In this document: in pieces, positions 1-64,000 of the stretch | How the letters are laid out: the number at the start of each line of letters is the position of its first letter | Position numbering within the stretch: position 1 is the first letter of the stretch | From: Cucumis sativus | Lineage: Eukaryota > Streptophyta > Magnoliopsida > Cucurbitales > Cucurbitaceae | Reading direction: 5' to 3' | DNA: 64,000 nt | Assembly (NCBI RefSeq): GCF_000004075.3 | Contig: NC_026655.2 | Coordinates: 18,461,489-18,525,488, forward strand | Made by a program: the position numbers and the translations under genes | The notes under the pieces: generated by a model | Seen by the model: only the letters and a program-made list of their open reading frames with translations | Database searches by the model: none | What the model was told of the DNA's origin: nothing

Positions 1-195
1 CAAAGCCTTCACTCCTCCTCCACCTCCTTGATGGCTGTTTTTGACGGTCATTGAATGCTGCCTCTCTTCATCCCCACAACAAGCAGCGACATAAAAAGAT
101 AGCTTAATATTATTATTAGTAGTAGCAGTAGTAGAATTTGTGGGTTTAGAAGAGAGTAGAGGAAGGAAAGAATTAGTGAGAAGCTGGGAAGACAT
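1..195 (-). CDS. N-terminal exon of a probable plastid-targeted protein (partial)
   Basis: An open frame of 65 codons reads from an ATG at 195 off the window edge, with no stop. The predicted N-terminus starts MSSQLLTNSFLPLLSS and is rich in Ser and Thr with few acidic residues for about 40 positions. That composition is typical of a chloroplast transit peptide. It is followed by GDEERQHS and a run of glycines. A clear TATA box lies about 80 bp upstream, which supports this ATG as the start. I do not recognise the family from this fragment. The mature protein and all other exons lie outside the window. Confidence 0.6.
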   Translation of the reverse strand, partial: MSSQLLTNSFLPLLSSKPTNSTTATTNNNIKLSFYVAACCGDEERQHSMTVKNSHQGGGGGVKAL

Positions 196-272
196 TTGAA
201 TGAGAATAACACAAGTTGAAAGAATTAGTTAGTTTTATGTGAGATGCATTTTCCAGTTATGACTCTGTATTG

Positions 273-281
273 TATTTATAA
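273..281 (-). promoter_or_regulatory. TATA box of the partial plastid-protein gene
   Basis: Read on the minus strand this is TTATAAATA, a close match to the plant TATA consensus, 78 bp upstream of the ATG at 195. Spacing and orientation fit the partial gene at the window start. Confidence 0.55.
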
Positions 282-747
282 AGTTTCATTAATGTTGTGA
301 GAATGGCACGTCTGGACCTCTCGCTTTCTTTGGTTTCTTTATTTAAAATATTAATATTAAAGGCGTGGAGGAAAATAAGGTACGAAGAATGAGTTTCACA
401 TGTATTAATATTGAAGACAATTAATTATAATTTTGTCAACATGGTTGCTTAATGAGATAAGGCCTCACGACTTGTCAAAAATTGCCCGCCCTCCCCTCTC
501 CTCCTCTTTTTCTCATTGATATTATATTGTAAGGATTCGCTTCTTCTCTCTTTCTTTTTTCTTTCCAATTTATTTATATATTTTCTTTCTTTCTTCTTTC
601 TTTCTTTTTTCATCTTCTTTTGCATGCTCTCTCCTTCCAAAATATCAAAATCGTTTAAATATCATTTTGATATGATCTAAGCAATAACTTAGATTTAAAG
701 TATTTTTTCAATCATTAAAAACAACTACACGATCGTATATCATTTTT

Positions 748-926
748 TACACGATTGCATATCATGATCATTTAGAATAAGAATTATATAGGCATGTGTG
801 ACCGATGTTGATACTACATACATGACCGTGTATCATTTTCTACACTGTCATGTATTATTTTCTACACGATTGAGTATTATAATCGTTTAGAAGAAGAATT
901 ACACGTGGGTGTGGTCGATTAATCGC
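748..926. repeat. Diverged tandem direct repeat, period about 115 bp
   Basis: The block beginning TACACGATTG at 748 recurs at 863. The shared order is the ACACGATTG core, then AT-CATTTAGAA or AT-CGTTTAGAA, then AAGAATTA, then GTG-ACCGAT or GTG-GTCGAT. Many substitutions separate the two copies, so the duplication is old. No coding content. Confidence 0.5.
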
Positions 927-2195
927 GTGTTGACTGAAATTTTTTTTTATTTGTATTTTTTATGGTGGGGCTGCAAGTTTTTTCTTTCAAAATTATTTTA
1001 TATAGCTAAATATCTTGGACGTTTATTATATTTTTGAAAGAAAAAAACCCTAATTTGATTGTAGGTGATCTGTATCTCTTCATATATTTAATGTTTTTTT
1101 ATTTTTATATATCCCATAATTTTATAAAACCGTTTGTTGATAGATTATAGAAAGAAAGAAAAAAAGTTTGGGATAGATTTTGCTACATCCTAGTTAAGAA
1201 ATTAAACTTCAATTCAATTATTTGATATCTAAAAATGTGGTGAGGGTATAATAATGTATTTATTTTTACGTAATTTTGTCCTCCATTTAAATGTGCAAAA
1301 TTGACCTCAATTATGAATTAGTGAAAATTGATTATTCTTATTTCTCTTCACACCAATAATAATAAATAAATAACGTGTGCCTCCACATCACTCTACTTAT
1401 TGTGTGTATGCACTTTTTGGAATATCTTATAAAAATGTATGGATGATATTTAGATAACATCTTCTCATGTATTTAGTATTTAGTATTTAGAAGATGAAGA
1501 AAATGAAATCTAACAACAAAATCAAACTCTATAGATATACCTATACATCCGATTTGCAGATGGTTTCCATGAACTTTTTTGGATTTAGTTTTAGGTAATT
1601 ATTAGTGGAGCAGTGATTAGGTGTATGTGTTCCTTACTCCTCTAACTCGTAAATTTTTTACTGTTTATTTTTTACTAAACAGTTTACTGAATTGCACTAA
1701 AACTCGAGAGTAAAAAATTATAGTGTTAAATGCACACCATCCATGATTATTTGATATAGGTTATTAAGTGATTTATTAATTTATTAAATATTTATTGCAT
1801 AGACTCTGCCTACTTCTTAATCACAAGCAATGAAGGAAGGATATGAAAATTTTCACACTACTAAATCCTAGAAATTTCCTTAGCTCACAAAGAACCTAAT
1901 TCATTTTCTTTAGTTTTTTATTTTTTCTTATAAAAAAAATTCAAGCATATCTTATTAAAATAATAAAGAGAAATTGCACAAATTCCTAGACTTTGAGGTT
2001 AATTATTTTAATCAATTAACCCTTTAAGACTTATTAAGTGTTGTAATAAGCTCATTCCGTTGTGTAAGGAAATCAATCGCTCTCCAGAAAACCTGTCCCC
2101 AGCAAAGGTTTGTACCCTCATTTCTAATTTGATGATCATCTGATGTTTTGATTTATTAGGTGAATATTAACGAAGGTTTTGGAGTTTAATTTACT

Positions 2196-2230
2196 GCTTC
2201 TTCTTCTTCTTCTTCTTCTTCTTCTTCTTT
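2196..2230. repeat. (CTT)n microsatellite
   Basis: Eleven or so uninterrupted CTT units in otherwise AT-rich intergenic DNA, likely to vary in length between accessions. Confidence 0.9.
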
Positions 2231-4649
2231 GTGTTGTTATTATTTTTATGTCAAGACACACATAGTCTAAATTGAATTAGTCATGCTACGTACGTCTTTT
2301 TCTTCTAATTAATTATCAAATCTGTTACGTTGTTATATCTCCCACCCAATCTTCTTCCTTCCTTCTTCCACTGTCTCCCCTGATTAAGATCTCCGATTCC
2401 AACCCTTCTCCCCACCCTCCGGCTCCGACAGCTAGATTGCCAATATGATATGGGAATTCAAATAACTTGCCCCTTTGAACAACTAATACAACACGGCCTT
2501 ATTGCAATTGCAACACTTGATAAATCATAAGAGGTTATTTGATATCCAACTTAAAATTTTATGGCTGTATTTGTACCTTAACTCATAGTTAGCAATTTTG
2601 TATGTACCCTTTAATTTTCTTGATTTTTTTCTGCTTGATCCACATCATCCAAAAAGTTCTTTGTAAATTTATGCATTTTTTAGTTGAATTATACTTTGTG
2701 TTTGGCAAATTTAATTTTCATAACTCTTTCTATTTAATCCACCAAATTTGAAAAGTTAATTGTACTACAGGACCTTTTTTTAAAAAAATAAAAATAAAAT
2801 TGAAGTTTTAAATTTAAAGTTTTGTTTAAAAAATAAAATAAATAACTGTGGCTTTGGTTTATAGTAATATATAAAGAGATTTGGTTCCATCTTAATCTCT
2901 TTAAAAGTGTAGATTTGTTATGTAAAAGTAAGATCAATAAAGTTGTCCTGACTCCGTTTTAAAATAATGGGAGCAATATGATCAATAATTTTCATGTGGT
3001 TCAAATTAAATAGCCTTATTTATTTTATGCCTTGTGATGAGAGAGAGAGTTAATTGGTATATGGTGACTAGTGGATAAGTAATCATTTGGTGACCATAAA
3101 CTATATATTAATTTGCACACTTTCAGCGACTTAAATTTGGTCCCTATTATATATATATTATTATTATTATTTGAACTACAAATAATTCAAACTCTTATTT
3201 ATTTGAACTCCTTTTTATTTAGTTCAAACTCCTTTTTATTTAGTTCAAATCTACGTGCTTTTCGTGCGTCCAAAAAACTCTTTATGTCTCTTTATGATAA
3301 CTATGAATGATATCATACTTTTCGTTTTTATTATTATTATGGATAATTAAAAAGATGATAACAGGATCATTTACATATGTGTATTTATAATTTTAATGTA
3401 GAGATAAGATTTTAAATAAGGTCAAAATTGGAACAAACCTTTATCGATTAATCTTTGTTTTTTTTATAGAGATAAGGATTTGCATTAAAGGAGAGAAGAG
3501 GATTTCAAACACGAAGGCATAAACAAATCAACCAAAAGTGTTAAGGGTAAAAAAAACCATATTTGATAATATAAGATTTCATCTTAAAACTTACCAGAAA
3601 ACAAAAGAAAAATAAAAATTAAAGTAATTCATCTGTCTCTTAAATTTCATACTTTTAGCAAAAGTAAAGTCAACCTAAGAATGGTGTCATTAAAACTAAA
3701 TAAGTTAACAAAAGTAATTTGGAGGGTGAAAAGAGTAATTTTAATAAATTCATTTATTTATTTATCATCTTTGAAAATGACATTAATAAAAAAGGCCATT
3801 GAGTTCAATTTCCCTTTCCCTTTTAAAACGCCAACTTGATGAAATGATGCATTGGATTTAGAAAGAGAGAGAATGCTGAAAATTCAAATAATGAACTTTA
3901 TTTTTTATTTATTTTTATTTTTATTTTAGAAAAACAATAATAATAATAAAATAATTAATTTGTTGTTTTAAGTAGCTAATAGTAAGATATTTCTTATTTT
4001 TCCTTTACTCTCCATTTTTCTTCACTTTTACACATTTACATCGAGCGCATTAGTTTGAATTTGGAGGTTTCTCAAAAACAACATATTTAATTAATTGATT
4101 GATAGAACAACGTTACATCTAACTTTATATCAAGATATCAAGACAATTAACAAAGTAATTCAAGAGATAATAACACAAAATATATTTGGTATGTAGTTCG
4201 ATGAATTACACACATCTACGTTCAATTGAGAAAATATGTTCACTAGAGTATAAATGGATTACTAGTATGTTACTTACTTTTTAATAAACTATTTAAGATA
4301 CGAGACAAGGTTATTCTAAATGATCGTTTAGGCTCCTCTTTAATAGTTGATATTTAATTGATTGTCCTATGTATAAAAGTTAGGTTGATCCGATCCTCTG
4401 AATTTGATCAATTATATCAATATAGTCGATTAGGCTCCCTCTAGATGTATATATTCAAATTTCTCAATGAATAGGTTGAACAATATGTGAATGGTGGCTA
4501 ATTAGTACTTATTTTTTAGGAATGTTCATTGAAGGTATCGTAAACCCAAACAAAAACGAAACCATAACTGAATAGAATCTAAACTCGTAATGTATCGTAA
4601 TTGAACTTTTTTTTAAAATTTTCATTATTATATATATACACACGTGGTA

Positions 4650-5180
4650 GCCTCGTTTTGTGTGCCAAAATTAATTTATTTTCCTTTCTCGCTTCACTCC
4701 CCACTCTTCACGTCGGATCCACTCTCTCTCTCGCACTTTGTTCACATCGCCGGCATCCCCCAACAGTCCAACATCGTGTCGCTGGAAGGCCCACACTTTC
4801 AGCCACCACCGTTCTGACACTCTCCTTCTCACCTCCACCGTTTTTCATTTCTTCTTCTTCTTCTTCTTCAAGACATTTTGAGGAATTTTCCAATACAATC
4901 CGCAACTTAAAAAAAAAACCAAATCAAACTGAATGGCAACAGTTGGATTTCGACTCAAGTGGGTTTCAGCTTGGAACCGAAGGGAATTGTAACATGAGGT
5001 GAATACAGAAGTGTACCAGGAGGAGTGCTAAAAATGTCTCTAGGGAATTGTGTGTTACAAGCGCCAATGAGAGGTTAATTTAATGCAAAAACAAAGGAAG
5101 CGCGTACCCGGTATGTCGTAGCGCCCTAGCTAAACACTGCAAGGCGAAAACAACAGCGTTGTGTGATTAGTTTCCAAAGC
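4650..5180 (+). other. C-rich, transcript-like island of unknown nature
   Basis: This block has clearly higher GC than the surrounding 9 kb. It contains pyrimidine-rich stretches and a (TTC)n tract at about 4850-4870. A 133-codon open frame at 4601-5002 is dominated by Ser, Pro and His and shows no known motif. The downstream part at 5080-5160 is GC-rich with small ORFs only. It could be the 5' leader of a lost gene or part of an unclassified repeat. I cannot assign a coding function. Confidence 0.3.
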
Positions 5181-5660
5181 ACTAAAAGGCAAACTACAAA
5201 ATGTTCACATTTACCTTCCATAATTCTTTCCCTTCCCACCCATTCTAAAATATAGAACTTATTAGATTTGATTATGAAAAGTAAATGTTTTATTTTTTCT
5301 ATGAGATGTATAAGGGATGATTGTTGTTTTATTTTGTTTTCGTTTCATCAGTGTTTTTTACGACGAAATTCAAATCATTTAACATAATATTTATTTTAGA
5401 ACACTATTAAATTGTAGATTAATTTGTTGAGCAAAATAACATACAAAATAATTACATTAATATAAATAAATGTAACCATATAAGTTTCAATATATTAAGT
5501 TAAGTCAATGCATTATTAATTACAAATTATAGTTATACTAAAACTACATAAAACGTTCAAATCCAACGATAGTAAAACAAAATGTTTTATAATCATTTAA
5601 AATGTGCTAACTCTTTATCAGTACTATAGGTTGTATAGCTAAAGTATCATTGATCATCTG

Positions 5661-5744
5661 CGACGATTACACATAATTATAGTGTCCAAATTTTATCATT
5701 TATGACGATTACACATAATTATAGTATTCAAATTTTATCATTTA
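5661..5744. repeat. 42-bp tandem duplication (two copies)
   Basis: Copy one is 5661-5702 and copy two 5703-5744. Both carry GACGATTACACATAATTATA, and they differ at only a few positions, which suggests a fairly recent duplication. Non-coding. Confidence 0.85.
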
Positions 5745-8487
5745 CTAGTTATTATAGAGTAAAATAAGAAATCGAATCTAAACACAAAAGATATAATGAA
5801 TAACTAGTTTTGTTTTTCGTAACTATAAATAGAAAATCTTAAAATCAAATTAGATCACACAAAAAATGAGTGATAGTGAATCCCAAGAAAATAATAGAAC
5901 CTCTCATATGGGAAGAGAAACATTATATTAATCAGATTTCTGTCCGCAAAAGTACCTGAAATGCATCGTGACATGTTCGTACGTTCGTGTGGGACATCAA
6001 CCTTCACACAAAAGACTAATTCCATGTTTATCACATCAATCAAATATATATTCAATTCACTAAGGTACCCACTTTTTCTAATTTTCACCACATATATACT
6101 TTATCTTTTTTACTATACCCTAAACCCTAAGTGATCAAAGATGTTATGCACTTTCTTTTTTACTATAATCATCCCTTCCATGGTTGGATGAATGGTAAAT
6201 GGGGCCACTAAAATTATCTAAGTATGTATAGATTTACAATTGGTTCAAATCTTATTTGCCAATCAAATAAGTACGTACTTCAATTACTATTTGTACAAAT
6301 CAATCCATTTTTTTATCTAGCTTTTTTGTTTCAATTTGTGAGAGAGATGAAAGGTTCGTTTGGTAGAAAAGTTATCAAAAATTATAAAATAATCATCTCG
6401 TAAATAGTATTTAAAAGTCTCAAATTAGCTATAGTAAACATTATTTCAAAACTCTCAATTTGTTAAAATTTATTGTGTTTACTATTTTCTTATCAAAGTA
6501 AAATAGTATACGCACCAAACACATACTATTATAAGTCAAACTAAAATAATCTACACTACTCCAACTAAAAACTATTCTAATTAAATTATAATAACTTACT
6601 CTTTATCTCAAACAAACACCTCTTATATAATTGTTTGAGTTATTTAGAAATGTTTAATTATATTTTTACTTGTATACTATCACATGTGCAAGTATATTTT
6701 GAATCTTTAATAAATTATTTTAAAACTTCTTAAAAAAAGTTATTTATAAGATAGACATTTTTAAAATTAACAAAATAAATTAAAATATTTTCAAAGCGTT
6801 GGAGCAAAATTTTAGATTTTATTGATGATAGAAATTGATTGACTTCTATTATTGTCTAACAATATCACTAATAGAAGTATATTAGTGTCTATCAATGTCT
6901 ATTGTTGATAGTATCTGAAAAATTTGGTATATGTTGTAATTATTTTGTCAAATTTGTTATTTTCTACTCTTTCGGTTGAGAAAATTTAATTATTTTAATA
7001 AACTTTGGTTAATATTTAAAAGTTTATTATTTGTGTATATATATTATTGGGTAATTTTATTATTTAATATTACTTAATTTAGATGTCATGTCAATGTATT
7101 TTTGTTTCATTAAATTACTACATCTCTTAAATTAATATTACATCTAATAAGTGTTTTTTTTTTTTTTTTTGAGAAGGTACAAAATAAGAAATGTATATAG
7201 AAACTTACATCTACTCTTATATGAAATTATGATTCCATAGAATGAAACTCAATAACATCTTAGTTTGGTCAATTCAGGACCAAATGGTTAAACACAAAAG
7301 TAGATTGGCTCACACAGCACATGGCATCGAGCCAAACCCATGGACCAAAATTAATAAAGTATCTAAGACAAAACATTCATAATAGAAGGACCCATTTGCA
7401 ATTTGACAATCTATGTAGAAGCTAAGGCATGTTTAAATTGCGAGAGACTTTTTAAGTGATGAAACAAAATTATGAAAAGGACAAGTTTTAACTCAAAATG
7501 AACTTTGTATGGTGTTAGCTCCCAATCCCATGTTTTACACATAATAATTGTACACAATCTCATGATACTAATCAACATAACCTTATTATTTAGCCTATTT
7601 GGATGCCAAGAAAATTTGAACACCATATCCATCTCTCCAACCTACTTGGATGTGCTAACAAACACAACACATCTCCACACATCTTTTATCTAAATTCTAC
7701 CATGCTATGTCTAGTTTCAAATGACTTGTTATCAAACAGTATTCTAGAAAAAACTTTCATTTTAAAATCCAACAAACGTATGGTATGAACCACTCCAAAA
7801 TTTCATTTCAAATGGGTCTTAATCTTAGGTTCATTATCATATATACTTTCTTTCAACAGCTATAAACTTCAAAAGATGTATCAATTTTATTCAAAACTCT
7901 TAATATTATTGATTTAAACTCAAACTTAAAATTTTGTATCAATTTAAAATCTAATTTTTTTTATATTATGCATTTAAACCTCCAACTTTGAATAATTGTA
8001 TCAACTAATTATATCATTGGTTAAGTTTCATTAGGGTTAAATTGATATAATCTAAAATGAATATCATCAATCCAAATTTGTAGTTTAAATGGATGAAATT
8101 GAGAGTTGAATATAAAAAACAATGTAACAAGTCAAATGATGCATGGTTTTTAAATTTGAGATTCAACAAACACTACTTCGAGATAGGGGTGTTTGAATAA
8201 CCCTACAACCCAAAGGGTTGATGAGTTGTGTTAGTATTGTCGTTGGCTTGACTTGCAGACTGACTAAAAAGAAATATGAGTTGATCTAACCCAACACAAT
8301 TATATATATTAATAAAGAATATATACACATACATTTTTTTTTTCAAATTTGGTATTTTATATTTGAATTGAATGAGATTTTAATTATTAATTATGTGTTA
8401 TCGATAAACTTACGTATTTAAAATTTAAAACAAAAACTATAACCCAACAATCAAACCCAACGAACTCAAATTTTAAGGGGTAGTTGG
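5745..8487. other. Gene-free AT-rich stretch
   Basis: No supported gene. At 6810-6960 lies a diverged relative of the TCTATCA/TGATAGA inverted-repeat family seen better at 8.5 kb. A poly-T run of about 18 lies near 7153. Several 60-75 codon open frames around 7400-7790 overlap on both strands and look like chance. Confidence 0.55.
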
Positions 8488-8717
8488 AAATTTAGCAATT
8501 AAATTCAAATTAATTAAGTATATAGCACAATTTTAAAAAATTTGCAAATATAGCAAAATTTGTCAAATTCTATCAATGATATAAGTCTATCACTGATAGA
8601 CCATGTTGCAAATATTGGTCTATCACTGATATACCATATGAAGTCTATCAGTGATAGTTTTGCTATATTTGCAATTTTTTTAAAATGTTACTATATCCTT
8701 AATTATTATTGCTAAAA
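8488..8717. mobile_element. MITE-like foldback element
   Basis: About 230 bp of near-palindromic DNA. The outer arms read ATTTAGCAATTAAA near 8490 and ATTGCTAAAAT near 8707. The inner arms read TTTTAAAAAATTTGCAAATA followed by TAGCAAAA at 8531-8557, and TTTTGCTATATTTGCAA at 8658-8674. The middle repeats GTCTATCACTGATAGAC-like palindromes three times. There is no coding capacity. Long inverted arms, small size and several diverged relatives in the window (near 6.85, 21.8, 22.25, 27.4 and 43.5 kb) fit a non-autonomous DNA transposon family. I did not find a clear target-site duplication. Confidence 0.5.
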
Positions 8718-9744
8718 TAGTCATCTATTTTAATTTTCCAAAATTTAAAGGTTGAGTTAGAGAGGCTTTTGGGTTGTCAACCCAACTCATCCAAATTTGT
8801 ATGTAATTCAAAGTGTCATGGGTTATACCCAACAACCAACTCAAATTTTCAGATGGGTAGAAGAGACACCCTCGCCTAAAGAAGATGGGGTCACATTCAG
8901 AAATTTGAGTGGCTAACATGTAGTCCAAGGTTTGATTTTAGGTATCTGACTACTTTCAAACGTGGATCACACATGAATCTCAAGCTTCATCACTAACTTT
9001 ATTCATGATTTGAATTTCATTTTATTGAGTTGGAGTTTGGAATAACAAACCAAATCACCTCACTATGAATTCTTCCCCATTTCTTACTCTGTTGCTTTCA
9101 CAAAGACTTTAGTTTTAGACCACGGAACTCTGTTAAGATATTGTTAGTTCATTCAAACCGAAACAGATTAGATAGTAGGGACAAAATTTTATTCCAAGAT
9201 CCTGAAATTTAGGTATGAAATGACTGGATAAAAAAGATATATACTTATTCCTGGGATATCAAGACTATATTACCCTCAAGTTATACCATTTGTTGTACCA
9301 AATTTAGGTACCATTCAAAGATTTAACATGTTCATTTGACACAAAGAATTGACATTGTATCAGAACCCAAGGCATTTTATGTTTCAATCATTTAAACTCA
9401 ACACAAATTAGTTGTCTGTATACCATTGCTGTCTTCATTCCACAAAAGATATCTTATAGTTCCACTCTCTCCATATATATGGAATAATTACAAGTACCGA
9501 AAAAATCCGGATTAACTCAAAGGCAGGGAAATCCCAGGCAAAAAAAGGGTATGCTTATACAGAAGAAAATACAAGGGTTGAGAATCATGAAATATTAGGA
9601 ACAATGATGAGCTAATGTATAAGATGTTCTAAAGATTCGGCACTGATAATAAAGAATACATGACTATATATTGCTGGTAAAAATTTACATGAAATTGCAG
9701 ACAAGTGTATCTGCAAACAACTCATCCCAAGTTTGAGATTCTTT

Positions 9745-12700
9745 TTATAAAACGAAGTTATCAATCATGTGAAAAACCACATCAGCACCATCAGAATTCA
9801 ACCAATAGCTCTTTACCTGAAGGGGATCAAATGTTCTGTTAAAATGTCAGATATGTTCACATCTAAAATGGGAAGAGATAAGCAAATATCAGAAACATAG
9901 GAACACAGAGCCGATGCTTGAGCAATAGCTGTTCAGAAGCTAACTATATACAGTCTTATGCTGTTGGTCTGAAAAATAAATGGTTATAGTTCCATTGGGC
10001 TCCTTACATTTTGGTCCTACTTAAGTCCTTGAGCTTTTAATTTTATTCCATCTCGGCCTAAGCTTCACATGTGTTTGTCCCTAAACTTAATATTAGGGAA
10101 AAACGTTTTGGTGATTGTTGCAAGTTGTCATCATCAATTTAGAATATTTAACATCTAAGAAGTGGACACTTCAGTTTGAATAGTGTGTCCGTGTCTGACA
10201 CGTGTCGAACACTTGGTGGACATCTATTGGATGCTTACTAGTGCAACAAATGTATTAGACATACATAGAACACTCGTTAGGTAGACTAAAAAGACACATA
10301 TGACAATACTAATAACTATTGAGCATGGAATACATCAAGCCAAGTCTTTTAAGCATATAAATGCATCATTATCATTTCATTTGCTATGAATTTTCTTTTA
10401 CCATAAAAATGATATATATAATTTTAAAAATGAATATTTTAATAAAAGTGTTCTTGCCGAGCCATGTTCTAGATTTTTAAAATATGACGTGTCACCGTGT
10501 CCATGTTGTGTTGTATTCGTGACTCGTATCCGTGTCTGCGCTTCTTAGTTTAATGCAATAGCATAAATTGAAACTATGTAGGTTGGTTGAGGCAGGTAGT
10601 AGGGGTGGAAATTATCAAGTAACAAAATAATAGCAAAACCAAATAGTTATTTTGAAGTTCAAAAAAAAAATAAAGCTTCATTTGGAAATCAAAATAGTTG
10701 TTTTAAAATTATATTTAAAAAAGAAAAGAAAAGAAATGATGACTAAAAGAATTATTTTGTTGGCCAAAAAGGGAAGATATATAATGGAGCAAAGATACAA
10801 CTTAAACAAGGATAGTCCCAGAAATTGCTTCTCTATACTTGCTTCATCTTTTTTAAAAAGAAAAACTTCCTTCGATACTTGCCTGAATGGTACTGTGGGC
10901 AATGTATCTCTGTCTGCTTTTCTGAAAGCTAACATCCACTCGTGTCCAAGGAACTTGATTGAGACCTCTAATCATCTCCTCTACACATTGGAAGAAAAAA
11001 CTATTTCAACCACATGGCTAAACATAAGAGAAATTCAGAATTTGGCACCAAAGAACTTGCAGAAATGGTCAAGTTCGTGAAATAATGAAGCTAATGGATG
11101 GAGAGTATGCACATGTTCCCGAGTTATTGGAAATGTTAAAATCATTTTTATCATCAAAATCACTTCAAAACGTGATTTTAATCACTCAAAATTAATTTAA
11201 TATTTAGCTTTACACTTTAAATGCAATTTTTAGATAATCAAAATTGGTTTTGAATGATGCTTACAAGCATGTTTAAGAGTGACTTTGAAAATGATAGAAG
11301 TTATTTTAGCTATTTTAGAATCACTCCCAAACATGCCCTATATGGTGACAAGAACATCCCCATCCTATTGAGTTCCCACCAAATTTGGCTAATTTTTAAT
11401 CTCTTCTACTGATAAAGTATACTCTTCAGTCTTCCCAAACTTAGATCTGTGAAGATATGGGGCACATAAAAAGCAAGGCTTGATCAATCCATGTTCTAGT
11501 CCCCAATGTTTGATAATGTCTGAATGTTTTTTGAAATTAGATCCTATTATTTGAAAATTTTCAATATAGTCTCTTGCATTTTAACATTTTTCAATTCAAT
11601 CTCCTACTATAGTGAATGTTAAAATTGTTTGATGATAAACTTATATGGTGTAATGACCTAACTTGAACAGGATTTGTTCTATAGGTTGTACATTTGTGTC
11701 TTTGAGTTCTGAAAACAAACTTATATGGTATAATATTTTGTAAATTGGTAAAATGTCATTTATGAGCGGAAAGATTCTAATTACTCCAACTTTTTAAAAA
11801 ATTAAGAAAAATTTCGAGTTTTCTTCTCTAATGAAATGAAGCTGGTGCATCAGTTTCTCAATTTATTACCAAAAAGATTCATTTCCTAAATAGTTTCACT
11901 AAAAGACGTCAGACAAACTAACAAAACAGGTAGAGGAAGAGATCATTAGAGCAGGAGCTGGGAGAGAAGGTAACCTTCTAAGTCGAGTTTTTGGTCCAGC
12001 GATGCTTTATTGCAGACATCATCTTGCGTTGATTGCTCCTCGTAGACAATATGTGGGTATTTGTCATTTTTTATAAGCTCACTTGACTGGTCGCAGAATA
12101 ACAATAAAAGAAACTTTTAACTTCCTCTAGAAAAAGCTAAACAACAAACATATATATGGTGAAAAACTGGTACAAAAACCTTCCAAACTGATACAAAAAC
12201 CTTACCTTTGGAAGCTCATGTTGACGGCGAATAGATGATGTTCTCCACCCAACCATGTCTAATGATAAGTGAAGGTTAACATAATATAATTATGGATATA
12301 ACTCCAATGAATTCTTTTCCCATACTAGGTAACTCTCTGATCTACGAATTTTTATTATGTTCATAAATCATAATCACAGATTCACATCTATTGTCTGCAC
12401 TCAACAACTTCTGATCAGGAAGCTTATGATACACTAATATCTCAAGCTTATCCCATGTCAACAAGTGATGAAACATTTCTTAAGTGTAAAAGGATATGAT
12501 CATAGTTCACATTTGCATATGCCACCCGACGCTTAAATGCACGTAATGCTGAGCTAAACAACAAAAGTCCAAGGACAATATACAAAGTCAAACACCAATA
12601 ACATACGAAGTATAGGTAACTTAGTATTCTTAAAGTCAATACTGACATGAACTTTAGATCTGCAGAGTCGGTAACCATTCTAAGGAGAAGAGGAGGTTTC

Positions 12701-14879
12701 TCATCATTTTCATCATCAGTGAGGAATAGATGTTTTCCAGACCTCCCAGCAACTAAGTGTGCTGTTTGGGAGGCTCTTCTCTCCAAGAAAGGAAGACCAC
12801 AAAGAACTGGAAACTGAGGACATAAAAAGTAGATGTTTCAATTGATAAATCCAGCCTCAACCTACCCTCTCTCCATCCCACCCCAATGCTACGGGAAAGT
12901 GATTGCACAAACTACGAACAAATCTTTGAATTTTTCTGCTTCATGGCTGTTTGCTGTAGTGGCTAAGTTTGTTTAACAAATACCTCGTGAATAATGTGTG
13001 AGGTGGAGAGTTAAGGTTAACAGATAATAGCCCTATGGAAAGGAAAATACACACTCATAACAACTCTTTCAAATTTCAACTTGACGATTTAATTTCTGCA
13101 GTCTAAACTTTAAAATACGTATGATAAATAGCTTAATCACCTGTTTATTTCCCCGTGAACCTAAATGTGGAGTTGCAACTGTTATGAAGTTCACAGGCTC
13201 CAACCCAGCAATTCTTTCATGATGGAATTGCTCAATATGTTGCTTCTGCTCGTCCCTAGAGAAACTTTGAGCAGCATCTGAGGATTTCAATTGAGGGATA
13301 TGATCAAAAAGCCTTCCTACTGCATACCTTGCGACAAGCCCACCTAAAGAGTGGGCCACAAAGGAAATTTTCTGCAACTCTGGCCTCCGTCTTATGACAC
13401 CTAACACCTGCATTGGATGGTCTAAAGTAAGGTCCTCAACAGAAATATCTATAAGGATGCTATTTTTAAACTTTTCTGAGATGGATCATAAATACATATA
13501 TAGAACCAAAATACCTCTTCAGCCAGTCTTTCTCCCATTGTGTCAACCCCATCAAATGTTGATCTTGAAGAATTACACTCACTGCCTGCTCAAGAAGATA
13601 ATTTTAGAAGCCAAAAAATTAATATGACCTGTAAGCATTAAGGGTTGACATAGAGGAGTTCCCACACAATGCATTGCCAATAAGTTCAACATTGTAAAAG
13701 GTTAAACTATGAATGTGGATTAGAATTTGGATTAGTTACAAACATCTTTAATAAAAAAAAAAAAAAAACAGAGAGACAGAAAGTACTTACTAAATCATAA
13801 TTTTAAACAAAACAATCCAAGAGATATCCCTTTAGTTCTTCAGTCTTCATTTTTTGACTGAAGGGCTGTGTTCAATTTTATTGTCTAAAATTGCACTTAT
13901 AGTTAACAGATAAACCATTCGCCCTACTGACAGTGATTCACCTTCCCCATCACTCACTATTACTCAACATGGCGCCCATAGGTTAAGCAACATTGAAACA
14001 AAAAAATTGGATCCAGATTTACCACCCAGAGGTAAGCTAGCTTCATCCAATCCTGTGATATGATTTTGTTTCACATTCAAGATTGTTTTTGAAAAAAATA
14101 AAAAATTTAGAATAATTCTTCTGTTACGAAGATTATTTGGTAAAGCATCACTATCTCCCAGCCGAAAATAGTGTTTGCGTAATGCGATTAATCTTGGTAT
14201 TGACCCAAACGTAACCCCCCTTTTGTCAAAAGCTTTTGACATTACATTATTGTAAATACACTAAAAATAACAGAACTCTTAGCATAAAATGCATACAGCC
14301 TCCTTCGAACTAGAAAAATAAGTGGAAAGTGGTAACCTATCAAAGAGAGTATATAAAATGGATGGAATAGTAAGCACTTACGGTGTACTATAACCTTATC
14401 AGGAAGCTTCTTCACAAATTGTCCTGCCGCGTATCTCCAATCTGCAGCACTGAAGAAATGAAGAAAAAGAAAGGTCGATGGATACCGAAATCCAAATCCG
14501 ATAAAAAGAAAACAAACAATTAAATTTAAATTAGGACGGCAGTAAAATTGGAAGGAAGGAGAGAGTACCTTCCAATTAGACCATTGACCATGATGACGAG
14601 GTGTTCGGGCGGCGCCTTGGCATCGGGGTAAAAGAATTCCTCGGCGGTGAAGTCAGCGTCCACCTTGAGGCCTTTGCGGAGGCGGAAGCAACCGGTGGCG
14701 AGACGTCCGGCGAAGTCCATCCGGCGGCGGGAGAGAGAAGGATCGGGGAAGGGGATGGGGATGGGAGAAAAGCGGAGGGAGAAGGGGTTGGAAGGGCAAT
14801 GGAGAGTGGTTGAAGGGTGGTCAAAGGGAGGCCCCGAGGGCGGGGTGTGGAGGGGAGTAATGGCCGCGGCCGGGATCAT
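9745..14879 (-). CDS. DUF676-type putative serine esterase/lipase (alpha/beta hydrolase)
   Basis: Ten exons were rebuilt from splice sites and kept in frame: 14879-14569, 14449-14382, 13585-13515, 13407-13141, 12813-12647, 12553-12498, 12258-12206, 12086-11975, 10980-10883, 9816-9745. They total 1275 nt, or 424 residues plus TAA, close to the plant family length of about 420. The DUF676 core starts at HLVIMVNGLIG around residue 92. The nucleophile elbow AHSLGG puts Ser at about 170, and ATPHLGSRG follows. The C-terminus ends with a conserved-looking WLNSDGADVVFHMIDNF segment. The predicted role is hydrolysis of a lipid ester; the substrate is unknown. The N-terminus is Pro/Ser-rich and may be a targeting sequence. 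I chose the ATG at 14879; in-frame alternatives exist at 14966 and further upstream. Odd points are an AT-AG intron with a U12-type donor (12497-12259) and a GC-AG intron (10882-9817). The family resembles Arabidopsis At4g25770 as I remember it. Confidence 0.88.
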
Positions 14880-15029
14880 GCCCGCGTCCCAGCCCGCGGG
14901 GTTTTTAAGAGAGCAGAGGCGAGGGGAATGAGTAGAGGGAAAGAAGGGAACAGTTGGATTTGTGAATGAAATGCGCATCCCATTTTGACACGTGACCTCC
15001 CCTGTCCATTTTGTTTCCCACTTTTTCAT

Positions 15030-18000
15030 TTCATTTTTCCGGCGCCTATCTACGCCTTTTTAATTCTTCCTTTTTCTTTTTATATTTACATTCACAAACG
15101 ACTTCCTCCTTAATCTATCCTTCCACGCATTTCCCTTCCTTCACCCACTTTGGACATACCCAAATTAGTTTTGTTACTCTTGTGGGTCTTTTTTTTTTAC
15201 CAACAATCACCGTCCCATTAAATTATTCATCTCTCCTCAATCGTCATCCAAATTCCCATCCGTCCATCTAAACTTGCATTCTCTTCATTATCTCACTTAC
15301 ATTCCAAGTTCCAACTCCACTCTATTACCATTCTAAATTAAGTCATTCTTCCTACTTTTAACTCACTCTAACTTTTTTTTTAGTCATCTTTTTTTTCCTT
15401 ACATTACAAACTTACCATTGGACGTGTTCCAAATTTTGTCTTCACTTGGGTAGCCCCAGCACCTCTAATTAATACGCCAGAACATTTAAGAGCATGCTCG
15501 ACCATAAAAAATAATACACTTCAAACTTAGGAATAACTTAATGACTTTATTATCTTTAAACAAACTAATATGTATACAAATAATGCTTTTAAAACACTAA
15601 AACTAAAGTTTCAGACTCTCAACGACTAGTGCAGCTCTTAACGCATGTCTCAATATCCGACGGCTCGACTTCTCTTAGCAGCTTCCTAGTTTAGTTTACC
15701 TCAAAAATGGAAACTTAAAGTTTAATGCTTAGTGAGTGATAATTTAGGAAATCCTTTTGAGATACAAAAACACACATTAAAAACTCTCATTTTCATAAAT
15801 GTCTTAACACCTCGTTATGCATTTAAATATCACAAATCACATTAGCCTTTACTAATTTCTCTTCACCTGGACATTGAATATTCTTAGACCCATCAACTAC
15901 TATGATGACTCATCTCCATTAGTATTTCTGCAAACCTTCGTTCAATTCCAATTGCTCTGGTGATGGACTTGAACACAAACCACTCAACGTATTCAGTCAT
16001 TCTTCTACCAAGCGGACCACACAATGCAAGACATACTTTACACTTATGTGCACATAATAGTTATCTCTTGATAGGAATAAAGTTAATGGTTTACTCACAT
16101 ACAAGAGAAGTTTTTACCTTAACTCGTAAATATGCTTTTCATGAACAAAAAACAAAAAACCAAATTATGAATAAGACTACAACATGTATTATATTATACA
16201 ACATAATTTTAAAAAAAGCTTAAGAAACTTTGCTCTTTTTGTGAGAGTCTAGTAGAACTAAACAATTCCTTTCCTTTTACGTACTCCCTTCCTATCACAT
16301 GACTTCACAATTTCCTCTTCTCACCTGAACCTTTTTTTTATAGAACTTAAGCACTCCTTTGTAACTTTATCTTTGAGCTTACCAAGCTTATTTGTACTGA
16401 TTCCAAACTAGATCAGTCATCTTTAAACTCATCCTCGCTTGTCAGCTTCTTTTTATAACTCACACGATAGGTTTAATATTTCCTCTAATCATGATTAGCT
16501 TTAATCCAACTAGTAATTTGCTGACTAATCCAAATTAATGAGTTCTTTTAGATTTATGAACTTCCTATCCTCACCTAACCATTTCTCGAATCGCTCAAAA
16601 CTCAGTTTTTTCTTCCTCTCATTGCCTAGCTAAAATATGCATAACTACTCCTTCCTTGCATCACATAGCTAGCATGCAACCTTTCTTCAAAATGCCTAAT
16701 AAATATACTTAGTACTTACAACCTCCTTCACAACCATTTTACTCCAAAATGCGGGTCTCACAACTTCCCTTATTCTTGGCCAATCTTCACAACAGTAATA
16801 AGAATAACTCCGATTAAACAAATTGGTAAGCAACCCCAAAAATCAAAAGAAAGAAGAATTTGTTCCTAAACTTTAAGATTTTGAATACTTCACAATCTAA
16901 TTGATCAAACTAGATTGAAGTACTAAACATGCATTTTAACACAAGAATACAATGAAAATCATAAAACTTGAAAGATAAGAAGAGAAATTTCATTCAAATT
17001 CAACGATATATTGTAAAATTACTGCTCTATTTAAACTAATTGAAAAAACACCCTAAAAAGGCACAACCTTTCGCATAAATTTGGCTAGGTTCATAAAAAC
17101 TCTTACAATTACCCTCGTAAATGTAAATACATAAAATTAAACAAGTGTATAATTCATTAAAGATGTGAATGAATCTGAATTTCTAGATTTATTGTGACTT
17201 TTGGATGAAACGTTATCTTTTGATGCATGAAATAATACAGCTCTTCAACTAATCACTACCAATTGTTTGCTTATCATATTTTAACTTATGCAATGAACTA
17301 TATTTGAATCATTACAATGCTTTATCAGAAGCTCAATGTGATGTGTGCAAGGTTTTGTTAAGAGTCAGTTTGGTGATAGAAAGAAGATCCATTGGAGGAG
17401 CTAGAGAATGATGTGTATGGGCATAGACCTTGGTGGGATGGGTTTTCATGGTTTGGCTTCCGTTGGTCAATCAATGTTGGGGTCTCCTTTTATGGACTCC
17501 AAATAGCCTTCTTGGTGTAAGTCGTTATGGGTACAAACACAAGTCCCCAAAGGAGGCATCTGTGGCATCCTTGGTGTCACTCTTGGAGAGGATTGGGTAA
17601 TAGAAAAGATAAGGAAATGGTGTTTCTTGGCTGCAGATGTGTGGATCTAGTTTTGTATATGTAGGATCGTATGACAAATACTAAAGGGGTGGGTAAGGTT
17701 GCTTTCATAAAATCAAAACTTTTCAAGAAACTCAAAATCAAATTAAATTAATTTAAACTAATTAATAATTAAAAACAATAAACAACTAAATTTTCGACAG
17801 GATGTGTGTTAATTTACAAAATCATTTCTCAATGAACAGTCTAAGGTTTGAATTTCCAGAATAAACCAAATAAAAAAAAAAAAAACATTGTTTTGATGGA
17901 AAAATATATCATTCTATCATTCTATCAATCCATCAATGAGGAATCCTTTACTCCCAGTCATATAATATTAATATTACCTAATTGACAAAAGTAGATGAGA

Positions 18001-18940
18001 ATTAGACCTTTTTTAATTCTCTTTTTAAAAGATTGAACAGAGAATATGATTGTCTGCGGTTTAAAATTTTTTTTTTCTCTTGCAATTTTTCTACTTTTAT
18101 ATAAACACTGTTGCAAAGCCTTTTTAAAATTAGGCAGCAATGTCACGTGTTGCTGATCCAGCATTTTAAAGAACGAATAAAGTAACCAAAAAGGATATTG
18201 TGTCTCCACTTTTAATTTTCCTTTGTCAGCTTGAAAGTTGAAACAAACTGTGTGCGTATATATTACTATTGCAATGAATTTGTTAATATCTAAGTATTGG
18301 CCAATCCCATCATACTATAAAGTAAATAAGGTAATTTATTTTCTTCTCAAAGTTTGATCTCTCCCCACATTTACTTAACTAACAAATAAACTAAATATTT
18401 ACAGTCAACTACCTAGAATAGTGAAAGAAGAATAACTCCCACATTTATTTTCTTTGCTATCAATTTGTAATCTAAATTTTCATATGCTAAATCTTTTAAT
18501 CAATATACTTTGTAATAATCCAACCAAAAACTTAGGGTCGTGATTTTGGAAGGTTTTACACAATTGGAAACACGAAGTACGGTTTTACTTGTCATGAAGC
18601 CTTTATTATCAAATTTGTTTTTATATCACTTACAATAAGTCGATTTCATAGACTAGAAGTGTAAGTTAACGAAAGAAGGATTAATATAAGTTTGAACAAC
18701 ATAAATTCTGCCACGTTGTATTCTAGAATGCACTGCAATGGCATCTTTATCCTCATGAAAAAACAAGAGAGAATCACGAGCACCACATAGCCTAATTCAC
18801 GAGAAGGCATTACAACTACATTGCCCATAAATAATATAACATGTGTATGCTTGTGAGAGATTGTGAATCGCCATGCAAAAACCCGAAACCAAAACCACTC
18901 GATCTGTGGCCCCACTGGCTTCTCCAACATATCTCAACAC
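15030..18940. other. Intergenic region with unclassified repeat-like DNA
   Basis: No supported gene between the lipase and the first PR-1 gene. The part at 15.4-17.0 kb is pyrimidine-rich on the plus strand with scattered short open frames and looks like an old unclassified repeat. A patch at 17340-17660 has raised GC and many G-rich words, but stops occur in all frames and I recognise no protein. The remainder is AT-rich. Confidence 0.45.
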
Positions 18941-18945
18941 TCATA

Positions 18946-18957
18946 GTGTATCTATAT
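18946..18957 (+). promoter_or_regulatory. TATA-like box before PR-1 gene
   Basis: The element TATCTATATATG lies about 65 bp upstream of the ATG at 19019, in the right orientation and at a plausible distance for a short 5' leader. Confidence 0.4.
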
Positions 18958-19018
18958 ATGAAGAATCAAGCAACAATAATCACCAGCCATAGCCTCTGCA
19001 TCAACAATAATAATCATA

Positions 19019-19621
19019 ATGAATAAGCAGCTGCAACTACCTGTGTTTCTAGTCCTACTTACCGTCTTTATGCCCCGAGTTCTCTCTCACAACTTTTCTC
19101 AAACACCTGGTGTGCAAGTTCAAATATACAAGCAAAATCAAGTGGACAACGAAACCATCTACAGGGTATCGAAGCAACTGTGTTGGGGCTGCATTAGCGA
19201 GTCCATAGAGTTTCTATTTGCGCACAATCTGGTTCGAGCGGCCAAGTTTGAGCTGCCATTGGCATGGAATTTTCAGTTGGAGAAGTACGCAAGGTGGTGG
19301 GCAGGGCAGAGGAAAGGGGATTGTAAACTGCAACATTCTTTCCCTGAAGACGATTTCAAGCTGGGAGAGAACATATTTTGGGGGAGTGGATCGGCATGGA
19401 GGCCATTGGATGCGGTGACTTCGTGGGCTAGCGAAGTGAAGTATTACACATACGCCACCAATAGCTGCGAGGCTGGCCAAATGTGCGGCCATTACACACA
19501 GATTGTTTGGAGAAATACGCAAAGGATGGGTTGCGCTCGTGTCGTTTGTGACAATGGGGATATCTTCATGACTTGTAACTATGATCCGCCTGGTAACTAT
19601 CTGGGTGAACGACCCTACTAA
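19019..19621 (+). CDS. PR-1-like CAP-domain secreted protein
   Basis: Single exon, 200 residues. Residues 1 to about 23 form a hydrophobic signal peptide, so the product is probably secreted to the apoplast. A linker of about 45 residues follows and includes the cysteine pair LCWGC. The CAP domain then begins at AHNLVRAAKFELPLAW and runs to the C-terminus. Family hallmarks are readable in order: HN..R, GENIFWGSG, CGHYTQIVW, GCARVVC and CNYDPPGNY. CAP proteins bind sterols or are processed into signalling peptides in some plants; no specific role can be read here. The LCW.C linker resembles Arabidopsis At4g25780 as I remember it. The neighbouring lipase matches At4g25770, the next Arabidopsis gene, which supports orthology. 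Transcription converges on the second CAP gene at 23 kb. Confidence 0.93.
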   Translation: MNKQLQLPVFLVLLTVFMPRVLSHNFSQTPGVQVQIYKQNQVDNETIYRVSKQLCWGCISESIEFLFAHNLVRAAKFELPLAWNFQLEKYARWWAGQRKGDCKLQHSFPEDDFKLGENIFWGSGSAWRPLDAVTSWASEVKYYTYATNSCEAGQMCGHYTQIVWRNTQRMGCARVVCDNGDIFMTCNYDPPGNYLGERPY

Positions 19622-22600
19622 AGCTAATAACCATGTAACAATTACACCATCAAACTTTTACTTTTAAAAATTGAGTCTCAAATTTATTAAAATATTTAAA
19701 ATTAAACTATTAAACTTTTGGATCCCTAAATAATTGTTTCGGGTCAAAGAGTAAAATTACAAAGTTTGAAGAATTTAAAGCATAAAATTGATATTTTTAC
19801 ACCAACTCTATGGATCAAATAAGGAATGATGCTCACACCTTCACTCTTCCAAACTCCTTGGTTCAAACCCTCCTAGATGGTGAAAATTGAACCCAAATGA
19901 ATTTGAGAACTTAATTTTTATGATTGAAAGTTTAAGAATGTAATTATAACTATCATCCCATCATCCTACCTATAAGTGTTTTTTTTGCAATTTATCAAAA
20001 AGAGAAAAAAGATATTAATGAACTATACTCCAACAAATAATAATACTTGCCCACACATGAGTCAATAGAATATCCTACCGACTTTTCTGATGTATATTGT
20101 ATTTTATTGATCTACATGCATTTAATAGATAAATAGACCCCACTAATTATTTTTCTGTGACACTAAAAGTTAATGCAGTCCATCAAGAAGTATGTAGGAT
20201 ATATATCTTATTGATTATGTGTAGTGACAAGTATTGCTCTTTGCTAGAAAACTCCTTAGTAAATATGATATTGTTATTGACTTGTATTATTGAAATATAT
20301 AATTGTTTAATTAGTCAATGTAATTAAATAGACTAATAATATAAAATAAATTAGGTGGGAAAGTGTACAAACTGATCCTATCCAGCGATGTGTAGTCCTC
20401 TTGTGGAATATTGGAATACTGTAATATTGTTGTAGTATTACAATGTATGCTCCCATGGGTTATTCTCATCTCTATAAAATAGTTTAATTAAATTAAATGA
20501 GATATGATGGAATACTATAAAATCCAAGAAGGTAAAAACAAAAAATGACAGTTGCAAGAGTGGTATTAGATAAATCAACCAATCAATAATTGATACTCAG
20601 AAAAGGATGACTTAGTGAAACTAAGGTCCCTACATTGATCTTAATAATAATAAAAATAAATCATGGTGTAATTTATTTTTGAACATTGGTTTATTTAATA
20701 TTTTAATAATTTGTTTTGAATGGAAGCAGTAAGGAGTGATGATGGGAAGAGATATAATGGTGATGGGGTATTATTGAGATAGGCCTGAACTGGGCTCAGT
20801 GTTGGACCCAATAAAAGCCCATCTGAAAAAGAATATGAATGGAATTGTGGAGCCCACAGTCAGAGCATAGGCCTAATTTTAGTTGGAAATTTAAATCAGC
20901 TGCGACAAATGCATGTTTCCACGTTCACCATTTCTTTTTTTATTACTCCTAATAGGATGAGTTTGTAACCTAAATGTATGTTTGATTTTAGTGTTATTTT
21001 TTACTAATAATCTTAATTATATTTTAACTCTTTAAACATCTCCTAAACATCAGTTATTTGCATTCGGTCTAATTCTATCAAATTGTTGATTTAATTTCTT
21101 TTTTAAGCTATGTTTTTGTCACTTTTTTTTTCTTTTTTTTGTGTGTAGCAAATGTGTATAATATAATATTACTATGGCATAGACTCAAATCAATTGAATT
21201 TTTCAGATCTCAATCATCGCCTATGTATACGTAGGCACAACCTATTTGATTATAATTCACAATTATTGCTCATGAAGCAAATTTATAATAAGATTGCAAT
21301 TTGACTTGTCCTTTTAGCATGCTCATGTGATCTTCTAGAATTAATAGAATATCTATTATTAGATCATTTGCACTCTCTTTTTTTTCTTCATATTTAAATT
21401 TTTATATTCAATGCCTATGACTATTGGGAATATTGAATTGGTTATCAATTTCACATTATAATTATTGATAAATAATTTCCATAGATCTTAATGGAGTACA
21501 TTTCAACTAGAACTAGTTAGTTAATAACAAGAAAATTCATCTTTTTTGTCGAGAGATTGCCTCTCTAACAACAAAGTTCTAATTCAAAATCATTCTTAAA
21601 GATACTCATACCAAAATTTGGAATCAACAGGTGACTATTTATTACAAATTACAAATTAATAGGATATAAAAAGACCAAATTACAAATTAATTTAAACTTA
21701 ATAGGATACAAACTAAACTAATTAATTATAAAAATGTGTTTTAAGCCATAAAACTATTAAAAATATTGTTAAATATAATAAGACATTATCATACCCTACT
21801 AATAATAGATGATAGTTAATCTATCAATATTTATCAATAATATAAACAACATATTTGTAAATATTTTAGCCCACTTCCTTATATTTAAAATTTTAAAAAA
21901 ATATTAATACCAAGTAAATTAGTAAATTATATACCATTTATAATCCTATTCATTAAAAAAACAGCCAAAACATATCCAATATTCAATTATTGTTGAAAAT
22001 AACTTTCATTTATTTTATTTTATTTTTTGAAGAAATATAATCCTACATATTGATCCTCATTTAGATATTATTGTTTATATCTGTGGCGTATTTAGCAATT
22101 TAAAAGACATAAGATAATAAGATAAGTCAATATTATGTTCACCAAATTAAATTATTAAAAAATTATAATCATTAGAAATTTTAGAAATAATAATTCAATA
22201 TATATATATATGAATGATATTATTTGCAACATAATCTATTACCGATAGACTTTAACAAATTTTGTTACATTTAAAGTTTAATTTAAAAAATGTTGGTATA
22301 TATAATAATATATTGAATTTAATGACTCTATTGGTAACTATTTGTAGATCATAAATAATAAATAATTAGCGTGCATTATTATTGTCATTATCAAGGTAAG
22401 CTTATGGAATGAGCAAATAATTAAAACAATTTAATCTTTTGAAGGTAGGACAAAAATAAAGCTACAAATGAACTATTTTACTTTTTCGTACTCCTATGTC
22501 CACAATATTAAAAAAAAAATCATCCCAACAATAATTATTTGAAGAGATGGAGAGAAAAAAGAAAGAAAGAAAAAATCTCCAAGAGAAGCATTTGAATCCA

Positions 22601-22930
22601 TAAACAAAAAGGTGTATACATTTAATAATGTAAAATTTATTTGGAGGGGTATGGAAATATACACCACTCCTTGAATAGGACAGTACCAAAAAGAAAGAAA
22701 AAAACAATAATAAATATTAGGGATACAGCACATAAAATCAATCAATTACATGTGAAAATATGACAAAGACATGAAACAACACAACTTTTACAAACAATTT
22801 CTTTTCTTCTTCCATTTCACTCCACAAAATATATAATATACAAACTCCAAATTTAATTAACCCTTTAAAAATACCTACAATAATTAATGCCTTTTTACTT
22901 ATATATGTATATATATATAGAGAGAGAGTA
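19622..22930. other. AT-rich region between convergent PR-1 genes
   Basis: No supported gene. It holds long AT-only stretches and degraded copies of the TCTATCA/GATAGA repeat near 21.8 and 22.25 kb. Two overlapping minus-strand frames at 22462-22745 are Phe/Ile-rich low-complexity translations and are not credible genes. Confidence 0.55.
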
Positions 22931-22933
22931 ATT

Positions 22934-23446
22934 TTAATAAGGTCTCATCCCAATGTAATTACCCGGAGGATCATAATTGCAAGTGATAAAAACGCCTTTA
23001 CCGTCATTACAAGTGACTCTAGCACATCCAATCCGGCGAGTGGACCGCCACACAATTTGAGTATAATGACCACATAGTTCACCCTCAACGCAAGAGTTTG
23101 CCCAATAACTGTACCATTTGCGCTCGGACACCCAATCGGCCACGGCTTGAGCCGGAGTCCAGTCCTTGCCGCTACCCCAGAAGATGTTTTCGCCATAAGG
23201 ACCCCCAGAATGGCGGAGGGCGCAATCCCCGCGGCGCTTGTTGGCGTAGGATTGAGCGTAGCGAGCCAGTTTGGGGTCCCAAACTAAGGGGGACAAACGG
23301 AGGGCATATCGGGCAGCATTGTGAGGGGCAAGGAATTGCTTTTGTAGAATTCTGTCAGACCTGATGGAGGGAGCTGCGGCGGCGTAGGGAGTGGAGGTTA
23401 GGAGGAGGAGAATGGGGATGGGAATAATGAGAAAATATGCATGCAT
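22934..23446 (-). CDS. PR-1-like CAP-domain secreted protein
   Basis: Single exon. I prefer the ATG at 23446, giving 170 residues, because a hydrophobic signal peptide (MHAYFLIIPIPILLLL) starts there. An in-frame ATG at 23479 would add 11 charged residues in front. The mature part reads through the CAP hallmarks PHNAARYALRLSPLVWD, GENIFWGSG, CGHYTQIVW, GCARVTC and CNYDPPGNYIG. It lacks the cysteine-containing linker of the other CAP gene and has the compact PR-1 layout. It is likely secreted. It sits 14 kb from MYB36, and in Arabidopsis a CAP gene (At5g57625, from memory) lies beside MYB36, so this copy is probably its counterpart. Codon use is GC-rich relative to the flanks, as expected for a real gene. 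Confidence 0.92.
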   Translation of the reverse strand: MHAYFLIIPIPILLLLTSTPYAAAAPSIRSDRILQKQFLAPHNAARYALRLSPLVWDPKLARYAQSYANKRRGDCALRHSGGPYGENIFWGSGKDWTPAQAVADWVSERKWYSYWANSCVEGELCGHYTQIVWRSTRRIGCARVTCNDGKGVFITCNYDPPGNYIGMRPY

Positions 23447-23533
23447 TTTGATTATTTGTTTATTTTTCTCCTCCTTCAAATTGAGCTCTTTGGAGCTGAA
23501 TTTGAATGGGGAATTATTTTTGGAGAGAGGATG

Positions 23534-23544
23534 ATATATATAAA
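23534..23544 (-). promoter_or_regulatory. TATA box of the minus-strand PR-1 gene
   Basis: Minus-strand sequence TTTATATATAT lies about 90 bp upstream of the preferred ATG at 23446. It is a strong TATA match with plausible spacing. Confidence 0.6.
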
Positions 23545-23958
23545 GGAATGGTGTGTTTTGGAGGTGAGTAGTTGGATAAAGGGAATTTGTGTGTCAACTA
23601 TGGGGTGGCACCCATGTTCGATAATGATTACCACTTTCTTTTTTCTTTTTTCTTTTTTGCTATTACATTAATTATATACTATTGGTCATGAATCATTTTT
23701 TTTCCTAATTCATGTAATGTTATTATTTATTCAACAACATATTAACATTATTGAGACTCTTCAGAATTCAGCTTTCAATTTTATCTCCATCTCTTACTTT
23801 TTAGCTGGTTTGTTTCCTTTACATTCATTTAATAATCATTGTCTACATTTTTTCATTAAAAAAATGGAATATATATATGTGTAGTGTTTTTACGAGGGAA
23901 AAAAAAAACTAACTAAATATTTTTGTAAATTCTCCTATTTTTTTCTTTTACAACTTTC

Positions 23959-23983
23959 ATATATATATATATATATATATATA
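23959..23983. repeat. (AT)n microsatellite
   Basis: Twelve uninterrupted AT units in AT-rich intergenic DNA. Confidence 0.9.
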
Positions 23984-24744
23984 ATATTGATTTTGTTTTA
24001 TGTTTATTTTTAAAATCTAAGTCTATTTTTTATAAGCAAAATTGTTAAGAATTTAAAGATATATTTTTAAAAAATAGTAAAATATTAAAACTATTTAAAA
24101 AATATGAAAAAAAAATAGATCTCCATACTTTAATTTTTTTTGATAAATCAGACCTACTACCACCTTTTTTCACATATATTAATTTTATCAATATTTTCAT
24201 AAATGAGTCTAAATTAAAATATGTAATTTTTTAAAATCTATTTTTTTTTGTTCCTGGATGGCTAAATTTTTTAACTCTTTTACACAATTAAGATGAAAAC
24301 TAAATAAAAAGTATATAGACATTTTAAAATATATTAAAATAAATAAAATAAAGTTACAAAACATATTTTTATCAATAATTGACATTGATATTAGAATTAT
24401 AAATTACTTTTCTATCTTTTATAAATATTTTGGATAATTTTATATTTAAAATAATTTGTCAAAAAATATACTTAAATTAAAAAAATTAAATAATTATCCA
24501 ACCAAATAAATAAACATTTACCTCATCTTAGTCCAACGCTTGGGGTGGAGGTTATTATTTCTTCAAAAGATTACTCACTTCCACACCAACTAAAAAGAAT
24601 ATTATAATCCCATAGGCAACTTTTTGACAACTAGCTATCAGAAGGAGGTAGTGCACAAAAAGGAATAACTGATGATTGTTTTTCAGAAAACAATAAACAT
24701 AACATCAAATAGTATAATGAAAAGTTAGATTAGTAATTATGAAA

Positions 24745-24890
24745 TTACAATGGATAAAAAGATCTCACACAGTGAATAATGTATCAATTAACTAATTGAT
24801 TGGAATGAGACCTTTTGGATGGTTTTATACCATCATAGAGGTAAGTGATGCTTTCATTTTATCTTTATTAATTGGTATCAAAGGTGATAG
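24745..24890 (+). mobile_element. Possible short LTR remnant with primer-binding-site-like motif
   Basis: The string TTGGTATCAAAGG at about 24872-24884 resembles the initiator-methionine tRNA primer-binding site of plant LTR elements. It follows a short LTR-like stretch beginning near the GATCTCACAC motif. No second LTR and no coding region were found. If real, it is a fossil of a small LTR or TRIM-type element. The evidence is one short motif, so this is weak. Confidence 0.2.
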
Positions 24891-27800
24891 ACCAAGTAGA
24901 TTTTGGTGAAGAGAGAGGAGGCTTTCAAGTAGGGTAGTAAGAGAGAGTATTGTATCTTTGTTATGGAGATCAGAGAAGATTAAGGACACAGCAGATGGTT
25001 GACATAAAGTACATTACATTCTCCATAAAATGATACGTGATTTGTGCTCTAGAGGAGACAACTGGGGGTGGATGAATAGGAGAAACTCACTGCACTACTA
25101 CCTTTCTTGACTAGATCAGGATTGTTATGTTACATGTAGTAGTTAACAAAGTTTTTACAGAGAGGTTAAAAATAGTTATTAATTGGTTAACTTAGAAAGT
25201 AATTACTGATTAGTGTGTGTGATTGATTGAACATAAAGAAAGCACATTGGGTGTGAAAAAGTGTGGCCATCAAATCACGTTTATCAAAATAAAACTCTGT
25301 TCTAATGTTCCCCTTTCAATCATTATGCATTTATTTTAAAATCAGATTCTTAAATCTACCAAAAGTACCCTCTTCATTTCAATATTAAACTAAACTCAAT
25401 AATGATACGTCATTGTTCACAAATTAATGCTTTTCTTTTCTCTCTGCCCAACTCATAAATATTCATTTGCAGTACACTTCATAAACAATATTAATTTCTA
25501 TGGATACCAAATTTCCAATAATAATACATTACATTTCCAAAATCCATCTACCCTCTATTTAGCCTAGTTTTTCTTTTTAACTGAAATTTTTATTTCTGTA
25601 CTTATATAGAGAACAAATAAAACCACTTTCATAGATCTTTTAAGTAAACATTATACTACCCTACACTTTGTAAATGATATAATATAGTCATTTTATTGTC
25701 AAGTCTTGTTTTTCAAGAACTAAGTATCTTTAGAAAAAAAAAAGTCAAACAAGCTTGGAAGCTTGTAAATGTTTAAAGACAGTTTAAAAATAATAGTATA
25801 TAGATTTGAGGATGGGAAGTATATGTATATTTAGCCTCTTCACATGCTATGTTTACTTATTTTTAGAATTATAAACATGGTTAGTAAAATGATATAATTA
25901 AGTTAGAGTCATTGTCAAACCATTTTGTTTTCTTCTTTTTTCTTGTGGCCTAATGCGAAGAATGGGAAGAAGGGGTGATATAAAGCAAAGCTTTTTAGCT
26001 TTTGAAACTTTACCAGCTATACTTATAAAGCTTAGCTAAGATTCTAAAGCATTTTTAATTATTAAGTGTTTGCCAACTGTTTGGATAATTATCCATAAAA
26101 TTCCTTTTTATTCAAAAAAGAATCATTATTGAATTTACATTCTAACAAAGTTTATTTGGACTACAAATAGAAAATGGCTCATGTTTACCAAAAAAAAAAA
26201 AAAAAGAGGAACTATAAAGTTTCATTCTAGTTTCACGACTAACTTCAATTTAAAAACTTAGATAGAAATACATACATATATATAAATGTGTTTGACAAAT
26301 GAAATGAAAATATTTAAATGACTAGTTCCTGCGTCACAATGTAATTGTTTAGAGAATGAACAAATAGAGAGAGATTTATGTAGGTAAGGGTAAGGAGTTA
26401 AGGAGGAGTCAAAAGTGTGAATATTGGTATTGGTAGGGTGGTTGCCATTAATAGCGAAATCTACGCTACACTCATACGTCACATCCATTGACACCCATAT
26501 GGGGTTCCCCTTAATTAGTGGAGATCCACTCTCACACTCTCAACTACTCTTCTCTTTTCTTTTCATCATTCCATTTTCCATATCTTACCCTTTTCAACTC
26601 ATTCATCCTATATTAATAATATTCACATTTTTATTTTACTAATCACTTCTTCCACTTTTATCTCTGTAAATAAATTATTTGTTTTCTTCTTTTTAATTCA
26701 TACTCTTTAGTGATAGCCAAACTTAATTTTTTTAAATATTAACCATTTTCAAGTTTACTTTTTTCTTTAAAAAAAAATAAAAGACGTAGTTGTTACCGAA
26801 TATTGAGTATGACTTAACTAATATGAAACACGCGTGCTTGGGAGTTGGGCGTGCATCCCGATACGTGCAAATCCATCTTTATACATCTGACTTTTATCAT
26901 AAATACGAATAAACAGGTAAAACATGTAGGTCAAATAAACATGTACATAAAAATTTATGTTTACAATAATGACAATAAATGCTTCGGAGAAAAAATATAT
27001 AAACCTAATATCAATATGACGCAAAGTAAAACACAACTGTTGACAAGTAATACGCAAACTAGTTAGCTCCTACATATGTCTACTAAAATAATTTTGTTTG
27101 GTCGTTATGACTTTAACGAATTTATGTAAAAAAGACAAAAGAAAAAAAAAAACTATAACACGGTTGGATTTGGTAGAATTTCAAAGACTTTATGCATAAG
27201 TTGCTTAGGTTATTTTTTCTTTCTTGCAATGAATAAATTGGTTAGTTGAGAAATTACTTTTAAAATTCTATTAAATTCCAAAAATAATAGAAATTAATAG
27301 CAATTTTTTAATTAATAATGAGGAACATATCAACTTTTTTTAAATCATTGTAAATATAGTAAAATTTATCCAATATTATGGTGAATGTAGATACACCACT
27401 ATAAGAATATGTGACATTTGATGAGAAACTCTAAAAAACATTTAGATTTTGCTATATTCATTTATTTTTCGAAAAGTTGTAGAAATTTAATCTAATTCAT
27501 AAATCATATTTCACAAATATCTTAAAATTCTAATATATTTCATATCTAGAATTTTTATCTATTTTTCATACAAATTTAACCTTAATATTCATTTTCTCTC
27601 ATTAAATTTAAAAGAATTTCACCATTTAGTTTTATTACAAAATTAGTTAAACATTAATAAATTTGAATTAAAAATTAAGACAATATATCTTAAAATTAAT
27701 ATTTGAGGTTATGATTTAATGAGATATTATTTCATTCTTTGACTTATATGGGATTGATCACTTCAATTTATAAATTAAATTATCCTTAGATTTTACAAAT

Positions 27801-28240
27801 TTTCCTAGCATTAATATTATATAATATGGGGTATATATTAACAAAATGACTAAATATACTTGGTTACATATATGACAAAATAAGTACAAAAAATATTGTT
27901 TCATATATGTCTTTTTCTTTTCAATAAAAAATGCTAGAAATGCATTATATAATATGGGGTAGAAAGCCGATTGTTTTGTGTATATCTAAATATTTAGAGT
28001 CTGATTGGTAACGGATGGATCTCTATGATAGTCCAACCTATTTGAGTAATGGGCCAAATGGGTTGGTGATAGAAAGCATTACCAACTGAGTGGCCAGAGG
28101 TGTGATACTCGCCATCAGCAATTTTCAGCTTGTAGTCGGCCCATCATGGTTGTTAGTACTAAAACTCTACCATATTTATTAGAGTTGCCGAGACTTTGCC
28201 AATATTTATGTAACGTGCGCCACTTTTGCATTCAATCCCT

Positions 28241-28250
28241 TTTAATATAA
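28241..28250 (+). promoter_or_regulatory. Weak TATA-like box of the UGT gene
   Basis: TTTAATATAA lies about 120 bp upstream of the UGT start codon. It is a weak match in an AT-rich setting and is listed only because orientation and distance fit. Confidence 0.25.
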
Positions 28251-28366
28251 CCGTACAGTATCACACGAGCAATGTGGAAGACGAAGTAACAAATCAATCA
28301 CCTTTGAACCACACCCTACATCCCTAAAATCCAATCCAAACCAAAACCACCACCCTCTACTGCCAA

Positions 28367-31073
28367 ATGTCGGCTTCCAATAGCCAACCAACCACAAATC
28401 ACGTCGCCGTTTTGGCATTCCCTTTCGGATCTCACGCTGGGCCCCTTCTCACACTTGTACGCAAACTCTCCGACGCCGCCCCACACCTACGATTCTCCTT
28501 CCTCAGCACTGCCAAATCCAACGACTCTGTTCTCTCCTCAATTGGGATCGATAGAGTGAAGCGCTTTGACGTCGGCGATGGGTTGCCCGAGGGTTACGTG
28601 TTCGGGCCGGGGAAACAGATGGAAGTGATGGAGCTGTTCTTGGAGGGGGCGGCGGAGAGGTTTAAGAAGGGGATGGAGACGGCGGCGAGAGAGATGGGTG
28701 AGGAAATTGGGTGTTTGATTAGTGATGCATTTTATTGGTTTGCGGGTGAAATGGCGGAGGAAATGAAAGTTGGGTGGGTGGCGCTTTGGACGTCGGGGCC
28801 TCGTCCGTTACTCGTGCATCTTCGCATGGATCTCATTAGGGAACGTATCGATATCAATTCTTGTGGTACGCCCCCCTTCGTTTTTTTCTAATCGTTTCAT
28901 TTCACTCTAAAACATATACTAAATCCTTAAATTTAATTATTTGCCTTCCTCTATCTCAAAATTTGCTGAGCTTCTTATTGAATCAAATTCATGAGTAACC
29001 CATCAATCTTATTTTCAAAATATCTATATCTACAAAGAACGTAATTCGAAAAGATACCAATTTGATCACATCCTCATGTTGACGTAAGTGAAAGATGGAC
29101 AACATGCATATGACACTCCCACAAACACACACAAAACAAAAAGTTTACGTAGAAGGGTAGTTTTTGTTGATTTTCTTAAAAGTGTTGGATCCTTTTTCAA
29201 TATTTAGAAACATAAAACAAACGTATATTTCTCAATAAAAGAATTTAAATAGATTCATTAAGAGATTAAACTATACTTTTAAGATAATAAATTTGAAACG
29301 ATTTATTAGCTACTTTTAAACATCTTAACATATATATGTGAAATTAAAAGTTTATGATCTTAAACTTGTAACTTAACTCTTAACTTTTTCTTTTTGTATT
29401 TTTTCATGAAAAAAAATACAACACCTTATACTCTCTCTTGTCCTTGTCTACTTTTAATTTTGATTTTTTTTTATCTCTTACTCAAAATATTATTCCATTG
29501 TTTTAAAAAAAAAATCAATTTCAAGTCTAAAATATATCTACATAAGTTATTCAATTTGAATTATAACATTTTAAATGCATTCATTTCACTTTCAAATTTG
29601 GCTTAAAAAATGAATAGCCTAAGAAGATGATCTTTAACCTTACCACCTCTCTCTCTTGTTAATTTCAAAACTACAAAATGAGAAATGGTTATGAATAGAA
29701 AAAGAAATTAAAACTATTTTCACAGGTAAGAAAAAAAAATTATTGAAAGATAAATTTTGCTATATTATAAGATTGATTTGTTTCATTATCATATTTGAAA
29801 ATGTGTATATATAAAGTATAGAATTTGCCAACAAGTGAGTTGGATTTCATTTCATGTACCGTCTAATGAACATGTTAATATGGTTCATGCTCATAACACA
29901 CATGTTACACCTACTAATCAATTCTTGAGGAAGCTTAAATCTCTGTTCTAATATTTTGAAGAAAAAAATCTAACTACAAAATTTCGAATCATATTCTTTG
30001 ATTCCTCGTTGAATCCACTCCATTAAAATGATTTATGGAATGTAGATACTTGGTAGAATGATTAACAAAATGAACAGTTTATTATTTAGGCATTGTCTTT
30101 CAATTTCCTCTTAATCCAGGGGATTTTTTTTAAAGAAAAATATTAGTCCAGAAACTTGGTTGTTCTACTTCTAAGTTCATTAAGAATTAACGAGAATAAT
30201 TTTCCGGCAGAATCAAGAGAAAAACCCTTGGAGTTCTTGCCGGGATTCTCATCAATTCAGGGAGCCGATTTACCTGAAGAAATCCTATCTCCGAACCTAG
30301 ACTCACCCTTCACAAATTTGCTACACAAAATGAGCCATCACCTTTCAAAAGCCACCTCTGTTCTCATAAACTCATTCGAACAAATAGACTCACAAATCAA
30401 CGACCAACTAAACTCAACCCTGCAGAATTACCTTAACATTGGTCCACTCACCATACTCTCACTTTCGCCGCCTCCCTCCGACGACCATAACTGCTTACTC
30501 TGGCTCGACAATCACACACCCAACTCCGTAATTTACATAAGCTTCGGTGGGTTCCTATCACTACCACCGCACGAACTAACAGCACTAGCAGATGCCCTGC
30601 AAGAGAGTCAAATAGCATTTCTATGGTCTTTTAGGGGAAACCCAGAGGAAGAATTACCAAAGCGGCTTCTCGAATCAGGTAAAGGAAAAATCGTCCCGTG
30701 GGCTCCTCAGGGGCAGATATTGATGCATTCATCGGTTGGAGCCTTTGTGACTCACGGCGGTTGGAATTCGGTGTTGGAAAGCATTGTGGGCGGCGTTCCG
30801 ATGATTGGGCGGCCTTTTCTGGGGGATCAGAGGTTGAACCTAAAGACGGTGGAAAATGTCTGGGGAATTGGAGTGGGTTTAGAAGGTGGGTTTGTGACGA
30901 AGAGTGAGGTTTTGAAGGCGTTGGGATTAGTTTTGGGTAGTGAAAAGGGAAAATTTATGCGGGAGAAAGCTGGTATTATTCGGGGTTTGGCTCTTAAAGC
31001 GGCGGAATCCACCACCGGAAGTTCTTCTCGGAATTTCATCCGTTTATTGGAGATTGTAACCAGGTCAATTTAA
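28367..31073 (+). CDS. UGT78-like UDP-glycosyltransferase (flavonoid 3-O-glycosyltransferase type)
   Basis: Two exons, 28367-28865 and 30211-31073, joined in phase 1. They give 453 residues, the usual length for family 1 UGTs. The start context matches the family N-terminus (NHVAVLAFPFGSHAGPLL). The catalytic pair is visible: His about 23 in GSHAG and Asp about 120 in ISDAF. The PSPG donor-binding box runs from WAPQGQILMHSSVGAFVTHG through GGWNS to the terminal GDQ. The final Gln usually goes with UDP-glucose preference. The motifs YLNIGP and FGGFLSLPP, and the single intron position, fit the UGT78 group, which glycosylates flavonols and anthocyanidins at the 3-OH. The acceptor here is inferred, not shown. 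The protein is probably cytosolic. The intron is 1345 bp and AT-rich, with no gene inside it. Confidence 0.92.
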
Positions 31074-31201
31074 GTTCTTCTGAAATAAGTTTAATTAATT
31101 TCCAAGGATATGGTTGGGTTCCTACAGAGCATACCTTTTTTTTTTCTATCGTCAGTGGAAATTATAGAAGAAAAAGAAGAAGAGGTCGGTGTGATACAAA
31201 A

Positions 31202-31351
31202 ATGGAGGATTTTCCTGGAGCTTTGAAGACCCCTCGATGTGTTGCCGTTGCCCAATTTATGGTTTGGGTGAGGAAGATGGCCCCAGTTCAGGCCCCTAGT
31301 CGTGTTCTTGAGATTGTTGCCATCTCTGTCTGTAGTTTGTTCGGTCAGTAG
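31202..31351 (+). CDS. Micro-ORF, diverged copy of the 32.9 kb micro-ORF
   Basis: A 49-codon frame that starts MEDFPGALKTPRCVAVA and ends SLFGQ. It lies 128 bp beyond the UGT stop codon. Alone it would be unconvincing. It matches the ORF at 32940-33116 in the DNA around the ATG (AAAATGG.GGATTTT then GCTTTGAAG), in the spacing of Cys, Ala-Val-Ala and Ala-Pro residues, and in about 70 bp of 3' flank (GTTGTGGAGAACTTATGTTT, then TTGGATTAACTACTACATG). No TATA box is obvious upstream, so this may be a decayed copy or simply UGT 3' UTR. Function unknown. Confidence 0.35.
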   Translation: MEDFPGALKTPRCVAVAQFMVWVRKMAPVQAPSRVLEIVAISVCSLFGQ

Positions 31352-32181
31352 TGTTTTGTTTTAGGGATTTTATGAATTTGACGTTGAAATCTGTTGTGGA
31401 GAACTTATGTTTCTAGCATAATTGGATTAACTACTACATGCAGTCTCTTTCTCCCTTGTGCTTATGCACATTTTTCTCTTTCGACAGTAGATTTTTTATT
31501 TGTTCTTTGCTTTGCTATTTCTGCTTTTGAATTTATAGTTTGATGATTTTATTGGGGACCCCAACGAAACAGATTGTTGTACTGTTACCACGATGGTACT
31601 TCGATTGATTTGTATACTTTAGTAAACGAAAATGATGATTAATTTTGTAGTCAAGGCCAACAAAATCACATCTAAAGGTTGAATTTCTAATAATATTGTT
31701 TTCTAAGAAGGGATATATTTCACAATTTCTTGGAGTTAGATCTACCACATTTAGTTTTGATAACCCATATATAATTTGAGTTGGGTGAGTAAACAAATCT
31801 CACCACCATTAGATACACCATTGTTAACTCTTTTTTTTTTTTTTTTTCATTTATGCTGATTTATATTTCTCTGATTGTTTTTTGTATCACCTCTAATTAA
31901 ATATTCTTACGATTTGTATATATCAATTTAGTAACATGGTTAATGTTTAGTTTGTGTTTCTTTGTCATGTAAAAAGATGATAGGACTCCTCATTTAATAA
32001 TAATTCCAACAGTTTACATGTTTTTTCTCTAACTATTTTGTCCTTGTAGACACCTAAAAATATATAAAGGTGTAGTCTAACTAACAAGTTTTTACCACCT
32101 AAATAATTTTTCATCTACAAGAGCATAAAAAGAGAAGAAAAGAAAAATCTCATGTACTCATCTTCCCACAAACCCAGTTTT

Positions 32182-32400
32182 TCATGTCCAAATAAAACAT
32201 ATAGAAATCAACATTCACTTTGTTCGAGATCATGTTCTTCAAGGAAATCTGGATGTTCGTTACGTCCCTTCTATAGATCAAATGGCAGATTATTTAACAA
32301 AGTCCCTCACCCACCCTCAATTTCAGAACTTACGGTTTAAACTTGGGGTCATTTGTTGTCACTAGCTCTCGTTTGAGGGTGAATGTTAGAGAATATTATA
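32182..32400 (+). mobile_element. Ty1/copia fossil: RNase H-end fragment plus LTR start
   Basis: A short reading frame carries the C-terminal signature of copia polyproteins (KHIEINIHFVRD, then RYVPSIDQMADYLTKSL). A purine-rich tract GTTTGAGGGTGAA follows, and then TGTTAGAGAAT at 32384, which looks like the start of the 3' LTR. The rest of the element and the other LTR are absent, so this is a truncated, broken relic. The far end of the LTR could not be placed; it may reach about 32.7 kb. It lies between the two related micro-ORFs. Confidence 0.7.
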
Positions 32401-32889
32401 GTGATGATTGACGAATCAAATTATGAAAACTTGGAAGTGACTCATCAATTAAGTTATGCCACGTGTGAATGCATAATTATAAGTGAAAATATTTTATTGA
32501 TTATTTATTTTTATATAAGGTAGCTTTATTTTTTTTTAAAAAAAAAAGTTTACTATTAACATTATATCTATGTGTCAAGGAGAATATAATTTAATAACAA
32601 CGAGTAGTGCTATCTTGAAAGGTCGTTAGTGTTGGGCAATATTTCCCCTTTAATAGCATTTACTATTTTGATTGAGAGAAACCATAAAAACTTTGGTTGA
32701 ATTTCACCGGCATGTTGGAGACTGAAACCGAGTCAATCTAGGAAAGGAGTGGAGAAGTTTGTCCATTATCACCTCGTTAAAATAACTTTTAATTAATTAG
32801 ATCAGTTGAATTATTTACTTTCAATAATTTCCAAGAATTGACTATATATACTGCGGTTCCCAGTGAAGGAAGTAATTTCATTTTCATGG

Positions 32890-32898
32890 CTATATATA
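32890..32898 (+). promoter_or_regulatory. TATA box before the micro-ORF
   Basis: CTATATATAC lies about 50 bp upstream of the ATG at 32940. It is a strong TATA match whose short spacing implies a leader of some 20 bp, unless an upstream ATG in the same frame (32838 or 32886) is used. Confidence 0.4.
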
Positions 32899-32939
32899 CG
32901 AAGGATCCCTCTTCTCCTTATTTCTCATCGCCAATCAAA

Positions 32940-33116
32940 ATGGGGGATTTTGGGCTTGCTTTGAAGTTGGCAGCTGATTGTGCTCCGGCGGTTGCAACGG
33001 CTTCAAATGTGGTTATGACGGTTGCACCATTTCTGGCCCCTGTTGTAGCTCCTGTTATGGTTGCAGCCACTGTTGTTACGTCGGTCACCGGCGTTTTGAA
33101 GATTTTTGGAATTTGA
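32940..33116 (+). CDS. Small hydrophobic protein, 58 residues, unknown function
   Basis: The frame starts MGDFGLALKLAADCAPAVAT, continues as an Ala/Val/Pro-rich hydrophobic segment, and ends LKIFGI. It could span a membrane once. Local GC (about 50% against about 25% around it) and codon use look coding. In-frame upstream ATGs at 32838 and 32886 would add up to 34 residues, but the TATA box and the match with the 31.2 kb copy favour 32940. I know of no matching family. The related frame at 31202 suggests a duplicated micro-gene separated by a copia fossil. Confidence 0.5.
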   Translation: MGDFGLALKLAADCAPAVATASNVVMTVAPFLAPVVAPVMVAATVVTSVTGVLKIFGI

Positions 33117-34049
33117 TGATTATATTGAAATTATGTGTTGGGGAAACTAATGTTTTTAATGAAATTGGTTTAACTATTACATGTCTTCTCTTTTATGATG
33201 AATCAAAATAGATAATTAAGTTAAAATAAGCTCACATCAACTAGTACTTGCTATCTTAATTTGAATTTCATTTCTTTAACTCATCTTGACACATTGTACT
33301 CAAATTATTCATTAATATCGACTTTTTATACCTATAGTTAAAAATGGAAGGATCAAAGTAGTTAATTTAGTTAAAATTAACTTGATTCAACTAGCATCAA
33401 CAGTATATTCATGTAACAAGAATTTTCTAGTTCAAAATTCTCTACTTAAGTTGTACTTACCTTTTTAACCCAAAAGACATGTTAATTTAAAACCTTCTAT
33501 TAAGAAATTGGGGATCAAAGTTTAATAAAATTAACTATAAAAAATATATATTTAAATTTTAGTTGAAGAATTAAAACAATATAAATAACATTAATAGACA
33601 CGGGTACAACTCTGTTACCATTAATATTATATCAGTAAATATCATATAATATAAAATCTCTCGCTATTTTTATATATATTTTTGATAATTTCATTTATAT
33701 TCAATTTTAAGTTAGGAAAATTTTTAAAATAGTAAATTTTATAAAATATTATTAATATTGATGTTAAAGTTATCACAAATCTTTAAAAAAGAAAACTGAG
33801 ATAGACATTGAATAGGCCATTTTTCTCCAAATTGAAATTAAAGTTAGGATACAAAATTGAAGAAAACAAAAAAAAAATTGAAGATTTCAGAAGCCAAAGT
33901 TCATTGCATTAATTCCTTTGGAAAAGAAAATAAATCGCCACTATTAAGTAATATATAATTAAACCCTTAAATTAAAAATTAAATACGCATTCCACCGTTT
34001 GAAACACACCCTCTAATCAATAAATTACAATCCCCTCCTCCTTTCCCCA
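33117..34049. other. AT-rich intergenic DNA
   Basis: No supported feature; low-complexity AT-rich sequence. The first 70 bp are the 3' flank shared with the micro-ORF copy at 31.2 kb. Confidence 0.6.
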
Positions 34050-34056
34050 TATAAAT
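34050..34056 (+). promoter_or_regulatory. TATA box (TATAAAT)
   Basis: CCATATAAATCC is a textbook plant TATA context, 67 bp upstream of an ATG in an ideal ACCATGG setting at 34123. It supports a transcribed gene here. Confidence 0.5.
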
Positions 34057-34122
34057 CCCAACTTCCAACATCAAATTTTCTCCACATGCATACCATAAAA
34101 AAGAAAAAGAATAATTATTACC

Positions 34123-34471
34123 ATGGGAGGAAAACGAGCAATTCATACCTCTCTCAAGTTGCCTGTTCCATTGGGCTGCAACAAGCCCAAAAGATACTCC
34201 ACCAACAATCAACGTGGAGTTAGAGAAGATTATAATCACTGTTAACAATTATGAGGTTGCTGGAGGATCAAGTGTAGAGTTTTCGAAGAGGCAAAAAGTG
34301 AAGGAGTTTGTGGATAAAAACAGTGGATGTTTGAGTTCTAAAGAAGAGGTTACTTATAAGTGTAGTATGAAGGTTGATGATGGTGTTCATGGATTTGTTA
34401 ATGAGGTTCAAACTCAAGTGAAGTTTAAGAAAGTTCCAACCTCTACTAAGAATATAATAGTAGTTTCATGA
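34123..34471 (+). pseudogene. Small gene frameshifted right after its ATG (about 118 codons), unknown family
   Basis: The ATG at 34123 opens only a 41-codon frame. One base out of phase, an open frame runs from just before it to the stop at 34469-34471. It reads EENEQFIPLSSCLFHWAATS, then PPTINVELEKIIITVNNYEV, and onward to FVNEVQTQVKFKK. The TATA box and the ATG context fit this second frame if the ATGGGAGG string has one extra G. The long frame has no other start codon of its own. It is soluble-looking, rich in Lys, Val and Glu, with no motif I recognise. It is either a recently disabled gene, an assembly or sequencing slip in the G run, or a gene with an unseen upstream exon. Confidence 0.45.
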
Positions 34472-35628
34472 AAGCTACTAATAAGCATATTATCTTTGAT
34501 TTCTAATTCTGTAATTTGCTGGATCATTTCTTGTTTTGGATGATGATCTTAACACATATTTTGTACGTTTCTTTTTCTTTTATTTTTGCTCTCATTTTGA
34601 ATTTCAAATTAAAACTCTTGTCTTTTTATATATATTTCTATGTTCCAAGATGTGGCGACTTAATTATTATAATATGTGACCCGAAATGCTTTGTGAAATG
34701 TAACTCTAATCAGAATTTTTTGGATTTTATTTTTGTGCTCATTAAGAAGCAATATAAATCACAAGAAACTTTAAGAAAAAAAGTTTAAAAAAGTTTAGAC
34801 GTGTGAATATATATACACTATGTAATGGATAAACATACATCAATGTTAAAAAAGAAAAACAAAATACTACTTCCGGTTTAAATTTTATTCTGTATATGAA
34901 CACTTTTAGTTCTAGTGTGAATTACAATTTAATTTCAATTTAGTTCTTAGGTTTCAAAATATTACAACTTTATCTTTGATCCTCATTTAATTTTTATTCA
35001 ATTTAATTTGATTCTTATATTTCTAAGATCAAATTTTGCCCTTCTATTCTATTTTCTTCTGCATGTGTTAACCACCCAAATTTAACCTTACAAGTTGATT
35101 GAGGCCTGAAAAAGTTTAGGAGTGTAATTATAAGAAAATAGTCATATATAAAAAAAAACATCATGCTTTAGGAGTATTATGATTTTAAATTAATTAACAA
35201 AACATAAACATTATTTAATGAAAAATCTAATTAAATTGTGTAATAGTTGATACATGCACCTGATAACTAAATTAAAATAAAACTCAAACGTTAACAAACT
35301 AAAATGTAACCTTTTAAAACTTGAGTTAGATAGAAATTTAACTAAAAACTTAGAGAGAATAAAATATTTCTCCCTAAAGAAATTAAACAAAAAAAAAAAG
35401 CACAAACCCAAAAAGCAATAAGATAAGTACATCGGGATTTTAATCCATCAAGATCGTCCGAGGTGAAGATCCGGAATTAAACTTGATTATTCACACAAAT
35501 ATACAAAGCTTGAGGATACAGATTCTTAATAAGTATACAGCATTTTACAGACGAATCCATCTTATGAGCATGACGAATCCAAAACAACCTCCTTGTCTAC
35601 ACATAAAAAGGTAATATATAATCCTCCC
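34472..35628. other. AT-rich intergenic DNA
   Basis: No supported gene. The last 200 bp before 35629 are probably the MYB36 3' UTR. Short frames at 34516-34788 and 35211-35432 are Phe/Tyr/Leu-rich translations of AT-rich DNA. Confidence 0.55.
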
Positions 35629-37377
35629 CTAAAGATTATACCCTAACTCAAAATCTTGAAACATCAATTCCGATTGAAGAACAGAACTAGAATCCCAAGA
35701 ATTAGAGGATGATGCAGCCGATCTCATATCATGCTCATTATTCTGACCCCACCAAATCAAACTATCCTTAGAACACCCACCCACTTCCTTAAACCAATCA
35801 AATTCAGCCACCTGTTCATCACTTTGTGCCATGAAACCCTCACCTTTGTTATGATCCTCAAGAAATCCATCCACCACTTGCATAAAGTTTGAAACTTGGT
35901 GATGCCCAGATGATGATTCAACTTGATGATGATCTGAATTTTCTGGAATCTTGCAAGGAAGGGAAATAGAATTGGTGTTGGTTTGTGGGTGAATAAAGAA
36001 ATCAGTTGCTGCTTTGGGTGGATGGGATTGTAATAATTGAGTATCAGTAGTAGTTGATTGGAGATCATTAGGGTTTTGAGTATTATTGTTGAGAGATTGG
36101 AGGGTTTGGACAATTTTTTCTTGCACGGGGTGGAGTTTGGGCCATAGCTGAGGGTGTGTGTAAAAAGAGAATGGATTTTGAAAGCCTTGAAGTTGCATAT
36201 GAAGTTGAAGCCTTTCTAAGGCTGAGTTACTCAGAAGCTCTTTTGGGTCATCATTGTTACTGCTCGATGAAGATGAATTAATGCCATTATTGCTATTTGA
36301 TTGTTTTCGTTTACCAAGTAATTTTTTTTTCAGCCTTGTATTCCAATAGTTTTTTATGTCATTATCTGTTCTTCCAGGCAGCTGAGCAGCAATTACAGAC
36401 CACCTAAAAAGACACCACATAGAATTCCAAGACAATCAACCCTCTGACAAAAGGAAACAACCAAAAAATCCCTAAAACTACAAAAGCATATATGAGCACA
36501 ATAATGGTTTTTTTTTTTTTTTGTTAGAACAACAATCTAACAAATCCAAATGGATCAGCAGACACACGAACATTTCAATTAATTTGATATGAACTTAGGA
36601 CGACTCTCATCACACACCTCGAACCCAAAAACATATAAGAGTAGTACTTGAGTACATCCTACATCTTGCCCTACATACATTCTTTTCCAACTTGCTCCAA
36701 TCACACGAAAGAAAAAACTAAAAAACGTTGTAGAAAATGGAAAAAAAGATTGTTTCGTGATAAAACTGTCAAAAAGATATGTGAAGTCTATGATACAGTC
36801 AAAGTAATATTCAACATATGAGATTGGAACCCACTCTTGTAGGGAATCAAAGGACAAAGAAAAAGGACAAGAGACCAATTCGGATCCTAGTAACATGGCT
36901 ACTAAAACAAACACTCCTCAGACCAATTTCCAAAGTTTAAGATGGGAAAGTATTGGAAAGTTGTGCTTAATTAGACAAGTATGTATGGGGAAAAAAAAGA
37001 AGAAAGAAAACCTGCTGCCAATGCTTATATAGAGATTACAAATGATGTTGTCCTCTTCCTCAGAGAATCCACCATGTTTGATATTAGGTCTCAGATAATT
37101 CAGCCATCTCAATCTGCAACTTTTTCCACATCTCTTCAGCCCTTCATTTTTCAACCACAAAACAAATATAACTTTTTTAGAACCCTAGAAAGATTTAAAC
37201 TTTTGAGAAAAAGAGAGATATTTATAATCATATACATATACCAATTTTTTGAGGAAGAGCAATCCAATTGCCTCCAGTTCCATGCTCTTCAATATAAGCT
37301 TTAAGCCTTGCATCTTCTTCAGGTGACCATGGTCCTTTCTTAACATTAGCTTTATCACAACATGGAGCTCTACCCAT
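35629..37377 (-). CDS. MYB36: R2R3-MYB transcription factor, MYB36 orthologue (subgroup 14)
   Basis: Three exons, 37377-37242, 37141-37012 and 36403-35629, with phases 1 and 2 at the positions usual for R2R3-MYB genes, encode 346 residues. R2 carries its three Trp (GPW, GGNW, RLRW). R3 carries Phe then Trp, Trp ([15 protein letters not shown]). Subgroup 14 marks are the N-terminus [20 protein letters not shown] and [10 protein letters not shown]. The segment [16 protein letters not shown] followed by LWPKLHP is what I remember of MYB36 itself rather than the RAX members. MYB36 switches on Casparian strip genes in root endodermis, and in cucumber affects fruit skin colour. It is nuclear. The C-terminal half is Asn/Ser/Gln-rich, as expected for an activation region. 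The neighbourhood with BIO3-BIO1 and a CAP gene matches At5g57590-At5g57625, which strengthens the orthology. Confidence 0.93.
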
Positions 37378-37528
37378 CTCTTCAATTTTACCTTCAAATA
37401 ATTCAATCTCTCTTTTGGGGGTTTTGTTTTGAAAGCAAATGAGGAAGAAGACCATGGCTTTATAGGTTGAAAAAGTGTGAAAAATCTTTTGATATATCTA
37501 TTTGTTTATTTATGATTTTGGTAGGATT

Positions 37529-37553
37529 AAAAAAAAAAAAAAAAAAAAAAAAA
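37529..37553. repeat. Poly-A run of 25 in the MYB36 upstream region
   Basis: A pure A run (poly-T on the MYB36 coding strand) about 150 bp upstream of its ATG. It is likely length-variable and could act as a nucleosome-poor promoter tract. Confidence 0.8.
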
Positions 37554-39232
37554 GTCTTCACTCTCAACCTCTCCCCTTTACAACCTCTATATGAATTGTG
37601 GAGTCATTAGTCTCTCTCTTACTTTTTGGATTAGTTCGGTCGTGGCTATGTTTAACAATTGATCAAGCCACACAGCACAGGTTAATTTTAAAACTTAATC
37701 TTTGCTTAATTTAATTTGTTTTTTTAGTATATGTTATTAACCGTATTAATGCTCTTTTGATTTTTTAACTCAATTAATTTAATGATGTAGGAAAGGGTGA
37801 ATGCAATAGAAGCTCCTCCATATCCTGTCCATTTGTCTCCATTGTCCTCGAAAATGTTCCATCATAAATTATACTTTTTAACTATGATATATTTTTTAAA
37901 AAAATTATATCTCTCATTTTAACTCGATCGCAGGGAATACATTATGATTAAAGTTTTCAGGAAAAAACTCATAATTGTTCACATTTGAATGGCATGGCCA
38001 ACTATATATTTTTAAGTTCTATGTTGCCAGAGTGCTACATGATCAAAAGTTTGTCAATTTAAGGTCTTTCTTTCAAGCTTTATATATTTCTTCAAAGATG
38101 ATCAATTGAGAAAAAAATATTACAGTTGGACTTGCGTGTGCAAGGATTAACAAGGAATATAATTCATGCACAACTAATTCGTACCTTTCCTTGGAATGGT
38201 TGAGAAATGGGAACTAAATGGTAATAAGAAGCAATAAAAAGATCAAAATTTGAGAGAACGTATTTTGATCAGGTCCACTAGTAAAGTAGTAAAGAATAAT
38301 ATAAGGAATTGAACCTTAATTCTATATCATCCATCATAGGAATTGAAATAATAAATTTTGTTAGGATTTCTGGTTGTTTCTATTATTTTTTTTCAACAAC
38401 ATTTCCAAATCAAATAAATAATTTTATCTACGATTTATTGAAACAAAAAAACTCTAAAAGGAACTAAAAATAATAATAATAAAGGACTTTTCCAATGAAT
38501 TTTTTTTTTTAAAAAAAACTTCCTTTTTATTTATAAATATTTTTATGAATTTTAGTATATTGGTATTATTTACATTTTTTTTTAAAAGGGGTGAAGACGA
38601 ATTTATTTATATATCTTCTAACAAGTAAGATTTCAATATACATATAGGAGGAGTATCTAAGTTTCTAACCACTTGCTTCTATTTTTGTTAAGAATGTTCG
38701 AGTCATCCACACATCTCTATAATGGTATGATTATAAACTATGTATTTTACTTTTGAAATCATCTCAAATGATTGTATAATAGAAGTGAAAGGATCCTACA
38801 ACTTTGGTTTCAAAACTTATAAACAATTTTAGGTTTGATGTGCTGACTTTAGCTAAGCATCTCAAAGATTATTATTTGGGTAGAGTGAACTCTTATGTTG
38901 TTGATTTTGTTTAAGCTTTGACTATTTGTTCCTATCTACTTTTCTTATAGATTTGAGGTATGACAAGAGTATCCATGCATGATCTCTACTAAATTCATAT
39001 TTCTCTTCCTAACAAAATTTATATGACTGTGTTCTCTAGTTTGGAAGTGTAATTGAGAAAATAATATGCATGGTAAAAAGCTTTTACAAGGTGTTCTTGT
39101 AATTGGAACAAAAAAAAATTATAGAACTTTTTTTTACTATTTTTTAATTAAAGTCTTATGCGTGTTTCTTATTTTTATTGTCCTCACATCTTCTAATTTC
39201 ACATATAAAAGTGAGGGGATTCCTTTCTAATA

Positions 39233-39375
39233 TTAAACTTCGATCACAAGCCCAACTAGTTTTATATGTAGAAGAAATGATATAATTTTAATACAACAAT
39301 TACGTTAAACTTCGATCATAAGCCCAACTAGTTTTATATGTAGAAGAAATGATATAATTTTAATACAACAATTAC
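39233..39375. repeat. 72-bp tandem duplication (two copies)
   Basis: Copy one is 39233-39304 and copy two 39305-39375. They differ at a single position (CACAAG against CATAAG) plus the final base. The near identity indicates a recent duplication. No coding content. Confidence 0.95.
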
Positions 39376-40145
39376 TCGAGTGAAAGATTATCAAATCAAT
39401 TACAACTAATGAAAAAGTTTGGAAACAAATTAGGAGTAAAAAAATTACTAAACATATAATAAACAATAATTATTACATGTTCCCGTCCTTCTTCCTAATT
39501 AAACTTCAATTAAACTCCTACATTGGACTTAATGATATGACCCCACAATCTTATTATGATTATATAATTATATAGTAGTTTCTTTCCTTAATCCCTTCGG
39601 TTTAGAAAAATCAAACCCCTTTTTACTCCACCTCCTTCATTGGTCCACGTGTGTCTCATTAAAGTATATACGATTATTAAACATTAGCTTAATTGCAATT
39701 TGTCATTAAATTAGAGGGAGGAAGAAGAGTTAGGGCAATTAATATTATTAGAAAAGCTTTGGAAGTGATGACGTTTCTCATTGACCTTTGTTTTTCCTTT
39801 AATTTGAAAATGATTTAATTTGTTTATGTTGATGACTTTTTGGAATTAAGAAAGAAGGAACCACACCTATTGAGAAATTACAAGTCGAAAACAAACAAAA
39901 TACTAATAAATAACTCTTTTCTTTTTTCAATATTTTATTTTTTTAATAATTAAGTTAACCAATTTGAGTGAGATCTTTATGGAAAATTATAACATCCTTC
40001 TGCTTGTCTTTCTCTTCATTCACAGAATCTAATTGCCAATTAAATGACTTTAACCTAATTTCTGTTTCATCACCCAATTAGGACCCAGCTAATTTCAAGA
40101 TCACTTTTGAGTTTTTCTTTTTCTTTTTCTTTTCAATTTTTAGTT

Positions 40146-40184
40146 GTTATTATTATTATTATTATTTATTATTATTATTATTAT
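40146..40184. repeat. (TTA)n microsatellite, interrupted
   Basis: About twelve TTA/TAT units with one break near 40167, in non-coding DNA. Confidence 0.85.
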
Positions 40185-43100
40185 ATACGAAAAAGAAACA
40201 AATTGCCTTTAGATAAGATAAGGATAAGTATGAGTACTTCTTATTCTACAAACAAATATAAAATAGAAAAATATCAATTTATCTGGAAAAATAGTTTATC
40301 AATTTTAAATCAAAAGTTTAATAATTAGAACAAATAATTATAGCAATTAAACTCTAAAACAATGTATCAATTGAACTCTAAGTTATTACATTTCGAGATA
40401 CCTCAGTCAATCATCTTAAGCTAATTGTGTGTCACGATGGATCTCTTTACATTTTTTTTTGTATAATAATGTGAAACTTATTATTGTATCAAATAAGTCC
40501 TCAAATGTCCATGAAGCAGTTTTTCTCTTGTTCGTTCATTTTATAAAAGGGAAAAACTTAAGTGCATATGAGGTAATTTTGACAAATTCTTCCTGCCTCT
40601 TTTCAAAAATATTTATTAAATTTATTTTTTATGTACGTGATGAGATTGTTGTGCATAAACATCAATGCATCTTAAAATATACTCAAGTATTGTTCTTTTA
40701 TAAAATAAACATTTGAAGAATCTATACATGTTTACGAATTTACATCAACAATATTCGAAGATAATTATAATAAAAAGTTCAAATTGATTTGTGAATATTT
40801 TAGAATTCAATTCACTCAAGTTATAAGTGTCATACGATATATAATAAATCAAAAGCTAAAAGATAAGATATAATTATTAGTTTAGAGTTGTAAAAGTATT
40901 TAGAGGTATAAATCAATATTTTGCCTAAAATAAAATAAAGGAATGTAAGAAGAAAAAAAAACGAGAGAGAGAAACAAGAGCTATAAACTAATTGATGTGT
41001 GGAATATTTGGTGGCATTATTATAATCATATCCTTATAACTTTAAAATTCTTAAGTTGATAAAAGTTGACTAATAAGGCTTAGGTTATTTCATATCCCAA
41101 GTTCAAACATCCTACATCACAACAAATCAAGTTTTGTTTTAGTTTCTATATTTATGTTGTTGCCCTACCAAAGTTACCAACCCCTTGTGTTTTGCTAATA
41201 ATTATGCACTGTTTGGTATAATGCGTCATCAAAACAAGGATAATTAAGAATTAAGAAAAAGGGTTTTCCCTTGTTTAAGATATTATGGTCAACACGTCTA
41301 ATTGTGATTTCAATGACTTTTAGATGTTCTCAAAATTTATTTTAAAGATAATCAATCCCTAAACACTGATATTGTCAAACAAAGAGGGATTGTTTATTAA
41401 GAATATTTAAGTATATGTCCCGAAGCTTCTGTAGCAATTAAGGAGTTGTTGTGTTTGAATTAAACAAACAGTCAGTATATTAGTTTTGGTGCATTATTAG
41501 GATAATTTTCTTTTGTTCAAATACAATTATATATGTGTTGGCGGGAGAAAATGCATTCGTTATTGTTGTGTGGACCTCTTTTGGGATTATTTGCCAACTT
41601 GTTTCTCCTGCTTTTGCTTTTCAAATTAACATGCATGGGAATTTTTCGTATCGGTTTGGTGTAGAGTCTACCATGGACCTACTGTAAGTTAGTTATGTGT
41701 ACAGATTAACTGGGTATATAAAAGTATGGTAAGATGTCTTCCTATGATAGATTACTTACTCTTTTATAGAGTCCATCGATAGGAAATATTTATAATGTCG
41801 ATCTATATGATCAGATGCACATATAGTTACTTAGCTTGGTAACTTCAATAATGGTCATGGTGCTTAAGATGGTAGGATGTCGAGCATAACTGTGTACAGT
41901 GTCAACTTGAAACTTCAATTGTTTTTCTTTCAACATGCTTGTTTTCTTATTTACCACTTCCCTGGACTTTAATCCACCCATAGGTTTTGGACTTTACCTG
42001 GTATAACTTTTACCGACATACACAAATATTGATAAATTTCCTAGTTTCCATGTGTATAGAGTATAATCAAGATTAATTATATATTCGTTAACTTTTAAAC
42101 TTGGCGTAGTTAATTAAAAATTAAAGTAATATAATTAGAGGATTTAAGTAGTTTAAGCTTAATTAATTAAGTATTTTGCTGTTTTGAAGTAAGAAGGAAT
42201 AACAATTGTCAAACCCCTTTTGTCCTGTTTGATTGGATTATCTTCAAAATTCGGTAACCAACGCAAACACTAATATATATGAAGAGTTCAAACATTATAA
42301 ACGTTGTTGTTATTCATCTCCTTTTACCACAGTAAAGAAGTTTCAATTGTTTGCTATTCATGACAATTTATCTTCATTGAACAGTTATATCTTCATTATA
42401 GTTTGAAAGAATTTTTTTTTCTTTTGTAAAAGTTTTAAACATCGCTAATTAATGAGTTCAACCTAAGATTATCAAGTTTTCAAGCTCATAAATAAGGGTA
42501 ATGCTCAATGAACCTAAATTTAATTATATATCATTCATACTATGGATGACCCTGAAAATCTTATTTCATAGTCGTTGTTGATAATCCTACCAGACCCTAT
42601 GAATTGATCTCTCTTTAGATCTTATTGGTTGAGCTGATCGTCCATTGACTTAAAGCTAAAATAAAACGAACTTGTTTGTTAAATATTTCTTAGCCCACCC
42701 CACTGTGTCAGATGGAGTATATATACTTTAATCATTCAAGAACGGAAAGAAAGAAAGAAAGAAAAGTGTAGTATTAAGGGTAGTGCACGTAGTAGCAGAG
42801 GTTGAAGTTGGAGGATTTGTTGTCACAGAATTTGACCCTATATGAATAGTAGTGTAGCCAATGAAGGCATGAGAGTTTTGGTAATATAGTCATTCATGAT
42901 ATATATCAACATCTCTCTCCAACCTAAAGTCAACTCTTTTATGAAAAATAACATTAAAATTGATATAGTATATGCATGGATATTCTGATATATATATCTA
43001 ATGTTGGGGGAGACTAGGAGTGGTTGGGGATAATATATACATTCCATAGAGAGTCTTTTTTATTTTATTTTATTTATTAACCAAAACCAACAATGGAGTA

Positions 43101-45294
43101 AATCAATTTGTATTTCTTTTGGTATGTTATCCTCACTACCATTATTATTATTATTTTCCAAAAAGGATGTTTCTTACCTTAAATTGAGGTTAAAGAGATA
43201 ATGATGTACCCCTTCTAATTCCATTTTACCCTCCTTGCACCCATAACCACTTCCTTTCTCAAGAAAGAAAAGTGATAAATCATTTTAGTAGTAACAATGA
43301 AGAGTTAAATAAAACAATTGAGTAAAGGTTAAAAAGATGGTAAATATAACTAAGTTTAAATTTAGCTTTTTTGAGTCTACTAAGTGGTAAATTGGAGTGA
43401 ATATTGATAAGAGTCTACTAATAATAGAGTTTATAATTAAATTAAAAAAACGTCATTCATTGTAATTAAAAAAAAAATTTAAAAAAATTGCATATAATAG
43501 TCTATCATTCATAAATCATAAATGTTAGACATTTATCAGCAGTAGAATTTGCTATATTTAGTTACAATTTTTTAAAATTATTATCATATAAAAATGAAAG
43601 AAAATGGACAAAAACAGAACATTTTTTAAAAAATTATTTACATTTAGTAAAAAATTAAGTATAATAAATTTGGTTTTGAGTGATTTTGGTGAAACGGAAG
43701 TAGTTTGTTACCTTTTCTAATTTTTTTAAAAAACCTATAATTAATTATTATAAAATTTTGGAATGATACAAGGGTCATAGCAATGGGTTCTTTTGAAAAG
43801 GAGTAAAAAACCATTTTTTCTTTTAATTTTTAGCGGATGATATTTTTTCTTTTAATTTTTAGTCGATGATACTTTTTCTTTCAGTGCATGTTATTTTATA
43901 AAATACCAAAATATTCACTTTGTCTCGATATAATTATTTCATCTTTAAATTGTAATTAATTTTTGTTACGCGTTTATGAGTTTTAATTATTTTCTACTTG
44001 GTAAAGATATAACCGCTCGTATTATAACTTCTTCCTAATATATTAGAAATCATCAACATTTTAACAAATTTAATCAATCTTATTAATTTCAAAATAACCA
44101 AATTGAATTGAATTTCAAAATAACAAAATTACTTTTTTTCAAAACGTGAATGTTAATGATACATTTAAAATCAAAATAACCTTAATTAAATTTCAAAATA
44201 ACTAAATTATTATTTTTCATAATTGGCCATACATTTTATATCAAAATAAATTTAATTTTGAATTTCAAAGTAACACAATTATTATTTTTTAAAATTGAAA
44301 AATAGCAATCTGTTTGCTATATTATCTCAAGTGGTTTGAATATCAACCTAATCAAGTTTGAAATTGTGTGAATTCAATCATTAATTTTATTTTAGAATAA
44401 GCTTAATTGAATTTTGTTTATTTTGTTTATTTTGAGCTCACATCATTTATGAAAGAAAGAAAACTGGCACTTTCGGCATATTAATTGTGTTCATCCCCAG
44501 GTAGCAACATCTCTTGGAATTAAGCATTAAACCCGACGACCATGATATAGATAATACATATCTGCCTTGTGTAACTTAATATATAGTTCGTATTTGCATG
44601 ATACCATACTAATATTGACATATCTCTTGTTTGATCTCAGCTGGTTTTGGTGAATTCTGACATTCCCGATCCATGTTCCTGAGTTGAAGTTAACATGGAG
44701 AGCTTTTCATAGCATTGATTCCACAGTCGATGAGACGAGTAAGTAAACCTTGCGCTTCCTTTTTATTTTTTCAAGTAGTCTTTTTGTTTTCTTATTCAAT
44801 TTAATGTGGAGTTCATGGTGTTGACTGTTTATCATAATCCAATCAATGCCTTCCTATGGCGTCTCATTCCGTCCAGTGAAAGTCATCTATTTTTGTTAGG
44901 TTGAAAATGGCATCAAATCAAATAATGATTCTTATAAAATTGTTATCACAATTGAACTGATGATATGTTTATGAACAGATCATGATATGTTTAGGAGTGA
45001 TTTTTAACGTCATTTTCATAATCACTTTTAATATATAAATAATCATTAAAAAGTCATTTTATTAGCATGAAAAACGCATTTGAAACTGTAAAATCAAATA
45101 TCGGATTGATTTTTGGTATTTAATATACAACTGTCTATATTTCTCCACTCCTTCTCAATTTTCATCCAATCGTTTGTGTTATATTGTTTAGGGTTAGGTC
45201 TTGATTAAGCAAATTAATAAACAACTTCGATTTTTGAAGCCTGATTTCACTTGTGATCATCTTGTAAGAGTTTGTTAAGTTAGTTGCAATTCAT

Positions 45295-45687
45295 TCAAGC
45301 AGTTCCTATAATATGCTGCTTTAGGATTGGTGGCTTTTCTTTTTGCTGATTCTTCAATGGAGCTGAACCTTTCTCAGCCTCTTTCACAATCTCATGAACT
45401 CCGTTGGCCCTCCATATGGAACTCTTGTGATTCTCAATGGGTGTAATCCACTTATCCTTTTCTTGTCATTAATTTTTGTAGCCTTTCTATCAGAAACTGT
45501 GAATGATATCCCAAACTTGATTTGATGCAAAAGTTCTTACCTCCATTCTTTCCTTTGACGCCTTTTCAAGCTTCTCTGTTGCGTCAAGTTTTTGCCTTAT
45601 GAAGTTCTCGACTCTAAATGATTTCGCTATCGTTCGAGCTCAGTCCCTCTTCTTCGTCTTTGTGTTTTTGTTCCTTGTTTTGGCCAT
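45295..45687 (-). pseudogene. Decayed two-exon gene for a Lys-rich coiled-coil protein
   Basis: On the minus strand an ATG at 45687 gives MAKTRNKNTKTKKRD and then an in-frame stop. The same frame continues beyond it as VENFIRQKLDATEKLEKASK to a good donor (GAG/GTAAGA) at 45541. A matching acceptor at 45457 leads to a second exon, 45456-45295, reading DKWITPIENHKSSIWRANGV and ending ILKQHIIGTA. The phase is kept across the intron. The charged helix-forming composition is unlike the chance frames around it. I do not recognise the family. It could be a pseudogene, or a live gene whose first exon I have placed wrongly. Confidence 0.4.
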
Positions 45688-47514
45688 GGTTGGGGTGAAG
45701 ATTTTGAGTGCAGGTTTGGAAATTTTCAAGCTGTATTATAAGGAAATTCAGAGGTGTTTTTTTGTATTCTCAAAGACCTCAAATCTCATGATAAAGCTTA
45801 TTAGAAAAGCCTAAGCAGTGTGGGAAATAAGCATCTGTTGTAGGCTCAAATTTAATTATTACTTTAAATCTATTCATAATATCACTAAAGTCGTATTTAT
45901 TTTCAAATGTTTTTAGCACTCAGAAACAGAGAATCTTGAAAATGGTCCACTGAACTAATTTATCTCTATCTTTGCCTTTTATCGTTTCTATGTTATAGTA
46001 AAAGGACTGCTAGAAACAATTTTTAAATCTTCCTTTCCCTCCTACATTTTTTATTAATTCTCATATTTTTTGTCGAGCGGTTGTAACTTTTCAAGTCAAA
46101 TCTTAAATGATTTAGTGTATTTGATGTTGATGGGATGCAACTCTTCGAGATAACTAGGATGTATCTGTTCAAAGTAACGACGTGTTACATTAGTGCGTAT
46201 CTTTTATTCTTTCAATGTGTATATGTGGAGTGAATGTGTGTAAAAAAAAAACAAAATTAGTACATATATTTATATTCTTAAAAAATTAATTGAAATATTG
46301 AGATCCAAATTTTTGGAGAAAACATTTAGAAAATAAAAAAGTTTAATTGAATGAAAGTAATAATTAATATGATGAAATAATGCATCATTTTGAGCTTTAA
46401 AAACATTAGAATAAAAATGATTGCATTATGTATGAAAATACTATAATAAAAATGAATACATTATCTAATTTCTAATTTTATTTATTATAGGTTCAAAAGT
46501 TACTATTGAAAAAAATTAATTGAAACTACAAGATTTCAGGTATTTGCTAACAACTAATCCGATAAAAGTACAATATCATGATTTATATAAGCACTCAGTT
46601 TTGGTCTAAAACAAGCAATATTTTAGAAAACAGTGTGTATTAGCTCTTAGCAATTTGTTTTCATTATAATCGGCAATGTGGGAAAACCATTGACTTCGAA
46701 ACAAACCCATTAAAGCACAGCAAAGTAAAAGCAGTGCCCATTGGAGCACACATTTGTTAAGTTTCCATGGCTTGCAATATTACACTATACACATGACGTT
46801 TGAAAATTATTTGTGAAGTAGAAATTTTTCTAAGTTTTAAAAGAAAGTTGGAACTTGAAATGGTGCATTAATGATCTAGAACAACTAACTATCTAACTTT
46901 TCGTCCTAAGTCACTACCACATGATTCAATAACATGATTTTCATTTGAGATCGTAGAGGATTTTCTACATCAAGAGTGGTTTAAAATATTTTATATGAAA
47001 AGTCAGAGGACATGTTTGAGAGGATGGAATGAAATGAGTTTGCAATGAGTTTTAATTTTAAGTCCTTGTTTAGATTGGATGCTTTGGATCTGGTTTGTAA
47101 TACAAAATCAATTCACTTTCCACCGTTTGCAACTTTATTCTCTTTCTTATTGTTTTGACACCTCATGATCTTATACCTCTGATTCTCCGCTTATTCAAAC
47201 ACTTCTCAATTTCTAGTAATTCCATTTCTAACTATTGAAAGTTTGAGAATCTTTTTTAAACAAAAGTATAAGCTTCCAAAGTGTAATGCAAACCAAGACA
47301 ATTGATGTAAGAAGGATTGAGGCAACTCATCTGCAAACTCTCTAAGGAGATTTATTGAGGATAGTCATCGATCCAAAATGATATATCATACAAATTTGGT
47401 ATAGAATATCTCATAACTGCTAAATAAAGTTTAAACATTGAAGAACTGATCATAGTGACAAGCTTCGTAAGCAAGCATGATATACAGTAGGATTGAAGTC
47501 ATGGTGAAATAACT
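45688..47514. other. Non-coding spacer
   Basis: No supported gene. The part at 45.9-47.0 kb is AT-rich. The 47.0-47.5 kb part has more even composition and probably includes the 3' UTR of the coiled-coil gene ending at 47515. Confidence 0.5.
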
Positions 47515-50500
47515 TCAAATCTTCTTCAAACCAGATAAAAATTCTTGAATATCATCCAGCTTAGCATTAGAGAAACCTGCACAACAGAAACAAGCATCAA
47601 CGAGCATGTGAGATATGATATTCAGCTTCAGAAAAGCTAAAAGCAGCTTCATTGATAATAAAGTAGCTTGAAAATCCTACCATTGTGATGGTGAGAGATG
47701 TCTCCATTTGTATGAACCTTCTCTACTTTAGCGAGCTTGGTTTCCTCCGTCCTCCTTTTCTTCAGCTTTCCTATTTTCGCACGAAGCTCCGATGCAGTTC
47801 TGATAATTTCTGAAAGAAATCAATACATGTTAAAATTCTGCTTCCTACAATAATGAATAACTTTTATATATACCTGCCGACAGTTGAAGTTTCAGTACAA
47901 CGAAATTTAATAACTAAATAATAAATTCTGTCCAAGTGGCATTCAAAATGAAAATAGCAAGAGAAGTTGCCTTAATTATTCACATACTCCAAGAAGCTCC
48001 TAAATGGAATGATTTTACAGGTGTTAAGTGTCATTTGGAACTATTAGAGTTTGTGTCAGCACGAGATACGCAAACCAGGATGATCTGCTGGAGGAGAACA
48101 TTATTTGTATATTTCATTTCGAGGATACCCTTTCATGAGTGTACGTGTAGAGTAGTGTGCATGTAAACCCAGGAGTGCACACTAGTACAAAAGTGGTCTA
48201 CGACGACAGTTATTTACTGTCGTGAATGGATTTCGCGACAATTATTTTCAGTCATAGAAGCGGGAGTCATGGAAAGGCCTTCGACGACAGTTTTTGAAAA
48301 CTGTCGCAATAGGTTATTTTATGACATGAAATAAATGTCGTTAATCAACATTCAACGACATTCAATAACTGTCATAATCTATTTTATGACATTTAATAAC
48401 TATCATCATTTCTTTATTAACGACAGTTAAATAATTGTCACGAATTCTATTATTGTGACATGTATTAATTGTCATGAATATGTTTTTTGCGACAGTTTTT
48501 TTTGTAAAAATGTCATTGTTTAGTTATTGACGACATTTTTTTCCAGTCAACGATTGTGCAATCGTAACAGTTTTTCGATAACATTAAATGTCATTGTTTT
48601 GCCATTGACGATATTTTTTTTTCAGTCAAATATAATGCAATCGTGACAGTTTTTTTTGAAAAAAAATTGTCATTGTTTATCTTATGACGACATGTTATTC
48701 CTGTCACATATAGAGCAATCGTGACAATTTATTTTGTTAAATAACTGTCATCGTTCTCCAATTTACAACAACTATTAACTATCACAAATTCTTTTGTTAC
48801 GTCATTTATTTCCTGTTCCACATTTCTCAATTTCCTATAGTTTTTTCCTGTTCTCCATGCAGCTCCACCATTACACGAACCATTAGATTGACAATAATGT
48901 AGCTGAGAATGACAATTTTGAAATTATACAAGTTTCACACCAATGTACAAAAAAATAGCCAACACTTTAATATATATACACTATAATACGATTTATAATA
49001 TTTGTACATCTTAATACAAGTTTCAATAATCCACATGTACAAAATACTAGGCCTTAATCAAAAAATATTTTAAATAGCATTCGAATATATTTGACTAGAC
49101 CAACCGAGAATGTTCGTTTCTGGAAATGATATTTGAAGTTGTCCACTCCAGTTGAACCTACAAAGACAACCTGAATATAAGTATCCATAACACATACACA
49201 GTCAATCAATAACTAAATCAATGTCTCAACAAAATACAGAACATAAACAAGAACTTCAACACTTGATTCCATGAAATGAAAAGAGAAGACCATGAGGACT
49301 ACATTAGGCAAACACAGCAAACAAAAACATACTGCTACTCTTTCTCTCTAGAATACACATACCAAAAACATACCCCATCTCACTCTCCCATTCTCTATCA
49401 AGGAGAAGAAGAACGTCCAACCAAATGGCCACTGCAAATTGAACAACTTCTTGGGTTGTTCCTAGTCCTTAGAACAAAACAGCCTACGACAATACATGTA
49501 CGACAATTTGTAATCCTTAGAGTTGAACAGTTTGTATTATGCAATCATCGCCAATAAAGATGAACTATGAATAATCATGTACCAATTCTCTCAAATTATT
49601 AAAACGAATAGGAAGATTACAGCAACTACTCAGGTTCAGGAACAAAAAAAGTGCTACAGGTATTGACATACCATTCATTGTTGGTTTGCGACAATGTAGG
49701 TCTATACCGTCTTACTTGAATGAAGTGCCCAGCATTATCCCATGTGTATGACAAAGCTGTCCATATTTTGGAAGACCGCAGTACTGAATTACAAAAACCA
49801 ATTAGACAGCACATTGCAAAAATATACATCTCTAATCCCCAATCCATATATTAAACATTCAAAGGTAGTGAACCAAGGACACAAGCAAATAATCACCTTC
49901 AGCAGTTATTTGATTGCAAGAAGATTCATATCCCAATGCAGTATGGCACCAAATACCAAAATTCTATGAGCCAGTCACATATATATCGAACTCTTCCTAA
50001 GAAACATATAAGCAAACACACATTCATATCCACTTACTTAAAAGCAAGTCACATATACTTAGATGTGATAAAATTACCATTCACTTACCCCTTTCATGCT
50101 TAAGTCTGTTCAAAAGAATGCGCTTAACATTTTCTTGTGTGTCGTTCGGGTTTAACAAAATTATATTAACAAAAAACCCCACAAAATACTTCAAAAAATG
50201 TTGTTTCCTAATCTGGTGCTAAGCACGTACATCGTGCTTAGAAAGGAACTCCGCCAATTCCGATCTAACTTCATCGATTTCATCTTGACAGTACGTACGA
50301 GGTAAACTTTTCATCTGTAAATAATGAAGTCGTTAAGAATTATTTTCATTCCAAACAATGACATAAAGTGGTTCGAAAACTCTAATACTTACGACATCTA
50401 CAATTGAAGTACTCCTCGAAGAAATTATGTCCCGCATGAATCGCATAACATAGTATTCGCATTCTACCACCCCATTTTGTTTGGGACACTGGATGTAGAA

Positions 50501-53500
50501 TACAAAAAATACATGTGAAACGTTTAAAATAATAACTTATTTACGACTACCATACTGGTCAATGCCACATACCTTAACAACCTTCCAACTCGGTTTTTTC
50601 TTCTTTGATATATTGAATGACCTACCACATAATATAAGATTGTTACATAATTAAAATAGTTGCACACATAATAAAGACATTAACGACAATAATATGACCT
50701 ACATTTGAAGCACTTCACTCATGTCTCCGTCAATCCGATTCTTCAACGGGTCAATCCAATATGCAGCACCCTTTGTAGGATTAACAACGACCAATGTCCA
50801 GTGATTGCTAAGAACACATTTCCACCATTATAAATTAATATTTTAATAGTGAATTCAAATCGTGAATGTTAATGAAAATGTCATTATCATGCGCTTACCC
50901 AGAGTTGTATGGGAACAATACTACTTGGTCATACTCGGCTCCGAGAAGTCGAGCATTCAACAACTGCGCACGCGATTGTTTGTAACTCGAGTAACTTACA
51001 GATCCGGCATCCATGAACTTGAACAAGCTTGAACTTCGTCCTTGTACCATAATTGTGTGAAGGTACCTACACAATGAAATGACATTACAATTAAAAGGAG
51101 ACCGCAACCATCAATGACGTATATATATTAAAAGGAAATCTTACATCATGTAAGCATCTAGGCATGATGTGCATATTGGCTGCATTGACGAGAAATCCCT
51201 AAGTGACTCAACCATAATGCAACATTTTCTCTTCACACCGAATAGCTCTAAAGGCGTGTTTAGTTGAATCGATGACCCCATATGTTCAACGAGTCTAACC
51301 AAACACCGGAGTGCCACTGGAGCACGTAGATATGCTGCACTAGAGAATGTGGACGGATCCGTATTGAAGCCCACAGTTTCCTTCTATCACAAAAATTTCA
51401 ACTACTGTTAGTATAATTTGATGCATAAAAACTCCAACACAATAAGACAGACAATTACCTTATCATTCCTAGTAAGAACAAGATGTCGTGGCCACATTAA
51501 ATGTGATCCGACTTCATGCGTCAGTTTCGTGACTCCTTCCTTTGTCGGATTTGGAATCACACATTGGCCATCGAGGACAACATCCACTGATACCTTGATG
51601 TTCTCACCGTCACCTTCACCTTCAGCATCAAATATTGTCCCATGTGCAATGATAGTATCTTCAGTTTCAAACGCAAGCATACACGGAGTTCCAACCTACG
51701 TAGAATTATATGTTAAATATGTGCACGTAAAGTTAGTCAATACGTTTTCAGGGTTATGTCTAACTTCTTACAAGATTAAACACGTATATAGAATTGTTGT
51801 GGAGCAGTGTGCCTTAATTATTAAAGTATACTTTAAACTGACCTTCAAGTCACTTGATCTTGTGTCCCCCACATTTTATTCTTTGTTCACTTCTGTCACA
51901 ACGTCAGCCGCTTTATCTGGTACTGAATCAGAGGCTACGTCTTCAGTCTCATCATCTGAAACCCCTTCAACTGATGGTGTTCCTTTCGAACACATACTAG
52001 GGTCTTGTTCTTCTTCATCTCCTTTTGCACACTCATCTTTTTTCATTCTATGCAACTCCGCTTCTAGCTCGATAATTCGTTTGGCCATTTGATCACGTTC
52101 CTCATACACTGTCCTCTCCTCATTACCTTCTTTAGATTCCATTGGGGTATGGAAATATTTTTTCTTAGTCACGTACTTCCCCACGCCTCGGAGTATGCCC
52201 GGACGATCTTTCCCTCCCAATGCCTGGGTGAGAACATCGTCACCACCAGATAAACTACGTCCCTTCTGGTTGCCCATTAGATCGTCCTAAAATAGTGCAC
52301 GAAATGGAAATTAAAAGATGTGAAACCATAGTAACAAAAAAACATGGAAATCATAAGTTGCCAAATTTTCTCAACTTGTTAACTTACAATGAGATTGGCA
52401 ACGTCCATCGTCTCTTTATCTGGGAACTCTCCCTTACGATCCAACCGTGCATGTTTCCATACTATCGATCGATCTATTTGATCTGACGAAGAAGATGCAC
52501 GCTACATAAACAGTATATGTTATATTTGGAATCTAACATCATGAAAACAAAGAACATCTTTAAGGGCAGTTACTTACCAACTCCTCAACCAGATTTGCAT
52601 ACCCCTTGCGAGATGTTCTATGGTTGTATTTGTACAGGCTCCTTTTCAGTTTACCATCTTCACTTTTTTTCTGTAGAAAAAGTTGTATAACCTCTATTAA
52701 ATTAACATATTTGTGTAACAAATTGTACATAAAGTATAAGAAAATGTTTGGATATCCATACGTACTTCAAAATCTTCCTTCAACCGTGAAGCCACAAATT
52801 CATCCCAATGGTCTTGATCGATGAATGAGTATTCCGCTGGTGGGTGTTTTAATTTCTCCACATCGTCCTTAAATGGAAGTACGTACGTAGTTGTTAATCT
52901 CGACTTGAACCCACGATAGCATACTCCCGCGTTTTGAAGTATGCTTTTCTTCGACTTGGGGTCAAGAATGAAGCCGGCCTACAAAAAAAAAAAAAAATCA
53001 AATGTATTAAATCTGTTGAAGTTGGTAGTTTAACCTAAAAACAGTCAATAAGAAGCATTTTTACCTCAATCAATTCATAAATTTTTCCCTTCATCTCTAT
53101 TGGAACAACATGCCAAGTAGAGTACGTGATAGGAACGTGAAACCTTACGGTCGTTCCAATAAAACTCTTCAACTTCGTTGCATTCGGTCCAATCGGTTGA
53201 CCTAGTTCATTGTACTGAATAACCATTCTCCGTCCCTCACTACTAAAACGTGTTATATCTTTCATTCCCGTAGGGCCACGTTTCTTTTTCTGGCTACTAG
53301 TTTCCCCTCTTTGAATGGGTGTAGCAACCTCATCATCATCTGAATGAACCATTACTGCAAACATACATGTGATTTAAAACATAATACATGTGATTTAATT
53401 GTAAATGTGAAATATGAAATAACCAAAAAAGTGTTAACATAACTAAACATTAATAAACCCTTGTTTCTCAAAGAAAATAGGAAACAATTCATACAAACTT

Positions 53501-56500
53501 AATTAGGCAAAATTCACACTAAATATGGTAAAGCACATAACACTTTCAAATTAGAACATCTACTACATAAAATTCTCCGAAATTTGAAAACAAAGAAAGT
53601 ATTGAACATGAAAAGAAAACTTGATAACGGTACATTCTGAAGTAGTCATCTCTGAAAATGGAATAGTCCTACAAAGAAGAAAAAAACAACAATGATTAAC
53701 TCATTTGTGGGGATAGTCAATTGGTAACCCATGTGCCTTCACAGTCAGGTCTAGCATATGTTTCACCACCTTCGTCATAATCAAAAGTTGTGTGGTAAGA
53801 AGAGAGTGGGGGATAGTGAGGCAAGATGTCACTTATGTCATCATCAACACATTTGTGGGGAAAGTCCTTCTCGGGTGGCATCACAACAACCGACCATCTT
53901 GGATCAACAGGATCTGTGACATAGAATACTTGTCTTCCGTGTGTGGCAATAATGAACGAATCTGAAGAGTGGCCAATTCGACTAAGGTCCACCAGTGTGT
54001 AGTTCAGATCGTCCTTTCGAACACCAGCATTATTTTCAACCCAATTGCATTTGAAAAGAACAACCTTAAACATATTGTAGTTGACTTCCCAAATCTCTTG
54101 AATGGTGCCATAGAAAGACATGTCACAGAGACGACCGGGTTTTTGTCCTTCGCACTTGACACTTGCATTGTTGTTGCGACTAGCATAATCCCACTGTTTT
54201 GCACCGTTCAGTAGTCATCACGAGATTTTGTGTGATAAGACGTTCCATTAATTATGTATCCGTCGTACATCATTAAAGCAGGGTGGGGTCCATGTGCAAG
54301 CCAACGTATGGTGTTCGAGAGAACCTTCCCTTCCTGTAGTTCACTCATCACCTATTGAATAGAACAATTAGTCGTTCTAAATATTGAACAATTAGATAAA
54401 ACGAAAATAAATTTTTGATTGGGTATGTACCTGATCCCTAAACCATGCACTGAAGGATCGATTATGTTCAACTTGTAGCTACTGTTCATTTTTTGCTCTT
54501 CTGCGATTTTCCATCTTTAATTGATTGAAATGTTGCCTACGAAATGTTTCATACATTAAATTGATGGCTTGAGGATAACAAAACGACAGTATATACTCAT
54601 AAGAATGCTTACTCAACGTATGGGTGCACTTCTCCAATGTTCTGTAGGACATGAAGATGTGCTTGCTTGAGTTGTTGGACATCGGGTCGAACGTATGTTC
54701 CTGCTGATAGCGGTCGATCGCTTTGTATTTCTGTCCTTGAATTGAGTGACCCAAGTCCAATAGGATCTAATCCAGAAAGAAAATCTGAACAGAATTCAAC
54801 TGCCTCCTCGCATATGCTTGCTTCTGCAATGCATCCTTCCGGTCGAGCTCTACTGCGAACATAACTTTTCAACACTTTCATGCATCGTTCAAATGGGTAC
54901 ATCCATCGCAAATATACTGGTCCACAAAGCTTTACTTCTCTAACGAGATGAACGACAAGGTGAACCATGATTGTAAAAAACGAGGGTGGGAAATACTTCT
55001 CAAGATTGCATAAAGTCAGAACTATATCTTCTTGAAGTGCATCAAGATCTGAGACAGAAAAACTTTTGGCACAAATCGCATTGAAGAAGAAGCACAATCT
55101 ACTAATAGTGTACCTCACATTCTTCGGTAGGACTGAACGTATTGCAATTGGAAGCAGTTGCTGCATTAAAACATGACAGTCGTGCGACTTAAGGCCGGTC
55201 AGTTTTAAGTCATCCAAAGAGACACGACTACTAATATTTGCTGAATAACCTTCTGGAACTTTAATTTCTGACAAAGTCTTGCAAAATCGATACTTCTCTT
55301 CTTTTGACAGTGTATAACATGCCGCAGGGATATAAGTTCTATTACCAGTAAACGTTGGTGCCAATTCTGGTCTAATTTTCATCTCAACCAAGTCAAGTCT
55401 AGTATTCATCCCATCCTTACTTTTTCCTGGTATATCAAGTAAGGTGCCCACTATGTTCATGCATACATTTTTTTCAATATGCATTATGTCTAAACAGTGT
55501 CGAACATGCAAGTGTTTCCAATATGGTAGTTGAAAAAAAGCAGGTCTTCTTTTCCAATAGTCATTGCCACCTTCATTATGCACAGTCTTCCCACACTTCT
55601 TCCCACATGAAAATATCATGTCTTTCATCTTAAGGTACATGGCCTCGCCCGACAAGGGTTGTGGAGGAATTCCATGCTCTTGCTTCCCATTAATTTTTTT
55701 TTTTTTTGTAATCTGTATGGATGATGTCTTGGCAAATACTTCCTGTGTCCCATGTATGACATTTTCTTTCCATGTTGCAATCTTATAGAAGTAGTCTCCT
55801 CTCCACATATTGGACAAGCCTTATATCCTTTCACACTAAAACCGCATAGATTACCGTATGCTGGAAAATCGTTGATGGTCCATAATAAGACAGCCCGCAG
55901 TGTGAAATATTCTTCCTTATATGCATCGAAACAACGAACTCCATCCGTCCACAACGTTTGTAGATCATCAATTAAAGGTGCTAAGTACGTATTGATATCG
56001 TACCCCGGTTGCTTTGGACCTGATATTAACATTGTCAGCATCAAATGTTTTCTTCTCATACACAGCCATGGTGGAAGGTTGTATGTTGTAGTGATGATGG
56101 GCCAACAACTGTACGTCGTTGACATATCTCCAAATGGGTTAATTCCATCAGTAGACAAACCCAAACGGAGATTTCTCGGTTCTGACCCAAAGGTTGGCCA
56201 CATGTGGTCTATCAACCTCCATGATGGAGTGTCAGCCGGGTGTCTCAAAACACCATCAACTTGTCTATCTATCGCATGCCAACGCAAGTTCTTAGCATTT
56301 TCAGATCTCTTGAACATTCTTATAAATCTTGGAATTATTGGAAAGTACCACATCTGCTTAGCAGCCACACCACTTTTTTCCTTCTTTGAGTTCTTAGCGA
56401 TCTTCCACCTTGACAAACCACACTTAGGGCACTTGGTCAACTTTTCATATTCTTTTCTGTACAAGCAACAATCATTAGGGCATGCATCAATCTTTTGGTA

Positions 56501-59500
56501 ACTCAGTCCTAGGGCACCAAGTGTTTTCTTCGCTTCGTACAAAGAACATGGAATTTCATTGTTATCAGGTAATAGATCACTTATTATGGACAGCAATTCA
56601 GAGAAGCTAGTATTCGTCCAACCATACCTAACCTTCAGGTTATACAATCTCACGAGGGCTGATAACTTTGTGAATTTCTTACATCCTGGGTATAAGGGTT
56701 TCTTCGCGTCATCAAACATAGTGTCGAAGGTATTTGATGCATTAAAAGATTGTTCTTGAACAGATTGTACCATATTAATTGTATTAAATAAATCGTCGTT
56801 TTCATCAGTTTCATCCACTGTAGTTTCCATCGTGTTGGCAACGTTATCTGAGTTCAATTCTTCACCATGCCAGAACCATACCTTGTAACTCTTATCAATT
56901 CCATTGGCATACAGATGATACCGAACTGTTGAGACATCCTTAAGTAAACGATTGCCGCAATTCAAACATGGACATCTAATTGAATTAAGACCTTTGGCAT
57001 GACTCAACCCAAATTTAATGAACCTTTCGACTCCTAAATCATATTCTCTTGACATCCTATTTTGGGTCATCCATGACTTGTCCATTGTGTGGAGTTCTAA
57101 GTTGGCCTCGAAATAAACCTGATTACAAAAAGAGATTATAGGCAACAACTTTTAAAACTCAAACTTTCAAAAACGGTAGATAATCCTCAAAGTACTTAAT
57201 AATTTATTACGAACCATTTAGGAATTTTCTTGAAGGAAACTTATGGACTAGGTTCAACAACCCCCAATTATTCTAAAACATTTCAAGGACAATTTCGTTT
57301 CCAGACATGATGAATGATGAAGGGAATTAGTTGACAAATAATTATAACAATAGTTTGTCCTTAGTTAGTTGATTAGGGTAGGTTTGTATAAGTACGTTGG
57401 CTTACATTGTACAAGTAATTAGACTAATAAGCTAACTCAGAAATTAAAATTGAAGAGAAGCAAACCGTTAGAAAACACAAATTGAGCATAAATCAAATTC
57501 ACAAAATAAGATCATGTGCTTGCAAGAACAAATTAAGGTCATATAACAGAAAATCAAAGATTAATGACTGAAATTGGGATAAAATCAAACTCAAGAAACA
57601 ATCCAATGGAGACAACGAAGAACTTCATAGAGAGAGAGAGAGAAAGAGATAAGGAAGAGAAGCTTACCGGCGGTTGGGAGGGGTGAGGACCGACGCCCAC
57701 GATTTGAAGGTTCGGGTTGATTGGAGACGTTTGGAGAAGACGGGGGTGGTGGCGACGGGTTGGTGGAGAAGGTTTCGACGGACGGCCAGGAGGGGGTGGT
57801 GGTGCCGACGGGACTTCAGACGGTCAGAAATGGGAGAACGCCGACGGGAGGAGAGGGAGAAATTGGGAGAAATTTCGGGGAGAGTTAGGGCACACGAATG
57901 GAAGGAGGATTTTGGGGAAAATTTTGGGGATTTTGGGGAAAAATTTGGGGATTTTGGGGAAAAATTTGGGGAATTTGGGTTTTTTAAAAAAAATAAAAAT
58001 GTAATTTTAATTTTTTAAATATAAAATAATAAAATTTTTAACCCTAACATTCTATGACATTTAATAACTGTCGCGAAAAGTGTTTTCCGAAAAATTCCGT
58101 ATTTTCCCGTCAAAAACGCGAAATTTTATATTTCGTGACAGTTTTTTTTTCTTCCATTCATTTTTTGAGATATATAACTGTCATTGTAGGGTTGTTTTCT
58201 TCTAGTAGCAGGAAGAAAAAATTGAATTTAAGCACATCTTAATTACCCTGGGAACATGTCATTCACAGAGCTTAGCTCATATAATTGTAATGCTTCGTTG
58301 AAATGACTGATATGGGAGTTATTGGAAGCAGTTTGCCTTTCCAAAGCTTGTAGTTCTTGGTTTAATACAATATTCTCTTCTTTGACATGGAGAATATATT
58401 TCCTCATGAAATATGATTTACATGAACGCACGTGTTAAACATACGACATATTCAATACCTCGAAGAGCTTATTTCTCAAAAGATCTAGCTCTCTGTATCC
58501 AGATCCATGTCATGGTCATGACTCATTGAAGTGACACCAGGTAATTCATCCTAAGACAACTTAAAGAAAATATTTAGAACCCAATAATCAGAAATATGTT
58601 TATTGGCTATTGCATTAGAGGAAGAAAAAGTAGTAAAAGAACACAGACTCGATTAAAAGAACACATGGACTCAATTAGCCATAGCTCAAAGTTCTCAAAC
58701 AAGATGGGAACCATTGATAATTTAGCATCGTGATACAATAAGATACTGTGGATTCCAATGAGATGCCATTGAAACAGACAGAAGTTGACCAACCCCAAGT
58801 AAACTATATTGGTGCAAAATGAAAGGAATGAACTGGATCTTACATATGAGACTTCAAATGTAAAAAGAAAAGGCATGATGTCCCAGTGACAGATTTTTAA
58901 AAGTGCTGCAGCATTTGGTCGCATTCATTTTAGAGCTAATTTAAAACCAATATTTTACAATCACGACCACATTCTAGTTACAATGGAACCACGTTGAGTT
59001 ATTGCTACCAAAATGAGGAAGCTCTCAAGTTTGAAAATATCTAAACTCATGATTACATCTGAAAGTAGCAATGAATATATCTGCAACAAAAATTGAAACT
59101 CAATGATGCACAGTAACGGGCTTTCTCCTCAAAATTTGTTCATCGGACGATAACCAAAGATTTGGGGAAGCTATCAAGGTGAGTATACAAAAATAAATGG
59201 GAAACTGGCTGCATAAGCAACCAGCCAATTTACATGCTAAGTTATATAAATAGAGAACTTTTGAAGAAGGAAAGTTATACAAATCTCAACTATCTTTTAT
59301 AAACACATAAAAACATAAAACTTTATCTATTAATCTCAATATGAATATTACTTGAAGCAATATCTACTGCAATTCAATAGCTAATTTAAATAATTCCCGT
59401 TAGTTTATTGTTTTACATGAATATGTATGTTGATATAACATAGATATAATTGATATACTACAAACTAAGGGGGTGTTGGCCGAGATTCTAAAATGTTTAA

Positions 59501-60888
59501 TTTTGTAAAAGAAAAAACTATATTAAAAAATGGTAGTGTTTGACAAATTAAAATAATGCATTTTTTTAAAAAATCTATTTTGAAGAAATTTTTAAAAACC
59601 AAATTCACGTGTAAACACTAATAAAAAAGTCTAACCGAATATTAAATGTTTAAATTTTAAACTCATTTCCAAACAAGTGTTTAAAAGTAATGTATTATTG
59701 AAAAATATTTGGTTTTTAATTCAATCACAATAAAATTCACGTATTGATACCGACCTAGATATTTTATTCTTGGGTAAAGAAGTCAGGATACGGTGGACGA
59801 TAGAAGAAGAACCTACATTTGAGGCTAAAGAAAAACCTTCCGGCAAAAAAACGATTGATTAAGATAGTTGTGTATATATATGCCAACAGGTTATGCCTTT
59901 TCCCTTGCACCCACTATGTGGAGTGGCAGACGTCACCAAAAAGAACATTGGTCTGCTTAAATCTGGTTTGAAGGTGTTAGCAACTTATAGAAATGGTTAC
60001 AAAAATTCACAAAACAAATCTTTTATTTGTTTTTTTAAATGTACCACTTTAATAAAACTTAAGCAAGAATTAATAACTATGGGTGACATAAAACACATTT
60101 TACATAAAACAAAAGTGAATTTGCATAATGCAAAGTGGAGTGAAGGTAGAGATAGAGTATGTAGAGAAGGTGGGAGAGTGGTGACTAAAAATAAAAAAAT
60201 AGTGAAAAATTTGTGGGGGAAAATAGGGAATGAGAACTTTTTAAAATAAGTAAATTAAAATATTAAATTTAAAATCAAATTTCTTTTAAAAAGTAAAATA
60301 AAGTAAATAAATAAATTGAATGAAGGTGAAAAATTGAAAATGAATGGACAAAATGAGATAGAATGGATTCACAATTGTTGTTCGTGTTCTTGTTGTTCAG
60401 GCTCCTTTTCAAAGATTTAATTTTCAAGCTTGTTGCACATTTTCTTGAGGTTCTTCCACTTTGGTCAGTTAAGAACAATGGTTGTAGGATTAGTTTCGGA
60501 CGTGGTAAGGAGTGACAATAAAGTGTTGAGAATTTATTTTATATATACCTAATAAGATGAATATATGCCCGAGAATATATGAATCTGTATTTATAGCTAG
60601 GTCAATGATGCTGTTATATCTTTACTGGTTGAAAAATAATTAAAGGTTGATAGATGCATAAGACAAATTAATTACAAAAGAAGAAAAAGTAATTAGATGG
60701 ATGATTGTATTTACATAATTAACTGTACCGTCTCCATCCTCCACTTACCAAAATCTGTTCGAGTTCGAGCACTGTAGGATGAGGACGAGAGAGTTGGCCA
60801 ACAATGTGCAGAAAAATCATACCTGTGGGACACACTGAGGTAGCTGCTTCATCTTCATTTCATAGTCATATTCATCTTCTTTTCTCAT
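47515..60888 (-). CDS. Uncharacterised coiled-coil protein gene interrupted by a CACTA element
   Basis: A minus-strand gene seen only in part. The first exon 60888-60823 reads MRKEDEYDYEMKMKQLPQC, ending at a CAG/GTATG donor. Later exons are about 58491-58459 (ELDLLRNKLFE), about 58374-58247 (IVLNQELQALERQTASNN to NDMFPG), 47799-47681 (TASELRAKIGKLKKRRTEE to GDISHHHNG) and 47576-47515 (FSNAKLDDIQEFLSGLKKI, stop). The last three join cleanly in phase. The protein is heptad-rich, with a Lys/Arg-rich patch and a short C-terminal helix. I do not recognise the family. Exons between 58.5 and 60.8 kb were not resolved; the acceptor near 58375 has an alternative at 58407, and a 23-nt micro-exon may lie at 60771-60749. 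The CACTA element occupies the intron between 58247 and 47799, which would otherwise be about 420 bp. The gene is head to head with BIO3-BIO1. Confidence 0.5.
48197..48790. repeat. Left subterminal motif array of the CACTA element
   Basis: Roughly 600 bp hold about twenty copies, in both orientations, of a core ACGACAGTT or its complement AACTGTCGT, with variants such as GACATT and TGTCATTG. Often two copies face each other around 4-12 bp. Such subterminal arrays bind the TNPA-type protein in En/Spm elements and bring the ends together. The matching right array lies at 58045-58187. Confidence 0.8.
48791..50218. other. Non-coding interior of CACTA, left side
   Basis: Between the subterminal array and the stop codon of the protease gene. 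It is AT-rich. Plus-strand open frames at 49276-49557 and 49742-49969 show no known motif. It probably contains the 3' UTR and terminator of the protease gene. Confidence 0.5.
50219..53352 (-). CDS. CACTA second gene: En/Spm-type protein with C-terminal Ulp1 (C48) protease domain
   Basis: A multi-exon minus-strand gene from ATG 53352 to the TAG at 50219. The N-terminal part (RGPTGMKDITRF, NELGQPIGPNATKLKSFIGT, AGFILDPKSKKSILQ) and the segment TQALGGKDRPGILRGVGKYV are typical of plant En/Spm-family proteins. A Glu-rich coiled coil follows near 52.0-52.1 kb. The C-terminal exons give a Ulp1-like fold with a readable catalytic set: His in SNHWTLVVVNP, Asp in AYWIDPLKN, Gln in QCPKQNG and Cys in VECEYYVMRFMRDI. 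The last exon ends ELAEFLSKHDVRA. Exons join with ordinary GT-AG sites, near 53352-53065, 52979-52768, 52287-51843, 51696-51461, 51384-51143, 51066-50899, 50810-50700 and on. An in-frame stop near 51878, after VTEVNKE, breaks the frame between the two halves, unless splicing removes it. Ulp1-type proteases cleave SUMO from proteins; the role in transposition is unknown. Confidence 0.75.
53717..57085 (-). pseudogene. CACTA TNP2-type transposase, degenerate
   Basis: Minus strand, start at MDKSWMTQNRMSREYDLGVE (57085). Domains in order: transposase-associated N-terminus (IRCPCLNCGNRLL, then YKVWFWHGEE); TNP2 core (TNTSFSELLSIISDLLP, CPKCGLSRW, LRWHAIDRQVDGVLRHPADT, LGLSTDGINPFG); DUF4218 (LDALQEDIVLTLCNLEKYFP, YLRWMYPFERCMKVLKSYVR); DUF4216 (WVENNAGVRKDDLNYTLVDL), ending at 53717. 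Damage seen: a shift in frame at a 14-base T run (55694-55707); an in-frame TAG near 54479 where EQ*LQVEHNRSFSAWF should read through, apparently Trp to stop; an in-frame TGA near 54212 in RDDY*TVQNSG; and a further shift near 54115. An intron lies at 54607-54539. The protein cannot be made whole, so mobility would need a relative in trans. Confidence 0.85.
57150..58044. other. CACTA right interior, transposase 5' region with G-rich tract
   Basis: Upstream of the TNP2 start. It is AT-rich to 57.65 kb and then strongly G-rich on the plus strand (57660-57900), with a run of spaced GGGG blocks at 57914-57979. Plus-strand frames at 57674-58018 are translations of this G-rich DNA and are unlikely genes. 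It probably holds the transposase promoter and leader. Confidence 0.5.
57914..57979 (+). repeat. Tandem GGGG/ATTTT repeat, potential G-quadruplex
   Basis: Six GGGG runs plus a final GGG, separated by 5-8 A/T bases alternating between ATTTT and AAAAATTT. The unit GGGGAAAAATTTGGGGATTTT is repeated about twice with variants. The spacing allows a four-tetrad quadruplex on the plus strand. Confidence 0.8.
58045..58187. repeat. Right subterminal motif array of the CACTA element
   Basis: Contains TATGACATTTAATAACTGTC, CGTGACAGTT and TATAACTGTCATTG, the same core as the left array, ending about 20 bp before the right tip. The array is much shorter than the left one, an asymmetry common in CACTA elements. 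Confidence 0.75.
58570..60740. other. Introns and unresolved exons of the coiled-coil gene
   Basis: Exons of the minus-strand coiled-coil gene should lie here but could not be placed with confidence. A minus-strand frame ending ASPNLWLSSDEQILRRKPV near 59105-59180 looks protein-like. The 59.4-60.5 kb part is AT-rich with short plus-strand frames (for example 59893-60249, Lys-rich) that I do not consider genes. Confidence 0.35.
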
Positions 60889-60972
60889 TGTTTATGGCTA
60901 TCCTACTTTCACCTCCTTTCTCTGCTCCCATCTCTTTCCCTCCATCTCCCTGACTTCAAGCCCACCACCATC
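60889..60972. promoter_or_regulatory. 84-bp divergent start region between coiled-coil gene and BIO3-BIO1
   Basis: The two start codons, 60888 on minus and 60973 on plus, are only 84 bp apart. No TATA box is seen on either side. The plus strand is C/T-rich (CTCCTTTC, CTTTCCCTCC), typical of TATA-less plant promoters with pyrimidine patches. Transcripts probably start in or across this segment and may overlap at their 5' ends. Confidence 0.45.
60895..60954 (+). other. Upstream ORF in the BIO3-BIO1 leader
   Basis: ATG at 60895 gives a 19-codon frame (MAILLSPPFSAPISFPPSP) and then TGA, 18 bp before the main ATG and in the same frame. If the transcript starts upstream of 60895, it could damp translation of the main ORF. 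If the transcript starts later it is irrelevant. Confidence 0.35.
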
Positions 60973-63621
60973 ATGCTTCGCCTCCGCCGCAACTTCCATC
61001 TCTCCCGCCACCCTCTTCTCTTCAAACCCTTCTCCACCGCCGCCCCTCTGCCTCCTCTTCACCTCCCACTCTCCCATCCCACTTACATTCTTTGGGGCTC
61101 CAATACCTCCGTTGGCAAAACCTTAGTTTCCGCTGGCCTCGCCTCCTCCTTCCTCCACTCCGATTCTCCTTCCAATTTCCTCTACCTCAAGCCCATCCAA
61201 ACCGGCTTTCCTTCCGATTCCGATTCCCGTTTCGTCTTCCATAAGCTTTCCTCCCTATACCGACGCCGCCACGCCCGTCTCTCTCTTCTGGCCTCCGATC
61301 ATGTTCTCAATGCCTCTCTCCCTGTTCTAAACTCCATCACTGGTTGCGGAGATGGGAGTGAATTGGCAATGTGCGAACTGGGTCAGTATGAAGAACAACG
61401 ATTGGTGGGGGAGGAATCCGGTTTGGGTTCGAGGTTAATTTGTAAGACCATGTATGCCTGGAAAGAGGCTGTTTCTCCGCATTTAGCTGCTGAGAGGGAA
61501 AGCGGGGTGGTGGACGATGCCCTTGTGATACAGTCGCTGCAGAGTTGCTTAAATTCTGGATTGGGAGTGAATGGGGAGAGTGAGGGTGCAGAAACCAGAG
61601 CCATGTGTCTCGTCGAGACAGCCGGTGGGGTTGCTAGTCCAGGCCCATCTGGGTCCCTTCAGTGTGATTTATACAGGTTCCAATAACATTCTGTCATTGT
61701 AGCATACCACGTAGTATTGATTATTCTATTAGTACTTAGTACTGCATAACCATCTTTCATGTTTCTTTCTATTTTTAAATTAAGGGTGGAGCACACCACA
61801 TGGAGACTTTTTACCGGTTGCAAAAATGGAAAAATGCCATGGCTAATTATTGGCTTTCCGAAAGAAAATTTCACTTCTATAATTTAAATTTCACTACCAT
61901 GGGTAATCGTCAAATGTGTAACTAATCTGAATTCGTCTCAGTTGGATTCTGGATTTTTGTAGATGTGCCAATGCCAAGTTGGAGCCTTTTGAAGATAACA
62001 TTTTCTCTTAACGTGTTAGTTACTTAGTTTACAAGACCTGGACCCTCCGTTGCTCGCATTGTCTGGTGCACCCTGTTGTTTGTAATGAATATTCTGTATT
62101 TTCTTATCATGCAAACGACATCTTCACTGAGGCTTTTATTATGCTATTTGTTTCCTGTGCCTCTTTTTTTCCATTAAAAAACTTCTCTTTGAGTTTCCTT
62201 TATCTTGTAACCCTTTTTGCGGCAGGGCATTTCGGTTTACTGACTAGAATACGAAATGCTAAATGTATTTTGTTTTATTCTTTATATTCTGTGACTCTGA
62301 AATCTATAATTGAACTTTAATGAGTAAGAAATCATGATAAAGAATGAGTTGTTTATATATTTTACAATTTTCTCAGAGTGATGGTGTTAAATCATGGTTT
62401 GTATATAGCATGTAAGTTTACTTGAGTCCCGAGTTTCAGATCTTCATTTCTTTCTATCAGGTCTTTTCGTTTACCCTGCCTTCTTGTCGGTGATGGCCGG
62501 CTGGGTGGTATTTCTGGGACAATTTCAGCATATGAGACCTTGAAACTTAGAGGCTACGATGTTGCTGCCATTATCTTTGCTGATAATGGCCTTGAAAATG
62601 AGGTGGTGCTAAGTTCTCATCTTCGTGATAGGTAAACTGAATTACTTCTGATTGTTAGTGTTACTTCACAGGAGGAAAGTAAACACGCAAGTATACGACA
62701 TCGTGTTATTCTATGGCATTAATATTTTCTTAATAGGAAATACGAGTGTATCAAATAAAAATGGTTGCAGAAGTGAAGGGGATAATGCCTCACCCAAGCA
62801 AAGCCCTTAGAGGTATAAAATATGGCCCTCAAATGGTATTATTGAGGAGTAAAAAAAAAAAGTGCTAGAAAGATATCAATGAGAGGAAGCCTGTAACACT
62901 AACATGTACAAAGTTGAGAAACCCATAATCTCTCTCTCACGCCAAATATCCTATATGAGGGCTCGACAAGCATTCAAATAAACATGTCAAGATTTGCTTT
63001 TTAAGTATATTCCTTCAAAAGATTGGATGCTAAAATCCAGTATATTTCTTGGTATGCACTTGCAAGTTGCAACATGAAAAATAAACCAAAATTTCTTTTA
63101 ACTTTAGGAAATTTAACTATTCAGATATACTTTACCACCCATATTTGAGTCCTGTTGGTAGGGCCAATCGGTATTGCTGATAATCAACCAAGTTGCCTGT
63201 TACCACATTTCCGCAACGTAGTGGCTGCTAGCATGACGTCGTTTTTATTTCATTTTCACCGATAAACCATATTGTTCTCATCTACCGTTGTAATTTTCTT
63301 CACTTCAATGTATATTTCAGCTTTGAGTTGAGGCATGTTCATTTATTTTTTACTTTTAGGGTGCCAATTCTGGTGCTACCTCCCATTCCTGCTGATATAA
63401 CAGACGACCTGATGGATTGGTTTGATAACTCTCAGAACGTATTTGATTCTCTGAAGGAAATAATGTTATCAGCTTATTCTAAAAGACTTAACAGATTGCG
63501 AGAAATGCCAAAAAAGGCAAAGAGTATTTTTTGGTGGCCATTCACCCAGCATAAACTTGTGGCAGATGAAGCTGTTACAGTAATTGATTCTCGCTGTGGT
63601 GAGAACTTCACTGTTTTCAAG
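60973..63621 (+). CDS. BIO3-BIO1: Bifunctional dethiobiotin synthetase / DAPA aminotransferase, 5' part
   Basis: Three exons, 60973-61676, 62461-62631 and 63360-63621, all joined with AG/G phase 2 junctions, give the first 379 residues. The gene runs off the window. Residues 1 to about 25 are Arg/Leu/Ser-rich and look mitochondrial. The dethiobiotin synthetase half has the P-loop GSNTSVGKT at 42-50, the substrate-side motif KPIQTG, and ETAGG at 215-219 followed by SPGPSG. The aminotransferase half starts with the signature WWPFTQH at 350-356. The enzyme carries out two successive steps of biotin synthesis in mitochondria: KAPA to DAPA, then DAPA to dethiobiotin. The order BIO3 then BIO1 in one protein matches the plant fusion. 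No break was found in the part present. The rest of the aminotransferase domain, with its PLP lysine, is outside. Confidence 0.95.
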
Positions 63622-64000
63622 GTGCAACTCGGAATTTCTGTTACTAAATGATATATTTGCACGTGTTTTCAGCTTATAATTTTACTCAGAGTTTCCCTTT
63701 TCGTTCTAGGTGCATATAGTTTAATTCTCCATGCATATATGTGGATGTCTTGAATTTGTAAATTTGTAAATTTTAATATTATTGAAATAAAATTTATCCA
63801 ATAAAAATCTTATATGAGCTTACAAGTCTATATTTTGAAAATGTTATCCACTTTCCCCATTATTTTTTGTGAAGAAATTTTAATTTGTAACATCAGTTAG
63901 GAGTTGTTGTCTGAGAGATCCCTGTTGAAATACCTGTATTATTTTAACCTTTTGACTTCATTTATATTAAATGTTTTAATTTGCTGACCTTGAAACTGAC
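63622..64000 (+). other. Start of BIO3-BIO1 intron 3
   Basis: After the AAG/GTGCAA donor at 63621 the sequence turns AT-rich with stops in all frames. No further exon of the fusion protein is visible before the window ends. Confidence 0.7.

Follow-up and report, generated by a model that had tools for sequence, protein, structure and literature searches.

Intronic CACTA and other elements that alter transcripts are already known, as the accessible parts of two reports describe (PMC1947982, PMC10241880). In soybean, Tgm-Express1 lies in intron 2 of F3H, and the available text on it reports mixed and normal splicing (PMC1947982). In Arabidopsis, intragenic transposable elements supply poly(A) signals to chimeric TE-gene transcripts, according to the accessible part of the report (PMC10241880). 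The cucumber locus described here resembles Tgm-Express1 in having a CACTA-type element in an intron, and the Arabidopsis chimeras are a general precedent for it. However, Tgm-Express1 carries gene fragments, and both its host, a flower-colour gene, and the Arabidopsis loci are transcribed, whereas the cucumber host is a pseudogene. This pseudogene derives from the kinetochore gene MIS12. The Arabidopsis MIS12 mutant is listed as lethal in the accessible part of PMC12595034 (AtMIS12, AT5G35520), and an intact copy is therefore expected in the genome. Among the listed titles and abstract openings of papers on cucumber MIS12, cucumber CACTA pseudogenes, intronic CACTA elements and AtMIS12, no description of the locus was found.

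The window, that is, the whole stretch of DNA analysed, covers 64,000 nucleotides (C1:18461489-18525488), and the genome searched comprises 226.6 Mb in 88 contigs. We consider it very probable that the window holds a truncated and dead duplicate of MIS12 which later received a CACTA insertion, and that intact MIS12 lies elsewhere.

Extent, ends and relatives of the CACTA element

The element and its parts are as follows.

48180..58207, minus strand: CACTA (En/Spm-type) DNA transposon of 10,028 bp, from tnp2 domains, target-site duplication, empty-site comparison, sibling places and tips
58208..58210, minus strand: target-site duplication TGC at the element 5' end; a single TGC stands at the matching point in the element-free paralogue
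48177..48179, minus strand: target-site duplication TGC at the element 3' end, from flank comparison and tip comparison
55625..57151, minus strand: first part of the transposase (Transpos_assoc and Transposase_21/tnp2), from open reading frame and Pfam
54609..55820, minus strand: second part of the transposase (DUF4218), in a frame other than that of the first part, from open reading frame and Pfam
53717..54214, minus strand: DUF4216 part of the transposase gene, from Pfam

An earlier note on this DNA had proposed a CACTA element of about 10 kb inside an intron, in the same orientation as its host, and all of this was borne out. The element runs from 48180 to 58207 with a tnp2 transposase and TGC duplications, the flanking exons correspond to the adjacent exons 5 and 6 of the intact relative, and element and host both lie on the minus strand. 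The right tip, which had been placed about 37 bp from the exon donor, was measured at 39 bases. By coordinate arithmetic, subtracting the element and one copy of the target site leaves an intron of 406 bp (416 bp if the acceptor chosen in the earlier note is used), close to the roughly 420 bp suggested there. The corresponding intron of the paralogue has 457 bp.

Like plant CACTA (En/Spm) elements, the window element encodes Transposase_21 (PF02992, E 9.4e-88), Transpos_assoc (PF13963, E 3.8e-21), DUF4218 (E 9.7e-43) and DUF4216 (E 3.2e-20), the first two of which identify the tnp2-type transposase of CACTA / En-Spm. It also has a CACTA-type 3' tip, a 3-bp target-site duplication (TGC at both ends, with a single TGC in the paralogue) and short subterminal repeats, which form families and inverted pairs in two intervals, 48185-48771 and 58046-58187. 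Four small open reading frames in its second gene region gave no Pfam match above the cut-off. Two features are unlike plant CACTA elements, namely the T at the 5' terminus (TACTAG) and the transposase halves in different frames.

A genome search with the element found at least 14 match pieces at no fewer than seven sibling places, with 83–98% identity; these counts are lower bounds, as the scoring took in 7 of 1044 candidates, and the window's own copy was absent among the matches listed. The K2P distances from the window element were 0.008–0.048 for 14 sibling loci, which are overlapping pieces of the seven places, and 0.008–0.014 for the nearest four, with the nearest two at 0.008 and 0.011 over 2.2 kb. 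CACTAG stands at each of the six sibling 5' ends seen, one terminal base different from the window element, and two of the six, both on C7, have a common flank. The window 3' end is CTAGTG (inverted CACTAG), as in two of the three other 3' ends seen, and the remaining one (C3:23.96 Mb) is CTAGTA. In the window element (base 58207) and in sibling copy L018, one tip has its outermost base altered in the C-to-T sense. The partial copies L022 and L023 on C7 (5.97 and 6.65 Mb) have an identical 5' flank in the bases shown, and because this flank is common to both, one of them probably derives from duplication of the other's site or from assembly.

The end of the first transposase half and the start of the second stand in a single frame at two of the seven sibling loci examined; a frame change was found in the junction region at two others, and at three this region is only partly present. 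The window element is probably not autonomous and perhaps immobile, because its transposase is split over two frames and its 5' terminal base is altered.

An element-free counterpart with intact MIS12

Searches with the left-flank and right-flank DNA, run separately, converged on one other place, C1:1.947-1.949 Mb. There the matches to the two flanks, which end opposite window bases 58208 and 48179, have three bases in common. When the joined flanks were aligned to the paralogue, one TGC was found where the window reads TGC-element-TGC, and with the second TGC set aside, 34 identical bases run across the insertion point. The region C1:1947408-1953745 is a natural empty site and shows the insertion and both of its ends directly. 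It is the counterpart of a longer stretch of the window:

44435..59863, minus strand: duplicated segment (the element and other insertions excepted), matching C1:1947408-1953745 in eight match pieces with 74–86% identity (BLAST)

Within this segment, 45290-45687 is a broken copy of a small open frame of 156 codons, which is whole at C1:1950990-1951460.

The intact gene at C1:1946941-1949539 has seven exons, GT-AG introns and a 717-nt open frame, and it is free of the element. Its 238-aa protein matches Mis12 (PF05859, E 3.3e-35, profile positions 2-203 of 231; Pfam). This copy is like plant MIS12 (AtMIS12; accessible part of PMC12595034) in having the Mis12 family domain, and it was named by this domain. 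In contrast, the window copy is truncated and broken, and the complete Mis12 domain beginning at the start codon, present in the intact copy, is absent from it. A six-frame genome search with the 238-aa protein gave 12 matches, nine of them with E <= 0.01, all at the intact locus or in the window. The other three were window exon 7 (E 0.023), exon 2 of the intact copy (E 0.073) and a place on C3 (E 0.085, 23% identical), and the last was taken as a chance match. A PDB sequence search with MIS12 gave seven matches, all at chance level (best E 0.074).

Remnants and lesions of the window copy

The following remnants of MIS12 were placed in the window.

59731..59863, minus strand: exon 3 remnant (3' half) and the beginning of the next intron (BLAST, 74% identity, E about 2e-15)
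58459..58550, minus strand: pseudo-exon 4, with a 2-bp net insertion (frameshift) and an in-frame TAG
58247..58386, minus strand: pseudo-exon 5, with the acceptor AG changed to AT at the paralogue's site and a 1-bp insertion before the donor
47681..47809, minus strand: pseudo-exon 6, starting as in the intact copy (47799 in the earlier note)
47515..47576, minus strand: pseudo-exon 7 with the former stop codon, from alignment to the intact copy

The homology of the exon 3 remnant rests on BLAST, and the joined-flank alignment does not place this remnant sensibly. Upstream of 59863, BLAST found no homology to the intact locus, and the window copy thus ends in the middle of exon 3, without exons 1 and 2 and half of exon 3. 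The sequence upstream of this point could have been lost after, rather than during, the duplication. The introns align along with the exons at about 85%. With introns kept, frameshifts, a stop and a lost acceptor, the window copy is most likely a duplicated, non-processed pseudogene. A repeat of about 260 bp at 59469-59730 lies in the pseudogene and is absent from the intact MIS12 locus; it occurs in at least 38 other places with 79–86% identity (40 of 496 candidates scored), and it is a second, MITE-like insertion. Pseudo-exons 6 and 7 are well kept, with identical runs of 83 and 44 bp against the intact copy, a degree of preservation that is also compatible with gene conversion or with a copy that died recently.

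The host had been read in the earlier note as a working coiled-coil gene with the element in a late intron, where splice and poly(A) signals of the transposon could truncate or change the message and remove the last 60 residues. Several features agree with such a gene. The donors of exons 5 and 6 are GT and the acceptors of exons 6 and 7 are AG, element and host share one orientation, and the proposed join of 58374-58247 with 47799-47681 is indeed open and continues through exon 7. However, the AG on which this join depends (47801-47800) lies 10 bp beyond the conserved acceptor in the downstream direction (AG at 47811-47810), and with the conserved acceptor (exon start 47809) the window frame meets a stop. 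The source of the frame mismatch is the 1-bp insertion just before the exon 5 donor, and the join is most plausibly open by chance, through this extra base together with an AG close by. The start codon and exons 1–2 are also missing, exon 4 contains TAG, the acceptor of exon 5 is lost, and an intact element-free gene is present elsewhere. A functional-gene model over 58.4-47.5 kb was rejected on the missing 5' exons, the stop, the lost acceptor and the shifted-acceptor join, and we regard a working gene as very improbable. The host is a 5'-truncated and frame-broken MIS12 copy, most likely a dead duplicate, and the claimed effect of the element on a host message is unsupported. An origin of the two exon groups from separate genes was also rejected, as alignment to the intact copy identifies them as exons 5 and 6 of what was once a single gene.

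The stretch 60844-61686 is the beginning of a divergent gene that encodes an AAA_26 domain (Pfam) and that we take to resemble plant dethiobiotin synthetase / DAPA aminotransferase BIO3-BIO1. Its open frame starts at 60844, about 1 kb from the truncated end, and the transposase frames are directed at pseudo-exons 6–7. Both observations could suit a young gene fragment that would still make RNA, for example from a region common with the divergent neighbour or by CACTA read-through into pseudo-exons 6 and 7, and the accessible report on Tgm-Express1 describes mixed transcripts from an intronic CACTA element (PMC1947982). Against such a fragment, a Met in exon 6 of the intact copy is Ile in the window copy, and we consider this reading very improbable as well. 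Small or long RNAs from CACTA silencing or from read-through into pseudo-exons 6–7 would match the only intact MIS12 gene in runs of up to 83 bp, and that they tune this essential kinetochore gene in trans is hardly to be expected.

Divergence, order of events and meaning of the locus

The window copy and the intact copy were compared over 138 codons, leaving out gap-touching codons and the stop codon. The dN was 0.045 and the dS 0.055, giving a ratio of 0.82, whose nearness to 1 is only weakly bounded because the underlying changes are few (14.5 nonsynonymous and 4.5 synonymous). The 19 exon substitutions fall on codon positions 1, 2 and 3 as 3, 8 and 8, with no difference between positions 1 and 2 taken together and position 3 (p 0.46). 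After columns near gaps and poorly aligned columns were removed, the K2P was 0.050 in exons (18 of 372 sites) and 0.096 outside them (116 of 1298). Without this filter, 19 of 417 exon sites differed versus 238 of 1900 in the rest (Fisher p 4.5e-7). Since exons differ less than the rest, at least one copy has been conserved. An exon divergence about half of the non-exon divergence is what one would expect with one copy conserved and the other free to drift, and there may have been a period of constraint on both copies.

By these distances, the element parted from its nearest copies (0.008–0.014) apparently long after the duplication took place (K2P 0.096). A donor can look younger than its true age, and the sibling distances give a date for the insertion only on the condition that those copies did not come from the window element. 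Most likely, duplication and decay came first and the insertion followed, and the element therefore probably landed in a dead gene.

The most probable course of events is that a chromosome piece of roughly 6 kb around MIS12 was copied on C1 from the neighbourhood of 1.95 Mb to that of 18.5 Mb, and we infer this direction of copying. The piece would have come without the MIS12 promoter and exons 1 to mid-3. The window copy would then have decayed through frameshifts, a stop and a lost splice acceptor, and presumably has no function. Afterwards the 10-kb CACTA element would have entered the former intron 5 by ordinary cut-and-paste, duplicating TGC. Intact MIS12, which lacks the element, is still in its own place.

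Capture of the duplicated segment in another transposon was also considered, and about 1 kb just outside each end was searched. The right outside end (upstream of 59863) had at least 39 matches besides itself, the longest listed being about 210 bases at 68%. At the left outside end, where 40 of 363 candidates were scored, repeat matches were among those listed. Nearly all of at least 140 other match pieces fall to 43841-44297, a satellite- or TE-like repeat next to the duplicated segment; most are 70–77% identical, and C4:11.5-12.9 Mb, C5:16.0-16.9 Mb and a number of small contigs hold many of them.

The case of a CACTA element in an intron of a probably dead MIS12 duplicate is an ordinary one, because the host is a broken and truncated duplicate and intact MIS12 exists elsewhere without the insert. 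As far as can be read from the DNA, it has no bearing on MIS12 function. It offers a clean example of a CACTA insertion whose natural empty site is found elsewhere in that genome, and it is a warning that a gene model over 58.4-47.5 kb would give a false gene with a 10-kb intron.
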